A stretch of 48,990 bases of DNA from an uncultured Paracoccaceae bacterium (GTDB lineage Bacteria; Pseudomonadota; Alphaproteobacteria; Rhodobacterales; Rhodobacteraceae): contig CALKJA010000208.1 of assembly GCA_937995865.1 (NCBI GenBank), forward strand, positions 1-48,990, read 5' to 3'. Each line of letters opens with the position of its first letter. The stretch's first letter is position 1. The position numbers and the translations under genes are program-made. Shown here one piece after another: positions 1-48,990 of the stretch. Below the pieces are notes generated by a model. That model was not told where the DNA came from and searched no databases. It saw only the letters and a list, made by a program, of their open reading frames with translations.

Positions 1-450
1 GTGTCGAAAATTCTCAATGGATTGATGAGCTATATCAAAGAGAACCCATGGATTGCCTTGTCAGGGTTCTTTGGTTTTATCGGAGGAATCGTATATTGGT
101 ACGATATCAGCCAGCGGTTTTATGCATGGATCGATCCGCCGCCCGTACGAGCCGCTCTCACGGACTTTTCTGTAAGGGACGGCCAAATAAACGCGGCGCT
201 GACAGTCGAAGCTGAGGCTCTTACGGGTTCTTATGCTTGGGTCTGCATCCCTTCCGGTGCGAGCAATGTGCAGGTCCTTCCGATCGCGCGATCGACGGCA
301 TTGCGCTTTACGGTGCCTGCGGGGTTGCCTGACACGCACGTTTACCTGCTTCTGGCACAGAGCGACTTACTTGAGATTTCGGTCGATCTCTATTCTGGTG
401 CTGCATCGGATGCCGCAATTATCCAAGAGGGCGATCAAAGATGCGGGTGA
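1..450 (+). CDS. Membrane-anchored hypothetical protein (start at window edge)
   Basis: I do not recognise the family. The reading frame opens with GTG on the first base of the window, so the true start may lie upstream. The 149-residue product has one hydrophobic segment near the N-terminus (about residues 17-33, rich in Phe/Gly/Ile), followed by a roughly 110-residue domain with alternating polar and hydrophobic residues that looks like beta structure. This suggests a single-pass protein with a periplasmic domain. Two cysteines flank the C-terminal domain (C82 and C148). The last 10 bases overlap the next gene, a secreted thioredoxin-fold protein, so the two are probably translated together and may act together outside the cytoplasm. 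That is inference from context only. Confidence 0.6.
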   Translation: MSKILNGLMSYIKENPWIALSGFFGFIGGIVYWYDISQRFYAWIDPPPVRAALTDFSVRDGQINAALTVEAEALTGSYAWVCIPSGASNVQVLPIARSTALRFTVPAGLPDTHVYLLLAQSDLLEISVDLYSGAASDAAIIQEGDQRCG

Positions 451-1388
451 TAGCAGCTCTGGCCATTCTTAGCCTGGCCTTGTGCATCATTGGAGGTCCG
501 GCCACAGCTCAGGATGACATGTTCGACGCCGTCGCGGCGTTCCGCGATGGGGGAGGTGCGCGCGTGTGCGATCCTTTTGTGGATAGCGCCGGGATGCCGG
601 CTGAACAGCAAGAACTGATAAACAGTCTTTACGTGCCCTATGGCGATATTGGAAATGGCCGGGTGGTTTATGTGCTGTCTGCACCTTGGTGCCCGTTTTG
701 CCGCCAAGTATTGCAAGAAGACGAAAGTTACTTGAACGGTATAGAATTACGCCTCGTGATCGGTGATCTTGCCAACGCAAGCGATATGCCAAGGTATTAT
801 CGGTTGGCCACTGGCGGAGCGAACGCGGTCAGGCAGATGTTTACGGGTCCGCCAAGCCCACTAAACGGTGTGTCTATGGATCGGCGTAAGCGCATTGTTG
901 ATGCCATGCTACTGAATGCCCATGTTCTGAAAATGCGGTATAACGCTATGCATAGCTATTTTCAGCGAATAGGTGAGGCGAGACCGGGGCCGTTCGGGAT
1001 CCCCGCATATGTTGTGCCATCAGGTACAGGCCAGATGGCCAGCGCCGCACCGATCCTCGGATCAATCAACCTAGATGCAATACGAAGCGACGGCCCCTAT
1101 CGTATGCAGGGTGTACCCGCAAATGAGCATTGGTTCATTCAAAATCCGCCAGAGCTTTCGCCGATTGAGCGCGGCGTTTACACATGGGAGGGCGGTGCGC
1201 GCATTCAGGCCTTCCCAAGCAAGTCCGCGCCAGGATTTTGCTATGATGGTAATACTTCGCTCTTCGTCACCGGTGCGTTGCGCACCGCAGAGGGTCTTTG
1301 GGCCTATGTCGAGGCCTTGGACATCGCGGTTAGTTCGGGCACCGGCGGCGGCTATGTTGCGCATGGCTACGCGTGGGTAGAAGACTGA
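441..1388 (+). CDS. Secreted thioredoxin-fold protein with CPFC motif
   Basis: The product has 315 residues. Residues 1-23 form a signal peptide ending ATA-Q. A thioredoxin-like region follows, with the redox motif WCPFC at about residues 86-90 inside a hydrophobic strand, and a candidate cis-proline loop (FGIPAYV) at about residues 182-188. Only this half resembles DsbC/DsbG-type periplasmic disulfide proteins. The final 110 residues contain an isolated short beta-rich stretch that could be an SH3-like module, but this is a guess. The start overlaps the upstream gene by 10 bases, so the pair is co-transcribed. A role in periplasmic thiol-disulfide chemistry is the best reading; the substrate is unknown. 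Confidence 0.65.
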   Translation: MRVIAALAILSLALCIIGGPATAQDDMFDAVAAFRDGGGARVCDPFVDSAGMPAEQQELINSLYVPYGDIGNGRVVYVLSAPWCPFCRQVLQEDESYLNGIELRLVIGDLANASDMPRYYRLATGGANAVRQMFTGPPSPLNGVSMDRRKRIVDAMLLNAHVLKMRYNAMHSYFQRIGEARPGPFGIPAYVVPSGTGQMASAAPILGSINLDAIRSDGPYRMQGVPANEHWFIQNPPELSPIERGVYTWEGGARIQAFPSKSAPGFCYDGNTSLFVTGALRTAEGLWAYVEALDIAVSSGTGGGYVAHGYAWVED

Positions 1389-1442
1389 CGTTTCCGCTGT
1401 TTTGTTTCATTTAGGCATGCGTTCCGACCCAAATGCAAAGCA

Positions 1443-1465
1443 CTTTGCCCAAAATATGGGCAAAG
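1443..1465. terminator. Hairpin after the thioredoxin-fold gene
   Basis: Nine-base arms ctttgccca and tgggcaaag enclose the loop aaata. It lies 55 bases after the stop of the thioredoxin-fold gene and before the phosphorylase gene. There is no T-run, so it could be a weak terminator or a protein site. Confidence 0.35.
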
Positions 1466-1555
1466 TTGGAAGCCGTGCGGCTGTCACAGATACACGCCGC
1501 AGAAATTAACCTTTCGGACTTCGTTTGCTGCGCTATGGTCAAAGGCACATGTCAC

Positions 1556-1570
1556 GCAATCAATGATTGC
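1556..1570. promoter_or_regulatory. 15-bp perfect palindrome before the sugar phosphorylase gene
   Basis: GCAATCAATGATTGC is a perfect 7+1+7 palindrome ending 18 bases before the ATG at 1589. Its position fits an operator for a dimeric regulator. No regulator gene is adjacent, so the binding protein is unknown. Confidence 0.4.
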
Positions 1571-1588
1571 CTCAAAAGCCGTTGATCC

Positions 1589-3346
1589 ATGACCGAAGAA
1601 CGCGATTTTCGAACGAGCCTTACAACCCTCATTCAGCAGGTTTACCCTGAGACGGACTGTGACACCCTAGCAGACGCCGTCGTGGGTGCTTTTTGGCCGG
1701 ACGGCTCGCAACCCTCCGAAAGCGGGCGCGCGCCCAGTAACGATCTTTGGACCGAAGAAGACGCCCTCCTGATCACCTATGGCAACTCGATCATCGACGG
1801 CACACACAAGCCGCTTGATTTGTTGCATGACTTTTTGCTGCGCCGGATGAATGGCGTGGTTAACGGCGTCCATATTCTGCCGTTCTTTCCTTATACGTCC
1901 GACGATGGCTTTGCCGTTTCGGATTTCCGTGCCGTGAATCCGCAGCTTGGGGATTGGCCTGATATCAACCGGATCAGTGACAGCTTCACACTGATGTCTG
2001 ATTTGGTGCTCAACCATGTCTCAAGTCAGGGGCAATGGTTCAACAGCTACCGGCAGGGTCAGGCCCCCTATGATCAGTATTTCTTCGAGGCCAGCCCAGA
2101 TGACGATCTAACGTCTGTGGTAAGGCCCCGCACGACGCCTCTTTTACAAGAGGTCGAAACAGTCAATGGGACACGCCATGTCTGGTGTACTTTCAGCCAC
2201 GATCAGGTTGATGTGGATTTTCGGAATCCCGAGGTTCTGTTGGAGTTCCTTCGGATCATTCGCCTACATGTGAAAAACGGCGTTCAGATCATCAGGCTCG
2301 ATGCGGTTGCGTTTCTCTGGAAGGAGGCCGGCACGTCATCGATCCATTTGCCGCAGACCCATGCGATCATCAAACTCATGCGTTTGCTGTGTGATTTTGC
2401 GTCCGAAAAAATCATTCTGCTCACTGAAACCAATGTGCCTAAGGCTGAGAACCTCAGCTATTTCGGAAACCACGACGAAGCACATGCGATTTACAACTTT
2501 CCCCTGCCCCCACTGATCTTGCATGCGGTGATGTCAGGATCGGCGCATTACTTGCGCCGGTGGCAAAGCGGGATGCCGCCTGCGCCGATGGGCTGCGCCT
2601 ATTTGAACTTCACGGCCAGTCACGACGGCATTGGGATGCGCCCTGCCGAGGGTATTTTGCCTGCCGAGGAACAGGCCCGCATGATCGACACGATCAAAGA
2701 CATTGGTGGTCTTGTTTCGATGCGCGCTTTGCCGGACGGCGGCGAGGCCCCTTACGAGATCAACACCACCTTTTTTGAAGCGACGGCGCAAACGTTTGAA
2801 GGCGCGGATGATCATCATTTTGATCGCTTCATCTGCACGCAGACGATTCCCATGTCGCTCGAAGGCATTCCCGCCTTTTATGTCCATTCGATGCTGGGCA
2901 CGCCGAATGATCACGCCCAGGTCGCCCATCGGGGTATGAACCGTGCCATCAACAGGCACCGTTGGGACTATCCAGAACTAAACGCGCTGCTAGATGATCC
3001 AACCTCAACGCAATCAAAAGTTCTAGCGAGCCTATCTGATCGCCTGCGCCTTCGTGCAAAACAACCTGCGTTCCACCCCAACGCGACGCAGTTCACCATA
3101 CCTTTGGGAGACACTGTATTTGGGGTATGGCGCCAAAGTCTTGATCGAAGGCAATCGATCTTTGCTTTGCATAATGTTAGCGATCAGCCGGTTGCGTTGT
3201 CACATCTCTCCATGAACCTGATTGAAGACGAAATCTGGTATGACTTGATCAGTGATGATGTGATCGACATGCACAAAGGCGCTTTGACTCTTGCGCCGTA
3301 TCAGTGCTGTTGGATCACCAATCGGGGCAGAATTACCAACGCCTGA
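1589..3346 (+). CDS. GH13_18 sugar phosphorylase, probably glucosylglycerate phosphorylase
   Basis: This 585-residue cytoplasmic enzyme belongs to the sucrose-phosphorylase-like GH13 subfamily 18. The catalytic residues are visible: nucleophile D238 (in IIRLDAVAF), acid/base E280 (LLTETNVP) and transition-state stabiliser D346 (TASHDGIGMRP). The subfamily contains sucrose, sucrose-6-phosphate and glucosylglycerate phosphorylases, which cleave an alpha-glucoside with phosphate to give glucose-1-phosphate. The specificity is inferred from context: the gene converges, two bases apart, on genes for a GpgS-type synthase and a matching phosphatase, which make glucosylglycerate. The enzyme would therefore recover glucose-1-phosphate and glycerate from the solute. 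A 15-bp palindrome lies just upstream. Sucrose phosphorylase is the main alternative. Confidence 0.75.
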   Translation: MTEERDFRTSLTTLIQQVYPETDCDTLADAVVGAFWPDGSQPSESGRAPSNDLWTEEDALLITYGNSIIDGTHKPLDLLHDFLLRRMNGVVNGVHILPFFPYTSDDGFAVSDFRAVNPQLGDWPDINRISDSFTLMSDLVLNHVSSQGQWFNSYRQGQAPYDQYFFEASPDDDLTSVVRPRTTPLLQEVETVNGTRHVWCTFSHDQVDVDFRNPEVLLEFLRIIRLHVKNGVQIIRLDAVAFLWKEAGTSSIHLPQTHAIIKLMRLLCDFASEKIILLTETNVPKAENLSYFGNHDEAHAIYNFPLPPLILHAVMSGSAHYLRRWQSGMPPAPMGCAYLNFTASHDGIGMRPAEGILPAEEQARMIDTIKDIGGLVSMRALPDGGEAPYEINTTFFEATAQTFEGADDHHFDRFICTQTIPMSLEGIPAFYVHSMLGTPNDHAQVAHRGMNRAINRHRWDYPELNALLDDPTSTQSKVLASLSDRLRLRAKQPAFHPNATQFTIPLGDTVFGVWRQSLDRRQSIFALHNVSDQPVALSHLSMNLIEDEIWYDLISDDVIDMHKGALTLAPYQCCWITNRGRITNA

Positions 3347-3348
3347 CC

Positions 3349-4566
3349 CTAATATTCTGCCTCATCAGCTTGGGCCGCTTCGTTCATATCAGCCAGGAAA
3401 TTCGGATCGGCAGCATGGACGCGGTTCCATGTGGGGATAAAGGGCGTTTCGTGAGGATTGTCCAAAAACATGTGACCCGCACGCATGATATTCTCAGCAA
3501 ACAATTCGATCGAGCGTTCTTCCGAATGGCGGTCAATCACCATGCCGTTCATCTTTGCATCGCTGCAATAGCTATCTAAAAGGTCCAGCGCGGACCGGTA
3601 ATAGGTCGCCTTTAATGTGCGAAATACATTGGGCGTAAAAACGGTGCCATCCGCTGCGAGTTTGCGGAAAATCGCCTTGCAGATGTCCGTGGACATGCGG
3701 TTGAGGCCAGCTTCTGCTTCATCAAGGCTCAGCTCTTGGTGCTTGTGATCATACGCGTCCGAAATTTCAACCTGACACACGGCCTTGGGCGCAAGGTTGC
3801 GCCATGCTTCGGACAAGACCCCAATCTCAAGCCCCCAATCGGACGGAATTCTCAGGTCGGGTAAAATGGCAGTCCGCATCGCAAATTCCCCAGACAGCGG
3901 ATATCGAAAGCTGCGCAGGTAATCGATGTAGTCGCGTGCGCCGACAACGCGATTGAGGGCAATCAAAAGCGGGCTGACCAGCAGACGTGTGACCCGGCCA
4001 TTCAACTTGTTGCTGCCGATCCGGGCGTAGAACCCTTTTGCCAACTGATATGGAAACGTTGGGTTCGCCATCGGATAGACCAATCGGGCAAGCATTTCCT
4101 TGTCGTAGGTCAGGATATCACAATCATGAATAGCCATAACGGCGCTGTCCGCGCAGCTCATCAAATATCCAAGGGCGGACCATACATTTTTGCCTTTGCC
4201 TTGCTCGTTTGGGGCAAGGCCAAGGTCATGCAACCGCGCGCCCAGTTCCAACATGCGCGGGCTATCGTTCCAAATCACGATATGGTTCTGTTTCAGCCCT
4301 TTGAAAAATTCTTTGGCATGGCGGAATTGCTGCTCATCCGCAGCATCCAAGCCGATGATGATCCGGTGCAGGTAATCGACCTTGGCGAGCTCGTTGAGGA
4401 TATTGGGCATCGCATTGCCCTCAAGCTCTGAATACAAGCACGGCAGCACCAGCGTGATTTTCCGCGTCATCGCAAACGCGCGCAGCTCCGCCTCCATTTC
4501 ACTGACGTCGCGCGTGCGTAGATTGTGCAGCGTTGTAATGTTTCCGTTCTGATGGAAGTCGGCCAT
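3349..4566 (-). CDS. gpgS: Glucosyl-3-phosphoglycerate synthase-type glycosyltransferase (GT81)
   Basis: The 405-residue protein matches the GT-A fold glycosyltransferases that join a glucosyl group from an NDP-sugar to 3-phosphoglycerate. Visible signatures are the N-terminal LPCLYSE motif (41-47), the glycine/lysine loop GKGKNVWS (123-130), the metal-binding HDCD (D148, D150) and the SGEFAM segment near residue 226. The related mannosyl-3-phosphoglycerate synthases cannot be fully excluded. The gene follows the HAD phosphatase gene by 12 bases on the same strand, an operon arrangement for two-step glucosylglycerate synthesis. Glucosylglycerate is a compatible solute in salt or nitrogen stress in other bacteria. 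The start at 4566 is the first ATG after the phosphatase stop. Confidence 0.8.
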   Translation of the reverse strand: MADFHQNGNITTLHNLRTRDVSEMEAELRAFAMTRKITLVLPCLYSELEGNAMPNILNELAKVDYLHRIIIGLDAADEQQFRHAKEFFKGLKQNHIVIWNDSPRMLELGARLHDLGLAPNEQGKGKNVWSALGYLMSCADSAVMAIHDCDILTYDKEMLARLVYPMANPTFPYQLAKGFYARIGSNKLNGRVTRLLVSPLLIALNRVVGARDYIDYLRSFRYPLSGEFAMRTAILPDLRIPSDWGLEIGVLSEAWRNLAPKAVCQVEISDAYDHKHQELSLDEAEAGLNRMSTDICKAIFRKLAADGTVFTPNVFRTLKATYYRSALDLLDSYCSDAKMNGMVIDRHSEERSIELFAENIMRAGHMFLDNPHETPFIPTWNRVHAADPNFLADMNEAAQADEAEY

Positions 4567-4578
4567 GCCAGTATCGTC

Positions 4579-5343
4579 CTATTGAAGTTCTAGGCGTGCG
4601 ATAGCGTCAAACACAGCCGTATTCCATCCTGCTGGACCGGCTTGCTGCGTTCGAACGATACGGCCCGCGTCTTCTGTTTTTAAGTGAGGGAGAGTCGGGT
4701 GCGCCGGGTTGGCAACAACGATACCGATATCCGCATATTCCAGCATCGCAATATCGTTGGGCGCATCCCCAAGCGCAATTGTGTACCGCGGCTCATACGC
4801 GGCTATGATCGTGCGCATTTGGTCAACTTTATTGCGCCCGAAAGAAAGCGTCAGAAACCGCCCGCCCTGTTGAGCCACAATGCCTTCTTCGGACAATGCA
4901 TCCAAAAAGCTCTGCTTTTGAGCCGCCGTGCCAGACCATATCCCGGGTTCGGAGAAGCTACGCTGCTGCGCAAGAACCGCGGCCTTAGGCGTTAGCCCTG
5001 TCATTTGCGCAACGCGGTCTGTTGAGACATCACCAAACCCGCAAAACAGCGCGCGCAAGTCAAGCGGCACCGCATCCAAAGCAGATCTCACAGCGTCATA
5101 CTGACCGGCGTCCGGGCACTGTGTGACAAAGGGCGGCAGTGCACCAGCGCCGTTTTCCACAATTGCAGGCCAAAGTTCAGCACCAATTTCTTGACGAAGC
5201 GCACTTACTTCCGGTGCTGTTTTGCTGCTGGCCAAAACAAGCCCCGCAGACAAATCCCGCAAGGCTCCGAGCGCAGGCAATGCTGCTGCGTGGCTATATG
5301 TTTCGTGATCAATGAGCGTTCCGTCGAGATCTGTAAAAACCAT
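4579..5343 (-). CDS. HAD-IIB phosphatase, glucosyl/mannosyl-3-phosphoglycerate phosphatase type
   Basis: The product removes the phosphate from the glycosyl-3-phosphoglycerate made by the next gene. HAD motif I is at the N-terminus (FTDLDGTL, nucleophile D5 and D7), a SSKT motif follows, then a lysine in FGRNKVDQ and motif IV LGDAPNDIAML. From the ATG at 5343 it has 254 residues, the usual size of the family. The frame stays open to 5556, but the extra residues are not HAD-like and hold a spurious hydrophobic run, so I prefer 5343. An ATG at 5364 is also possible, and neither has a strong ribosome site. The gene leads the operon with gpgS. Confidence 0.75.
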   Translation of the reverse strand: MVFTDLDGTLIDHETYSHAAALPALGALRDLSAGLVLASSKTAPEVSALRQEIGAELWPAIVENGAGALPPFVTQCPDAGQYDAVRSALDAVPLDLRALFCGFGDVSTDRVAQMTGLTPKAAVLAQQRSFSEPGIWSGTAAQKQSFLDALSEEGIVAQQGGRFLTLSFGRNKVDQMRTIIAAYEPRYTIALGDAPNDIAMLEYADIGIVVANPAHPTLPHLKTEDAGRIVRTQQAGPAGWNTAVFDAIARLELQ

Positions 5344-5578
5344 CAATTCGCAAGAAGCTACCATGCGTTGATAGTGACTGAGCCAAGTCAAAATCACAAG
5401 CAACGGCAGCCGCAAGAATACGATCCAGCCAAGCTTTCTTCCGCCAAGCATGAAATAGTCGCAAGTCTCTCGATTCAGCACCTGCAGCTTCCGATCATTT
5501 GTCATGCACCTATGGCCGTTGGCGCAAATTGGGATGCCTCCAAGACGGGCCAGCATGCTCGCTTCTTTATTTTACCCG

Positions 5579-5613
5579 TTGCTTAATTAACCAAATGGTT
5601 TATTAGCTGATTT
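5579..5613 (+). promoter_or_regulatory. Promoter with operator in the spacer, ArsR-type gene
   Basis: A -35-like TTGCTT (5579-5584) and a -10-like TATTAG (5601-5606) are 16 bases apart. The spacer holds the inverted repeat AACCA-AA-TGGTT (5589-5600), typical of ArsR-family sites. Transcription would begin at about 5613, directly before the ATG at 5614, and no Shine-Dalgarno sequence is present, so the message may be leaderless. Confidence 0.5.
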
Positions 5614-5952
5614 ATGAAGACCCCTGATCAACTTGACGCGGCTTTTGCCGCATTGGCCAACCCAACCCGCAGAGCAATCCTTGCTCAACTGGCGCAAGGC
5701 GAGGCCACTGTGAATGCCTTGGCAGAACCGTTTGATATGAGCCTGCCAGCGGTTTCAAAACATATTCGTGTGCTTGAAAATGCGGGCCTGATCACCAGAG
5801 GTCGAGACGCGCAATTCCGACCTTGCACTTTGAATACACACCCCTTGCAGATCATCGACAATTGGACGGATCAATACCGCCACATCTGGGATGCGCGCTT
5901 TGACGTGATGGACGGGATTCTGCACACAATGAAGGAAACGAATGATGACTGA
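5614..5952 (+). CDS. ArsR-family winged-helix regulator
   Basis: The 112-residue protein is a compact winged-helix DNA-binding domain. The N-terminus (DAAFAALANPTRRAILAQL) and the recognition helix LPAVSKHIRVLENAGLI (about residues 44-60) are characteristic of ArsR/SmtB regulators. The metal-binding cysteine pair of ArsR itself is absent, since no cysteine occurs in the recognition helix, so it is probably one of the metal-independent members. It overlaps the next gene, an SRPBCC/AHSA1 protein, by 11 bases. This ArsR-SRPBCC pairing is common in bacteria. An inverted repeat in its own promoter suggests autorepression. Confidence 0.85.
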   Translation: MKTPDQLDAAFAALANPTRRAILAQLAQGEATVNALAEPFDMSLPAVSKHIRVLENAGLITRGRDAQFRPCTLNTHPLQIIDNWTDQYRHIWDARFDVMDGILHTMKETNDD

Positions 5953-6427
5953 TCCGCAGACTTGGGTGAAGATTAACCGGGAATTTGACGCACCGATCGA
6001 AACCGTCTGGAGCATGTGGACTAACCCAGAGCTGTTCAAGCAATGGTATGGCCCAAGGGGAATGTCGGTTCCAACAGCCGAAATGGATCTTGTTGTTGGG
6101 GGTACGCGCAAGGTCTGTATGGAGATGCAGTCGCCTGAACGCACAATGTCGATGTGGTTCATAGGGGTCTACAAAGAGGTCTCACGCCCAACTCGGCTCG
6201 TGTATACAGAGAGCATGTGCCAAGAAGACGGCACGATTATCTCACCTCAAAGTATGGGGATGCCAGAGGGCCACCCTGATATCACTGAAGTGATCGTTGA
6301 ACTGAAAGCAGCCAATGGCAAAACTCTGATGACGATGGTTCATATTGGCGTACCAGAAGGCACTGCCGGCGAGGGCGGATGGAACCAAGCCATCGACAAA
6401 CTTGAAGAGCGTTTGAAAGGCACGTGA
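5942..6427 (+). CDS. SRPBCC / AHSA1-domain protein
   Basis: The 161-residue protein has the START-like fold signature of the AHSA1 family: an opening strand VKINREFDAPIETVWSMWT, then ELFKQWYGP, and a C-terminal amphipathic helix ending DKLEERLKG. The fold forms a hydrophobic pocket for small ligands. No catalytic residues can be assigned. Two ATG codons occur in tandem (5942 and 5945). The start lies inside the end of the ArsR-type gene, so translation is coupled to it. Its ligand and task are unknown; related pairs have been linked to stress or ligand-responsive circuits, which cannot be tested from sequence. Confidence 0.8.
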   Translation: MMTDPQTWVKINREFDAPIETVWSMWTNPELFKQWYGPRGMSVPTAEMDLVVGGTRKVCMEMQSPERTMSMWFIGVYKEVSRPTRLVYTESMCQEDGTIISPQSMGMPEGHPDITEVIVELKAANGKTLMTMVHIGVPEGTAGEGGWNQAIDKLEERLKGT

Positions 6428-6570
6428 ATTAGGGTGCCCTAGCTTTGTTGGCGGTTTGCTTGATGAGTTTGAGCCATAATTCCGCATTTCTACGGCTCCT
6501 CAAGAGATCGCTTTCTGCGCCTTGTTCCGGATGACACTCAATTTGGGCAACGCATCATAAAGGTGAGATT

Positions 6571-7499
6571 ATGGGAATGTGGATTGACGGAAAGTGGGAA
6601 GATACTGCCGATCGTTCAATGGTTTCGGGCACCTATCGCCGCGAAGAAAGTGCGCTTCCCACTTCGATCGACGATGAGCTCTTGGCGCTCTCAATAGCGG
6701 AAAAAGATCGGATATTTTTGGTCGCATCCGCGAGTTGCCCTTGGTCTCATGGCGCTGTGATTGCTCTGGTTCTTGCAGGCTTTCAAGACAAAGTTGCGGT
6801 CCAATGGGCAGGGGGCGCGCGGATCGAGGCTATGGCCTTTTGCCGGGCGGACCAATTCCCGATCGCGCCACGTATCAACACTTGCATCAGTTCTACACAG
6901 CAACGATTTCAGACTACACCGGGCGATCCACGGTCCCGATCCTATGGGATGCGCAGCAGCGCACGGTCCTTTCCAATTCTTCAGCAGATATAATCGCCTG
7001 TTTTGATAGGTTGAGTCCGCAGATCGACCTGCGCCCAGCGAACCTTCAAGATGATATTGACGAACTGACCCAGTATATCTTCGATGGTCTTTCCAACGCG
7101 GTCTATCGCGCGGGCAAAGCGCAGCAGCAGCGGGAATACGACGAGGCCGTCGACACTGTTTTTCAGACGCTCGACGCGCTTGAAGTGCGCTTGAATGGTC
7201 AAACATTCCTGTTCGGCGACGCGCTCACGGTTACAGATGTAAGGCTGTTTGCAACGCTTGTGCGCGTTGACACAATCTACGCCACGCATTTTCGCTGCAC
7301 CTGCAAACACATCGTGGATTATCCGCAGCTCTAGCGCTTTGCCCGTCGGATCTATCGGATGCCTGGCATTTGAAAGACCGTTGATTTCGATGAGATCAGG
7401 TACGGCTATTATGTCAACGATGGTGACCACAATCCGTTTGGGATAATCGGACAACAGCCAGAAATCGATTGGGACAGCTCTGATGGCTTGATCGCGTGA
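6571..7499 (+). pseudogene. Decayed glutathionyl-hydroquinone reductase (YqjG/ECM4 type)
   Basis: Joined across frames, the region encodes a full-length omega-class glutathione transferase of the glutathionyl-hydroquinone reductase family. The first frame (6571 to about 6830) carries the catalytic motif SCPWSH. A shift to another frame near 6800-6840 continues through YTGRSTVPILWD and the all-helical C-terminal domain to a TAG at 7332. The same frame then resumes with RFARRIYRMPGI, meets a TGA at 7371, and continues with the family's C-terminal stretch (YYVNDGDHNPFGI) to a stop at 7497. One frameshift plus two in-frame stops make a functional product unlikely. The functional family reduces glutathionyl-quinones in the cytoplasm. 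Confidence 0.8.
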
Positions 7500-7601
7500 A
7501 AGCCCTTCGCTGACGCCTTTAACCATGCAATCCAGGCGTGTTGCGGCGCAACAATAATTTGCTGAGGTTCGGCACGAAAGCCGCCAAAAGCATCTGAAAC
7601 C

Positions 7602-8498
7602 TCATGAATTCCCTTTCGCCGCCGCGCATAATTCATCCACAAGCCACGCGCGGAATATGTCAATTTGCGGCGGCCTGCGGACAGCCTCTGGTTCCACGAA
7701 CCAATATGAGATGCCGGTACGGAATCGGCCGGGGAACGGGGCCACAAGACGCCCCATTGCAAGAGCATCCTCGGCAAGTGTCTCCCATGCCAAAAAAACA
7801 CCTTGCCCCGCAACAGCCGCATCAAGGCATAGCGAGGCGTCTGAGAAAACCGGGCCCTCACCCAACTCGTCTTCTGACATGCCATTGGGTGCAAGCCAAA
7901 CATCCCACCCAAACATTGAATTGGGTTCGCGTATGACCGGCACAGTCGCGAGATCGGAAACATCGCTGAGACGTTCGGCGAGTGCCGGCGCGCAGACCGG
8001 AAAGACCCTTTGTGGGAAAAGCTCTTCCATATTTACGCCCGGCCAATCGCCCCATCCAACACGGATACACGCATCAATCTCGCCTTGCCGGGGGTCAACG
8101 AGGGTTGTTGAGGCGTCTATCCGAACGCGGATTTCCGGGTGAGCTTCAGCAAAACGCCCCAACCTCCAAACAAGCCATTTCCCAGCAAACACCGGGGCAA
8201 CAGACACTGTAATCGCATCATCCGGCCTGCGGTTGGTCAGTGAAACGCCCCGTGCCAAGGCCGCGAAACCGTCAGCAAGGTGCCCGGCCACCTCAGCCCC
8301 AATCTGAGTGGGAACCAGCCCCTTTGGCGTTCGCTCAAACAGATCCCGGCCCAACTGTGCTTCGGCTTTGAGGATCTGTTGGCTGACCGCTCCGGCGGTC
8401 ACACCCAGCTCCGCTGCAGCGGCACTAAGCGTTCCCAAACGGGCGACCGCTTCAACAGCCCGCAGAGAATTCAAGTTCACGTTTGACAAGATCGACAT
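7602..8498 (-). CDS. LysR-family regulator, GcvA-like
   Basis: The 298-residue product has the LysR layout. A winged HTH occupies residues 7-66 (LNSLRAVEAVARLGTLSAAA, then QLGRDLFERTPKGLVPT). The effector domain has the GcvA-subgroup features TVSVAPVFAGKWLVWRL and the run VDPRQGEIDACIRVGWGDWPG. It is transcribed away from a small protein gene at 8570 and towards the decayed reductase gene. Two inverted repeats in the shared upstream region fit LysR binding and autoregulation. The effector is not predictable. Confidence 0.85.
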   Translation of the reverse strand: MSILSNVNLNSLRAVEAVARLGTLSAAAAELGVTAGAVSQQILKAEAQLGRDLFERTPKGLVPTQIGAEVAGHLADGFAALARGVSLTNRRPDDAITVSVAPVFAGKWLVWRLGRFAEAHPEIRVRIDASTTLVDPRQGEIDACIRVGWGDWPGVNMEELFPQRVFPVCAPALAERLSDVSDLATVPVIREPNSMFGWDVWLAPNGMSEDELGEGPVFSDASLCLDAAVAGQGVFLAWETLAEDALAMGRLVAPFPGRFRTGISYWFVEPEAVRRPPQIDIFRAWLVDELCAAAKGNS

Positions 8499-8507
8499 AT
8501 AGATTTC

Positions 8508-8562
8508 CTATACCCTTATAGAGAAAGTATCCATAAATAATTGTCTATAGTTATGCATATAG
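8508..8562. promoter_or_regulatory. Paired ctata/tatag inverted repeats between divergent genes
   Basis: Two inverted repeats use the same half-site: ctata-N4-tatag at 8508-8521 and ctata-N8-tatag at 8545-8562. They sit between the LysR start (8498) and the small gene start (8570), where a LysR protein would control both directions. Their short A/T-rich halves could also contain -10 elements. Confidence 0.45.
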
Positions 8563-8569
8563 TACAGCC

Positions 8570-8767
8570 ATGCTGTATTCATACACCCCCACCTTCCTTG
8601 CCCGGCTCCTGAGCCTGAAAAACCCTTTTGCGCTTTGCGAGCCCCAAGAAGAAACCGATGCGCGCAGATGGCGCCGGGATCCGTTGTCTCACCCCGACAT
8701 CCGGGCAATGAACCTTCGCGAACTTGCCGACCTTCCCTTTGAACCGGCGTGCTTTTTCCCAGAGTGA
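8570..8767 (+). CDS. Small hypothetical protein, DUF1127-like C-terminus
   Basis: The 65-residue product ends with the pattern DPLSHPDIRAMNLRELADLP. This resembles the basic, RELADLP-type tail of small proteins found across Rhodobacteraceae and in some DUF1127 members. The N-terminal 25 residues are hydrophobic/aromatic. It is divergent from the LysR gene at 8498 with paired inverted repeats between them. There is no clear ribosome-binding site before the ATG, which lowers confidence. Function unknown. Confidence 0.5.
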   Translation: MLYSYTPTFLARLLSLKNPFALCEPQEETDARRWRRDPLSHPDIRAMNLRELADLPFEPACFFPE

Positions 8768-8956
8768 CCATAGGCAGGCTGCGAGCCGCAAAAGCCGGAT
8801 CATCCCCCCAAGAGTCGATCCTTTCTGGCCCGTGTTGGCAGCACGGGCAAAGGCACCATATCTTCTGGCTGTATAAAATGGCGCAATGGCCCAAGCAAAT
8901 GAAGGCCGCTCGTATAGGGTATTGCGCAAGGCGGCAGCAAAGTTGATGTTGCAGGC

Positions 8957-10246
8957 ATGGCCGCTGAAATCGAGTTTTCCTTCGCCGCTATTTCTGTTTC
9001 TGCGCGGCGTCACATCCGGGTCTTTCAGATGCACCAGTTCCTTGATCGCTTTGCGATGGGACTGACGGTTGCCGTGGTTGCTTTGGCATTAAATGACCGC
9101 GGCATGGATCTTTTTCAAATCTCGCTTCTCTTTGGGATCTACTCGTTCACGACGATGGCGTTAGAGCTGCCATTCGGCGGTCTTGCCGATAGCATTGGGC
9201 GCAAGCCAGTCTTTTTAACTGCGGTAGTTGCCAGCTTGATTTCACTCGCGCTCTTTCTCTCATCCAGCGATTTCTATGTCCTTGCACTGTCATTCGCATT
9301 CATCGGGTTTGGGCGCGCCTTGCGGTCGGGCACGCTTGATGCGTGGTTTGTCGAAACGTTCAAAGCTTCGGCGCCCGATGTCGATGTCCAGCCCGCTTTA
9401 GCGAAAGCGCAATGGGCGGGTGCGCTGGGATTGGCAACTGGGGCCGTTTTAGGAGGGCGTCTTGCAGATGTGATTGGCCCGGGCGCAGAGTACTTTGGCC
9501 GCAGCGCTTATGATGTGCCTTATGCGGCAAGCTTTGCCGTGATGCTTTGTGTGTTTCTTTTCACGATGTTGGCCATTGTTGAAAAGCCGCGCCCCAAGAC
9601 CCAAGGCGCCCTAAGACAAGGGTTCGCAAACGTTCCAGCGGTGATCAAAGATGCAGGCCTGTTGGCCCTAAAGCACCCTGTCTTGTCGATACTTCTGGCA
9701 TCTTTGGCGTTCTTTTTGATGGCCACCAACCCGGTCGAAGTTATTTGGCCGACCCATGCAAAGCCCATGCTGGATCCAGAATACGCAAACACGGTTATCG
9801 GGATCGTGACGGCGCTCTATTTCTTCTCAATCGCTTTGGGAGCGTCTCTTTCCTCGTACATAAGCCGGATCTTCAAGCGGCGGCACGCCATAACGCTGGC
9901 CGCTTGCTTTGTTGGCTTGGCCTGCGTTCAGATCGCACTGGCCGTGCAGGGCGAAATCGTCAGCTTTGTAGCTGTTTTTACCCTGTTTTCTCTGCTCCTT
10001 GGTGTCAGCGAAACGCCCGCCAGTAGTATTTTGCATCGCTGCGTGGAAGACGGCCAGCGGTCGACCATGCTGTCGCTTCGATCCCTGATTCAACAGATGG
10101 GAGCCGCCTTAGGCCTGATTTTGGCAGGTGCCGTCGCCGAAATGTACGCCACACCTATGGCATGGGTTGGAGGAGCCGGGTTTCTTTTCATCGCTGCGAT
10201 ATTGGCCCTTCGATTGGCCAAACTGACCGTTCAAACCGATTGCTGA
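8957..10246 (+). CDS. Major facilitator superfamily transporter
   Basis: The 429-residue protein has about twelve hydrophobic segments and the MFS motif A between helices 2 and 3 (FGGLADSIGRKPVF, about residues 73-86). This is typical of drug/proton antiporter-like or sugar exporter-like MFS permeases of the inner membrane. The first 25 residues are poorly hydrophobic, so translation may begin at the ATG at 9029 (MHQFLDRFAMGLTVAV), which also lacks a strong ribosome site. It stands alone, with no regulator or enzyme in an operon, so the substrate cannot be inferred. Confidence 0.85.
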   Translation: MAAEIEFSFAAISVSARRHIRVFQMHQFLDRFAMGLTVAVVALALNDRGMDLFQISLLFGIYSFTTMALELPFGGLADSIGRKPVFLTAVVASLISLALFLSSSDFYVLALSFAFIGFGRALRSGTLDAWFVETFKASAPDVDVQPALAKAQWAGALGLATGAVLGGRLADVIGPGAEYFGRSAYDVPYAASFAVMLCVFLFTMLAIVEKPRPKTQGALRQGFANVPAVIKDAGLLALKHPVLSILLASLAFFLMATNPVEVIWPTHAKPMLDPEYANTVIGIVTALYFFSIALGASLSSYISRIFKRRHAITLAACFVGLACVQIALAVQGEIVSFVAVFTLFSLLLGVSETPASSILHRCVEDGQRSTMLSLRSLIQQMGAALGLILAGAVAEMYATPMAWVGGAGFLFIAAILALRLAKLTVQTDC

Positions 10247-10320
10247 CAACGCAAACGTTGCGCAAGATCTTTCAGAACTGACTTGAATCGAACCGCGCGG
10301 CCAACACGTTCAATGGCGGC

Positions 10321-10941
10321 TTACTCAAAGCTCACTCCACGCGATGCCATCCGCTTTTCGGCATCATTTGTTGGTGCGGATGCAAGGGTTCCGTTCTTCA
10401 CTATTGTCACGCCGAACGATCTGTTGCGGGCAGCTAGGGCGGTCTTCTGCACACAGTAATTGAAGTCTAATCCAACAGTGCGGAGCGTCCCGACGTTGAG
10501 GGTCTTTAAGAGCGCATCAAGCTCACCCGTTTCAAATGCGTCCTGCACCCGTTTGACAATGGTATGATCCGGGGCTGATGCAAAGACATCGGCAAGTTCC
10601 GTCCCCGGGCTGCCCTTAACCGCCTGTCCCTTCATGGTAAGCCGTGCCAACGCTTTCGTCGATGGGATTGACCATTCCTGACGCACCGCGATGATGGGGT
10701 GGCCTGCCTCTTTTGCGGCGGTCACCTCTTTTAGAATTGAAGCCAACGCAAGGTGCTTTGCAGCGTCGTCGTAGGGCCCATGATCCCAGAATACTTTCTG
10801 GAGATCGACAAGCAACAACGCCGAACTCGTTCTATCACCTATCGGCTCTCCTGAGCTGACGGAGCCGATCCGCTTCACCCCATAGCCAAGCCAAAGCAGT
10901 CCGCCGAAAAGCGCGGCGCCTAAGACAATCGCAATATTCAT
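10321..10941 (-). CDS. Membrane-anchored isochorismatase-like cysteine hydrolase
   Basis: The 206-residue protein belongs to the isochorismatase-like cysteine hydrolases. The catalytic triad is visible: D46 (ALLLVDLQ), K130 (HTIVKRVQDAF) and C163 (DFNYCVQKTAL). The family includes isochorismatases, nicotinamidases and N-carbamoyl hydrolases, and the substrate cannot be chosen here. Unusually, residues 1-20 form a hydrophobic segment followed by K/R, so it is likely tethered to the inner membrane or exported. It starts four bases inside the end of the MarR gene (ATGA overlap), so the two form an operon and the MarR protein probably controls it. Confidence 0.8.
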   Translation of the reverse strand: MNIAIVLGAALFGGLLWLGYGVKRIGSVSSGEPIGDRTSSALLLVDLQKVFWDHGPYDDAAKHLALASILKEVTAAKEAGHPIIAVRQEWSIPSTKALARLTMKGQAVKGSPGTELADVFASAPDHTIVKRVQDAFETGELDALLKTLNVGTLRTVGLDFNYCVQKTALAARNRSFGVTIVKNGTLASAPTNDAEKRMASRGVSFE

Positions 10942-11384
10942 TTTCGGTCCTTCGCAAGTGTTTTTAGATTCTGCGTCACCAAGCGCACAACTTCTAACGC
11001 GGTCGAAACCTCCGCGTCACTCAAGCCCTTTCCTACCTCATCCATAAGCCTGATTTCACTGGCGATGATGCCCTCGATCAAAGCACGGCCCTGCTTTGTG
11101 AGGGCCAATACGGGCGAGCGCTTGTGGCGCGGATTCGCGCGATGTTCGACCAAGCCGGCCGCCAGGGTCTCGTTCGCCATGACCTGAACGTATTGGCGTT
11201 TGATCTCTAGTCTCACAGCGATGTCAGGGACGGTTTGATCGCCATGCTGGTGCAGGATTTCAAGAACCGCCCGCATTCGAACCGTCAGGCTGGTTTCGGC
11301 CAACCCTGCCTCAACACAGGCTTCAGCGGCCTGCATCAATGGGCGCGACATCCAAACAAGTTTGTGTAGGTGATTTGCTTTCAT
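10938..11384 (-). CDS. MarR-family regulator
   Basis: The 148-residue winged-helix protein has the MarR arrangement: dimerisation helices at both ends, a recognition region TVPDIAVRLEIKRQYVQVMANETLAAG in the middle, and the wing VEHRANPRHKRSPVLALTKQGRAL. It is the first gene of an operon with the cysteine hydrolase. Its promoter overlaps inverted repeats (11399-11423), so autorepression relieved by a small aromatic or oxidant ligand is plausible from the family. The -10 lies only six bases before the ATG, so the message may be leaderless; an internal ATG at 11351 is the alternative start. Confidence 0.8.
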   Translation of the reverse strand: MKANHLHKLVWMSRPLMQAAEACVEAGLAETSLTVRMRAVLEILHQHGDQTVPDIAVRLEIKRQYVQVMANETLAAGLVEHRANPRHKRSPVLALTKQGRALIEGIIASEIRLMDEVGKGLSDAEVSTALEVVRLVTQNLKTLAKDRK

Positions 11385-11390
11385 AATGAC

Positions 11391-11423
11391 ATTATACTTG
11401 TCGTTATGACATGTTCAATGTCA
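11391..11423 (-). promoter_or_regulatory. marR-type promoter with overlapping operators, probably leaderless
   Basis: On the minus strand, -35-like TTGAAC (11418-11413) and consensus -10 TATAAT (11396-11391) are 16 bases apart. TGACAT-N5-ATGTCA (11407-11423) covers the -35 and TGTC-N5-GACA (11399-11411) covers the spacer. Six bases separate the -10 from the ATG at 11384, so transcription should start at or next to the start codon. Confidence 0.6.
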
Positions 11424-11576
11424 AATTTTCCCAACCCGGACGTTCGCGCTCCCGCTGCCTTTTGGCCCGCATCAGTGCGCAGGACACGCGCGTTTATCTT
11501 GCCAAGTATGAGGACTAATGCTGCTTTTGCCTGTCACATTTGACACAAGGGATTTTGATGCAGTCCGCCGATGCGC

Positions 11577-12776
11577 TTAATGATCACCATGATCAGGCAT
11601 CTCCGCCAGCAGCTTGATGATCCGCACCAATTGCACTTCGCCTAAGGTGGAATCCGGGTGGCCATTGACCATCACAACAAAACCGTTCTGCGTATCGGCC
11701 ACCTGATACATGAAAGTCAGAACGCCGGGATCGCCCCCATTATGCCCCTGCATCGTCAGACTGATCGGACCGAAGCTGAGTGTTTCTTCGGTCCAGAAAA
11801 GCCCAACCTTTTCGCTCGCAGCTGCCATGCCTTCAAGACCGATCGCGCGTGGTTCAGTCAGCAGATCAACAACGGAGGGATCGAAAACGTCCTGACCTTC
11901 AAAGGCGCCGTTGCCCATGACCGTTGCCAGAAGTGTTGCAAGATCAGTGACCGATGCATTGAACTGACCATCGGGCCAAGTGGCGATGCCATACGGCTCT
12001 AATGCGTCAAAGGAGCCTTCATCGGTTCGCTCATATAGCGTTGCTGCAGTGGTCGGGTTTTCAACAGTATGCCCCCAAAACCCACTCAGCTCCAATGGGG
12101 CCGCAACCTTGGACATTGAGTAATCGACAAAGGATTGGCCCGTAGCGTCACCGATTGCATGACCAGCCAACCCCGCCGCAATATTGGAATACGCATAGTG
12201 CGTGCCCGGCGCCCATTCCCCGAAATTGGCGCCTGCATCAAAAAGTGCGCCATCCTTTGACAAGAAACTGGACAGGAAATCGCGCAGGTCCACGGGGTGT
12301 TTGGTTGACCCAAAGTGGTATCCGTTTTCCTCATAGGCAATGTCAGTGTCCAAAATGCCCGAACTGTGCGTGGCAAGGTGTTCGAAGGTCCGGGGCGCTC
12401 CGTCTGGGGCATCCAGCGGGACCGTCAAAAAGCTTGAGAGCGGTGCCGCTTCATCCAACATGCCATCATGAATGGCTTGAGCGGCTGACAAGCCAATAAC
12501 AATCTTAGACACAGACCCGATCGGCATTGTCGTCTTTTCGGTCATCTTTTGTTGTGCCTCAATGTCCGCAAAGCCCGCTACACCAACTGACACGATCCGC
12601 CCGGGAGCCACTTCGGCCCACATGATGCCCGGCCAATATCCACGGGCCACGCCCTGTTCGGCCAGTTTATCGACCCGCGCGATGCGTTTGGTGTGATCCG
12701 TAGGTGGACGCAGCAGAACATACCCAGCAACACCGAGAATGAGTATCGCAATGAGAAGACCCTTCAAGACACGCAT
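11577..12776 (-). CDS. Beta-lactamase-family serine hydrolase
   Basis: The 399-residue protein is a class C beta-lactamase/D-alanyl-D-alanine carboxypeptidase-like serine hydrolase. Motifs are S88-V-S-K91 (PIGSVSKIV) for nucleophile and base, Y196-S-N198 (HYAYSNIA), and a C-terminal HNGGDPG in place of KTG. Residues 5-22 form an N-terminal membrane anchor or signal. The substrate is unknown; relatives include esterases, peptidases and carboxypeptidases, and antibiotic resistance should not be assumed. I chose the ATG at 12776 because a ribosome site (aaggtggaagg) precedes it; the frame is open to 12815. Confidence 0.8.
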   Translation of the reverse strand: MRVLKGLLIAILILGVAGYVLLRPPTDHTKRIARVDKLAEQGVARGYWPGIMWAEVAPGRIVSVGVAGFADIEAQQKMTEKTTMPIGSVSKIVIGLSAAQAIHDGMLDEAAPLSSFLTVPLDAPDGAPRTFEHLATHSSGILDTDIAYEENGYHFGSTKHPVDLRDFLSSFLSKDGALFDAGANFGEWAPGTHYAYSNIAAGLAGHAIGDATGQSFVDYSMSKVAAPLELSGFWGHTVENPTTAATLYERTDEGSFDALEPYGIATWPDGQFNASVTDLATLLATVMGNGAFEGQDVFDPSVVDLLTEPRAIGLEGMAAASEKVGLFWTEETLSFGPISLTMQGHNGGDPGVLTFMYQVADTQNGFVVMVNGHPDSTLGEVQLVRIIKLLAEMPDHGDH

Positions 12777-12824
12777 GCCTTCCACCTTTGTCTGTTGACG
12801 CCAAGCCCCATACACAGCTTAGCG

Positions 12825-12856
12825 TTGGTCAAAACAAGCTCAATCCTGCTGACCAA
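12825..12856. promoter_or_regulatory. Inverted repeat upstream of the serine hydrolase gene
   Basis: Seven-base arms ttggtca and tgaccaa are 18 bases apart, about 50 bases before the hydrolase start. The spacing fits a two-turn operator. The binding protein is unknown. Confidence 0.3.
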
Positions 12857-13043
12857 TATGCCTGTTCCATACCGCACCCCGGTCGCGATCTACCTTTGCA
12901 GATCTGCGGTATTTCGGCAAAAGTGAAGCCTTAAACGCAAGGCTTAGAAACGTTTGGGTTGCCGGGATCAAATGTCCGCTTTGGGCACACCTATTGCATC
13001 ATGTATGAGCTATCTGCGATTGTTTCCAAGAGGATGTGTCAAC

Positions 13044-13685
13044 ATGGATCAGTTTTTAATTCATCTGCCGGGCATATTGCTCGCTTACTCGATCTTCTTG
13101 ATTGGTGTTGCCAGTCCTGGCCCAAATATTTTGGCAATCATAGGGACATCTATGAACGTCAGCCGATCTTCTGGTATAGCTCTTGCGCTTGGTGTCGCGT
13201 TTGGATCTTTAACTTGGGGGACGCTCACGGCTTTGGGTTTAACCGCCATGCTTTCCACCTACGCTTATGCATTGTTCTTCATAAAAGCTGCCGGTGGCGC
13301 CTATCTCATTTGGCTTGCTTATAAGGCTTTCAAGTCAGCAGCAACCGAACATGATCTGGCAGAAACGAAGCTGGGAAACGAACAGCGCTCCCCCTTGAGA
13401 TATGCCTTAAACGGATATGCGATCCAGATGACCAATCCGAAAGCAGCCCTTGCATGGATCGCAACAATTTCACTTGGGCTTCAGGCGGGCTCACCGCTTT
13501 GGGTTGCCGCAGCAATCGTCGTGGGGATTTTCATCCTATCGGTCGTTATCCACACGCTGTATGCGGTCGCGTTTTCAACATCTTTGATGGTAGCTGCTTA
13601 CCGCAAAGCGCGACGATACATTCAGGCGACGCTGGGTATCTTTTTCGCAGCGGCAGGATTGAAATTACTAGCGGATCGAAGCTGA
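13044..13685 (+). CDS. LysE/RhtB-family amino acid exporter
   Basis: The 213-residue inner-membrane protein has about six hydrophobic segments and the LysE/RhtB signature near the N-terminus (FLIGVASPGPNILAIIGTSM, with the conserved SPGPN). Family members export amino acids or their derivatives using the proton gradient. The mid-protein loop QMTNPKAALAW is also typical. I place the start at the ATG at 13044, preceded by aagaggatg; the frame is open to 12954 but the earlier residues are not family-like, and 213 matches the usual length near 210. The exported compound is unknown. Confidence 0.88.
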   Translation: MDQFLIHLPGILLAYSIFLIGVASPGPNILAIIGTSMNVSRSSGIALALGVAFGSLTWGTLTALGLTAMLSTYAYALFFIKAAGGAYLIWLAYKAFKSAATEHDLAETKLGNEQRSPLRYALNGYAIQMTNPKAALAWIATISLGLQAGSPLWVAAAIVVGIFILSVVIHTLYAVAFSTSLMVAAYRKARRYIQATLGIFFAAAGLKLLADRS

Positions 13686-13772
13686 GCGTCGCTGCTGAGG
13701 GAAAGCAGTTCATCGGTCCGTCTGGGCGCGTTGCGATCCCCAAAGGCTGAGCGCCATGCGACCAACGTAGCG

Positions 13773-13789
13773 TGAAATCGTAGATTTCA
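13773..13789. other. Short perfect hairpin in the LysE-sulfotransferase gap
   Basis: TGAAATC-gta-GATTTCA is a 7-bp stem with a 3-base loop between the convergent exporter and sulfotransferase genes. It lacks a T-run. The rest of 13686-13934 shows nothing recognisable. Confidence 0.3.
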
Positions 13790-13934
13790 GAGCCCCGTTT
13801 GCAGCCTTCAATTTAGCGCCACCCATCGCCATTTCTGCGGATTATTTTGATCAAAACTGCGGCACTCTGAAAGCGCACCAAACCGTCCTTAGGCAACGGA
13901 CTCTGGCCCCACGAAAGCCAGTCGCACAATAGAA

Positions 13935-14561
13935 TTAACTGTCCGCAACGCGTTTCACGTTCTTATTAGCGACGCCCCACCACCCTATTTCCCGGCCAAG
14001 GAAGGATTCTAATTCCTCACCCGCCGTTTCGGATGTGATATCGAGATCTAAGAAATTGCTGTCATCGCGAAAGACCTGCCGGACCGCGTCAATATGAGTA
14101 ACAATCCATCTTTCAACCTCTTCCAAATTCCCGCGGTTTTTTGGCAGACCGATACAGTCCGTCCGAATGAGGCGCTTTTGAAAGTTGCTCCACCTTGAAA
14201 TACTGTTCGCAGTCTTGGCTGGGGGGCGATAATTTAGAATGAATTTGCACTCTGGGTACATTTTCCTGATTGCGAGGAGCAGCGCAATATCAAGGTTGGG
14301 CCAATAGCTGTGATGAACGAGGCCGAAAAGCCTAATTTTACAGTAGTCCATTTGTGTAATTGCATCGATGCCGTCGAAATGAAAAAACGGGTCACCTTCA
14401 TCGTACCAGCCATCATAGATCAGCTTTCCAACGCTCTTTTTGTTCCATCTCCAATGGACTGATCGCATTCCAGAGTTCTCAAACGCCTTCTGCAATGTCG
14501 TCGTTCCCGATTTGGGGAACCCAATGACTATGATGCTTGGCTTTACGCTTTTGTCGTTCAT
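13935..14561 (-). CDS. PAPS-dependent sulfotransferase family protein
   Basis: The 208-residue protein begins with the sulfotransferase P-loop-like motif IVIGFPKSGTTTLQ (about residues 11-24), which binds the 5'-phosphosulfate of PAPS. A later segment (FILNYRPPAKTANSISRW, about residues 109-126) fits the 3'-phosphate-binding Arg/Ser region. The family transfers sulfate to sugars, lipids or other hydroxyl groups. It is shorter than many members but both cofactor motifs are present. No surface polysaccharide genes lie beside it, so the acceptor is unknown. Confidence 0.75.
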   Translation of the reverse strand: MNDKSVKPSIIVIGFPKSGTTTLQKAFENSGMRSVHWRWNKKSVGKLIYDGWYDEGDPFFHFDGIDAITQMDYCKIRLFGLVHHSYWPNLDIALLLAIRKMYPECKFILNYRPPAKTANSISRWSNFQKRLIRTDCIGLPKNRGNLEEVERWIVTHIDAVRQVFRDDSNFLDLDITSETAGEELESFLGREIGWWGVANKNVKRVADS

Positions 14562-14743
14562 AGTGTTCTCCGGGATCGAACCGACATTCGGCTATAGGAC
14601 AGTGCAAAAACTGTCAACAACCCTTCAACCCATCACGGTTTTGGCGGGCATGCGCCTGCTTTAGCAAAGGCTTATCCTTTGGGCGAAGCGCCGTTGGATT
14701 GGCGAAATATGCTCGCTCCTTTGGGTATCGTTGGCGCTGTGGC

Positions 14744-15235
14744 TTAGTGTGCCAACCCGAGCAACACAGCACTCAACCAGATTCCCGTTCCGAATACGGT
14801 GTGAGTGATCACCCCTTTTTGCCGCATCTTCCAACGTTCGGGCGCTTTGGACATTGCAACACCCCAACCAAAGAGCGGTTGAAAGACAAGCCAAGGCACC
14901 AAAACGGTCACAACACCAAAGCTTAGACCCTGCCAGAGCTGCGGCGCATCGAATGCTGACGGGCCGAAGAGAATGGCAAAGCAGACCCCATAGGTTATGC
15001 CAATCAGGATATGAGCGCCCCATCCCAGCAAAGCCTCGGCCATGACGGAAGACGATGCGCGGATATCTTGGTGAAACACCGTTCTCATAGGCAGCGATCC
15101 AACCCACCGGCCGACTAAGCAATAAAAGCCATGAGTCATCGCCCAACCCTGCCGCAAAATTGCAATGGCATCGGCAAACAACGTCGCCCCCAGACCGGCA
15201 ATTGCTCCAAAAACCACTAGCTCTACGAAACTCAT
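14744..15235 (-). CDS. DUF2938 membrane protein
   Basis: The 163-residue product has about four hydrophobic segments and the DUF2938 pattern, including GLGATLFADAIAILRQG near the N-terminus and a HILIGITYGVCFAILFG segment. The start at 15235 has a good ribosome site (taggaaag). It faces a MerR-type regulator across 64 bases that hold a dyad placed between -35- and -10-like elements, so it is very likely that regulator's target. The biochemical role of DUF2938 is not established. Confidence 0.75.
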   Translation of the reverse strand: MSFVELVVFGAIAGLGATLFADAIAILRQGWAMTHGFYCLVGRWVGSLPMRTVFHQDIRASSSVMAEALLGWGAHILIGITYGVCFAILFGPSAFDAPQLWQGLSFGVVTVLVPWLVFQPLFGWGVAMSKAPERWKMRQKGVITHTVFGTGIWLSAVLLGLAH

Positions 15236-15262
15236 TTGCTTTCCTAACTGTGTTGAATCTCG

Positions 15263-15293
15263 CATAACTTGTGCAACTTGAAGTGAGGTTTAA
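15263..15293 (-). promoter_or_regulatory. MerR-type promoter with dyad in a 19-bp spacer
   Basis: On the minus strand, -35-like TTAAAC (15293-15288) and -10-like GTTATG (15268-15263) are 19 bases apart, the overlong spacing used by MerR-family activators. The dyad ACTT-g-AAGT (15276-15284) lies in the spacer. The elements are weak matches, so this is tentative. Confidence 0.4.
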
Positions 15294-15299
15294 GTCAAC

Positions 15300-15710
15300 A
15301 TGTATCGGCTCGACATAGCGCAAGTTTCGCAACGCAGCGGTTTAAGACCATCAACGCTCCGCTACTATGAAAAGCGCGGTTTGATTGCTTCTGACGGTCG
15401 GCGGGGTCTGCGCCGTGAGTATGATGACAGTGTCCTCACGCGGCTGGCTTTGATCGCATTGGGGCAGCGGGCCGGTTATTCTTTGGATGAGATCGGATCG
15501 CTGTTTCGCCCTCAGGGCGGGAAATATGAGCTAGGTCGCCTCGAATTGCGAAAGCAAGCAGACAAACTGCGAGGCCAAGCTCATGAATTGCAAGCAACAG
15601 CGGACCTGTTGGATCACGTGGCGGCATGTACGGCACCTTCGCACCTTGAATGCCCCAGATTTCAAAGGCTTCTGAAGGACACACTTACGGCTAAAGTACT
15701 GCCACCTTAG
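15300..15710 (+). CDS. MerR-family regulator
   Basis: The 136-residue protein has the MerR N-terminal winged HTH (IAQVSQRSGLRPSTLRYYEK, residues 6-25), a dimerisation helix near residues 80-108, and two cysteines (C110, C118) in VAACTAPSHLECPRF. The cysteine pair could bind a metal or sense thiol chemistry, as in other MerR proteins, but it does not match the SoxR iron-sulfur spacing. It is divergent from the DUF2938 gene, with the likely operator between them. Confidence 0.8.
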   Translation: MYRLDIAQVSQRSGLRPSTLRYYEKRGLIASDGRRGLRREYDDSVLTRLALIALGQRAGYSLDEIGSLFRPQGGKYELGRLELRKQADKLRGQAHELQATADLLDHVAACTAPSHLECPRFQRLLKDTLTAKVLPP

Positions 15711-15805
15711 CGGTTTAACGCTGAAGGCGCGAAACGGACCTTTGCAATTTCTCAGTTTTGGGCGCATGTTCGCAACTTAGGCGTGTGTAGAGTTGAGGGT
15801 GGGTC

Positions 15806-16177
15806 ATGGCGATCCTAGTCGGTAGCGGATTTTATCTTCCCACTGCATTGGGCGTAGCGGGTGCTGCGGCAGAGGGCACAGTTCTATCCGCAGCTGACCT
15901 TGGCCAAGTTTATAATGTTCAAACCAATGGGACTCTTGCACCCGGAATCAACGCGATGAACGCCGGCGATAGCATCGTTGTCGACACCGACGATGACAGC
16001 CTATTCAGCGATGAAACGGCAACAACACAAACCGACAACGATCGCTATGTGAATTCAACCGTTACCTACTCTGATGGATCCACATCAAACGTCAGGTTGG
16101 AACTCATCAGCCTGTCTGACGGGTCTCAGGTTATCTTTTTGGCCGATGGCTCTGCAAATTCCGTAAATGCGGCGTAA
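15806..16177 (+). CDS. N-terminal half of an interrupted Hint-domain protein
   Basis: The 123-residue product has the small beta-rich leader module found in front of Hint domains in roseobacters, with repeated Asp/Gly/Thr strands (VYNVQTNGTLAPG, SDGSQVIFLADGS). It stops at TAA 16175-16177. The same frame then continues without another stop through IQSITLGTFNTTFDN into the Hint domain at 16274-16921. The gene is therefore most simply a pseudogene or a sequence-error split of one 371-codon gene; as annotated it would give a secreted-type leader without its Hint partner. Confidence 0.55.
   Translation: MAILVGSGFYLPTALGVAGAAAEGTVLSAADLGQVYNVQTNGTLAPGINAMNAGDSIVVDTDDDSLFSDETATTQTDNDRYVNSTVTYSDGSTSNVRLELISLSDGSQVIFLADGSANSVNAA
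16175..16177 (+). other. In-frame TAA stop between leader and Hint domain
   Basis: This is the single stop codon separating the two halves, with codons before (VNA A) and after (AEIQSITLG) reading as one continuous protein. Confidence 0.7.
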
Positions 16178-16273
16178 GCCGAGATTCAATCCATCACACT
16201 GGGCACGTTCAACACCACCTTCGACAACAGATATAATCAGGGCAACTTCAATAACACGATCACCAACACGGTT

Positions 16274-16921
16274 GTGTGCTTCCGCGATGATACACAAATC
16301 CAAACGCCCGGCGGTCAGCGGCTAATCGCGGATCTTCATGTGGGTGACGAGGTGGTGACGGCCCAAGATGGACCACAAAAGATCGTCTGGATTGGCAAGA
16401 GCGCAGTATCTACGGCGCAGCTTGTGGCCACGCCCCATCTCAGACCTGTGCGTATTCGCGCTGGGGCTTTGGGCGACGGGATTCCGCAAAGCGATCTTTA
16501 TGTCTCACCACAGCACCGCATCCTTTTGTCATCTCCGATTGCAGAACGCATGTTTGGACAAAAGGAGACCTTTGTGCCTGCGATCAAACTGGTCTGCGCT
16601 GATGGCATTGAGCAGGTCAGCTCTTTCGCTCCGGTAACCTACCTGCACATCCTTTTGGACAAACATCAGGTTGTGTTTGCCAACGGCGCTTCGGCGGAAA
16701 GCCTATATGCCGGGCCGCAAGCGCTTAAGGCGCTTTCGGATGAGGCGCGCTCCGAAATCTTGGATCTTTTCCCGGAGCTGGACGAAAGCGGACCGGAGTG
16801 GCCGATTGCCCATCCAACCATTCAAAAGCAGGCGCTGATCAGCAAGCTTTGGGAACGGCACAGCAAGAACGGCAAACCGCTTGTGATGGTGGAAGGTCAA
16901 GCTGCGCCAAAGCAGGCCTAA
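16274..16921 (+). CDS. Hint (Hedgehog/intein) domain protein, C-terminal half
   Basis: The 215-residue reading frame is a Hint domain of the kind common in Rhodobacteraceae. The catalytic Cys is in VVCFRDDTQI, followed by IADLHVGDEVVTAQDGPQ, then LYVSPQHRILLSS (the B-block His) and VTYLHILLDKHQVVFANG. Hint domains catalyse protein self-processing through an N-S acyl shift at the first Cys. If initiated at the GTG at 16274, only the initiator Met precedes that Cys, so no useful leader would remain to be released. The upstream leader is in the same frame but cut off by a stop. Activity of this form is doubtful. Confidence 0.65.
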   Translation: MCFRDDTQIQTPGGQRLIADLHVGDEVVTAQDGPQKIVWIGKSAVSTAQLVATPHLRPVRIRAGALGDGIPQSDLYVSPQHRILLSSPIAERMFGQKETFVPAIKLVCADGIEQVSSFAPVTYLHILLDKHQVVFANGASAESLYAGPQALKALSDEARSEILDLFPELDESGPEWPIAHPTIQKQALISKLWERHSKNGKPLVMVEGQAAPKQA

Positions 16922-16928
16922 CCCTCAC

Positions 16929-17891
16929 CTACCCCCAAAGCGCCGCCTCAGATGGATGCAAACCGTCTTGATCGAATTTCAAAGGAAAGGCGCGATCCTC
17001 GGCCAACAGAAGCGGCCCATCCAGATCAATCGTGGGCATACCTTGCGCTGCCAAAATCGCCGGGGCCATCGCAAGTGACGTGCCCACCATACAGCCCATC
17101 ATCAGATCAAAACCCTGAGCTTGGGCCGCTGCCTTTACGCGCAGCGCCTCGGTCAAACCGCCGGTCTTGTCGAGCTTGATATTCACCACATCATATTTGC
17201 CAGCAAGCGCCGGAAGCGTCCCAGTGTCGTGGCAGGATTCATCCGCGCAAACCGGCAAGGGCCGCGCCAATCCGCGCAAGGCCTCATCTTCACCGGCAGG
17301 CAGCGGTTGCTCCACCAAGGCCACGCCAAGTCTCACCATATGCGGTGCGAGATCTGAATAGATCTCGGCTGTCCAACCTTCGTTCGCGTCCACAATGATC
17401 GTCGCCTCTGGCGCACCACGGCGCACCGCTTCAAGCCGGGGCATATCGTCAGGCGTTCCCAGTTTGATTTTAAGAAGCGGACGGTGCGCATGCTTGCGCG
17501 CGCTGTCTTCCATCGCTTGCGGCGTCCCAAGAGACAGCGTGTAGGCCGAAATCACGGGCTTCGGCGCAACAAGACCGGCAAGCTCCCATGCGGGGACACC
17601 GGCCGCCTTGGCTTCAAGATCCCAAAGCGCACAATCGACGGCGTTGCGCGCCGCACCGGGCGCAAGCGCCTCTTGCAGCGCGCCGCGCGTGATATCTGCT
17701 GGAAGATCTGCAATCTGCTGCGCGACGCTGTCCATGCTTTCGCCATAACGGGCATAAGGCACACATTCGCCACGCCCTGAAACACCCTCACGTGTGATCC
17801 GCACGCTCAGCACCTTGGCCTCGCTCCGGGAGCCGCGTGAGATGGTAAACACTTCGGCCAAGCGAAACGATTCTGAGATGACTTCGATCAT
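16929..17891 (-). CDS. dgcA: N-acetyl-D-glutamate racemase (enolase superfamily)
   Basis: The 320-residue protein is an enolase-superfamily member related to L-Ala-D/L-Glu epimerases. The metal ligands and acid/base residues are visible: K141-I-K143, D168 with N170 (IIVDANEGW), E194 (VEQPLP), D217 (CADES) and K239 (NIKLDKTGG). Its gene lies downstream of dgcN on the same strand, a pairing described for D-glutamate catabolism: DgcN acetylates D-glutamate and DgcA racemises the product to N-acetyl-L-glutamate. Without that partner I would call it a dipeptide epimerase. The 163-base gap holds 11-bp repeats, so dgcA may have its own control. Confidence 0.8.
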   Translation of the reverse strand: MIEVISESFRLAEVFTISRGSRSEAKVLSVRITREGVSGRGECVPYARYGESMDSVAQQIADLPADITRGALQEALAPGAARNAVDCALWDLEAKAAGVPAWELAGLVAPKPVISAYTLSLGTPQAMEDSARKHAHRPLLKIKLGTPDDMPRLEAVRRGAPEATIIVDANEGWTAEIYSDLAPHMVRLGVALVEQPLPAGEDEALRGLARPLPVCADESCHDTGTLPALAGKYDVVNIKLDKTGGLTEALRVKAAAQAQGFDLMMGCMVGTSLAMAPAILAAQGMPTIDLDGPLLLAEDRAFPLKFDQDGLHPSEAALWG

Positions 17892-17967
17892 GGGTGATCG
17901 TCCTTCCCGGGCTTTGATCCCGTTAACCGCATGCTAACCTTAGTAAATGCGTGCTGCGAAAAACGCA

Positions 17968-18011
17968 TGTGCATCACTTGTGTATCGGATGTGCATCGGT
18001 TGTGCCCTGCC
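17968..18011. repeat. Four 11-bp tandem repeats upstream of dgcA
   Basis: The units tgtgcatcact, tgtgtatcgga, tgtgcatcggt and tgtgccctgcc follow without gaps, the last being degenerate. The 11-bp period matches one DNA helical turn, so the repeated tgtgcatc would lie on one face of the helix. The array is 77-120 bases upstream of the dgcA start. An inverted repeat atgcgt/acgcat (17947-17968) abuts it. Confidence 0.55.
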
Positions 18012-18028
18012 CAAATTCGCAGGCAGGG
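18005..18028 (-). terminator. Hairpin after dgcN
   Basis: Arms ccctgcc and ggcaggg enclose a 10-base loop, about 27 bases after the dgcN stop. There is no T-run; it may end or stabilise the dgcN message. Confidence 0.35.
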
Positions 18029-18054
18029 GACATGTTAACGCGGTGCGCGCAGAC

Positions 18055-19056
18055 CTAAATCGCGGCCAAGCCATCAACCAGACGGCCCGCTCCGTGGCGG
18101 AAAGGATCAACGGTGGGCAGCCCCATGCGCGCTTCAGTCTCTTCGCAATAGCGCAGCGCTTCTTCATCACCCAGATGCTGGGTGTTTATGGAAATACCCG
18201 TAATCTGACACGCCGGATTCACGATCCGCGCAATCGGCAAAACAGTATCGCGCAACTCCTCAAGAGACGGCAGAGAATAATCCGGCAAACCACGCATATG
18301 CGTGCGGGTTGGTTCATGGCTTAGCACAAGCGCATCAGGTTGGCCGCCATGGATCAACGCCATAGTAACCCCTGAATAAGACACATGAAAAAGCGATCCT
18401 TGGCCTTCGATGATATCCCAATGATCTGGGTCGTTATCCGGCGTGAGCCACTCCACAGCGCCAGCCATGAAATCAGCAATCACCGCGTCCAATGGCACAC
18501 CGCGCCCTGTGATCAAAATCCCGGTTTGGCCAGTCGGTGCAAAGGTGCTCTTCATACCGCGCTCGCGCATCTCGGCATCCACGGCCAGCCCGGTGTACAT
18601 CTTGCCCGCTGAGCAATCCGTGCCAACAGCCAGCATCCGTTTGCCGACCCGCTTTTTTCCGTTCGCAATCGGATACGCAACCGATGGGATCCGAACGTCA
18701 TGCAGCTGCGTTCCCGCGCGCTTGGCCTCGGCCTGCAAGTCGTTCTCATTCCTCAACAAATTATGCAGACCTGACGCGATATCATAGCCCATGTTGATCG
18801 CTTCGATTATGACAGCTTTCCATTCTTCAGAGATTACGCCGCCGCGATTGGCCACGCCGATGACCAAGGTTTTGGCCCCCGCTTCTTTGGCCTCTGCAAG
18901 CGTCATATCCGCAACCCCCACATCCGCGCCACAGCCATGCATGCGAAACTGCCCGACAGCGTTCTCAGGGCGCCAGTCTTTAATGCCTTGCGCAACTTTT
19001 GCGGCAAGTTGGTCCGGCACATCGCCAAGAAAAAGGAGATAGGGAGTAGGAATCAT
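18055..19056 (-). CDS. dgcN: N-acetyltransferase DgcN (DUF1611)
   Basis: The 333-residue protein matches the DUF1611/DgcN family: an N-terminal domain with the stretch GADVGVADMTLAEAKEAGA, then a P-loop-like motif GTDCSAGK (residues 145-152) in the second domain. The described role is N-acetylation of D-glutamate, the first step before DgcA. The product can enter arginine synthesis as N-acetyl-L-glutamate. The ATG at 19056 has a strong ribosome site (ggagg). No regulator gene adjoins it, unlike some described clusters. Confidence 0.8.
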   Translation of the reverse strand: MIPTPYLLFLGDVPDQLAAKVAQGIKDWRPENAVGQFRMHGCGADVGVADMTLAEAKEAGAKTLVIGVANRGGVISEEWKAVIIEAINMGYDIASGLHNLLRNENDLQAEAKRAGTQLHDVRIPSVAYPIANGKKRVGKRMLAVGTDCSAGKMYTGLAVDAEMRERGMKSTFAPTGQTGILITGRGVPLDAVIADFMAGAVEWLTPDNDPDHWDIIEGQGSLFHVSYSGVTMALIHGGQPDALVLSHEPTRTHMRGLPDYSLPSLEELRDTVLPIARIVNPACQITGISINTQHLGDEEALRYCEETEARMGLPTVDPFRHGAGRLVDGLAAI

Positions 19057-19279
19057 AGCAGCCTCCGTTGAGTTAACGGCACCTTAAAGATGTTGTAAGA
19101 GGATTGATTGCGTAAAGTGCCTGTCACGCAGGAAAATTCAGAATATTCCTCGATATTTGACTTCAAAGTTCGCAGATTATTTTACTTAGAACTTCTTGAT
19201 GGGAAGGATTGCTCAAAAAAGGGTCATGAAAAAGCCACGCGATTCCGCGATGCAGCATTTTTTGAGTTGCAACACGACG

Positions 19280-19325
19280 CGCAAGATCATATCGCCAATG
19301 CGAACAAAAACGTAATGATCTTGCG
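19280..19325 (+). promoter_or_regulatory. 11-bp inverted repeat in the mcl1 leader
   Basis: Arms cgcaagatcat (19280-19290) and atgatcttgcg (19315-19325) are perfect complements separated by 24 bases. The right arm ends eight bases before the mcl1 ATG and touches its ribosome site (gagg, 19325-19328). In the message it could form a hairpin that affects translation; as DNA it could be an operator. Confidence 0.45.
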
Positions 19326-19333
19326 AGGCCCCT

Positions 19334-20290
19334 ATGTCTTTTCGGCTGCAACCCACTCCGCCTGCTCGTCCAAATCGCTGCCAGCTCTTTGGTCCCGGCT
19401 CACGCCCTGCGATTTTTGAAAAAATGGCCACGTCGGCAGCAGATGTCATCAACCTCGATCTCGAAGACAGCGTGGCGCCAGATGACAAGGACGCAGCCCG
19501 CAAAAACATCATTCAAGCGATCGGCGATGTCGACTGGGGCTCAAAAACTCTGTCTGTTCGGATTAACGGCCTAGATACGCCCTATTGGTACCGAGATGTT
19601 GTTGATTTACTTGAGCAATCCAGCGACCGACTGGATCAAATTATGATCCCAAAGGTAGGTAACGCAGCGGATATCTATGCGGTGGATGCGCTCGTAACCG
19701 CCATTGAAACGGCCAAAGGCCGGAGCAAACCCATCCAGTTCGAGGTCATCATCGAAAGCGCCGCTGGCATCGCACATGTCGAGGAAATCGCCGCAGCCTC
19801 CTCTCGGATGGCTGCAATGAGCCTTGGCGCGGCCGATTTCGCGGCGTCGATGGGCATGGCCACGACGGGTATCGGCGGGACACAGGAAAACTACTATATG
19901 ATCCGTGAGGGTCAAAAGCATTGGTCTGATCCGTGGCATTGGGCGCAAACGGCTATCGTTGCAGCTTGCCGTACGCATGGCGTCTTGCCTGTAGATGGCC
20001 CTTTTGGCGATTTCTCCGATGATGAAGGCTATCGTGCACAAGCCCTGCGCTCGGCGACGCTTGGCATGGTGGGGAAATGGGCAATCCACCCCAAACAAAT
20101 CGCGATCGCCAATGACGTCTTTACCCCCTCAGAGGCCGCTGTGGCCGAGGCCCGCGAAATCCTTGCCGCGATGGAGCAAGCCAAAAAAGATGGGGCTGGC
20201 GCAACTGTTTACAAAGGTCGCCTTGTGGATATCGCATCCATAAAACAAGCCGAAGTCATCGTGAAACAGTCTGAACTTCTGTCCAACTAA
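19334..20290 (+). CDS. mcl1: L-malyl-CoA / beta-methylmalyl-CoA lyase
   Basis: The 318-residue protein matches the Rhodobacter Mcl1 type from its first residues (MSFRLQPTPPARPNRCQLFG). It is a TIM-barrel HpcH/CitE-family lyase with the substrate-binding R76 and Mg2+ ligands E141 (EVIIESAAG) and D168 (SLGAADFA). In the ethylmalonyl-CoA pathway it cleaves beta-methylmalyl-CoA to glyoxylate and propionyl-CoA and condenses acetyl-CoA with glyoxylate to malyl-CoA. Its presence implies acetate or C1/C2 assimilation without the classical glyoxylate bypass. It stands alone with a structured leader upstream and an unusual G-rich hairpin downstream. Confidence 0.92.
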   Translation: MSFRLQPTPPARPNRCQLFGPGSRPAIFEKMATSAADVINLDLEDSVAPDDKDAARKNIIQAIGDVDWGSKTLSVRINGLDTPYWYRDVVDLLEQSSDRLDQIMIPKVGNAADIYAVDALVTAIETAKGRSKPIQFEVIIESAAGIAHVEEIAAASSRMAAMSLGAADFAASMGMATTGIGGTQENYYMIREGQKHWSDPWHWAQTAIVAACRTHGVLPVDGPFGDFSDDEGYRAQALRSATLGMVGKWAIHPKQIAIANDVFTPSEAAVAEAREILAAMEQAKKDGAGATVYKGRLVDIASIKQAEVIVKQSELLSN

Positions 20291-20374
20291 CGCTTAAATG
20301 GTCCAGACTCTGCCCCGGCGGGGCCAACACCCCAAGCCAGCCTAGCCAGAGCTATGCGCATCCGGCCTCACAAC

Positions 20375-20427
20375 CCGCCCTTTTCGAAGGACGGGGAGGG
20401 CGGGTGGGCGTCCTTCGAAAAGGGCGG
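20375..20427. repeat. 19-bp hairpin with G-quadruplex loop
   Basis: Perfect 19-base arms (20375-20393, ccgcccttttcgaaggacg; and 20409-20427, its exact complement) enclose a 15-base loop gggagggcgggtggg. The loop is four G3 runs with one-base spacers, the most favourable G-quadruplex pattern. It lies 84 bases after mcl1 and 43 bases before lysA, both on the plus strand. It could end mcl1 transcription or control lysA. No T-run follows. Confidence 0.8.
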
Positions 20428-20470
20428 CACGACGCTTGCCCCAATCGCACCGTCAGGGTAACGCGTTGCC

Positions 20471-21739
20471 ATGGATCATTTTCTTTATAAAAACGGCGCA
20501 CTACACGCCGAGGACGTCCCGCTAGCGGAGATCGCAGCAGCCGTTGGAACACCCTTTTATGTGTATTCCACAGCCACACTCTTGCGCCATTTTAAGCTTT
20601 TTGATGATGCGCTTAACTGGGCCGATGATCACCTTGTCTGCTTTGCGATGAAAAGCGCCTCAAATCAGGCAATCCTTAAACTTCTGGGCGATGCCGGAGC
20701 GGGAATGGATGTAGTTTCGGGCGGCGAATATGCCCGCGCCCGTGCGGCGGGCATCCCGGGCGATCGCATCGTTTTCTCAGGCGTCGGCAAAACACGCGAT
20801 GAAATGCGTCAGGCCCTGAATGGCGGCATTCGGCAGTTTAATGTCGAGAGCGAGCCCGAGATGCGAGTGCTCTCCGAGATCGCAACCAGTCTGGACGTGA
20901 TCGCCCCCATAACGATCCGTGTGAATCCGGACGTCGATGCCAAGACAAACGAAAAAATCGCAACTGGCCGCAAGGGGGACAAATTCGGCATTCCGATTTC
21001 CCGCGCGCGCGAAGTCTACGCAATGGCCGCAAGTCTCCCCGGTTTGAAAGTCATTGGGATTGATGTGCATATCGGCTCCCAGCTGACGGATCTGGAGCCA
21101 TTTCGAGCAGCCTACGAAAAAGTGGCAAATCTAACAAAGATGCTTCGTGAAGAAGGCCATGAGATCACGCGGCTTGATCTTGGAGGCGGGCTTGGCATTC
21201 CTTATGCGCGCTCCAACCTTGCTCCACCTTTGCCCTCAGACTATGGCAAACTCATCCAAGAGACCGTCGGCCATTTAGGTTGCGAGATTGAGATTGAACC
21301 GGGGCGTCTTGTCTCTGGCAATGCAGGCATGCTTGTTGCCCAGACGATCTATATCAAAGAAGGCGAAGATCGAAAATTTTTGATCATTGATGCCGCGATG
21401 AATGATCTGATCCGGCCTGCTATGTATGGCGCGCATCACGATATTGTTCCAATCATCGAACCCACCCCCGGCATGGAGCTGGCAACATATGATATCGTCG
21501 GCCCGATATGCGAAAGCGGCGATACATTTGCGAAACACCGTGAATTGCCCGCGATCAAAGAAGGCGAACTTGTTGGGTTCCGATCCGCCGGTGCCTATGG
21601 CGCGGTAATGTCGAGCGAGTACAACACGCGCCCATTGATCCCGGAAGTTTTGGTACAAGGTGATCAATTCGCGGTTATCCGCCCACGTCCGACCTTTGAC
21701 GACATCATTAATCGAGATACCATCCCTGAGTGGCTATGA
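20471..21739 (+). CDS. lysA: Diaminopimelate decarboxylase
   Basis: The 422-residue PLP enzyme decarboxylates meso-diaminopimelate to L-lysine, the last step of lysine synthesis. Visible features are the PLP-lysine K61 (VCFAMKSASN), the HIGSQL motif, the glycine-rich phosphate loop RLDLGGGLG, EPGRLVSGNAG and the C-terminal CESGDTFAK that carries the active-site Cys from the partner subunit. It is followed after 27 bases by the TIGR02302 gene. In many relatives lysA directly follows argH and a small lipoprotein gene; here those are 10 kb away on the other strand. Confidence 0.95.
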   Translation: MDHFLYKNGALHAEDVPLAEIAAAVGTPFYVYSTATLLRHFKLFDDALNWADDHLVCFAMKSASNQAILKLLGDAGAGMDVVSGGEYARARAAGIPGDRIVFSGVGKTRDEMRQALNGGIRQFNVESEPEMRVLSEIATSLDVIAPITIRVNPDVDAKTNEKIATGRKGDKFGIPISRAREVYAMAASLPGLKVIGIDVHIGSQLTDLEPFRAAYEKVANLTKMLREEGHEITRLDLGGGLGIPYARSNLAPPLPSDYGKLIQETVGHLGCEIEIEPGRLVSGNAGMLVAQTIYIKEGEDRKFLIIDAAMNDLIRPAMYGAHHDIVPIIEPTPGMELATYDIVGPICESGDTFAKHRELPAIKEGELVGFRSAGAYGAVMSSEYNTRPLIPEVLVQGDQFAVIRPRPTFDDIINRDTIPEWL

Positions 21740-21766
21740 TGCCGCGATCCGAAGCGGAGACCGGGA

Positions 21767-24421
21767 ATGAGCGCTTATCAACGCAAAGCTGACTTGCCCA
21801 AAGGCGCGCGCCGCGCAATCCGTTGGACGCGCGCAGGCATGTTTGCAGAGCGTTTGACGCAGAGCTTTTGGCCGCTTTGGTCCGTAGCCTTTATCGCTTT
21901 GGGCGCGCTTATGCTGGGGTATCCTTGGGCCTTCCTGTTTGAGGCCGCATGGGCGGGTATCATCTTGATGGTGCTTGCAGCGATCACTGCCCTTGTTATT
22001 GGTATGCAGCGCTTCCGACGGCCGACACTGCAAGAGGCTGAGAACAGGCTTGATGCCGCTCTTACCGGGCGACCGATCAGCACATTGCAAGACACGCTCG
22101 CGATTGGCCAAGATGACTCTCAAGCAACGGCTGTTTGGCAAGCCCACCGTGCGCGCATGGCTGAGTGCGCTGCGGCGGCGAAACCCGTTTACCCGGCGCT
22201 AAACATGGCCCGACGAGATCCGTATGCGCTGCGCTACGTGGCAGTTCTTGTACTGGTTGTCGGTTTGCTATTTGGCTCGATCTTCCGTGTCGGTCAGGTG
22301 GGTGATCTTGCCCCCGGCACGGCGCAAGCAGCACTTGGTCCCGCGTGGGAAGGCTGGGCCGAACCACCTCGCTACACCGGTTTGCCGACGATCTATTTGC
22401 CTGATGTCACAGACCCGGCGCTGACGGTCCCACAAGGCTCAAACATCACTGTGCGCCTTTATGGTGAAATCGGCGTACTCTCCGTGGATGAGACAGTCTC
22501 AGGACGGCAGGCCCCTGCGGACGGAGACGCAACAGACGTTGCCGCGCCCGTGCATAGCTTCGACGTCATGCAGCCCGGAATGATCGTAATTGATGGCGCA
22601 GGCGGCCGCAGCTGGGAGGTGGCAATCAAGCCGGATCAGCCACCCACGGTTTCGTTTTCGATTGAATTTTCAAACGACGCCGCGCTGGAACGGGCCACGA
22701 CCCTGGACGAGGCGTTCACGGTCCGTGACGATTATGCCGTTGTTGCGGGTAAAGCGCGATTTGAGCTTTTACTTAATCGTGTGGATCGCCGGCATGGGCT
22801 AACCATACCGCCAGAACCTCGCGCGCTTTTGGAATTGCCGCTGCCAATGACCATTTCCGGTGACCGCTCAGGGTTTTCCGAAGTTTTGACCGAAGATCTC
22901 AGCCAGCATCCGTGGGCAAATTTGCCCGTTTCACTGGATCTTGAGGTGATTGACGAGCTGGACCAGCGTGGCAGGAGTAAAGCCAAAACGATGCTGATGC
23001 CCGGCCGTCGGTTTTTTGATCCAATCGCTGCGGCCGTTATTGAACAGCGCCGCGATCTCTTGTGGAATCGGGAAAACGCCGCGCGGATCGCGCAAATCTT
23101 GCGAACCATAACCTATGATGCTGATGGACTATTCCGGCAGGAAGTCACCCTGCTGCGGATGCGCAATGTGTTGAAAAAGCTCGAGACACTTGCACCTTAC
23201 GGCATGTCTGACACGCAACAGGCCGAGTTAGCGCAGGTGCTTTGGGATCTTGCGATCCAACTGGAAGAAGGCGATCTGAACGATGCGGCAATGCGACTTC
23301 AGCGCGCACAGGAGCGGCTGCAAGAGGCCATCGAAAATGGCGCGACTGACGAAGAAATCGCTGAACTGATGCAAGAGCTTCGCGAGGCAATGCAAGATTA
23401 CATGCAGCAGTTGGCAGAAAGTCAGGACCCCTCCCAACAGCAGCAACCTCAGAACCCGGACAACATGCAGGAGATGACCCAAGACGACCTGCAAGACATG
23501 CTGGACCGCATTCAGGAGCTGATGGAAGAGGGTCGCATGGCCGAAGCGCAAGAGCTTCTCGAACAGCTTCAGCAGATGATGGAAAATATGCAGGTCCAAC
23601 AAAGCCAAAGTGGTCAGGATGGGCAACCATCCGAGGGTCAGCAATCCATGGACGATCTGGCTGAGACGCTGCGCGAGCAGCAAGGCTTGAGCGACGAGAG
23701 CTTTGAAGAACTCCAAGAGCAATTTGGCGAGAACAGCGAACAAGGAGACCGCGGTCAGGAGCAGCAACAAGGTGAAGGCCAGCAAGGTCAGCAAGACGGC
23801 CAGCAACAAGGTCAGCCCGGCCAGAGCCAGCAAGGACAACAAGGCGGCGAAGGTGGACAGGGCGGCGAACAAGGCAACCAGCAAGGCGGCGGAAGCGGTG
23901 ATCAGGCCGGAGATTTGCAACAAGGCCTTGCGGACCGGCAGCAGGCTCTGCGCCGGGAGTTAGAGCGCCAACGTCAAAACCTGCCCGGCGGCGGCACCCC
24001 AGAAGGAGAAACCGCCCGTGACGCGCTAGATCGCGCGGGTGACGCGATGGATAATGCCGAAGAAAACTTGCGCGACAACAATATTGCCGAAGCCATTGAT
24101 GATCAGGCTGAGGCGATGGACGCTTTGCGCGACGGGATGCAGGCGCTTGCTGATCGAATGGCCCAGCAACAACAGCAGCAAGGCCAAGGCGAACAAAACG
24201 GCGATCAAACAGGCAACGCCAACCCCGAGCAACGGGACCCATTGGGCCGTGAGCCGGGCGAAAGCGGGCAACTGGGATCAGATGAGGAGCTGTTGCGCGG
24301 GGACGATGTGAACCGCCGCGCAGAAGAGCTTTTAGACGAGATTCGCCGTCGTAGCGCGCAAGCCGAGCGAGATCAGGCTGAACGCGACTATCTCAATCGG
24401 TTGTTGGAAAGGTTCCAGTAA
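21767..24421 (+). CDS. TIGR02302 / DUF4175 membrane protein
   Basis: The 884-residue protein starts with two hydrophobic segments (about 35-55 and 60-80) and a third near 155-175, then a large periplasmic-type region. From about residue 485 it becomes helical and coiled-coil, and residues 550-825 are extremely rich in Gln/Gly/Asp/Glu with repeated QQGQ units. A conserved R/L/E-rich helix ends the protein. This matches the TIGR02302 family of Alphaproteobacteria, of unknown function, conserved next to lysA. The context with FtsEX, PlsC and AccA suggests envelope biology, which is inference. Confidence 0.88.
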   Translation: MSAYQRKADLPKGARRAIRWTRAGMFAERLTQSFWPLWSVAFIALGALMLGYPWAFLFEAAWAGIILMVLAAITALVIGMQRFRRPTLQEAENRLDAALTGRPISTLQDTLAIGQDDSQATAVWQAHRARMAECAAAAKPVYPALNMARRDPYALRYVAVLVLVVGLLFGSIFRVGQVGDLAPGTAQAALGPAWEGWAEPPRYTGLPTIYLPDVTDPALTVPQGSNITVRLYGEIGVLSVDETVSGRQAPADGDATDVAAPVHSFDVMQPGMIVIDGAGGRSWEVAIKPDQPPTVSFSIEFSNDAALERATTLDEAFTVRDDYAVVAGKARFELLLNRVDRRHGLTIPPEPRALLELPLPMTISGDRSGFSEVLTEDLSQHPWANLPVSLDLEVIDELDQRGRSKAKTMLMPGRRFFDPIAAAVIEQRRDLLWNRENAARIAQILRTITYDADGLFRQEVTLLRMRNVLKKLETLAPYGMSDTQQAELAQVLWDLAIQLEEGDLNDAAMRLQRAQERLQEAIENGATDEEIAELMQELREAMQDYMQQLAESQDPSQQQQPQNPDNMQEMTQDDLQDMLDRIQELMEEGRMAEAQELLEQLQQMMENMQVQQSQSGQDGQPSEGQQSMDDLAETLREQQGLSDESFEELQEQFGENSEQGDRGQEQQQGEGQQGQQDGQQQGQPGQSQQGQQGGEGGQGGEQGNQQGGGSGDQAGDLQQGLADRQQALRRELERQRQNLPGGGTPEGETARDALDRAGDAMDNAEENLRDNNIAEAIDDQAEAMDALRDGMQALADRMAQQQQQQGQGEQNGDQTGNANPEQRDPLGREPGESGQLGSDEELLRGDDVNRRAEELLDEIRRRSAQAERDQAERDYLNRLLERFQ

Positions 24422-24424
24422 GCC

Positions 24425-24445
24425 AAAGCCACCTGCGGGTGCTTT
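24425..24445. terminator. Imperfect hairpin between convergent genes
   Basis: aaag-c-cacc pairs with ggtg-cttt around a tgcg loop, with one bulged base. It lies between the convergent TIGR02302 and zinc-ribbon genes and could serve both strands. Confidence 0.35.
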
Positions 24446-25241
24446 AAGTGCCCAACCGTTCGACCAAACCGGCGACCGAATCTTCGAGCCACGCACGCCC
24501 TGAATTCACCATATCAACATAAGACAGCAGCAGAGATTCCAGCTGGGGCACGTTGGTCGAAATGTCGGGGGCGTAAGAATAGCCCGCTGCAAAGGCGCCC
24601 AATACAAACAAAACCAAACCGAATCCCAAGCGGAATCCCCGCCGCTGCCGCGCCGTAGCGGATATCTCTTCGGCCACGCCAGCGGCGCTCCCGCGCTCGG
24701 ACGTTGCGCGCAAAGTAGAATTAATCTCATCAATATCAGGTAAGAGGTCGCGCCGCGACCCGCTCGCCTTGAGCGCAGCTTCTGTGTCTACTTCCAGCGG
24801 TGCAGGCTCGGGTGGAGGCGCAAGCGGCAAGTCTTCTTGAATTTCGATTCCGGTCTCATCAGCACGCGCGCGCGCTTCATACGCGGCTTCCTGCCGTAAA
24901 ACGTCAGCTACATCAGGCTCTAATGTCCGTCGACGTAGAGTATTTTGCTCCACCGGCGCCCCAGCCTGAGGCAAATGCGCCGAAGGATGTGGCGGCTGCT
25001 GAATTCCGGCGATCGGCGTTTGGACGGGGGGCAGTTCTGGTTCGGGCTCAGGTGTAGGCGGAACTTGCCGCGTCACAGCTTCAACTGCTGCTGCTATATC
25101 TGCGTCAGTTTCTTCAGGCGCGTGTGGGTCCACGAACCAAGAATTCCCGCAGTTTGAACACTGCACATCACGGCCCTCGTCCGGGATCACCGCATCCGGG
25201 ACCTCGTAGGTCGCGTCACAATTTGGGCACACGAGCCGCAT
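24444..25241 (-). CDS. MJ0042-type zinc-ribbon membrane protein
   Basis: The 265-residue protein begins with a zinc finger, C5-x2-C8 and C28-x2-C31 (RLVCPNCDATYEVP to QCSNCGNSWF), as in the MJ0042 zinc-ribbon family. A long acidic/proline-rich linker follows, then one membrane helix near residues 205-225 (LGFGLVLFVLGAFAAG) and a short C-terminal tail. I chose the ATG at 25241 because the zinc ribbon starts there and agagggtggg precedes it; the frame extends to 25283. It is divergent from ftsE and conserved at this place in relatives. Function unknown. Confidence 0.82.
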   Translation of the reverse strand: MRLVCPNCDATYEVPDAVIPDEGRDVQCSNCGNSWFVDPHAPEETDADIAAAVEAVTRQVPPTPEPEPELPPVQTPIAGIQQPPHPSAHLPQAGAPVEQNTLRRRTLEPDVADVLRQEAAYEARARADETGIEIQEDLPLAPPPEPAPLEVDTEAALKASGSRRDLLPDIDEINSTLRATSERGSAAGVAEEISATARQRRGFRLGFGLVLFVLGAFAAGYSYAPDISTNVPQLESLLLSYVDMVNSGRAWLEDSVAGLVERLGT

Positions 25242-25425
25242 GCGATCCCACCCTCTTCTACAATACTTGGCCTGCTCGGCCATGATCCGCCTGTTAGCGA
25301 AGCTATCGCCTTTGTCCTACGGACGCGGATTAAACACAAGATGCCAGCGATTTACCGCCAATGCGAGATTGAAACCGTGACCCCCATGCGGCACTGTCTA
25401 AATCTCAGAGCAAGGGGCAAATATC

Positions 25426-26103
25426 GTGATCGAGCTGGACAAGATCGCCTATTCTTATGGCGGAGGGGAGCTGTTGAGCGATATCTCCCTTACTTTGCAG
25501 CCCGGTTCCTTTCATTTTCTGACCGGCCCGTCCGGCGCGGGAAAGACAACGTTTCTCAAACTGATCTATGGTGAGCTTTTGGCGACGGCCGGCCAAGTTC
25601 GGATCAGCGGTATGGACACGCGTGCAATGACCCGTGATCAAATCGCCCGCGTGCGGCGACATATCGGAGTGGTGCCGCAGCAGACTCAATTTCTTGATCA
25701 TTTGCGTGTGGCCGACAACATTGCCTTGCCCCTTATGGTTTCTGGGCGCGATGGCGGCGGAGCGCAGACAGACCTAGACCAATTGTTGGGCTGGGTCGGG
25801 CTTACCAGTCAAAAAGAACAATTCCCTCCACAGCTTTCTGGCGGCGAAAGGCAACGCGCTGCACTGGCTCGGGCAGTCATTATGTCCCCTGACGTGATCC
25901 TTGCCGATGAGCCAACAGGAAATATCGATTGGGAGATGTCCCAACGTATTCTCAAGCTGTTGGTTGAACTTAACAAAATGGGGAAAACTGTCATGATCGC
26001 AACTCATGACCTTGCTTTGATCCGCGCGGCCAAGAGTCAGGTACAAGCACGGGTGTTACGCATCACGGGCCGCCGCTTGCAACTTGCGGGGGCGGATCTG
26101 TGA
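25426..26103 (+). CDS. ftsE: Cell division ATP-binding protein FtsE
   Basis: The 225-residue ABC ATPase has Walker A GPSGAGKT (34-41), signature LSGGERQ (137-143) and Walker B VILADEPTG (157-165). FtsE pairs with FtsX at the division site to switch on peptidoglycan hydrolysis. The GTG start at 25426 is preceded by aagggg. Its last four bases overlap the GTG start of ftsX, so the two are translationally coupled. Confidence 0.92.
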   Translation: MIELDKIAYSYGGGELLSDISLTLQPGSFHFLTGPSGAGKTTFLKLIYGELLATAGQVRISGMDTRAMTRDQIARVRRHIGVVPQQTQFLDHLRVADNIALPLMVSGRDGGGAQTDLDQLLGWVGLTSQKEQFPPQLSGGERQRAALARAVIMSPDVILADEPTGNIDWEMSQRILKLLVELNKMGKTVMIATHDLALIRAAKSQVQARVLRITGRRLQLAGADL

Positions 26104-27002
26104 AGGCGCTTCGAGATATCCTTGCCTTTTTGGTTGGGGATCCGCAGGCAGACAGGGTTGTCCCTCCAACGGGGTTTACAGCACAACTGACACTGTTTTC
26201 GGCGGCTGCGATGGCTTTTCTTGCCAGCTTTGCCTTGGCTTTGTCCACATCGACCGGACGGCTTGCGGATCGGTGGTCGTCAGAACTTGCGCAATCTCTG
26301 ACGGTTCGGATCTCGGCACCAGAAGACCAACTTGCCATTCAAACCCAAGCCGCAATGGGCGTGTTGCAAACCACACCGGGGATCCAATCTGCACGTGCTT
26401 TGAGCATAGAAGAGCAAGCAGCACTTCTTGCACCGTGGTTCGGCAGCTCTGTCCCGATCGAGAACTTGCCCATTCCGCAACTCATCGATGTGATCGAGGA
26501 TGGATCCGCGCTTAATGTCGCTTCGCTTCGGTTGAGGTTGCAGGCCGAAGCGCCCGGCGCAATCGTTGATGATCACGCCCGCTGGAGGCAACCACTGATT
26601 AGGGCCGCCGGGCGTTTGCGAGGGCTCAGTTGGCTTTCTCTTCTGCTGATCACAGGCACTATGGCCGCAATGATAACACTGGCCGCGAACGCGGCCTTGT
26701 CCGCAAACAGGCAGGTGATCGAGGTGCTCCGGCAGGTAGGTGCAGTCGACAGCTACATTGCTCAAGCCTTTGTGCGCCGCTTCACCTTGCGTGCGCTCAG
26801 CGGGGCAGCCATTGGCGCCATTTGTGGTATGATCGCAATCGCGCTTTTGCCATCAACCAATGCAGTCGGCGGTTTCTTGACGGATTTGGGCTTTCGCGGC
26901 GCAGGTTGGCTGGTGCCAGCATCCATCCCCTTCCTTGCGGCAGTCGTTGCCTTTGTGGCGACCCGGCTAGCTGCCCTTCGCACCCTTAGAACAATGGCTT
27001 AA
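26100..27002 (+). CDS. ftsX: Cell division protein FtsX
   Basis: The 300-residue permease has the FtsX layout: a short cytoplasmic N-terminus, one helix near residues 30-50, a large periplasmic domain, and three helices in the C-terminal half with the GAVDSYIAQAFVRRFTLRAL-like loop. It transmits FtsE ATPase activity to periplasmic amidase activators. It is four bases overlapped with ftsE and six bases before plsC, so one operon is likely. The start is GTG. Confidence 0.9.
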   Translation: MKALRDILAFLVGDPQADRVVPPTGFTAQLTLFSAAAMAFLASFALALSTSTGRLADRWSSELAQSLTVRISAPEDQLAIQTQAAMGVLQTTPGIQSARALSIEEQAALLAPWFGSSVPIENLPIPQLIDVIEDGSALNVASLRLRLQAEAPGAIVDDHARWRQPLIRAAGRLRGLSWLSLLLITGTMAAMITLAANAALSANRQVIEVLRQVGAVDSYIAQAFVRRFTLRALSGAAIGAICGMIAIALLPSTNAVGGFLTDLGFRGAGWLVPASIPFLAAVVAFVATRLAALRTLRTMA

Positions 27003-27007
27003 TCCTT

Positions 27008-27724
27008 ATGCGCTGGTTTATCTCTTTTCTCTTCGTGTTTCAGGTCTATTTGGCGATGGCGGTGATTTCGGTCATCTTCTTTCCTTATGCGCTTTTGTCC
27101 CGAAACGGCGCGCGCGCAGCTTGCAAAACCTATAGCTGGTGGGCGCTTACGACCGCACGGCTGATGTGTGGGATTCGTTATGAAGTGCGCGGTTCGATTC
27201 CGTCGGGCGAAGTTTTGATCGCAGCCAAGCATCAGAGTTTTCTTGATGTAATTATGATCTTCTACAGCTTGCCAGCATGCAAATTCATCATGAAGCAGGA
27301 ACTTCTTTATACACCCTTCATCGGGCAGTATGGCTACCGGATCGGCTGCATCCCTGTCAGACGCGGGCGCCGAACCGAAGCGATCAAGCGCATGGTAAAC
27401 GATGTAAACAGTGGAACGGCAACGCCCGGCCAGCTTTGCATCTATCCCCAAGGCACACGCATTTTGCCGGGTGAACGGGCGCCTTATAAGGTGGGCACCT
27501 ATGCGCTGTATCGCGAGACAGGTCAGTCATGTGTCCCAGTTGCCGTAAACGCGGGCGTGTTTTGGCCGCGTAAAGGGATCGAGCGCACGCCCGGTTTGGC
27601 GGTTATCGAGTTTCTTGATCCAATCCCACCCGGGCTAGGGCAAAGTGAATTTATGGAGCGGCTCGAGACCGTCGTTGAGGCGCGATCCGAAGAGCTTCTG
27701 GTCGAGGCACGCGCTCAGCTTTAG
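27008..27724 (+). CDS. plsC: 1-acyl-sn-glycerol-3-phosphate acyltransferase
   Basis: The 238-residue protein makes phosphatidic acid in phospholipid synthesis. It has the N-terminal membrane helix (about 5-30), the HX4D motif H75-QSFL-D80 and the glycerol-phosphate-binding YPQGTR (146-151). It follows ftsX by five bases, so it is probably co-transcribed. Confidence 0.9.
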   Translation: MRWFISFLFVFQVYLAMAVISVIFFPYALLSRNGARAACKTYSWWALTTARLMCGIRYEVRGSIPSGEVLIAAKHQSFLDVIMIFYSLPACKFIMKQELLYTPFIGQYGYRIGCIPVRRGRRTEAIKRMVNDVNSGTATPGQLCIYPQGTRILPGERAPYKVGTYALYRETGQSCVPVAVNAGVFWPRKGIERTPGLAVIEFLDPIPPGLGQSEFMERLETVVEARSEELLVEARAQL

Positions 27725-27772
27725 AGTATTTCGTTCGGCGTAAAACTGGCAGGTGGCAGGACGCAGTTCAAT

Positions 27773-28735
27773 TTATGCCGCAAGCCCCGTTGCACCGATT
27801 CCAAGATATTTCTTACGCCGATTTGAGACGAGTTCTTCAGGCGATTGGCCTGTGAGTTCGCTCAGCATACGCGAAATCATGGTGCCAACATCGCGCATGG
27901 CAATGTTGCGGTCCCTGTGCGCACCGCCCAAAGGCTCAGGAATGATCGCGTCGCACACGCCCAGCTCGCGCAAATCCTGTGCGGTAAGGCGCAATGCCTC
28001 GGCCGCTTCGCGCATCTTTTCAGCATCCTTCCAAAGGATGGATGCGCAGCCTTCGGGGCTAATCACGGAATAGATGGAATGTTCCAGCATTGCTAACCGG
28101 TTGGCTGTCGCAAACGCGACGGCACCTCCGGATCCACCCTCACCGATCACAACCGAAACCATAGGCACCTTGATTTGCAGGCACTTCTCAGTAGAGCGGG
28201 CAATCGCTTCAGACTGGCCGCGCTCTTCGGCGCCTTTGCCCGGATACGCACCCGGTGTGTCAATCAACGTGATCACTGGAAGCCCAAACCGATCTGCAAG
28301 ATCCATTAGCCTGATCGCTTTGCGATATCCTTCAGGCCGGGCCATACCAAAGTTGCGCTCAATCCGGCTTTTCGTGTCGTGACCCTTTTCATGGCCGATT
28401 ACCACAACTGGTGTATCTTCAAAACGCGCAAGCCCACCCATCACGGCATGATCGTCGGCGAAATTTCTGTCCCCTGCGAGAGGGGTATACTCCGTGAAAA
28501 GCGTTTCAATATAGTCGCGGCAATGCGGGCGGTCAGCGTGCCGTGCGACCTGGGCTTTGCGCCAAGGCGTGAGATCTTTATAAAGATCGATGAGGATTTG
28601 GTGGCTTTTGGCGTCAAGCACCGAAGCCTCCTTCTCCATGTCAACTTCCTCATTCTCACGCGCTAGGGCGCGCAACTCATTCGCCTTACCTTCAATTTCG
28701 GCAAGGGGCTTTTCAAAGTCGAGGTAGTTGGTCAT
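27773..28735 (-). CDS. accA: Acetyl-CoA carboxylase carboxyltransferase subunit alpha
   Basis: The 320-residue protein matches AccA: N-terminal [19 protein letters not shown], a crotonase-fold core with [15 protein letters not shown]-like loops, [17 protein letters not shown] and the oxyanion glycines in [12 protein letters not shown]. It forms the carboxyltransferase with AccD and gives malonyl-CoA for fatty acid synthesis. It converges on plsC with 48 bases between. Confidence 0.95.
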
Positions 28736-28788
28736 CGCGGACTCCGTGGACGTGTTCTAGCCTTGTATATGTCTGTGCATGTGCGTTG

Positions 28789-29985
28789 ATGCAACCAAAG
28801 GAAATTGACGCGCCCTTCATTGGCTCGCTAAACCTACCCAAAAAGGCCTGGCTCATGAATTTCATTCTAGATCTTTCGTCACATGTGTTTGACCGCTCGC
28901 ACCCGATGTTTCAGCGTGATCGCATTGGCAATTTTGAGGAACGGTGTGCGGGCTATGATGATCGCTACGATTTTCAGACTTTTGTCTATGACTGCTTTTG
29001 GGACAGTGGCGCGCGTGAAGTCTGGTTGCTTTGCCCCCGGCTGCTAAATTTCAGAACGCTTGTTGACGAGATGGAGTTCCAGGTGGATGGCGAGCCGCAT
29101 AAGCGCGTCAAGGTCGAGAACCTGTCGCGCGGGACTGCGATCCGGCTGAAAGGCCTAAAAAAGCCGCCGTCTGTTGTGAACTTCAAGCATGAGCGTGTGT
29201 CTGGCGAATTGACCGTGCATTCTGAGCTGTTTGAACATTTCGAGGGTCTGAACGCCGTTTTCTCGATCAACAAGAACAATCGCCTGGAATGGATCCAAGA
29301 CTGGCTCACATTCTACCACCGCATGCACGGACTTGAGGCCGTCGTGTTAGCCGACAACGGCTCGACCGATTATACCGCGCAGGACTTGCTCGACGCTATG
29401 GCGGCTGTGGACGGTATCAAGGCCGCATGCGTGATCCCGGCACCTTTCCCATTTGGCCCTAATGCAGAGGGGCAAGTGAATACAGCGTCTCTGTTCTTGC
29501 AGCGCACAATGGGTGAATTGACACGCAAGCGTCTGTTGGGGCGCGCAAGGGCGGTTTTAAGCGTGGATATAGATGAGCTGTTCTGGTCACGTTCTGGGCA
29601 ATCCGTCTTTGACGCCACTGTGGCGTCCGAAGCAGGATATCTGCGGGCCAATGCGGAATGGGTCTATGCAGATCCTGCAAAGCTAAACGGTCCCGCTCGG
29701 CATTGCGATCATGAATTTCTTTCTGGGACGCTGAACCATCAAGACAAGCGGATGCCAAAAGCGAACCGCAAATGGTGCGTTGATCCGCAAGGCTCGATGA
29801 AGGGTGAGCAATGGCTGACCCATTTCCTTGGCAGCCAAAAGGACCCCGTAGATCCAGATTTCCTGATGCTGCATTGCCGACAAGTCTCAACCTCTTGGAA
29901 GCATGATCGTTCGACGCTTGATGATATCGAGTTGGAGCCGTTTCCGGAGTTGGTTGAATTGATGGCGCAGGCTTTTTCAACTTAG
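28789..29985 (+). CDS. GT-A glycosyltransferase, family 2-like
   Basis: The 399-residue protein has an N-terminal region of about 120 residues without clear homology, then a nucleotide-sugar transferase fold: LADNGSTDYTAQDLLDAM and the metal-binding VDIDELFW. It resembles the family 2/GT92-like transferases that modify surface glycans. A TTG codon at 28786 is directly in front of the ATG at 28789, and neither has a clear ribosome site. It stands alone after accA, so the glycan is unknown. Confidence 0.7.
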   Translation: MQPKEIDAPFIGSLNLPKKAWLMNFILDLSSHVFDRSHPMFQRDRIGNFEERCAGYDDRYDFQTFVYDCFWDSGAREVWLLCPRLLNFRTLVDEMEFQVDGEPHKRVKVENLSRGTAIRLKGLKKPPSVVNFKHERVSGELTVHSELFEHFEGLNAVFSINKNNRLEWIQDWLTFYHRMHGLEAVVLADNGSTDYTAQDLLDAMAAVDGIKAACVIPAPFPFGPNAEGQVNTASLFLQRTMGELTRKRLLGRARAVLSVDIDELFWSRSGQSVFDATVASEAGYLRANAEWVYADPAKLNGPARHCDHEFLSGTLNHQDKRMPKANRKWCVDPQGSMKGEQWLTHFLGSQKDPVDPDFLMLHCRQVSTSWKHDRSTLDDIELEPFPELVELMAQAFST

Positions 29986-30059
29986 GCCGTCCTGCAAGTC
30001 AGCAAGATTTGTAACAAAGCCTTGTGGCAAGTAGTGGGTGTCCCGATGGAGGAGACGCC

Positions 30060-30911
30060 ATGACGACCGAGACGAATGTCCGCAATTATGAAGCCCGTAT
30101 GCGCCGGGTATTGCAGTATATCCACGACAGCCCCCAAGACGACTTGTCGCTGGATGCGCTCGCTGATGTAGCTGCAATGAGCCGCTTTCACTGGCACCGC
30201 GTGTTTCTTGCTATGACGGGTGAGACACCGGCCCAAGCAGTGCGCCGTGTTCGGCTGCACCGGGCTGCCTGCTGGTTGGTGCAGACTGAAGACACGATCG
30301 AAGCCATTGGCCGCAAGGCTGGGCTGGGATCTAGGGCTGCATTTTCAAGGACTTTCAAATTGGCCTTTGGCGTGGCCCCCGCCGGGTTTCGCAAACGAGG
30401 TGCGCTGACGCCTCTTTTGCTTAGGAAACCGGATCAGGAGTATCCCATGTACGACGTAACACTTGAAACCATCCCTGCCCACCGCTGTGGCGCAATTCCA
30501 TTTAAAGGCCCCTACCTTGAAATCGGGAGCGCTTTTGAGCAAATCAACGCGATCATGAGTATGGGAGGCCACTGGCCGCATGTCCAGGGTATGCTTGGAT
30601 TCTATCATGATGACCCGAACCAGACAGCGCCGCAGGATCTGCGCAGCCATGCGACAGTGATGGTGAGCGAAGGATTTGAGATGCCAGATTCCCTTGAGGA
30701 GATGCATGTTGTGCCCGGTAGGGTCGCTCGATTGCGTTACAAAGGCTCTTATGCAGGATTAAAGGCGGCCTATGATTATCTATATGGCATTTGGCTGCCG
30801 CAATCCGGCGAGAATCCGCGTGATGCACCTGCTATGGAAATCTATCACAACAGCCCTCAAGACACGGTACCTGATGAATTGATCACAGATATCTGCTTAC
30901 CGCTGGCATAG
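30060..30911 (+). CDS. AraC-family regulator with GyrI-like effector domain
   Basis: The 283-residue protein is a fusion. Residues 1-100 hold a double HTH of the AraC type (LDALADVAAMSRFHWHRVF, then AIGRKAGLGSRAAFSRTFKLAFG). The C-terminal 150 residues match GyrI-like small-molecule-binding domains (AHRCGAIPFKGPY, VVPGRVARLRYKGSYAGLK). This arrangement is known from Rob/SoxS-type multidrug regulators. The ATG at 30060 follows a strong ggagga site; the frame extends to 30024. Confidence 0.85.
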   Translation: MTTETNVRNYEARMRRVLQYIHDSPQDDLSLDALADVAAMSRFHWHRVFLAMTGETPAQAVRRVRLHRAACWLVQTEDTIEAIGRKAGLGSRAAFSRTFKLAFGVAPAGFRKRGALTPLLLRKPDQEYPMYDVTLETIPAHRCGAIPFKGPYLEIGSAFEQINAIMSMGGHWPHVQGMLGFYHDDPNQTAPQDLRSHATVMVSEGFEMPDSLEEMHVVPGRVARLRYKGSYAGLKAAYDYLYGIWLPQSGENPRDAPAMEIYHNSPQDTVPDELITDICLPLA

Positions 30912-30995
30912 GTTCGTAGATCTTGGCCTCGCGATTTTCAAATTCGCGGGGCCGCCCCTGCCCGCTTTGCGCCTGTGGCTTGAGCACGAACGAAA

Positions 30996-31070
30996 GCCGC
31001 CTGCAGCGGCTCTGAGAGGCGCTGCCTCTCAGACTCTCCAAGGTATTTAGGGAAAGATGAAGGCGAAAGA
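30996..31070. repeat. Intergenic hairpin pair, possible dispersed repeat
   Basis: Two adjacent hairpins are present: gccgc-ctgca-gcggc (30996-31010) and ctgagaggc-gct-gcctctcag (31012-31032, nine-base stem). They are followed by tccaaggtatttagggaaag. The combination of a hairpin and this ending resembles a dispersed intergenic element of Rhodobacteraceae. Only one copy is seen in this window, so the claim rests on recollection of the family. Confidence 0.45.
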
Positions 31071-31080
31071 ATCCCGTCTT

Positions 31081-31389
31081 TTAACTTGAGGCCCGCATAC
31101 GGAGAAAAATGTAGAGCGGTAATCCGCAGCTCACGCCAATGCAAAAGGTTGCGGGGATCGCCAAAAGTCCCACCCAATCCCGAGACGCGGCCGTTTCTAA
31201 TAGGATCCAGGCCGTAAGCGCCACAGCAGCGACAGTTAGATCCCAAACAAGCCCACTTGTCGCATTGTTAGCGTGCCATGCATCGACCATTGCCATGATC
31301 GACCAACCGTTTTCCTGAAACCAGGCGATGAAATATACCATCGGGTGTATGGTCCCCCAGACGGCTAGAGCTAGAAAGAGCCAACGCAC
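31081..31389 (-). CDS. DUF2834 membrane protein
   Basis: The 102-residue protein has three hydrophobic segments with the DUF2834 pattern (GTIHPMVYFIAWFQENGW, SGLVWDLTVAAVALTAWILLE-like). It is a small integral membrane protein of unknown function. It lies three bases downstream of the lipoprotein gene, on the same strand, so argH, lipoprotein and DUF2834 genes may form one transcript. Confidence 0.75.
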   Translation of the reverse strand: MRWLFLALAVWGTIHPMVYFIAWFQENGWSIMAMVDAWHANNATSGLVWDLTVAAVALTAWILLETAASRDWVGLLAIPATFCIGVSCGLPLYIFLRMRASS

Positions 31390-31392
31390 AGC

Positions 31393-31563
31393 CTAGAACC
31401 CGATTCCAACGGAAACTTTCCCGTTGGTTGCGCCAATACTGCCGCCAGTCGAAACCCCACCGGACCCAATATTTACGCCAAAAGATCCCGTTGGCTTAAA
31501 AGGATCGCCATCTGCACCGCAGGCAGCAAGAGCCACAAATGCCATAATTGCGAGTGTTCTCAT
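31393..31563 (-). CDS. Small lipoprotein downstream of argH
   Basis: The 56-residue precursor has a hydrophobic signal and lipobox LAAC, with the acylated Cys at residue 15, then a glycine/serine-rich mature part of about 42 residues. The ATG at 31563 overlaps the argH stop (ATGA), so translation is coupled. In relatives a small lipoprotein sits between argH and lysA; here it has been parted from lysA. Confidence 0.75.
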
Positions 31564-32948
31564 GCTAACTCTTCCCTCCACCGCGCAATCTGTTTGCGCA
31601 CTTGGCTTGGCGCTGTCCCGCCATAAGACGTACGGGACGCAACAGACGCTTCAACTGTCAGGACAGTATAGACATCTTGGGTGATCTCGCCACAGACCGC
31701 CTGCATTTCGGCCAATTCCAGCTCAGGGAGGTCTACCCCTTTTGTTTCTGCCGCAGCCACAAGAGCACCCGTGATGTGGTGTGCCTCGCGGAACGGCATG
31801 CCAAGAACGCGGACAAGCCAATCCGCCAGATCCGTAGCGGTTGAGAACCCACTTGCGGCCGCAGAGCGCAGATTGTCTTGTTGGGCCTCCAAGTCGCGCA
31901 CCATGCCTTCCATCGCGGCCAAGGCCAACATGAGGTTGTCGGCGGCGTCGAAGACCTGCTCTTTGTCCTCTTGCATGTCTTTGGAATAGGTCAGCGCAAG
32001 CCCTTTCATCACTGTCATCAAAGCAACATTTGCCCCGAAGATGCGGCCAATCTTGGCGCGGATCAGTTCGGCGGCATCCGGGTTCTTCTTTTGCGGCATG
32101 ATTGAAGAACCTGTTGAGAACCGATCAGATAGCTTCACAAACCGGAATTGTGCCGACGACCAAATCACAAGCTCTTCAGACAAACGAGATAGATGCATAG
32201 CGCAAATTGAGGCTGCCCCAAGGAACTCTAGTGCAAAGTCCCGATCAGCCACTGCATCAAGCGAATTGGCGGCCGGCCTGTCAAAGCCAAGCGCTTTGGC
32301 TGTCATTTCTCGATCGATCGGAAAGGACGTCCCCGCCAGAGCAGCGGCACCCAGAGGTGATTCGTTCATACGGTTTCGCGCATCGCGAACACGGCTCAGA
32401 TCACGCCCCAACATTTCAACATAAGCCATCATATGATGGCCCCACGTGACGGGTTGAGCTGTCTGCAAATGGGTAAAGCCCGGCATAACCCAATCCGCGC
32501 CGGCTTCGGCTTGCCCAAGCAATGCGTGGATCAATGCAATCAAAGCACCATCCAGCGCATCGAGTTGGTCTCGGACCCACATCCGAAAATCAAGTGCAAC
32601 CTGATCGTTTCGCGACCGCCCAGTATGTAAGCGCCCCGCTGGTTCACCAATCAGGTCTTTGAGCCGCGCTTCGACGTTCATGTGAATATCTTCAAGTGCG
32701 GTCGAAAACGCGAACTCTCCGGCTTCAATTTCTGACAACACCGTGAGGAGACCTTCCCGGATCGCCTCTGAGTCTTTATCTGTTATAATGCCTGTAGCAG
32801 CGAGCATCGCTGCATGGGCTCGCGAGCCTTCGATATCTTGGCGCGCCATCCGTTGGTCAAAAGAGATCGAGGCGTTGATCGCCTCCATGATCGCATCTGG
32901 ACCGGCGGCAAAGCGCCCGCCCCACATTTGGTTCGCGGATTTAGTCAT
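31560..32948 (-). CDS. argH: Argininosuccinate lyase
   Basis: The 462-residue enzyme splits argininosuccinate to arginine and fumarate. It shows the fumarase/aspartase-family signature [11 protein letters not shown], the N-terminal MWGGRF, the substrate loop [13 protein letters not shown] and the [13 protein letters not shown] motif. I chose the ATG at 32948 because [13 protein letters not shown] is the normal start and 462 is the usual length; the open frame to 33092 runs into the divergent tlpA gene. Only 15 bases separate the two starts. Confidence 0.95.
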
Positions 32949-32963
32949 TTGAAAGAGGTTTCC

Positions 32964-33518
32964 ATGCGTCTGATTTGCGTTGTCTTGCTCTATATTGCTG
33001 CTTCGGTCAGCGCAAACGCTGAGGACCTGTCGGCAGTTGCGGATCTGCGTGAAGGGGACATGAAAAAACTGGTGTTCCACGCGACCCCACAACCCGTGTC
33101 CGAACAGAGTTTCTTCCTACCAGATGAAAGTGGCCATACTCTCGATAAATACGCAGGAAAGTATGTGCTCCTAAATTTTTGGGCCACGTGGTGTGCACCC
33201 TGTCGGCATGAAATGCCTATGCTTTCGGAATTACAGGCCGAATTTGGCGGAGATCACTTTAAGGTTGCAACCATCGCGACGGGGCGTAATCCAATTGCAG
33301 GTATGCGAGCTTTTTTTGAAGAGATTGGCGTCGACAATCTTCCACTTTACCGCGATCCAAAGCAAAAAGTTGCTCGAGACATGGCAGTTCTTGGTCTTCC
33401 AATTACGGTGATACTCGATCCGAAAGGTCGCGAAATTGCGCGGCTGCGCGGTGATGCAGATTGGTCGGGAGACGATGCGCGGGCGATCATATCGGCCCTC
33501 ACACAACCTGCGGGCTGA
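32964..33518 (+). CDS. TlpA-like secreted thioredoxin-family protein
   Basis: The 184-residue protein has a signal peptide (1-19, cleavage after SANA) and a TlpA/ResA-like thioredoxin domain with WATWCAPC (C77, C80) and a cis-proline region [10 protein letters not shown]. Proteins of this type act as periplasmic disulfide reductants, for example for cytochrome c. The start is 15 bases from the divergent argH start, preceded by gaaagagg. Confidence 0.85.
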
Positions 33519-33651
33519 TATTCCGTCCCTTAGAGCTGCTGCACAACGCTAGCTGCGAATTCATGCTTCCCAAACTGACTAGGGGAGATTAAGGCATTCT
33601 TTACGTTTGTAGCGAATAACCGCTCCGTTAAAGAAAGATAGGATTTTGCAA

Positions 33652-33963
33652 ATGGGTGATATTGATCTCAGCGCGATGTCGAAAAAAGAGCTGAAGGCTC
33701 TGAACAAAAAAGTAAGTCAAGCAATCGAGAGCTTTGACGAACGTGTACGACTTGAGGCGCTTGCAGCCCTCGAAGTGAAAGCGAAAGAGCTTGGGTTTTC
33801 TTTGTCTGAATTGACAGGTGGTAAAAAGATAAAATCAGTCAATCCGCCGAAATATCGCAATCCACAGGATCCAGACCAAACGTGGACAGGCCGTGGCCGT
33901 CAGCCCGGATGGGTCAAAGCGGTTCTTGCTGACGGGCAGGATCTTGCGCAGTTCGCGATCTAA
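33652..33963 (+). CDS. H-NS-family nucleoid protein, HvrA-like
   Basis: The 103-residue protein has an N-terminal coiled-coil dimerisation region (SKKELKALNKKVSQAIES) and a C-terminal H-NS-type DNA-binding motif with TWTGRGRQPGWVKAVL (about residues 79-94). HvrA-type proteins in Rhodobacter modulate photosynthesis and nitrogen genes; the target here is unknown. ATG at 33652 is preceded by gatagga. Its stop overlaps the stop of the convergent tag gene. Confidence 0.85.
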   Translation: MGDIDLSAMSKKELKALNKKVSQAIESFDERVRLEALAALEVKAKELGFSLSELTGGKKIKSVNPPKYRNPQDPDQTWTGRGRQPGWVKAVLADGQDLAQFAI

Positions 33964-34523
33964 ACCTTCGCCATCGCCTCAATTTGTTTTTGGCGGTGGC
34001 ACCCGACAGTATGATTGTTGAATAATCCACACGCCTCCATCCACGCATAGACGATCGTTGGGCCGCAGAATGTGAACCCGAGTTTCTTGAGATCTTTCGA
34101 AACTTGTTGGGACAACGAATTTTGAGTCGGTACGTCCGCTTGCGTTAAGTAACCACCCTGCAGCGGCGCATTGTCTACATATCCCCACATTAGAGCACTG
34201 AAATCGTCGAGCTCCAAAAAGGCACGTGCGCCTTTAATTGCGCCTTCGATTTTGCCCCGATGCCGGACAATGCCAGGATTGTTAAGCAACCTCAGAACAT
34301 CCTCCTCCCCCATCGCAGCGACCTTTTCAGGGTCAAAGCCATAGAACGCTTCGCGAAATGCATCGCGCTTCTTGAGAATGGTTAGCCAACTCAAGCCCGC
34401 CTGAAACCCATCAAGCACCAACTTTTCCCAAAGCGCCCGGGACTCGTATTCCGGAACACCCCATTCTGTATCGTGATAAGCACGATAAAGCGGGTCATCA
34501 CCAACCCATGCACATCGTTCCAT
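33960..34523 (-). CDS. tag: DNA-3-methyladenine glycosylase I
   Basis: The 187-residue enzyme removes 3-methyladenine from DNA. It begins MERCAWVGDDPLYRAYHD, with Cys4 and His17 as zinc ligands, and ends with the family's FCGPTIVYAWMEACG and a His/Cys zinc pair in HTVGCHRQ. I chose the ATG at 34523 because the family starts there; the frame runs on to 34583. Confidence 0.92.
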   Translation of the reverse strand: MERCAWVGDDPLYRAYHDTEWGVPEYESRALWEKLVLDGFQAGLSWLTILKKRDAFREAFYGFDPEKVAAMGEEDVLRLLNNPGIVRHRGKIEGAIKGARAFLELDDFSALMWGYVDNAPLQGGYLTQADVPTQNSLSQQVSKDLKKLGFTFCGPTIVYAWMEACGLFNNHTVGCHRQKQIEAMAKV

Positions 34524-34606
34524 ACTAAGCTCCCAATTTCTTGCCACGTGTTTACGTCGCCTTAGCGCCTTTGGGCCATACAAACATCACCGCTCTGGAG
34601 GTCCGA

Positions 34607-35437
34607 TTGAAACCACGTAGCAAAAAACCGCGCCTAGACTCACTTGATGCTGATCCTTTGTCCGCCGCAGTAAATCAACGCGACCAAGACACGCTTGATA
34701 TGGTGAAGGACGCGTTGGCAACAAAGCGGGCAGTATTGGCTTATCAACCCGTCGTGCAATCGCAGGCAACAAGCCGACCAGCTTTTTATGAAGGGTTGGT
34801 TCGAATTTTGGATGGAACGGGGCGTCCGATTCCGGCCAAGGACTTTATGTCGGAGGTTGAAGACACAGAAACGGGTCGGATGATCGATTGCCTCTCTTTA
34901 GAGTTAGGCCTGCAAACCCTTGCGCAAGAGCCAGACGTCCGGCTCTCAATCAATATGTCTGCGCGCTCCATCGGCTATTCGCGTTGGATGCGGACATTGG
35001 AAGCCGGACTCGCGCTGAACCCCACGATTGCTGAACGCCTTATTCTTGAAATTGAAGAAAAAAGCGCGATGACGACCCCCGAAGTCGTCGCAAGCTTCAT
35101 GCGCGAACTTCAGACCAAAGGCATCTCTTTTGCGCTTGATGATTTCGGTGCGGGATATACCTCATTCCGCTATCTGCGGGATTTCTATTTCGATATCGTC
35201 AAAATAGACGGTCAGTTCACGCGCAACATATCGCGGAGCGCAGATAACCAAGTTGTCGTTGCTGCGTTGCAGTCGGTCGGCCGCCAATTTGACATGTTCA
35301 CTGTGGCGGAAAACGTTGAAAGCGCAAAGGATGCGCAGATGTTGATTTCGATGGGCATTGACTGTTTGCAAGGGTATCACTTTGGCGCGCCGTCACTATC
35401 CCCGCCTTGGAAAGAAGATCTGCGGCGACGGATTTGA
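34607..35437 (+). CDS. EAL-domain cyclic-di-GMP phosphodiesterase
   Basis: The 276-residue protein is a stand-alone EAL domain with a short N-terminal stretch. Residues in order: EGL in YEGLVR (EAL signature variant), LSINMS, LEIEE, DDFGAG, KIDG, AENVE and QGYHFGAPS. All metal and substrate ligands appear present, so it should hydrolyse c-di-GMP to pGpG. I prefer the TTG at 34607 because it follows tggagg at the right distance; the ATG at 34541 lacks such a site. Confidence 0.8.
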   Translation: MKPRSKKPRLDSLDADPLSAAVNQRDQDTLDMVKDALATKRAVLAYQPVVQSQATSRPAFYEGLVRILDGTGRPIPAKDFMSEVEDTETGRMIDCLSLELGLQTLAQEPDVRLSINMSARSIGYSRWMRTLEAGLALNPTIAERLILEIEEKSAMTTPEVVASFMRELQTKGISFALDDFGAGYTSFRYLRDFYFDIVKIDGQFTRNISRSADNQVVVAALQSVGRQFDMFTVAENVESAKDAQMLISMGIDCLQGYHFGAPSLSPPWKEDLRRRI

Positions 35438-35634
35438 CCTTTGATTGTTAGCGCAATCGCAAATTTAGGCGGTCTGGATTCGGCATTGCGGCATTTCGCC
35501 ATGCGCAGACACGGTGCGGTTGCGCGTTCATATTTCTCCCGATAGGCACGCGCTCAACGTCGGGGCCGTGCCCGCGTGATAATACCGGGCTCCAGGCTCC
35601 GCCAATATTGACGGACCAAGGAGGATCTACCCAA

Positions 35635-36813
35635 ATGACCAATGTCGTAATCGCATCCGCTGCACGCACCGCCGTGGGCAGTTTTGGTGGCAGCTTTGCC
35701 AACACGCCCGCGCATGATCTTGGCTCTGCTGTACTTACCGCGCTTGTCGAACGTGCTGGCATTGACGCAAGCGAAGTGTCTGAAACCATCCTTGGCCAAG
35801 TGCTTACTGCTGCGCAGGGTCAGAACCCGGCTCGCCAAGCGCATATCAACGCAGGATTACCGAAAGAGGCTGCAGCGTGGTCCATTAATCAGGTCTGTGG
35901 CTCAGGGTTGCGGGCTGTTGCTCTTGCTGCTCAGCACATCCAACTGGGTGACGCGGCTATCGTCGCCGCTGGCGGTCAGGAAAACATGACATTGTCCCCC
36001 CACGCGGCAGCTTTGCGCGCTGGGCACAAAATGGGCGATCTGAGCTATATTGATACCATGATCCGCGATGGTCTTTGGGATGCTTTCAACGGCTACCACA
36101 TGGGACAAACCGCAGAAAACGTTGCCGAACAATGGCAGATTTCCCGCGAGATGCAGGACGAATTTGCGCTCGCGTCTCAAAACAAAGCCGAAGCCGCCCA
36201 AAAGGCCGGGAAGTTCGAAGATGAGGTCATTGCCTTCACAATCAAAACCCGCAAAGGCGACATCGTCGTCGACAAGGATGAGTACATTCGCCATGGCGCA
36301 ACTATCGAAGCCATGCAAAAGATGCGCCCGGCTTTTGTGCGGGATGGCGGGACAGTTACGGCGGCCAACGCGTCTGGCCTGAATGATGGCGCTGCCGGTG
36401 CGCTGTGCATGAGCGCGGACGAAGCCGAAAAGCGAGGCATCGAGCCGCTTGCGCGTATCGCGTCCTACGCGACAGCCGGTCTTGATCCTTCGATCATGGG
36501 CGTGGGCCCAATCCACGCCTCCCGCAAAGCGCTTGAGAGGGCGGGTTGGAAGGCCGAAGATCTTGATCTTGTTGAAGCGAACGAAGCCTTTGCTGCACAG
36601 GCTTGTGCGGTGAACAAGGACATGGGTTGGAACCCTGACGTTGTGAACGTCAACGGCGGAGCGATCGCTATTGGCCACCCTATCGGAGCTTCCGGCGCCC
36701 GCATCCTGAACACCCTTCTGTTCGAGATGCAGCGACGCGATGCGAAGAAGGGCCTTGCAACGCTGTGTATCGGTGGCGGCATGGGTGTTGCGATGTGCCT
36801 TGAAAGGCCTTGA
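35635..36813 (+). CDS. phaA: Acetyl-CoA acetyltransferase (beta-ketothiolase)
   Basis: The 392-residue thiolase joins two acetyl-CoA to acetoacetyl-CoA for polyhydroxybutyrate. Nucleophile C88 is in [12 protein letters not shown], the His base in [12 protein letters not shown] and the second Cys in GGGMGVAMC. The ATG at 35635 follows aaggagga. phaB follows after 105 bases. Confidence 0.93.
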
Positions 36814-36823
36814 TAATTGGGGT

Positions 36824-36840
36824 GGGGGGAACCTCCCCCC
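36824..36840 (+). terminator. GC-rich hairpin after phaA
   Basis: gggggga-acc-tcccccc is a 7-bp stem with a 3-base loop 10 bases after the phaA stop. No T-run follows. It may attenuate transcription between phaA and phaB. Confidence 0.4.
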
Positions 36841-36850
36841 TGCTCGTTGC

Positions 36851-36865
36851 CGCAATAATATTGCG
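36851..36865. promoter_or_regulatory. 15-bp palindrome upstream of phaB
   Basis: CGCAATAATATTGCG is a perfect 7+1+7 palindrome 53 bases before the phaB start. It is a candidate operator; PHB genes in relatives are controlled by PhaR, but I cannot match this sequence to a PhaR consensus with certainty. Confidence 0.4.
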
Positions 36866-36918
36866 CACTAATACCACTTAAAGTAATAACATTGCCAATA
36901 CTGGATAGAGGACACATT

Positions 36919-37641
36919 ATGACCCGCATCGCACTCGTCACTGGCGGCAGCCGTGGTATCGGCGCCGCCATCTCTAAAGAGCTGAAATCAAAAGGGTATT
37001 CCGTCGCGGCGACTTATGCCGGCAACGATGAAAAGGCGAAAGCCTTCACCGAAGAAACCGGCATTAAGACCTATAAATGGAATGTGGGTGACTACGCGGC
37101 GTCCAAAGAAGGAATTGCTCAGGTCGAGGCTGATCTTGGTCCGATTGATACTGTGGTTGCGAATGCGGGCATTACGCGCGACGCACCATTTCACCGGATG
37201 ACGCCAGAACAATGGCAAGAGGTGATCGACACCAACCTTACTGGCGTTTTCAACACGGTTCACCCGATCTGGCCCGGCATGCGCGAACGCAAGTTTGGGC
37301 GCGTCATCGTGATTTCTTCCATCAATGGTCAAAAGGGCCAGTTTGGACAAGTGAACTATGCTGCAACCAAAGCAGGCGATCTGGGCATTGTGAAATCCCT
37401 TGCACAAGAGGGTGCGCGCGCGGGCATTACGGCCAATGCCATCTGCCCGGGCTATATTGCCACGGAAATGGTCATGGCGATTGATGAAAGTATCCGCGAC
37501 AAAATCATCGCTGGCATTCCAGCTGGTCGCCTAGGCGAGCCCGAAGAAATTGCGCGTTGTGTTGCCTTCCTTGCAGGCGAAGACAGCGGGTTTATCAACG
37601 GCTCAACGATTTCAGCAAACGGCGCGCAATTCTTCGTCTGA
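36919..37641 (+). CDS. phaB: Acetoacetyl-CoA reductase
   Basis: The 240-residue SDR enzyme reduces acetoacetyl-CoA to (R)-3-hydroxybutyryl-CoA with NADPH. It has GGSRGIG (9-15), NAG (82-84), catalytic S134, Y147 and K151 (NYAATKAG). It follows phaA; a strong terminator lies 26 bases after the stop. Confidence 0.93.
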   Translation: MTRIALVTGGSRGIGAAISKELKSKGYSVAATYAGNDEKAKAFTEETGIKTYKWNVGDYAASKEGIAQVEADLGPIDTVVANAGITRDAPFHRMTPEQWQEVIDTNLTGVFNTVHPIWPGMRERKFGRVIVISSINGQKGQFGQVNYAATKAGDLGIVKSLAQEGARAGITANAICPGYIATEMVMAIDESIRDKIIAGIPAGRLGEPEEIARCVAFLAGEDSGFINGSTISANGAQFFV

Positions 37642-37666
37642 CCCTGCCGATCTTCCACAAAAAAAG

Positions 37667-37693
37667 GGCCGCTCCAGACAGGAGCGGCCTTTC
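37667..37693 (+). terminator. Terminator after phaB
   Basis: ggccgctcc-agaca-ggagcggcc is a 9-bp GC-rich stem followed by tttctc. A-rich sequence in front lets it act for the opposite strand as well. Confidence 0.75.
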
Positions 37694-37717
37694 TCGTGTG
37701 ACGGCAAAGGCGTTCGG

Positions 37718-37882
37718 TTACGCGGCGCTATGCGCTAAGGCAGCCGGAGCGCTGCAGTCACGACGGGGGGAAACAAAGAAATCGCGGATATAGGCAAGGC
37801 CTAATGCGAAAACGGCGGCGCGCTCACTGTGAGCGCGTGCAATAGCGTCGCGTTGGGCGGATGTTGTTGCGGTCTCAAACAT
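37718..37882 (-). CDS. Small hypothetical protein divergent from LysR gene
   Basis: The 54-residue product (MFETATTSAQRDAIARAHSE at the start) has a central segment FALGLAYIRDFFVSPRR and no recognised domain. A perfect aggagg lies seven bases before the ATG at 37882, which strongly supports translation. It is transcribed away from the LysR gene at 37998, with two palindromes in the shared 115-base gap. Function unknown. Confidence 0.65.
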   Translation of the reverse strand: MFETATTSAQRDAIARAHSERAAVFALGLAYIRDFFVSPRRDCSAPAALAHSAA

Positions 37883-37929
37883 GGGGTGGCCTCCTAGTGG
37901 GCGGTGTGTCTGTGTTCTTGACTTGAATA

Positions 37930-37996
37930 TGGGCAAACGCGTTGCCCACGACAAACGAGACTTGCGCGACTTTCAGTTAAGTATTACTTGACTGAA
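37930..37996. promoter_or_regulatory. Two palindromes at the divergent LysR promoter
   Basis: TTCAGTTAAGT-att-ACTTGACTGAA (37972-37996; 10 of 11 pairs match) ends one base before the LysR ATG. TGGGCAA-N5-TTGCCCA (37930-37948) lies 40 bases away, nearer the small gene. Both are typical lengths for LysR sites, so the regulator probably controls itself and the small gene. Confidence 0.55.
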
Positions 37997-37997
37997 G

Positions 37998-38939
37998 ATG
38001 TCCGATCGCCTCCCACCACTTACAGCATTGCGTGCCTTTGAAGCGGCCGCACGCCATTTATCCTTTGCGAAAGCGGCGGACGAATTGGCTGTGACGCCTG
38101 CCGCACTGTCCTTTCAAATCAAGTCTTTGGAGGAGCACCTAGGTGAACCTGTGTTCAGACGCCTCAATCGCGCCGTGGAACTTACGGAGGCTGGGCGGAC
38201 GCTTGCGCCAGGATGCGCGGACGGTTTTGCGGCACTCCAAGCGGCGTGGCGATCCGTCAAACGGCTTACAGATCAATCCCAGCTTAACGTAACAGCCGGC
38301 CCCGCTTTTACAGCAAAATGGTTAGCCCCCAGGCTTTACCAATTTGCACATGCCCATCCCGACGTGGAGCTTAGGTTTTCTGCGTCCTTGAGGATGATGG
38401 ACTTCAACCGCGATGGTGTGGATGTTGCAATCCGTTTTGGGCATGGCCCTGATGATGGTGTTTTCTCTCTACCTTTGGCAGAAGAATGGATCACGCCCGT
38501 GATGGTCCCAGCGCTGGCGGAGCGCTATCCAACTGTTGAGTCACTATTGCAAGCCCCTTTGATTGTTGACCACTCCATAGATTTTCTTGAGCCAAAATGC
38601 GATTGGTCCGCTTGGTTTCGCACATTCGGGATGAACGTTCCCGAGGGTCATGGGCCGCAGTTTTCTCAAGCGGATCATGCTATTGATGCCGCGTTGGCTG
38701 GTGTGGGGGTTGTACTGGGACGTCGCGCGCTTGTGATCAAAGATCTGGCCGAGGGTCGGCTTGTGGCACCTTTTAAGATTGCGCTTCGGACCGGCGCGCG
38801 CTTCCGTTTTCTATGCCCGGAGGGACTAGAGAACCGGGGTCAGATCCGGGCATTTCGCGATTGGATCATTGCGGAAATTGAGAGAACAAAAGACATCGCC
38901 GAGAGCTTTGAGCTGCGCGATGTACCGGTGGCCCAATGA
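37998..38939 (+). CDS. LysR-family regulator, GcvA-like
   Basis: The 313-residue regulator has an N-terminal HTH (LTALRAFEAAARHLSFAKAA, LEEHLGEPVFRRLNRAVELT) and an effector domain with LNVTAGPAFTAKWLAPRLYQF. Its stop overlaps the EamA transporter start by four bases, so the transporter may be its main target. The palindrome directly before the start codon suggests autoregulation. Confidence 0.85.
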   Translation: MSDRLPPLTALRAFEAAARHLSFAKAADELAVTPAALSFQIKSLEEHLGEPVFRRLNRAVELTEAGRTLAPGCADGFAALQAAWRSVKRLTDQSQLNVTAGPAFTAKWLAPRLYQFAHAHPDVELRFSASLRMMDFNRDGVDVAIRFGHGPDDGVFSLPLAEEWITPVMVPALAERYPTVESLLQAPLIVDHSIDFLEPKCDWSAWFRTFGMNVPEGHGPQFSQADHAIDAALAGVGVVLGRRALVIKDLAEGRLVAPFKIALRTGARFRFLCPEGLENRGQIRAFRDWIIAEIERTKDIAESFELRDVPVAQ

Positions 38940-39808
38940 CGCGTCCGCAGGCAACTACAGTTGGCGCGATTGCCGTTTTGCTTTGGTCATTGCTCGCACT
39001 TCTTACCGTTTGGGCCGCACCGGTGCCGCCGTTTCAACTGAATGCAATGTGCTTTTTTGTCGGCTCATTGGGAGGTTTGGTTTGGGCTTGGTGGAACGGG
39101 GGATTGTATCAGCTTAAGAATGTCCCACTTTCTGCCTATTTGCTTGGGATTATTGGATTAGCTGGATACCACCTTCTATATTTCTCGGCGTTGCGCGCCG
39201 CACCGCCTGCAGAAGCGGGACTCATTGCTTATCTTTGGCCGCTGCTCATTGTGTTATTTTCGGGTTTGTTGCCGGGCGAACAACTTAAAAGCGGGCATGT
39301 GCTTGGTGGCTGTTTAGGTTTTGCCGGGGCAGCATTGCTCATCGGAACAAATTTGACGGGCGGTTCAGCTGCGCTTACCGGATATGTTTTGGCCCTTGCC
39401 TGCGCAGTTACTTGGAGCGGTTATTCCGTCCTGTCTCGGCGCTTTGGCAAAGTTCCAACAGCGGCAGTGACTATCTCGTGTCTTGGTGCGGCAGTGGTAT
39501 CTGCCATCGCCCATCATTTTCTAGAACCGACGGTTGTACCCTCCGACGCCCTGACGTGGTTTGCCGTATTGGCACTTGGACTAGGCCCCGTTGGCTTTGC
39601 ATTTTTTGTCTGGGATGTTGGCGTGAAGCACGGGGACATTCAGCTGCTGGGCGTATTGTCCTACGCGGCACCGATCTTGTCGACTCTGGTGCTTGTTTTG
39701 GCAGGATTGGCAGAGCCATCTTTGACCCTGTGGTCAGCAACCGCTCTTATCACTGCTGGAGCTTTGGTGGCTGCCCGCGCGTCTCAAAAAGAAGAGCGCG
39801 GGCGTTGA
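38936..39808 (+). CDS. EamA/DMT-family transporter
   Basis: The 290-residue protein has ten hydrophobic segments in two EamA repeats (LLGIIGLAGYHLLYFSALRA in the first, GPVGFAFFVWDVGVKHG in the second). The second repeat pattern resembles YddG-type aromatic amino acid exporters, but substrate assignment is tentative. It is coupled to the LysR gene (ATGA overlap). Confidence 0.8.
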   Translation: MTRPQATTVGAIAVLLWSLLALLTVWAAPVPPFQLNAMCFFVGSLGGLVWAWWNGGLYQLKNVPLSAYLLGIIGLAGYHLLYFSALRAAPPAEAGLIAYLWPLLIVLFSGLLPGEQLKSGHVLGGCLGFAGAALLIGTNLTGGSAALTGYVLALACAVTWSGYSVLSRRFGKVPTAAVTISCLGAAVVSAIAHHFLEPTVVPSDALTWFAVLALGLGPVGFAFFVWDVGVKHGDIQLLGVLSYAAPILSTLVLVLAGLAEPSLTLWSATALITAGALVAARASQKEERGR

Positions 39809-39809
39809 A

Positions 39810-39974
39810 CTAATTACTCAACCGCTCAATTTCTTCCTTCAATCGGAGCTTTTGTTTTTTAAGATCCGCAATCTCGAGCGTGTCCATACCGGGCGTTTTT
39901 TGCGCCGCATCGACAGCGTTCGACAGGTTAGCATGTTTCCGCTTCAGCTCCGCAACGTGGGAATTCAAGCTCAT
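39810..39974 (-). CDS. YdcH/DUF465-family small protein
   Basis: The 54-residue product (MSLNSHVAELKRKHANLSNA at the start, DLKKQKLRLKEEIERL near the end) is a short coiled coil matching the YdcH/DUF465 family. The ATG at 39974 has aaggaggt seven bases upstream. It ends one base from the stop of the convergent EamA gene. Function unknown. Confidence 0.8.
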   Translation of the reverse strand: MSLNSHVAELKRKHANLSNAVDAAQKTPGMDTLEIADLKKQKLRLKEEIERLSN

Positions 39975-40090
39975 CAAGTTACCTCCTTGTCAGTTTGCAC
40001 CACCAGCGAACCACATCATATGGCGTCTGTCACGCCGCAGGCGCAGCATGAGGGCCAGATGAGCGTTGCATTGCCAAAGTTGCTAAATCG

Positions 40091-40837
40091 TTAAGCGCCG
40101 AACGATAGCGGGGCTGCATCTTGTAAAATGCCCTGAATTTGCACTGTATAGTCTGGATGATCGCCCGTGTGTTGCGCGGCGCTGTGCATGATCACGGGCG
40201 CATGAAGCCGAAAAGCGGCGCGTCCATCTTTTTTCGCCCTCAACAGAACCAGCCTTGCGTCGCGCCTGCTGCGCGGCTGAAGCGGAAGGACTTCAATGGA
40301 TCCAAGCGTTGGCCCAATCGCTCGCAACATGTCAGGCAACCGTTCGGCGCGGTTTATCACTGTTACAGTTCCCTTAGCGCGCAGCCGCTTTTCAGCCACA
40401 TCAAACCATAAAGAAAGAGGTGCGCTTTCTGCGCGTGCCGCAGCGCGACCTGCATCAGGGGCCGTTGCCCCGCGCTGAGGTTCGAAATACGGCGGATTAA
40501 AGATCACATGTTGGACCTGCCTTTGCCGCAAATCCGTGGGCAGTGATGCGATGTCTGCTTCAACCACATCAATCTTGTTTCTGCGCGCCAACGCAGCATA
40601 CCGGGCTTGCAGCTCAACCCCTGTCACGACAGCGCCGGTCCGGGCCGCTACGCACAATGCAGCCACACCCACCCCGCACCCTAACTCAAGAACTGCCTCG
40701 CCCTTTTGAGCGGGGCAAGCGGCCGCCAACAAGACAGCATCAACCCCCGCGCGATATCCCGTGCGCGGCTGCCACGCCATCACTTGGCCACCCAAAAAGG
40801 CGTCTTGCGTAAGTTCAGCGTCCAAGATCGATGTCAT
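40091..40837 (-). CDS. SAM-dependent methyltransferase, TrmN6-like
   Basis: The 248-residue protein has the SAM-binding ELGCGVGVAALCVAART and the catalytic NPPYF motif of N6-adenine methyltransferases. It fits the tRNA1(Val) A37 methyltransferase (YfiC/TrmN6) group. It overlaps the DUF2007 gene by 23 bases, implying a shared transcript. Confidence 0.82.
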   Translation of the reverse strand: MTSILDAELTQDAFLGGQVMAWQPRTGYRAGVDAVLLAAACPAQKGEAVLELGCGVGVAALCVAARTGAVVTGVELQARYAALARRNKIDVVEADIASLPTDLRQRQVQHVIFNPPYFEPQRGATAPDAGRAAARAESAPLSLWFDVAEKRLRAKGTVTVINRAERLPDMLRAIGPTLGSIEVLPLQPRSRRDARLVLLRAKKDGRAAFRLHAPVIMHSAAQHTGDHPDYTVQIQGILQDAAPLSFGA

Positions 40838-41030
40838 TGTCGCGCATGATTGCTTCAGCCAAAAATAGATCTCGATCCGCCACCATCAGCCGGCGCGGAA
40901 AAATTCCGATCGATCCCTCAAGGATGCTCATATTTACGTCCATCTGAAACACCGCTATGTCTTCGCCCTGAAGCAGGGCTTCAGCAAAGGCGATCACAGT
41001 GGGGTCGTTTGTGCGCAGAAGCTCTTTCAT
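40815..41030 (-). CDS. DUF2007 protein
   Basis: The 71-residue protein has the DUF2007 pattern (ELLRTNDPTVIAFAEALL, MDVNMSILEGSIG), a small ferredoxin-like fold in putative signal-transducing proteins. It comes before the methyltransferase gene and overlaps it. It is divergent from the polyprenyl synthase gene. Confidence 0.8.
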   Translation of the reverse strand: MKELLRTNDPTVIAFAEALLQGEDIAVFQMDVNMSILEGSIGIFPRRLMVADRDLFLAEAIMRDNDIDLGR

Positions 41031-41092
41031 ACATATGACTTAAGCGCGGGCTTCCGCGCTGTCGAGCCTTTCGCCAATCCACAGGGGATCAG

Positions 41093-42094
41093 ATGAGCTT
41101 AGACCATGCAGCAACCAAACCGCATGAACGTCTCGCGGCAGCGTTGGCCCCCGAGATGGACGCCGTCAATACCCTGATCGCGTCGCGCATGGCGTCAGAG
41201 AATGCGCCACGCATTCCCGAGGTTACGGCTCACTTGGTAGATGCTGGCGGCAAACGCCTGCGTCCGATGCTGACCCTCGCGGCAGCAAAAATGTGCGACT
41301 ATGATGGGCCGTTTCATGTGCATTTGGCAGCGACTGTTGAGTTCATCCATACCGCCACACTGCTGCATGATGATGTGGTCGATGAAAGTGATCAGCGGCG
41401 CGGGCGTCCAACAGCAAATCTCTTGTGGGACAATCAGTCCAGCGTCTTGGTGGGCGACTATTTGTTTGCGAGATCCTTTCAGTTGATGGTTGAGACGGGC
41501 TCGCTCCGTGTTTTGGATATTCTTGCAAATGCGTCAGCCACAATTGCAGAAGGTGAAGTACTTCAGCTGACCGTTGCGCAAAATATTGCCACAAGCGAAG
41601 AGACCTACCTCAAAGTTGTGCGTGGGAAGACAGCAGCACTATTTTCCGCCGCAACCGAAGTCGGCGGTGTGATCGCAGGGCAAGAAGAGGCGCGTGTGCG
41701 CGCACTCTACGAGTATGGCGATGCGCTTGGAGTGTCCTTTCAGATGGTTGATGATCTGTTGGACTATGGTGGCACAACCGGCGAAATCGGAAAGAACGTG
41801 GGCGACGATTTCCGCGAACGCAAACTGTCTTTGCCAGTAATCAAAGCGATCGCTGCAGGTGGCGATCGAGATCGGCCGTTTTGGGAGCGGACCATTACCA
41901 ATGGGGATCAACAGGACGGCGATTTGGACAAAGCAATCGCGCTAATGGCAAAGCTCGGTGCACTGGAAGCAACGCGTGCTGAAGCTGTGACTTATGCAGA
42001 AAAAGCAAAAGACGCGTTAAAAGCGATGCCCGAACATGAACTGCGCGATATGCTAAGCGATCTTGCGGACTATGTAGTCGCGCGCGTTAGCTAA
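41093..42094 (+). CDS. Long-chain polyprenyl diphosphate synthase
   Basis: The 333-residue enzyme has both aspartate motifs, D93-DVV-D97 (LLHDDVVDESDQRRG) and D220-DLL-D224 (FQMVDDLLDY), and adds isopentenyl units to an allylic diphosphate. In Alphaproteobacteria this class makes the ubiquinone side chain, usually decaprenyl; the length here cannot be read. Its stop overlaps that of ispE by eight bases. Confidence 0.9.
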   Translation: MSLDHAATKPHERLAAALAPEMDAVNTLIASRMASENAPRIPEVTAHLVDAGGKRLRPMLTLAAAKMCDYDGPFHVHLAATVEFIHTATLLHDDVVDESDQRRGRPTANLLWDNQSSVLVGDYLFARSFQLMVETGSLRVLDILANASATIAEGEVLQLTVAQNIATSEETYLKVVRGKTAALFSAATEVGGVIAGQEEARVRALYEYGDALGVSFQMVDDLLDYGGTTGEIGKNVGDDFRERKLSLPVIKAIAAGGDRDRPFWERTITNGDQQDGDLDKAIALMAKLGALEATRAEAVTYAEKAKDALKAMPEHELRDMLSDLADYVVARVS

Positions 42095-42926
42095 GAAGAG
42101 TCGTTTCAACCCACCACATCGGATGAAGGGACGCGATCATTCCGGCAGCGCCCTGGGCGGTTGAGCGGTCTGGAAATAGGCCAAAGCATGTCGCGCCAGA
42201 TCCTGACATCCGCGCAAGAAGACACCCGGGTGCAAGCTCCAGTTCATCCAACACTTCATCAACCTCTGCTGCAATCGTGCGAGCCGGGCGGTCAAGATCA
42301 TTGCGCTGTGCGGCCAACCATGCCGCGCAGTCTTCGACGCTGGACCATTTCGGCAGAGTATCTGCCATTGGCGCATTGGTTTTCTTCTCCAACGCCTGGA
42401 ATACTTCATGCGTGGCAACCTCTATCCCCGGATTGATAAGCACAGCGGGCAAGGGAGGTAAGTCGACCGGCTCCAATATGTCTCCAACCCCGCGCATTCG
42501 CTGCGCTTTGGCCAAAAGGCACACCGGCACATCTGCACCTAGGCTGGCGTAGTCTCCTTCGAGTGGGGTTCCCCAAAGGCGCGACAATCCACGCAAAGCA
42601 GCGGCCGCATCAGAGGAACCGCCACCGATTCCTGCAGCAGCAGGTAAGTTTTTCTCAAGAAGGATGCGTGCGCCTTTTGTGCCATTGGACAAAGCATGCG
42701 CCGCACGCAGAACTAGATTCTCTGCCCCCTCAGGCACGCCTTCAACCATGTCACCCGTGAGCGTCAGCGAAAGATCTCTTGAAGGCGAGCAGCTCAAACG
42801 ATCCCCGACATCCGCAAAGGCAACGATCGAATCAAGCTTGTGATACCCGTCTGGTTGCTGACCGGTAATATGGAGAGATAGATTTACCTTTGCTGGCGCA
42901 AAGCTCTTAACCGTCTTGGGCGACAT
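42087..42926 (-). CDS. ispE: 4-diphosphocytidyl-2-C-methyl-D-erythritol kinase
   Basis: The 279-residue GHMP kinase phosphorylates CDP-ME in the MEP isoprenoid pathway. It has the N-terminal SFAPAKVNLSLHI and the ATP loop LPAAAGIGGGSSDAA (94-108). I chose the ATG at 42926 for family length; the frame runs to 43088 inside the TPR gene. It overlaps that gene by 20 bases. Confidence 0.93.
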   Translation of the reverse strand: MSPKTVKSFAPAKVNLSLHITGQQPDGYHKLDSIVAFADVGDRLSCSPSRDLSLTLTGDMVEGVPEGAENLVLRAAHALSNGTKGARILLEKNLPAAAGIGGGSSDAAAALRGLSRLWGTPLEGDYASLGADVPVCLLAKAQRMRGVGDILEPVDLPPLPAVLINPGIEVATHEVFQALEKKTNAPMADTLPKWSSVEDCAAWLAAQRNDLDRPARTIAAEVDEVLDELELAPGCLLARMSGSGATCFGLFPDRSTAQGAAGMIASLHPMWWVETTLLS

Positions 42927-44628
42927 CAATGGGCTCCTGGCCTTCTTCTTCGAGAACCGCATCAAACCCGATTTCAAGCTTCCTGCGAATCCGGTCGGCG
43001 GCACCTGCCTCGGGATCAAAAGACAAAGCGCGCATCCATTGGAAGCGAGCCTCGATGACACGACCAACAGCCCAATACACATCACCAAGGTGATCGTTGA
43101 TTATTGGATCTGTAGCCTCAAACTCAACGGCCGCCTCCATCGGTGCCACGGCTTCCTCATAGCGTTTAAGTTGGAACAACACCCAGCCAAGACTATCAAG
43201 AATATGCCCATTTTCTGGCCGTGCAATTGCGGCGGTCTCAATCATCGCAAGCGCTTCGTCCAATTTTTCACCCTTCTCAACGAGAGAGTAGCCAAGGTAA
43301 TTGAGCACCTGAGGTTGACCCGGATTCAGCTCAAGGGCTGAACGTAAGTCCGCTTCTGCCAGATCCCAATTGCCCGCACGTTCATGCGAAATCCCCCGGG
43401 CAAAGAAAGAGAACCAGTGCTCTGATGAAATTTCGGAATAGAGCGCAAGCGACGTGTCGTATGCTTTTATCGCGTCGTCAAATTGGCTATCACGACGCAA
43501 CGCATCACCCAGTTTGGCGTAGATCGAAGGCACACTAGGGTTCGCCTTGGAAAGCTGCCGCAAGACCTCGATGGCGGCTTCACTCCGCCCAGCTGCCCGG
43601 AGCGCATCCGATCGACCAAGTTCTGCCGTTAGGTATTCAGGCGCGCTTGCGGGAACGCGGTCATAGGTGGCTATGGCCAGCTCGAACTGCCCCAACTCCT
43701 CAAGATATTCCGCTGAAAGCAGCATCGTATCGATATTGCCGGGGTTCAGGTGCTCGGCGAGGCGCGCATACATCAACGCATAGCTTTCAGATGCTTCCCC
43801 CTTTAGTGCCGCGGCCACCGTGTAAAACACCTCTGCGATGCCATGAGCCGGGTCCATCACTTGCGTAAACGGGATGACCTCTCCTGCAACAAGACGCAGG
43901 CGTAAATTAGCAAGCGTTGCGTCTAAATCGGTTCCCATAACAGCCGAAATCCGTTCGACCGCGCGCTCATTCTGACCCAACTGGCTCATCACCATAACAT
44001 GAGTAATCAGGCCACGGCGGTTTGGCGGCACCACTCCTTTGGTGCGGCCACTCAGAATATCGTCGGCTGCCTCAAAATCCGCTGCTGAAGCGAGTGCGAG
44101 CGATTTATGGAACAAAGCGAATGCCGCAAGGCCTGGATTCTCTGCGACAACATCAAATCCAGTCAGCCCTGCCTCGAGATCGCCTGCGCCAACATGCGCC
44201 CACGCGCGCAGCAAGCCATCAACAAGCGGACCTACACGGGCTGTGCCGCCGAAACTGCCAGCCAATTGCTCGTATTTTCCGTCCAAAGCTTGTTCGGCAA
44301 CAACAGCCATATGCGCGATTTGGCTATTTACGCCCGAATTCAACAGCCGTGCGGCAACGGCAGCGCCCGCGTTAAAATCGCCCAGCGCGATATGTGCGGA
44401 CATCGCGTTTTCCATGTGCGACTGGTTACTTGGATCTCGCGACATCGCCTGAGTGTAAAAACGCGCCGCAGCACGGAAATCGCTATCAATGCTGGCTTGC
44501 CGTGCTGCGAGATAGGCACCTGCAATACCCGGAACAGAGGTTCGCATAAGCTGAGCATCCGCCACCGAGCCAGCCGATCCGGCGCACAATGCGAAAGCCC
44601 AGGCAAGTTTACGTAGTTCAAAACCCAT
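42907..44628 (-). CDS. Secreted TPR-repeat protein
   Basis: The 573-residue protein has a signal peptide (to about residue 24, SVADA) followed by helical repeats with the TPR pattern, for example AIKAYDTSLALYSEISSEHW and ALELNPGQPQVLNYLGYSLV. It should be periplasmic and bind partner proteins; its role is unknown. ATG 44628 follows gggag. Confidence 0.85.
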   Translation of the reverse strand: MGFELRKLAWAFALCAGSAGSVADAQLMRTSVPGIAGAYLAARQASIDSDFRAAARFYTQAMSRDPSNQSHMENAMSAHIALGDFNAGAAVAARLLNSGVNSQIAHMAVVAEQALDGKYEQLAGSFGGTARVGPLVDGLLRAWAHVGAGDLEAGLTGFDVVAENPGLAAFALFHKSLALASAADFEAADDILSGRTKGVVPPNRRGLITHVMVMSQLGQNERAVERISAVMGTDLDATLANLRLRLVAGEVIPFTQVMDPAHGIAEVFYTVAAALKGEASESYALMYARLAEHLNPGNIDTMLLSAEYLEELGQFELAIATYDRVPASAPEYLTAELGRSDALRAAGRSEAAIEVLRQLSKANPSVPSIYAKLGDALRRDSQFDDAIKAYDTSLALYSEISSEHWFSFFARGISHERAGNWDLAEADLRSALELNPGQPQVLNYLGYSLVEKGEKLDEALAMIETAAIARPENGHILDSLGWVLFQLKRYEEAVAPMEAAVEFEATDPIINDHLGDVYWAVGRVIEARFQWMRALSFDPEAGAADRIRRKLEIGFDAVLEEEGQEPIDVAQDG

Positions 44629-44719
44629 GCACATCTCCCAGTATGCGTTCCCGCGTATCAAATATGCGTTCCATGAAACCTAGTGGAGGGTTTCTCAGGA
44701 CTTCAATACAACTAAACGC

Positions 44720-44755
44720 AAAAGGCGGCCCGAACGCCCGTTCATGCCGCCTTTT
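44720..44755 (-). terminator. Terminator after the ETF-QO gene
   Basis: aaaaggcggc and gccgcctttt form a perfect 10-bp stem with a 16-base loop, between the ETF-QO and TPR genes on the minus strand. The A and T runs make it bidirectional in form. Confidence 0.7.
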
Positions 44756-44776
44756 TCTAAAATATCTGCTGTGCGC

Positions 44777-46429
44777 TTACATGTTTGGGTAGTTTGGTCC
44801 ATCGCCACCCTGCGGCGTGACCCAAGTGATGTTTTGGCTGGGATCTTTGATATCGCATGTTTTGCAGTGCACGCAGTTCTGGAAGTTGATGACAAATCGC
44901 GCGGGCTTGTCGTCTTCCTTTACCACCTCATACACACCCGCAGGGCAATAGCGCTGTGCAGGTTCGGCATACCTTGGCAGGTTTTCCATGATTGGGATAT
45001 CAGTGTCGGACAACTGCAAATGTGCAGGCTGGCTTTCTTCGTGATTGGTCATAGAGAAACTAACATTCGTCAATCGGTCAAAAGAGAGCTTTCCGTCCGG
45101 CTTTGGGTACTCAATGGGCTCATGCGCATAAACCGTTCCGGTTGCTTCGGCATCGGTCTTGCCGTGGCGCAACGTTCCAAAAAGGGAAAAGCCGGTGAGG
45201 GTATTCATCCACATATCCGCAGCTCCGCCAAGGAGCGACGCCAGCAGTCCGAACTTGGACCAAAGCGGCTTAACATTGCGGACAGGTTTCAGATCCTGAG
45301 CGACAGGTCCAGATTTCAGCGCCTCATCATATTCTCTTAGTGTATCACTGCTGCGCCCGTCCGCGATCGCGGCATGGGCCGCTTCAGCGGCATGAATGCC
45401 ACTGAACATTGCGTTGTGATTGCCTTTGATCCGCGGGACGTTGACCAGACCCGCCGAACAACCCAGCAAAGCGCCGCCAGGGAAAGCCGTTTTAGGGATC
45501 GATTGCCATCCGCCTTCGGAGATAGCACGCGCGCCATAGGCCACACGTTTTCCGCCTTCAAGAAGCTCTGCAATCATCGGGTGATGCTTAAAACGCTGGA
45601 ATTCCATATAAGGGAACAAATGCGGGTTCGCATAGTTTAAGTGCACAACAAACCCGACATAAACCTGATTGTTATCAAGGTGGTACACAAATGAGCCGCC
45701 ACCTGCATTGGACTCAAGCGGCCAGCCCATCGTGTGCATGACCGATCCTTCACGGTGCTTAGTGGGATCGATTTCCCAGATTTCTTTCATCCCAAGCCCG
45801 TATTTCTGCGGCTCAGAGTTTGCAGCGAGATTGTATTTCTCGATCGCTGTCTTGGACAATGAACCCCGCACACCTTCGCTCAAGAAGACGTATTTGCCGA
45901 GAAGCTCCATCCCGGGTTCGTAGCCAACGCCGGGTGTGCCGTCGGGGTTGAGTCCAAACTCACCAGCAACTACGCCTTTGACCGCACCACTGTCATCAAA
46001 CACCAGTTCTGAGCAGGCCATGCCGGGGAATATCTCAACGCCCAACTCTTCGGCTTGCTCTGCCATCCAACGGCACACATTGCCCATCGAAACGATATAG
46101 TTGCCGTGGTTATTCATCAGCGGCGGCATTGCAAAATTCGGAACGCGAATCTTCCCTGCCGCCCCAAGCATATAGAAGCTGTCTTCTTTCACAGGCACCG
46201 TGATAGGCGCGCCTTTGGCCTTCCATTCGGGGATCAACGCATCAAGACCGGATGGATCAAGCACCGCGCCCGATAAGATATGCGCCCCAACTTCCGAGCC
46301 TTTTTCCAGCACAACGACTTCAAGATTCGCATCCAGCTGTTTCAGGCGGATCGCGGCAGAAAGGCCCGCAGGCCCTGCACCAACGATCACCACGTCATAT
46401 TCCATCGTTTCGCGTTCAATCTCGGACAT
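44777..46429 (-). CDS. Electron transfer flavoprotein-ubiquinone oxidoreductase
   Basis: The 550-residue protein passes electrons from reduced ETF to the quinone pool in acyl-CoA and amino acid oxidation. The FAD motif VIVGAGPAGLSAA is at residues 14-26, and the 4Fe-4S ligands are C495, C519, C522 and C525 (NCVHCKTCDIKDPSQNITW). It is monotopic on the inner membrane. The first ATG is 46429; the internal Met9 is also possible. Confidence 0.95.
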   Translation of the reverse strand: MSEIERETMEYDVVIVGAGPAGLSAAIRLKQLDANLEVVVLEKGSEVGAHILSGAVLDPSGLDALIPEWKAKGAPITVPVKEDSFYMLGAAGKIRVPNFAMPPLMNNHGNYIVSMGNVCRWMAEQAEELGVEIFPGMACSELVFDDSGAVKGVVAGEFGLNPDGTPGVGYEPGMELLGKYVFLSEGVRGSLSKTAIEKYNLAANSEPQKYGLGMKEIWEIDPTKHREGSVMHTMGWPLESNAGGGSFVYHLDNNQVYVGFVVHLNYANPHLFPYMEFQRFKHHPMIAELLEGGKRVAYGARAISEGGWQSIPKTAFPGGALLGCSAGLVNVPRIKGNHNAMFSGIHAAEAAHAAIADGRSSDTLREYDEALKSGPVAQDLKPVRNVKPLWSKFGLLASLLGGAADMWMNTLTGFSLFGTLRHGKTDAEATGTVYAHEPIEYPKPDGKLSFDRLTNVSFSMTNHEESQPAHLQLSDTDIPIMENLPRYAEPAQRYCPAGVYEVVKEDDKPARFVINFQNCVHCKTCDIKDPSQNITWVTPQGGDGPNYPNM

Positions 46430-46529
46430 AATAAACTCACATGGCTTGGTTTAAGCGTATATCTGCGCTCTTCTCGATGGGGTCAACTTGGACGAGACGT
46501 AATTTGGCTCGCAAGCGACCTTGCGTCAC

Positions 46530-47000
46530 CTATTTGCAGTCACCCGGGGGCATATCCTGAGCAGATTGTCCCAAAAGGTACCGCGGACCCGCGCCAAAGG
46601 CTGCAGCCCCGTCCTTTGGATTGTAAAGCGCACAGGCCTCAAGGCTGAGACACCCACAACCAATGCATCCATCCAATCCCGACCGCAGAGCCTTTAGGCG
46701 GTCGATCTGATCATCAAGTGCGGCTCGAAATTCGGTAGACAGTCTTGCCCAGTCTGCTTTGTTTGGTGTTCGACCCTGCGGGAGCGTATCCAGCGCCGTC
46801 CGTATGTCGGCCAACGCAAAACCAAGACGCTGTGCGATCAGGATAAAGCTAACCCGTCGAATATCGGCCCGGCGAAACTGCCTGCGCCCACCGGCGCTAC
46901 GTACCGGATGAACAAGCCCCTGATCCGCATAATATCGTATTGCAGATACGGCCAATCCAGTTCGCCTTGCTACCTCGCCGATAGTGAAACCTCGTTCCAT
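46530..47000 (-). CDS. soxR: Redox-sensitive regulator SoxR
   Basis: The 156-residue MerR-family protein has the HTH (FTIGEVARRTGLAVSAIRYY) and the C112-x2-C115-x-C117-x5-C123 cluster that binds [2Fe-2S], which marks SoxR. Oxidation by redox-active compounds converts it to an activator. It has aggaggt before the ATG. It faces a VOC gene across a promoter with a SoxR box. Confidence 0.93.
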   Translation of the reverse strand: MERGFTIGEVARRTGLAVSAIRYYADQGLVHPVRSAGGRRQFRRADIRRVSFILIAQRLGFALADIRTALDTLPQGRTPNKADWARLSTEFRAALDDQIDRLKALRSGLDGCIGCGCLSLEACALYNPKDGAAAFGAGPRYLLGQSAQDMPPGDCK

Positions 47001-47019
47001 AGCACCTCCTAAAAAACTC

Positions 47020-47050
47020 TTGATCTCAAGTTAACTTGAGGAGTTATCGA
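47020..47050 (+). promoter_or_regulatory. SoxR-regulated promoter
   Basis: -35-like TTGATC (47020-47025) and -10-like TATCGA (47045-47050) are 19 bases apart. The spacer holds CTCAAGTTAACTTGAG (47025-47040), a perfect 16-bp palindrome equal to the E. coli soxS box core. The direction points to the VOC gene at 47078. Confidence 0.8.
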
Positions 47051-47077
47051 GTTTGGGTCAAGACAAAGGAAACGACT

Positions 47078-47482
47078 ATGACAAACCTTGAACATCTGAA
47101 CATTACGGTTGGAGATGCCCGCGCATCCGCAGCTTGGATAGAACGCGTTTTTAACTGGAAAGTCCGCTGGGCTGGGCCGGTGCAAAACGGTGCTGGTTAC
47201 ACGATCCATATCGGCTCAAGCGAACACTATGTAGCCCTTTACCAACCTGTTAAGGGCACGCCAGCCGCGCACTCAACCACATCCAAGGTCGGCACACTCA
47301 ACCATGTCGGGTTAACGGTAGCTGATCTTGATTCTGCTGAAACCAAAGTGCGCGCAGAAGGTTTTACGCCAACAAATCACGCTGACTACGAGCCCGGGCG
47401 GCGCTTCTATTTCCATGATCATGACAATGTTGAGTGGGAACTGGTCGAATACGCGCGATCTCCCGCCCATGACGGTGCTTGA
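47078..47482 (+). CDS. VOC-family protein
   Basis: The 134-residue protein has the vicinal oxygen chelate layout: two beta-alpha-beta-beta-beta modules with candidate ligands His6 (LEHLNITVGD), His72 region (LNHVGLTVADLDSAE) and Glu in VEWELVEYA. The family includes glyoxalases and dioxygenases. It is the likely SoxR target here, so a role in redox-stress detoxification is plausible; the substrate is unknown. ATG 47078 follows aaagga. Confidence 0.85.
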   Translation: MTNLEHLNITVGDARASAAWIERVFNWKVRWAGPVQNGAGYTIHIGSSEHYVALYQPVKGTPAAHSTTSKVGTLNHVGLTVADLDSAETKVRAEGFTPTNHADYEPGRRFYFHDHDNVEWELVEYARSPAHDGA

Positions 47483-47563
47483 GGCCCCATCAAAGGCCCT
47501 ATACGGTTGCATTCGGTGAGGCCCTAGGATTGGGTCGCGCGAAGCAAAGAATAGGTTCAATAC

Positions 47564-48034
47564 ATGGAAAAGATCGCAATCACGCGCGCCGGCTACGACC
47601 GGCTTGACGCAGAGATGAAGCATTTGAAATCCGTCGAACGACCCACGATCATCACTGCTATTGCCGAAGCACGCGAACTCGGCGATCTCAAAGAGAACGC
47701 CGAGTATCATTCCGCACGTGAAAAACAGGGCTTCATCGAAGGTCGCATCAAAGAGCTAGAAGCCATTACTGGGCGCGCAGATATTATTGACGTTTCCAAG
47801 CTTTCGGGATCAATCAAATTTGGTGCAACCGTTGCGATTGTTGACGAAGACACTGACGAAGAGAAAACCTATCAAATCGTTGGTGAGCCCGAAGCAAATA
47901 TTGAAGCGGGCCTCTTAAACATCAAATCTCCGATCGCACGGGCGCTAATTGGTAAGGAAGAGGGCGACAGCGTTGAAGTCCGCACCCCCGGCGGGGTGCG
48001 TGGTTACGAGATTCTTTCTGTCGCATTTCTCTGA
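47564..48034 (+). CDS. greA: Transcription elongation factor GreA
   Basis: The 156-residue factor rescues backtracked RNA polymerase by stimulating transcript cleavage. It has the N-terminal coiled coil with the acidic tip ([18 protein letters not shown]) and the C-terminal FKBP-like domain ([20 protein letters not shown]). Confidence 0.95.
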
Positions 48035-48042
48035 GGCTACCG

Positions 48043-48990
48043 ATGGCAAAGCCGCCCAGCACCGCTGAAAAAAAGTCTGCACTTGGTATCTATGAGAAGC
48101 CGGGCATCAAAGGCATGTCCGCCGTTGAAATCATCGCGATCACACTCTCTGCCTTGTGGTTGGTGGGCTCTGCCATTTTCTTCCTTGGCATGGGCGGTAC
48201 CGCCATCTTCCAGCCCGAGAATATGGACCAACTCAGCTTTGTGATGACGCTGCTTGCGGTTTTCCTTCCTGTCGCAGTGATTTGGGTTGCGGCTTCAGCC
48301 GCGCGATCCGCGCGTATCGTCAAAGACGAGAGCCAACGCCTTCAGGCTGCAATTGATGCGATGCGCCAGACTTATGTTGCGGATCGGCAGACGCACGGGC
48401 TTACCCCTTCCACAGGGGTCGAAAAGAAGCTTGATGAAATTGTGGAAAGCGCCAAGAAGACGGAAACAACCGTGGCAACTTTTGCTTCTGCGCGTCCGAA
48501 AGCAGGCGCGCCTGCACCGTCCCCAACAGTTCCTTCAGATGATCAACCCACACTCGCCCTTGGGACGTCAGCCGAAGACTTTGCACCTGCTCTTGAGACG
48601 GTCGATTTTATTCGCGCACTGAACTTCCCGGAAACCGCCGAGGATCAAGCAGGCTTTGCCGCGCTGCGCCGCGCGCTCAAGGATCGCAAAGCGGCGGCTC
48701 TGGTACAGGCTTCTCAAGATGTGCTGACCCTGCTCAGCCAAGAAGGCATCTATATGGATGATCTGCGGCCGGATCGCGCAAAGCCTGAGATCTGGCGCCG
48801 CTTTGCAGCAGGCGAACGAGGACGCGCTGTTGCCGTTCTGGGCGGGATCCGAGATCGATCGGCTTTGGCATTGTCCGCCGGGCGAATGCGATCCGACGCG
48901 ATTTTTCGTGATGCTGCACACCATTTCCTGCGCCGCTATGATCAGATGCTGGCAGAGTTTGTAGAATACGCCACTGACGAAGAGATTGCA
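48043..48990 (+). CDS. Membrane protein, cut at the window end
   Basis: The frame begins at the ATG at 48043, eight bases after greA, and stays open to the last base (316 codons). It has two hydrophobic segments (about 33-55 and 65-85), then a coiled-coil, proline-rich linker and a helical C-terminal part. The family is unrecognised; the same neighbour to greA is common in Rhodobacteraceae. The true end lies outside the window. Confidence 0.65.
   Translation, partial: MAKPPSTAEKKSALGIYEKPGIKGMSAVEIIAITLSALWLVGSAIFFLGMGGTAIFQPENMDQLSFVMTLLAVFLPVAVIWVAASAARSARIVKDESQRLQAAIDAMRQTYVADRQTHGLTPSTGVEKKLDEIVESAKKTETTVATFASARPKAGAPAPSPTVPSDDQPTLALGTSAEDFAPALETVDFIRALNFPETAEDQAGFAALRRALKDRKAAALVQASQDVLTLLSQEGIYMDDLRPDRAKPEIWRRFAAGERGRAVAVLGGIRDRSALALSAGRMRSDAIFRDAAHHFLRRYDQMLAEFVEYATDEEIA

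Follow-up and report, generated by a model that had tools for sequence, protein, structure and literature searches.

What is a perfect hairpin with a G-quadruplex (G4) motif in its loop doing between two genes of an uncultured Paracoccaceae bacterium? The element lies within a 48,990-nt stretch of DNA (contig CALKJA010000208.1 of assembly GCA_937995865.1; hereafter the window), 84 nt past the stop codon of a gene of the HpcH/HpaI aldolase/citrate lyase type (citE/mcl1-type; 19334–20290, plus strand) and 43 nt ahead of the start of lysA, which encodes diaminopimelate decarboxylase (20471–21739, plus strand). The upstream gene falls below the NCBIfam equivalog cut-offs and reaches none of them; the name mcl1, which we keep for convenience, is that of an earlier note on this DNA. 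Upstream of this pair, on the minus strand (16929–19056), are genes identified by NCBIfam as DgcA and DgcN (N-acetyl-D-Glu racemase and N-acetyltransferase).

The anatomy of the hairpin is clear. On the plus strand, the left arm (20375–20393) and the right arm (20409–20427) pair without a mismatch over 19 bp, exactly at these coordinates, and enclose a loop (20394–20408) that reads GGG-A-GGG-C-GGG-T-GGG (GGGAGGGCGGGTGGG). This loop has the four G3 runs and short spacers, here of one base each, of a canonical G4 motif. The hairpin is the longest perfect one in the window, followed by one of 11 bp (n = 7; arms of at least 10 bp, loops of up to 40 nt), and 20 control sequences of equal size, generated by a first-order Markov model, gave a maximum of 12 bp. 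Hence the 19-bp inverted repeat is far beyond chance expectation. The earlier note had described a perfect 19-bp stem with a canonical four-run G4 loop on the plus strand only, and both parts of that description are borne out, the loop being C-rich on the minus strand.

Folding as single-stranded DNA gives exactly the 19-bp stem on both strands (–23.9 and –23.5 kcal/mol; z = –7.7 and –7.8). When the RNA is folded with a quadruplex term, a three-layer G4 sits atop an 18-bp stem, and the loop is accordingly a predicted quadruplex by the energy model. In the absence of that term, a 53-nt RNA retains the stem and longer RNAs lose it. The 86-nt RNA 20360–20445, so folded, forms an alternative hairpin at 20373–20405 (plus strand; 14 pairs, including 3 G-U) in which the left arm pairs with the G-rich loop, ACCCGCCCTTTTCG with CGGGGAGGGCGGGT; intergenic RNAs of 180 and 191 nt adopt still other folds that lack the 19-bp stem.

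The window hairpin belongs to a dispersed family of ~50-bp hairpins in the Rhodobacteraceae, mostly found between genes. Members have a near-perfect stem of 16–19 bp (~17) whose sequence is mostly unrelated between copies; a C-G/G-C step closes it, and the loop is of the (G3N)3G3 type. Across 70 loci, perfect arms of at least 9 bp flank 29 of 62 distinct one-base-spacer G4 places; for places drawn at random from these loci, of which some may sit on the same hairpins, the figure is 26 of 2000. A tolerant stem score splits 43 distinct G4 places into 29 at 12.5 or above and 14 at 5.2 or below, the best of 600 controls scoring 9.2. Hairpins can also be sought with no G4 required: in 400 kb of genome G258, all five perfect hairpins of at least 13 bp have loops with at least three GGG runs. 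Elsewhere the corresponding counts are 1/7 (G088), 0/1 (G317), 2/11 (G256), 0/2 (G002) and 0/1 (G000, the window's own genome), so that G258 is the strongest case. The loop pattern with the C-G closing step is present in 62 of 388 genomes of the family. Pattern matches per genome range from none to dozens; 26 are dispersed in G088 and 17 in G258. Compared with a reversed-pattern control, matches to the closing-step pattern are far in excess in G088 (26 vs 3), G381 (15 vs 0), G258 (12 vs 0) and G392 (11 vs 0), whereas the control is equal, higher or close in G335 (5 vs 5), G270 (0 vs 13) and G055 (19 vs 16). Some genomes have hundreds of matches to GGGNGGGNGGGNGGG, forward and reverse (G365, 847/873; G007, 409/187; G399, 258/247); in genomes other than these three, poly-G tracts explain many of the matches listed.

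Covariance models place the window copy within this family. Both models match a 47-nt core on the plus strand (20378–20424). Model R1, which had the window in its training set, scores this core at 61.7 bits; model R2, for which 46 copies were used with the window and all G258 loci left out of the training, gives the window copy 62.5 bits (E = 8e-12) and finds six places in G258 at E below 0.001. By R2, the window copy has the family's ~16 paired positions, C-G/G-C closing step and (G3N)3G3 loop. In 385 alphaproteobacterial genomes, R1 matched only the window's own genome and G093 (Rhodobacteraceae) among at most 16 candidates scored per genome, so weak or further copies may be missed. Rfam models gave two matches up to E = 5 in the interval 19300–21800, both far below gathering; one of these, to mir-3122, falls on the hairpin (20.8 bits vs a gathering score of 92).

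How well is the element kept at this particular place? The window's own genome (87% complete) has the arms in single copy, and one family copy was found in it. The one-base-spacer G4 pattern occurs twice there. Its other occurrence lies at a contig end (L001 1–60, the start of G000:C108), with its G-runs in a stem arm (GGTGGGTGGG CGGG CCCACCCACC). We rejected the arms as a repeat of this genome, the best other site having 2 mismatches and lying within an open reading frame. We likewise rejected them as a family-wide motif, for they occur in 2 of 394 genomes, the window's own and G292, in the latter overlapping open reading frames. The G292 site (L111 1501–1532) is a hairpin with the window's inner arms (CCTTTTCGAAGG..CCTTCGAAAAGG) and an 8-nt loop, GGGAAGGT, that overlaps the end of a 467-aa open reading frame.

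The comparison with congeners covers two genomes. In G001 (L031, JAKVCO010000012.1), the mcl1–lysA order is kept, and the junction holds an unrelated hairpin in which the element is not seen. This hairpin, GAAGGGTGCAAAAGGCCTTTTGCGCCCTTC, is found at L031 1949–1978 and L015 1606–1635. In G002, mcl1 and lysA lie 91 kb apart, and the 200 kb holding them has no strong R1 match and one weak one, elsewhere. The mcl1–lysA copy is therefore not conserved at its place. G002 also has a 22-bp perfect stem with loop CCACCACCC (L144 8623–8675; 22.1 bits with R1, E = 0.15), possibly a two-layer relative. Among the lysA loci of 80 genomes, there is no R1 match up to E = 1.

Conservation of the structure itself is a different matter. 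In alignment A1, which comprises 81 copies, each of the 16 stem pairs shows variation in both partners, and 96.0% of cells are paired. Double changes occupy 502 cells, whereas shuffled alignments average 144. The covariation score reaches 0.994; shuffling gives 0.21, and slid registers no more than 0.25. A1 was restricted to flush hairpins that pair at 14 or more of the 16 positions, G-U included, and that passed a redundancy filter; they were drawn from 92 flush hairpins among 112 hairpins and 137 distinct G4 places, and the places for L163–L202 were hand-picked to exclude poly-G tracts. Constancy of the loop in A1 arises partly by construction, since copies were found by their G4 pattern. 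Unrelated stems would yield the same covariation, so homology of place is the stronger test. Beside homologous amidohydrolase genes (61–81% identical), the hairpin is retained in five genera (G400, G104, G091, G287 and G304). There, 77 of 80 cells are paired in a gapless register, and 8 of the 16 pairs have changed on both sides. These comparisons indicate that the hairpin structure is under selection. Around the locus centres of L132, L245 and L251, from three genera, an M20-type amidohydrolase gene is followed by an agmatinase gene, with the G4-capped hairpin between them; at L238 and L242 no agmatinase comes directly next in the gene calls. The earlier note had named conservation among close relatives as one test of its reading. 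On that point the outcome is mixed: the element type recurs across the family with covarying stems, but the element is missing from this junction in both congeners.

Many copies are placed close to stop codons. In 21 of 29 hairpins, the gene lying 3′ of the G4 strand is encoded on the opposite strand and ends no more than 50 nt from the loop, counted from its stop codon. Because such a gene is read opposite to the G4 strand, its mRNA has the C-rich loop and its template strand has the G4. The same arrangement is seen within 60 nt in 25 of 47 hairpins and within 40 nt of the core in 23 of 37 model matches, these three sets being overlapping ones. Gene calls came from a simple codon-based caller written for the analysis, and we re-read the open frames at the exceptions. 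About three of these (L319, L324, L328) suggest wrong gene calls and would then follow the rule; about three others (L326, L406, L329) look like real cases in which both neighbours are read in the G4 sense; and the rest (L215, L219, L314) are ambiguous. The stop-codon rule is thus common, not universal. The window copy departs from the typical context. Both its neighbours are read in the G4 sense, from the plus strand, so that the G4 would lie in the mRNA, an arrangement shared by 7 of 47 copies in addition to L326, L406 and L329. It is a copy of the minority type, with its G4 in the mRNA sense.

A second regularity concerns replication. It is an established rule that the leading strand is the G-rich strand, and we adopted it to orient the copies by GC skew. 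In 36 of 37 model matches (from G088, G317, G256 and G258; the exception is L404), the G4 lies on the G-poor, leading-template strand. These 37 are the R1 matches at E up to 0.0061 in sampled regions, to the exclusion of five weaker rows (E 0.075–0.56; L211, L210, L391, L407 and L144 of the congener), the window's own match and L153. Many of the regions were picked for holding a pattern match, strand disregarded, and where the skew was close to zero (0.005 at L316), its sign still decided the class. Leading-strand genes number only 240 of 430 in G088 and 170 of 362 in G317, so gene strand alone does not explain the polarity, which is kept also where gene orientation is unusual. At an expectation of 0.56, the binomial p is 1.4e-8 for copies that are not fully independent. 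The opposite preference is seen for plain G4s of the same DNA (91 leading- vs 33 lagging-sense). A cruder count gave 20 to 2, with 2 of 22 hairpins on the leading strand, and within a subset of ten matches taken as new, nine agree. In G381 and G335, where the count is by strand alone, the pattern has matches on both strands of single contigs; these were counted against the polarity. In the window, the GC skew of the plus strand is weak (–0.018), with the sign expected. Clustering of copies toward the terminus, hinted at in G317, was not borne out in G256, and we dropped it.

What might such an element do? We tentatively favor, with somewhat less than even confidence, the reading of a REP-like structural element that is located at the ends of genes and kept in one replication orientation. 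In most copies, directly 3′ of a stop codon, the mRNA would carry a rigid stem with a C-rich loop, which could pause polymerase and block 3′ exonucleases and in this way shape 3′ ends or decay; meanwhile, the template strand would bear the G4. If the G4 were exposed on the template of the lagging strand, the hairpin would impede replication, and replication would remove such copies. On this proposal, nearly all surviving copies therefore have the G4 on the leading template. The window copy would fit the expected orientation, judging by the weakly negative skew, yet it lies between genes read in the G4 sense. A transcript running from mcl1 to lysA would bear a G4-capped stem, a predicted barrier that may act as a 3′-end former or a decay block.

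It is also possible, though we consider it doubtful, that these hairpins are a selfish or domesticated single-strand DNA repeat, mobile in the manner of REPs and spread on the lagging template by an unknown enzyme. Insertion would then set the strand polarity, and sites after stop codons would be those that are tolerated. Several observations on turnover accord with this. In 18 pairs of like copies, similarity is confined to the hairpin, with background identity from the end of the stem and no shared flanks. Stems are more alike within a genome (mean 0.563 vs 0.449). At the one site compared between the congeners G258 and G411, the element is absent from G411, leaving a clean gap of 46 nt immediately 3′ of the stop codon. 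Most stems, however, are not copies of one another, and the covarying hairpins beside homologous amidohydrolase genes in five genera suggest that the structure is put to use. Moreover, Y1_Tnp, the domain of REP transposases, was found in one of the 14 genomes that bear the element, in three of 14 other genomes, and not in the window's own. This domain does not track the element, and a Y1 transposase as the driver has no support. Two other routes of spread were rejected as well. Viral contigs gave no exact match to the arm, and 23 of them carry the loop motif with no covariance match above 21.6 bits, so the hairpin is lacking there. Plasmid similarity amounted to short matches in 4 records, which at E = 0.5 covered 22–24% of the query.

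A role in replication or chromosome layout would take the polarity as its starting point. The element might be a polar barrier to forks moving the wrong way, or a directional mark: a helicase on the lagging template would meet the C-loop strand in the normal direction and the G4 hairpin in the wrong one. The near-uniform orientation by GC skew, its persistence beside unusually oriented genes and its opposition to that of plain G4s all fit. This reading leaves the close tie to stop codons unexplained, and copies in G256 are not limited to the terminus half; nor would pattern matches be expected to vary from none to dozens per genome. We think it unlikely. Also improbable, in our judgment, is a self-sufficient, protein-free directional mark of the chromosome, in which one-way G4-capped hairpins would be polar gates for the fork and, at gene ends, for RNA polymerase. 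Tus-Ter and KOPS-FtsK are protein-based systems that do the directional job proposed here for a DNA structure.

Very little probability attaches to the idea that the hairpins are functionless by-products of mutation, in which a G4 causes the nascent strand to fold back and copy itself, leaving perfect palindromes around it. Such a process could yield perfect stems of unrelated sequence around a fixed loop, as well as gains or losses between congeners. It does not predict common stem features with a C-G closing step, near-identical dispersed copies or a location after stop codons, and covariation beside homologous genes already weakens it.

Least probable of all is an ordinary intrinsic terminator of mcl1 with a G-rich loop by chance, which would suit the position between two genes and the presence of another hairpin at this junction in G001, but not the want of a T-run 3′ of the stem or the recurrence of loop motif and polarity in relatives. 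An intrinsic terminator is a GC-rich hairpin followed by a U-run; in the window, the 20 nt after the stem contain no run of four T on the plus strand, nor do the 20 nt on the minus strand. Runs of four or more T near the hairpin are found in 5 of 111 family copies in the C-sense and 1 of 111 in the G-sense. The earlier note had likewise seen no standard terminator form that it recognised. Our terminator scan was limited to loops of 3–8 nt and could not judge the window hairpin.

Taken as a REP-like structural element, the hairpin invites comparison with several known systems. Intercistronic hairpins that stabilize mRNA are found in the puf operon of Rhodobacter and in the malE-malF REP. Like these, family members can lie just past a stop codon between co-directional genes, as in the amidohydrolase–agmatinase pairs; to our knowledge, the puf and malE-malF hairpins have no constant G4 or C-rich loop and no replication polarity. 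GTAG is the mark of REP sequences and is absent from the window element. In contrast to REPs, the stems here are mostly unrelated, the loop is constant and there is replication polarity. REP/BIME sequences and their RAYT (Y1 HUH) partners are the subject of PMC2817692. The likeness to the present family is that of short, dispersed extragenic palindromes near gene ends whose copies are more alike within a genome; in contrast to that system, a Y1 partner is lacking from 13 of the 14 genomes that bear the present element.

Other quadruplex-forming or structured repeats are comparable in part. The Xanthomonas GGGAATC and Nostoc GGGGA(C/T)T repeats are tandem, intergenic heptamers that, after a stop codon, lie preferably on the sense strand, according to the accessible text of PMC4692102. 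They resemble the present family in being intergenic and G4-forming, with many within 50 bp of a stop codon; they differ in being tandem and on both chromosome strands (in Xcc, 84 plus and 102 minus), and the same text describes no stem-loop with a G4 in its loop. The intrastrand triplex elements TMECO/PIT, in the accessible part of PMC4666352, have a fixed 37-nt consensus, CCCTCNCCC..GGGNGAGGG..GGGNGAGGG, show no strand bias and block polymerase in vitro. They too combine an intergenic C-rich/G-rich hairpin with a further G-rich segment; here, however, that segment is the loop and the stems vary freely. By direct reading, the consensus as given there (CCCTCNCCC N3-6 GGGNGAGGG N3 GGGNGAGGG) is absent from the window element. 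In a survey of perfect inverted repeats (PMC13155455), the accessible text reports that arms of at least 10 bp are enriched after stop codons; its spacers reach 8 bp, so 15-nt loops are invisible to it. The accessible passages of PMC5123632 describe a G4 upstream of nasT in Paracoccus denitrificans and no stem. We found no description of the element in the open-access literature, covered as listings, abstract starts and passages, with subscription papers outside the scope; the text of PMC2267715 gave no match to element terms.

The function of natural G4s in bacteria is poorly settled because most motifs resemble composition noise. In this family, the hairpin covaries and its constant part is the G4, which runs against GC skew, has a near-fixed replication orientation in the sampled genomes and is preferred after stop codons. 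For in vivo tests of G4 hairpins, the family supplies sites, copies at homologous places, an allele without the element and orientation controls that are already built in, and so makes a little-studied DNA structure of the Rhodobacteraceae directly testable.
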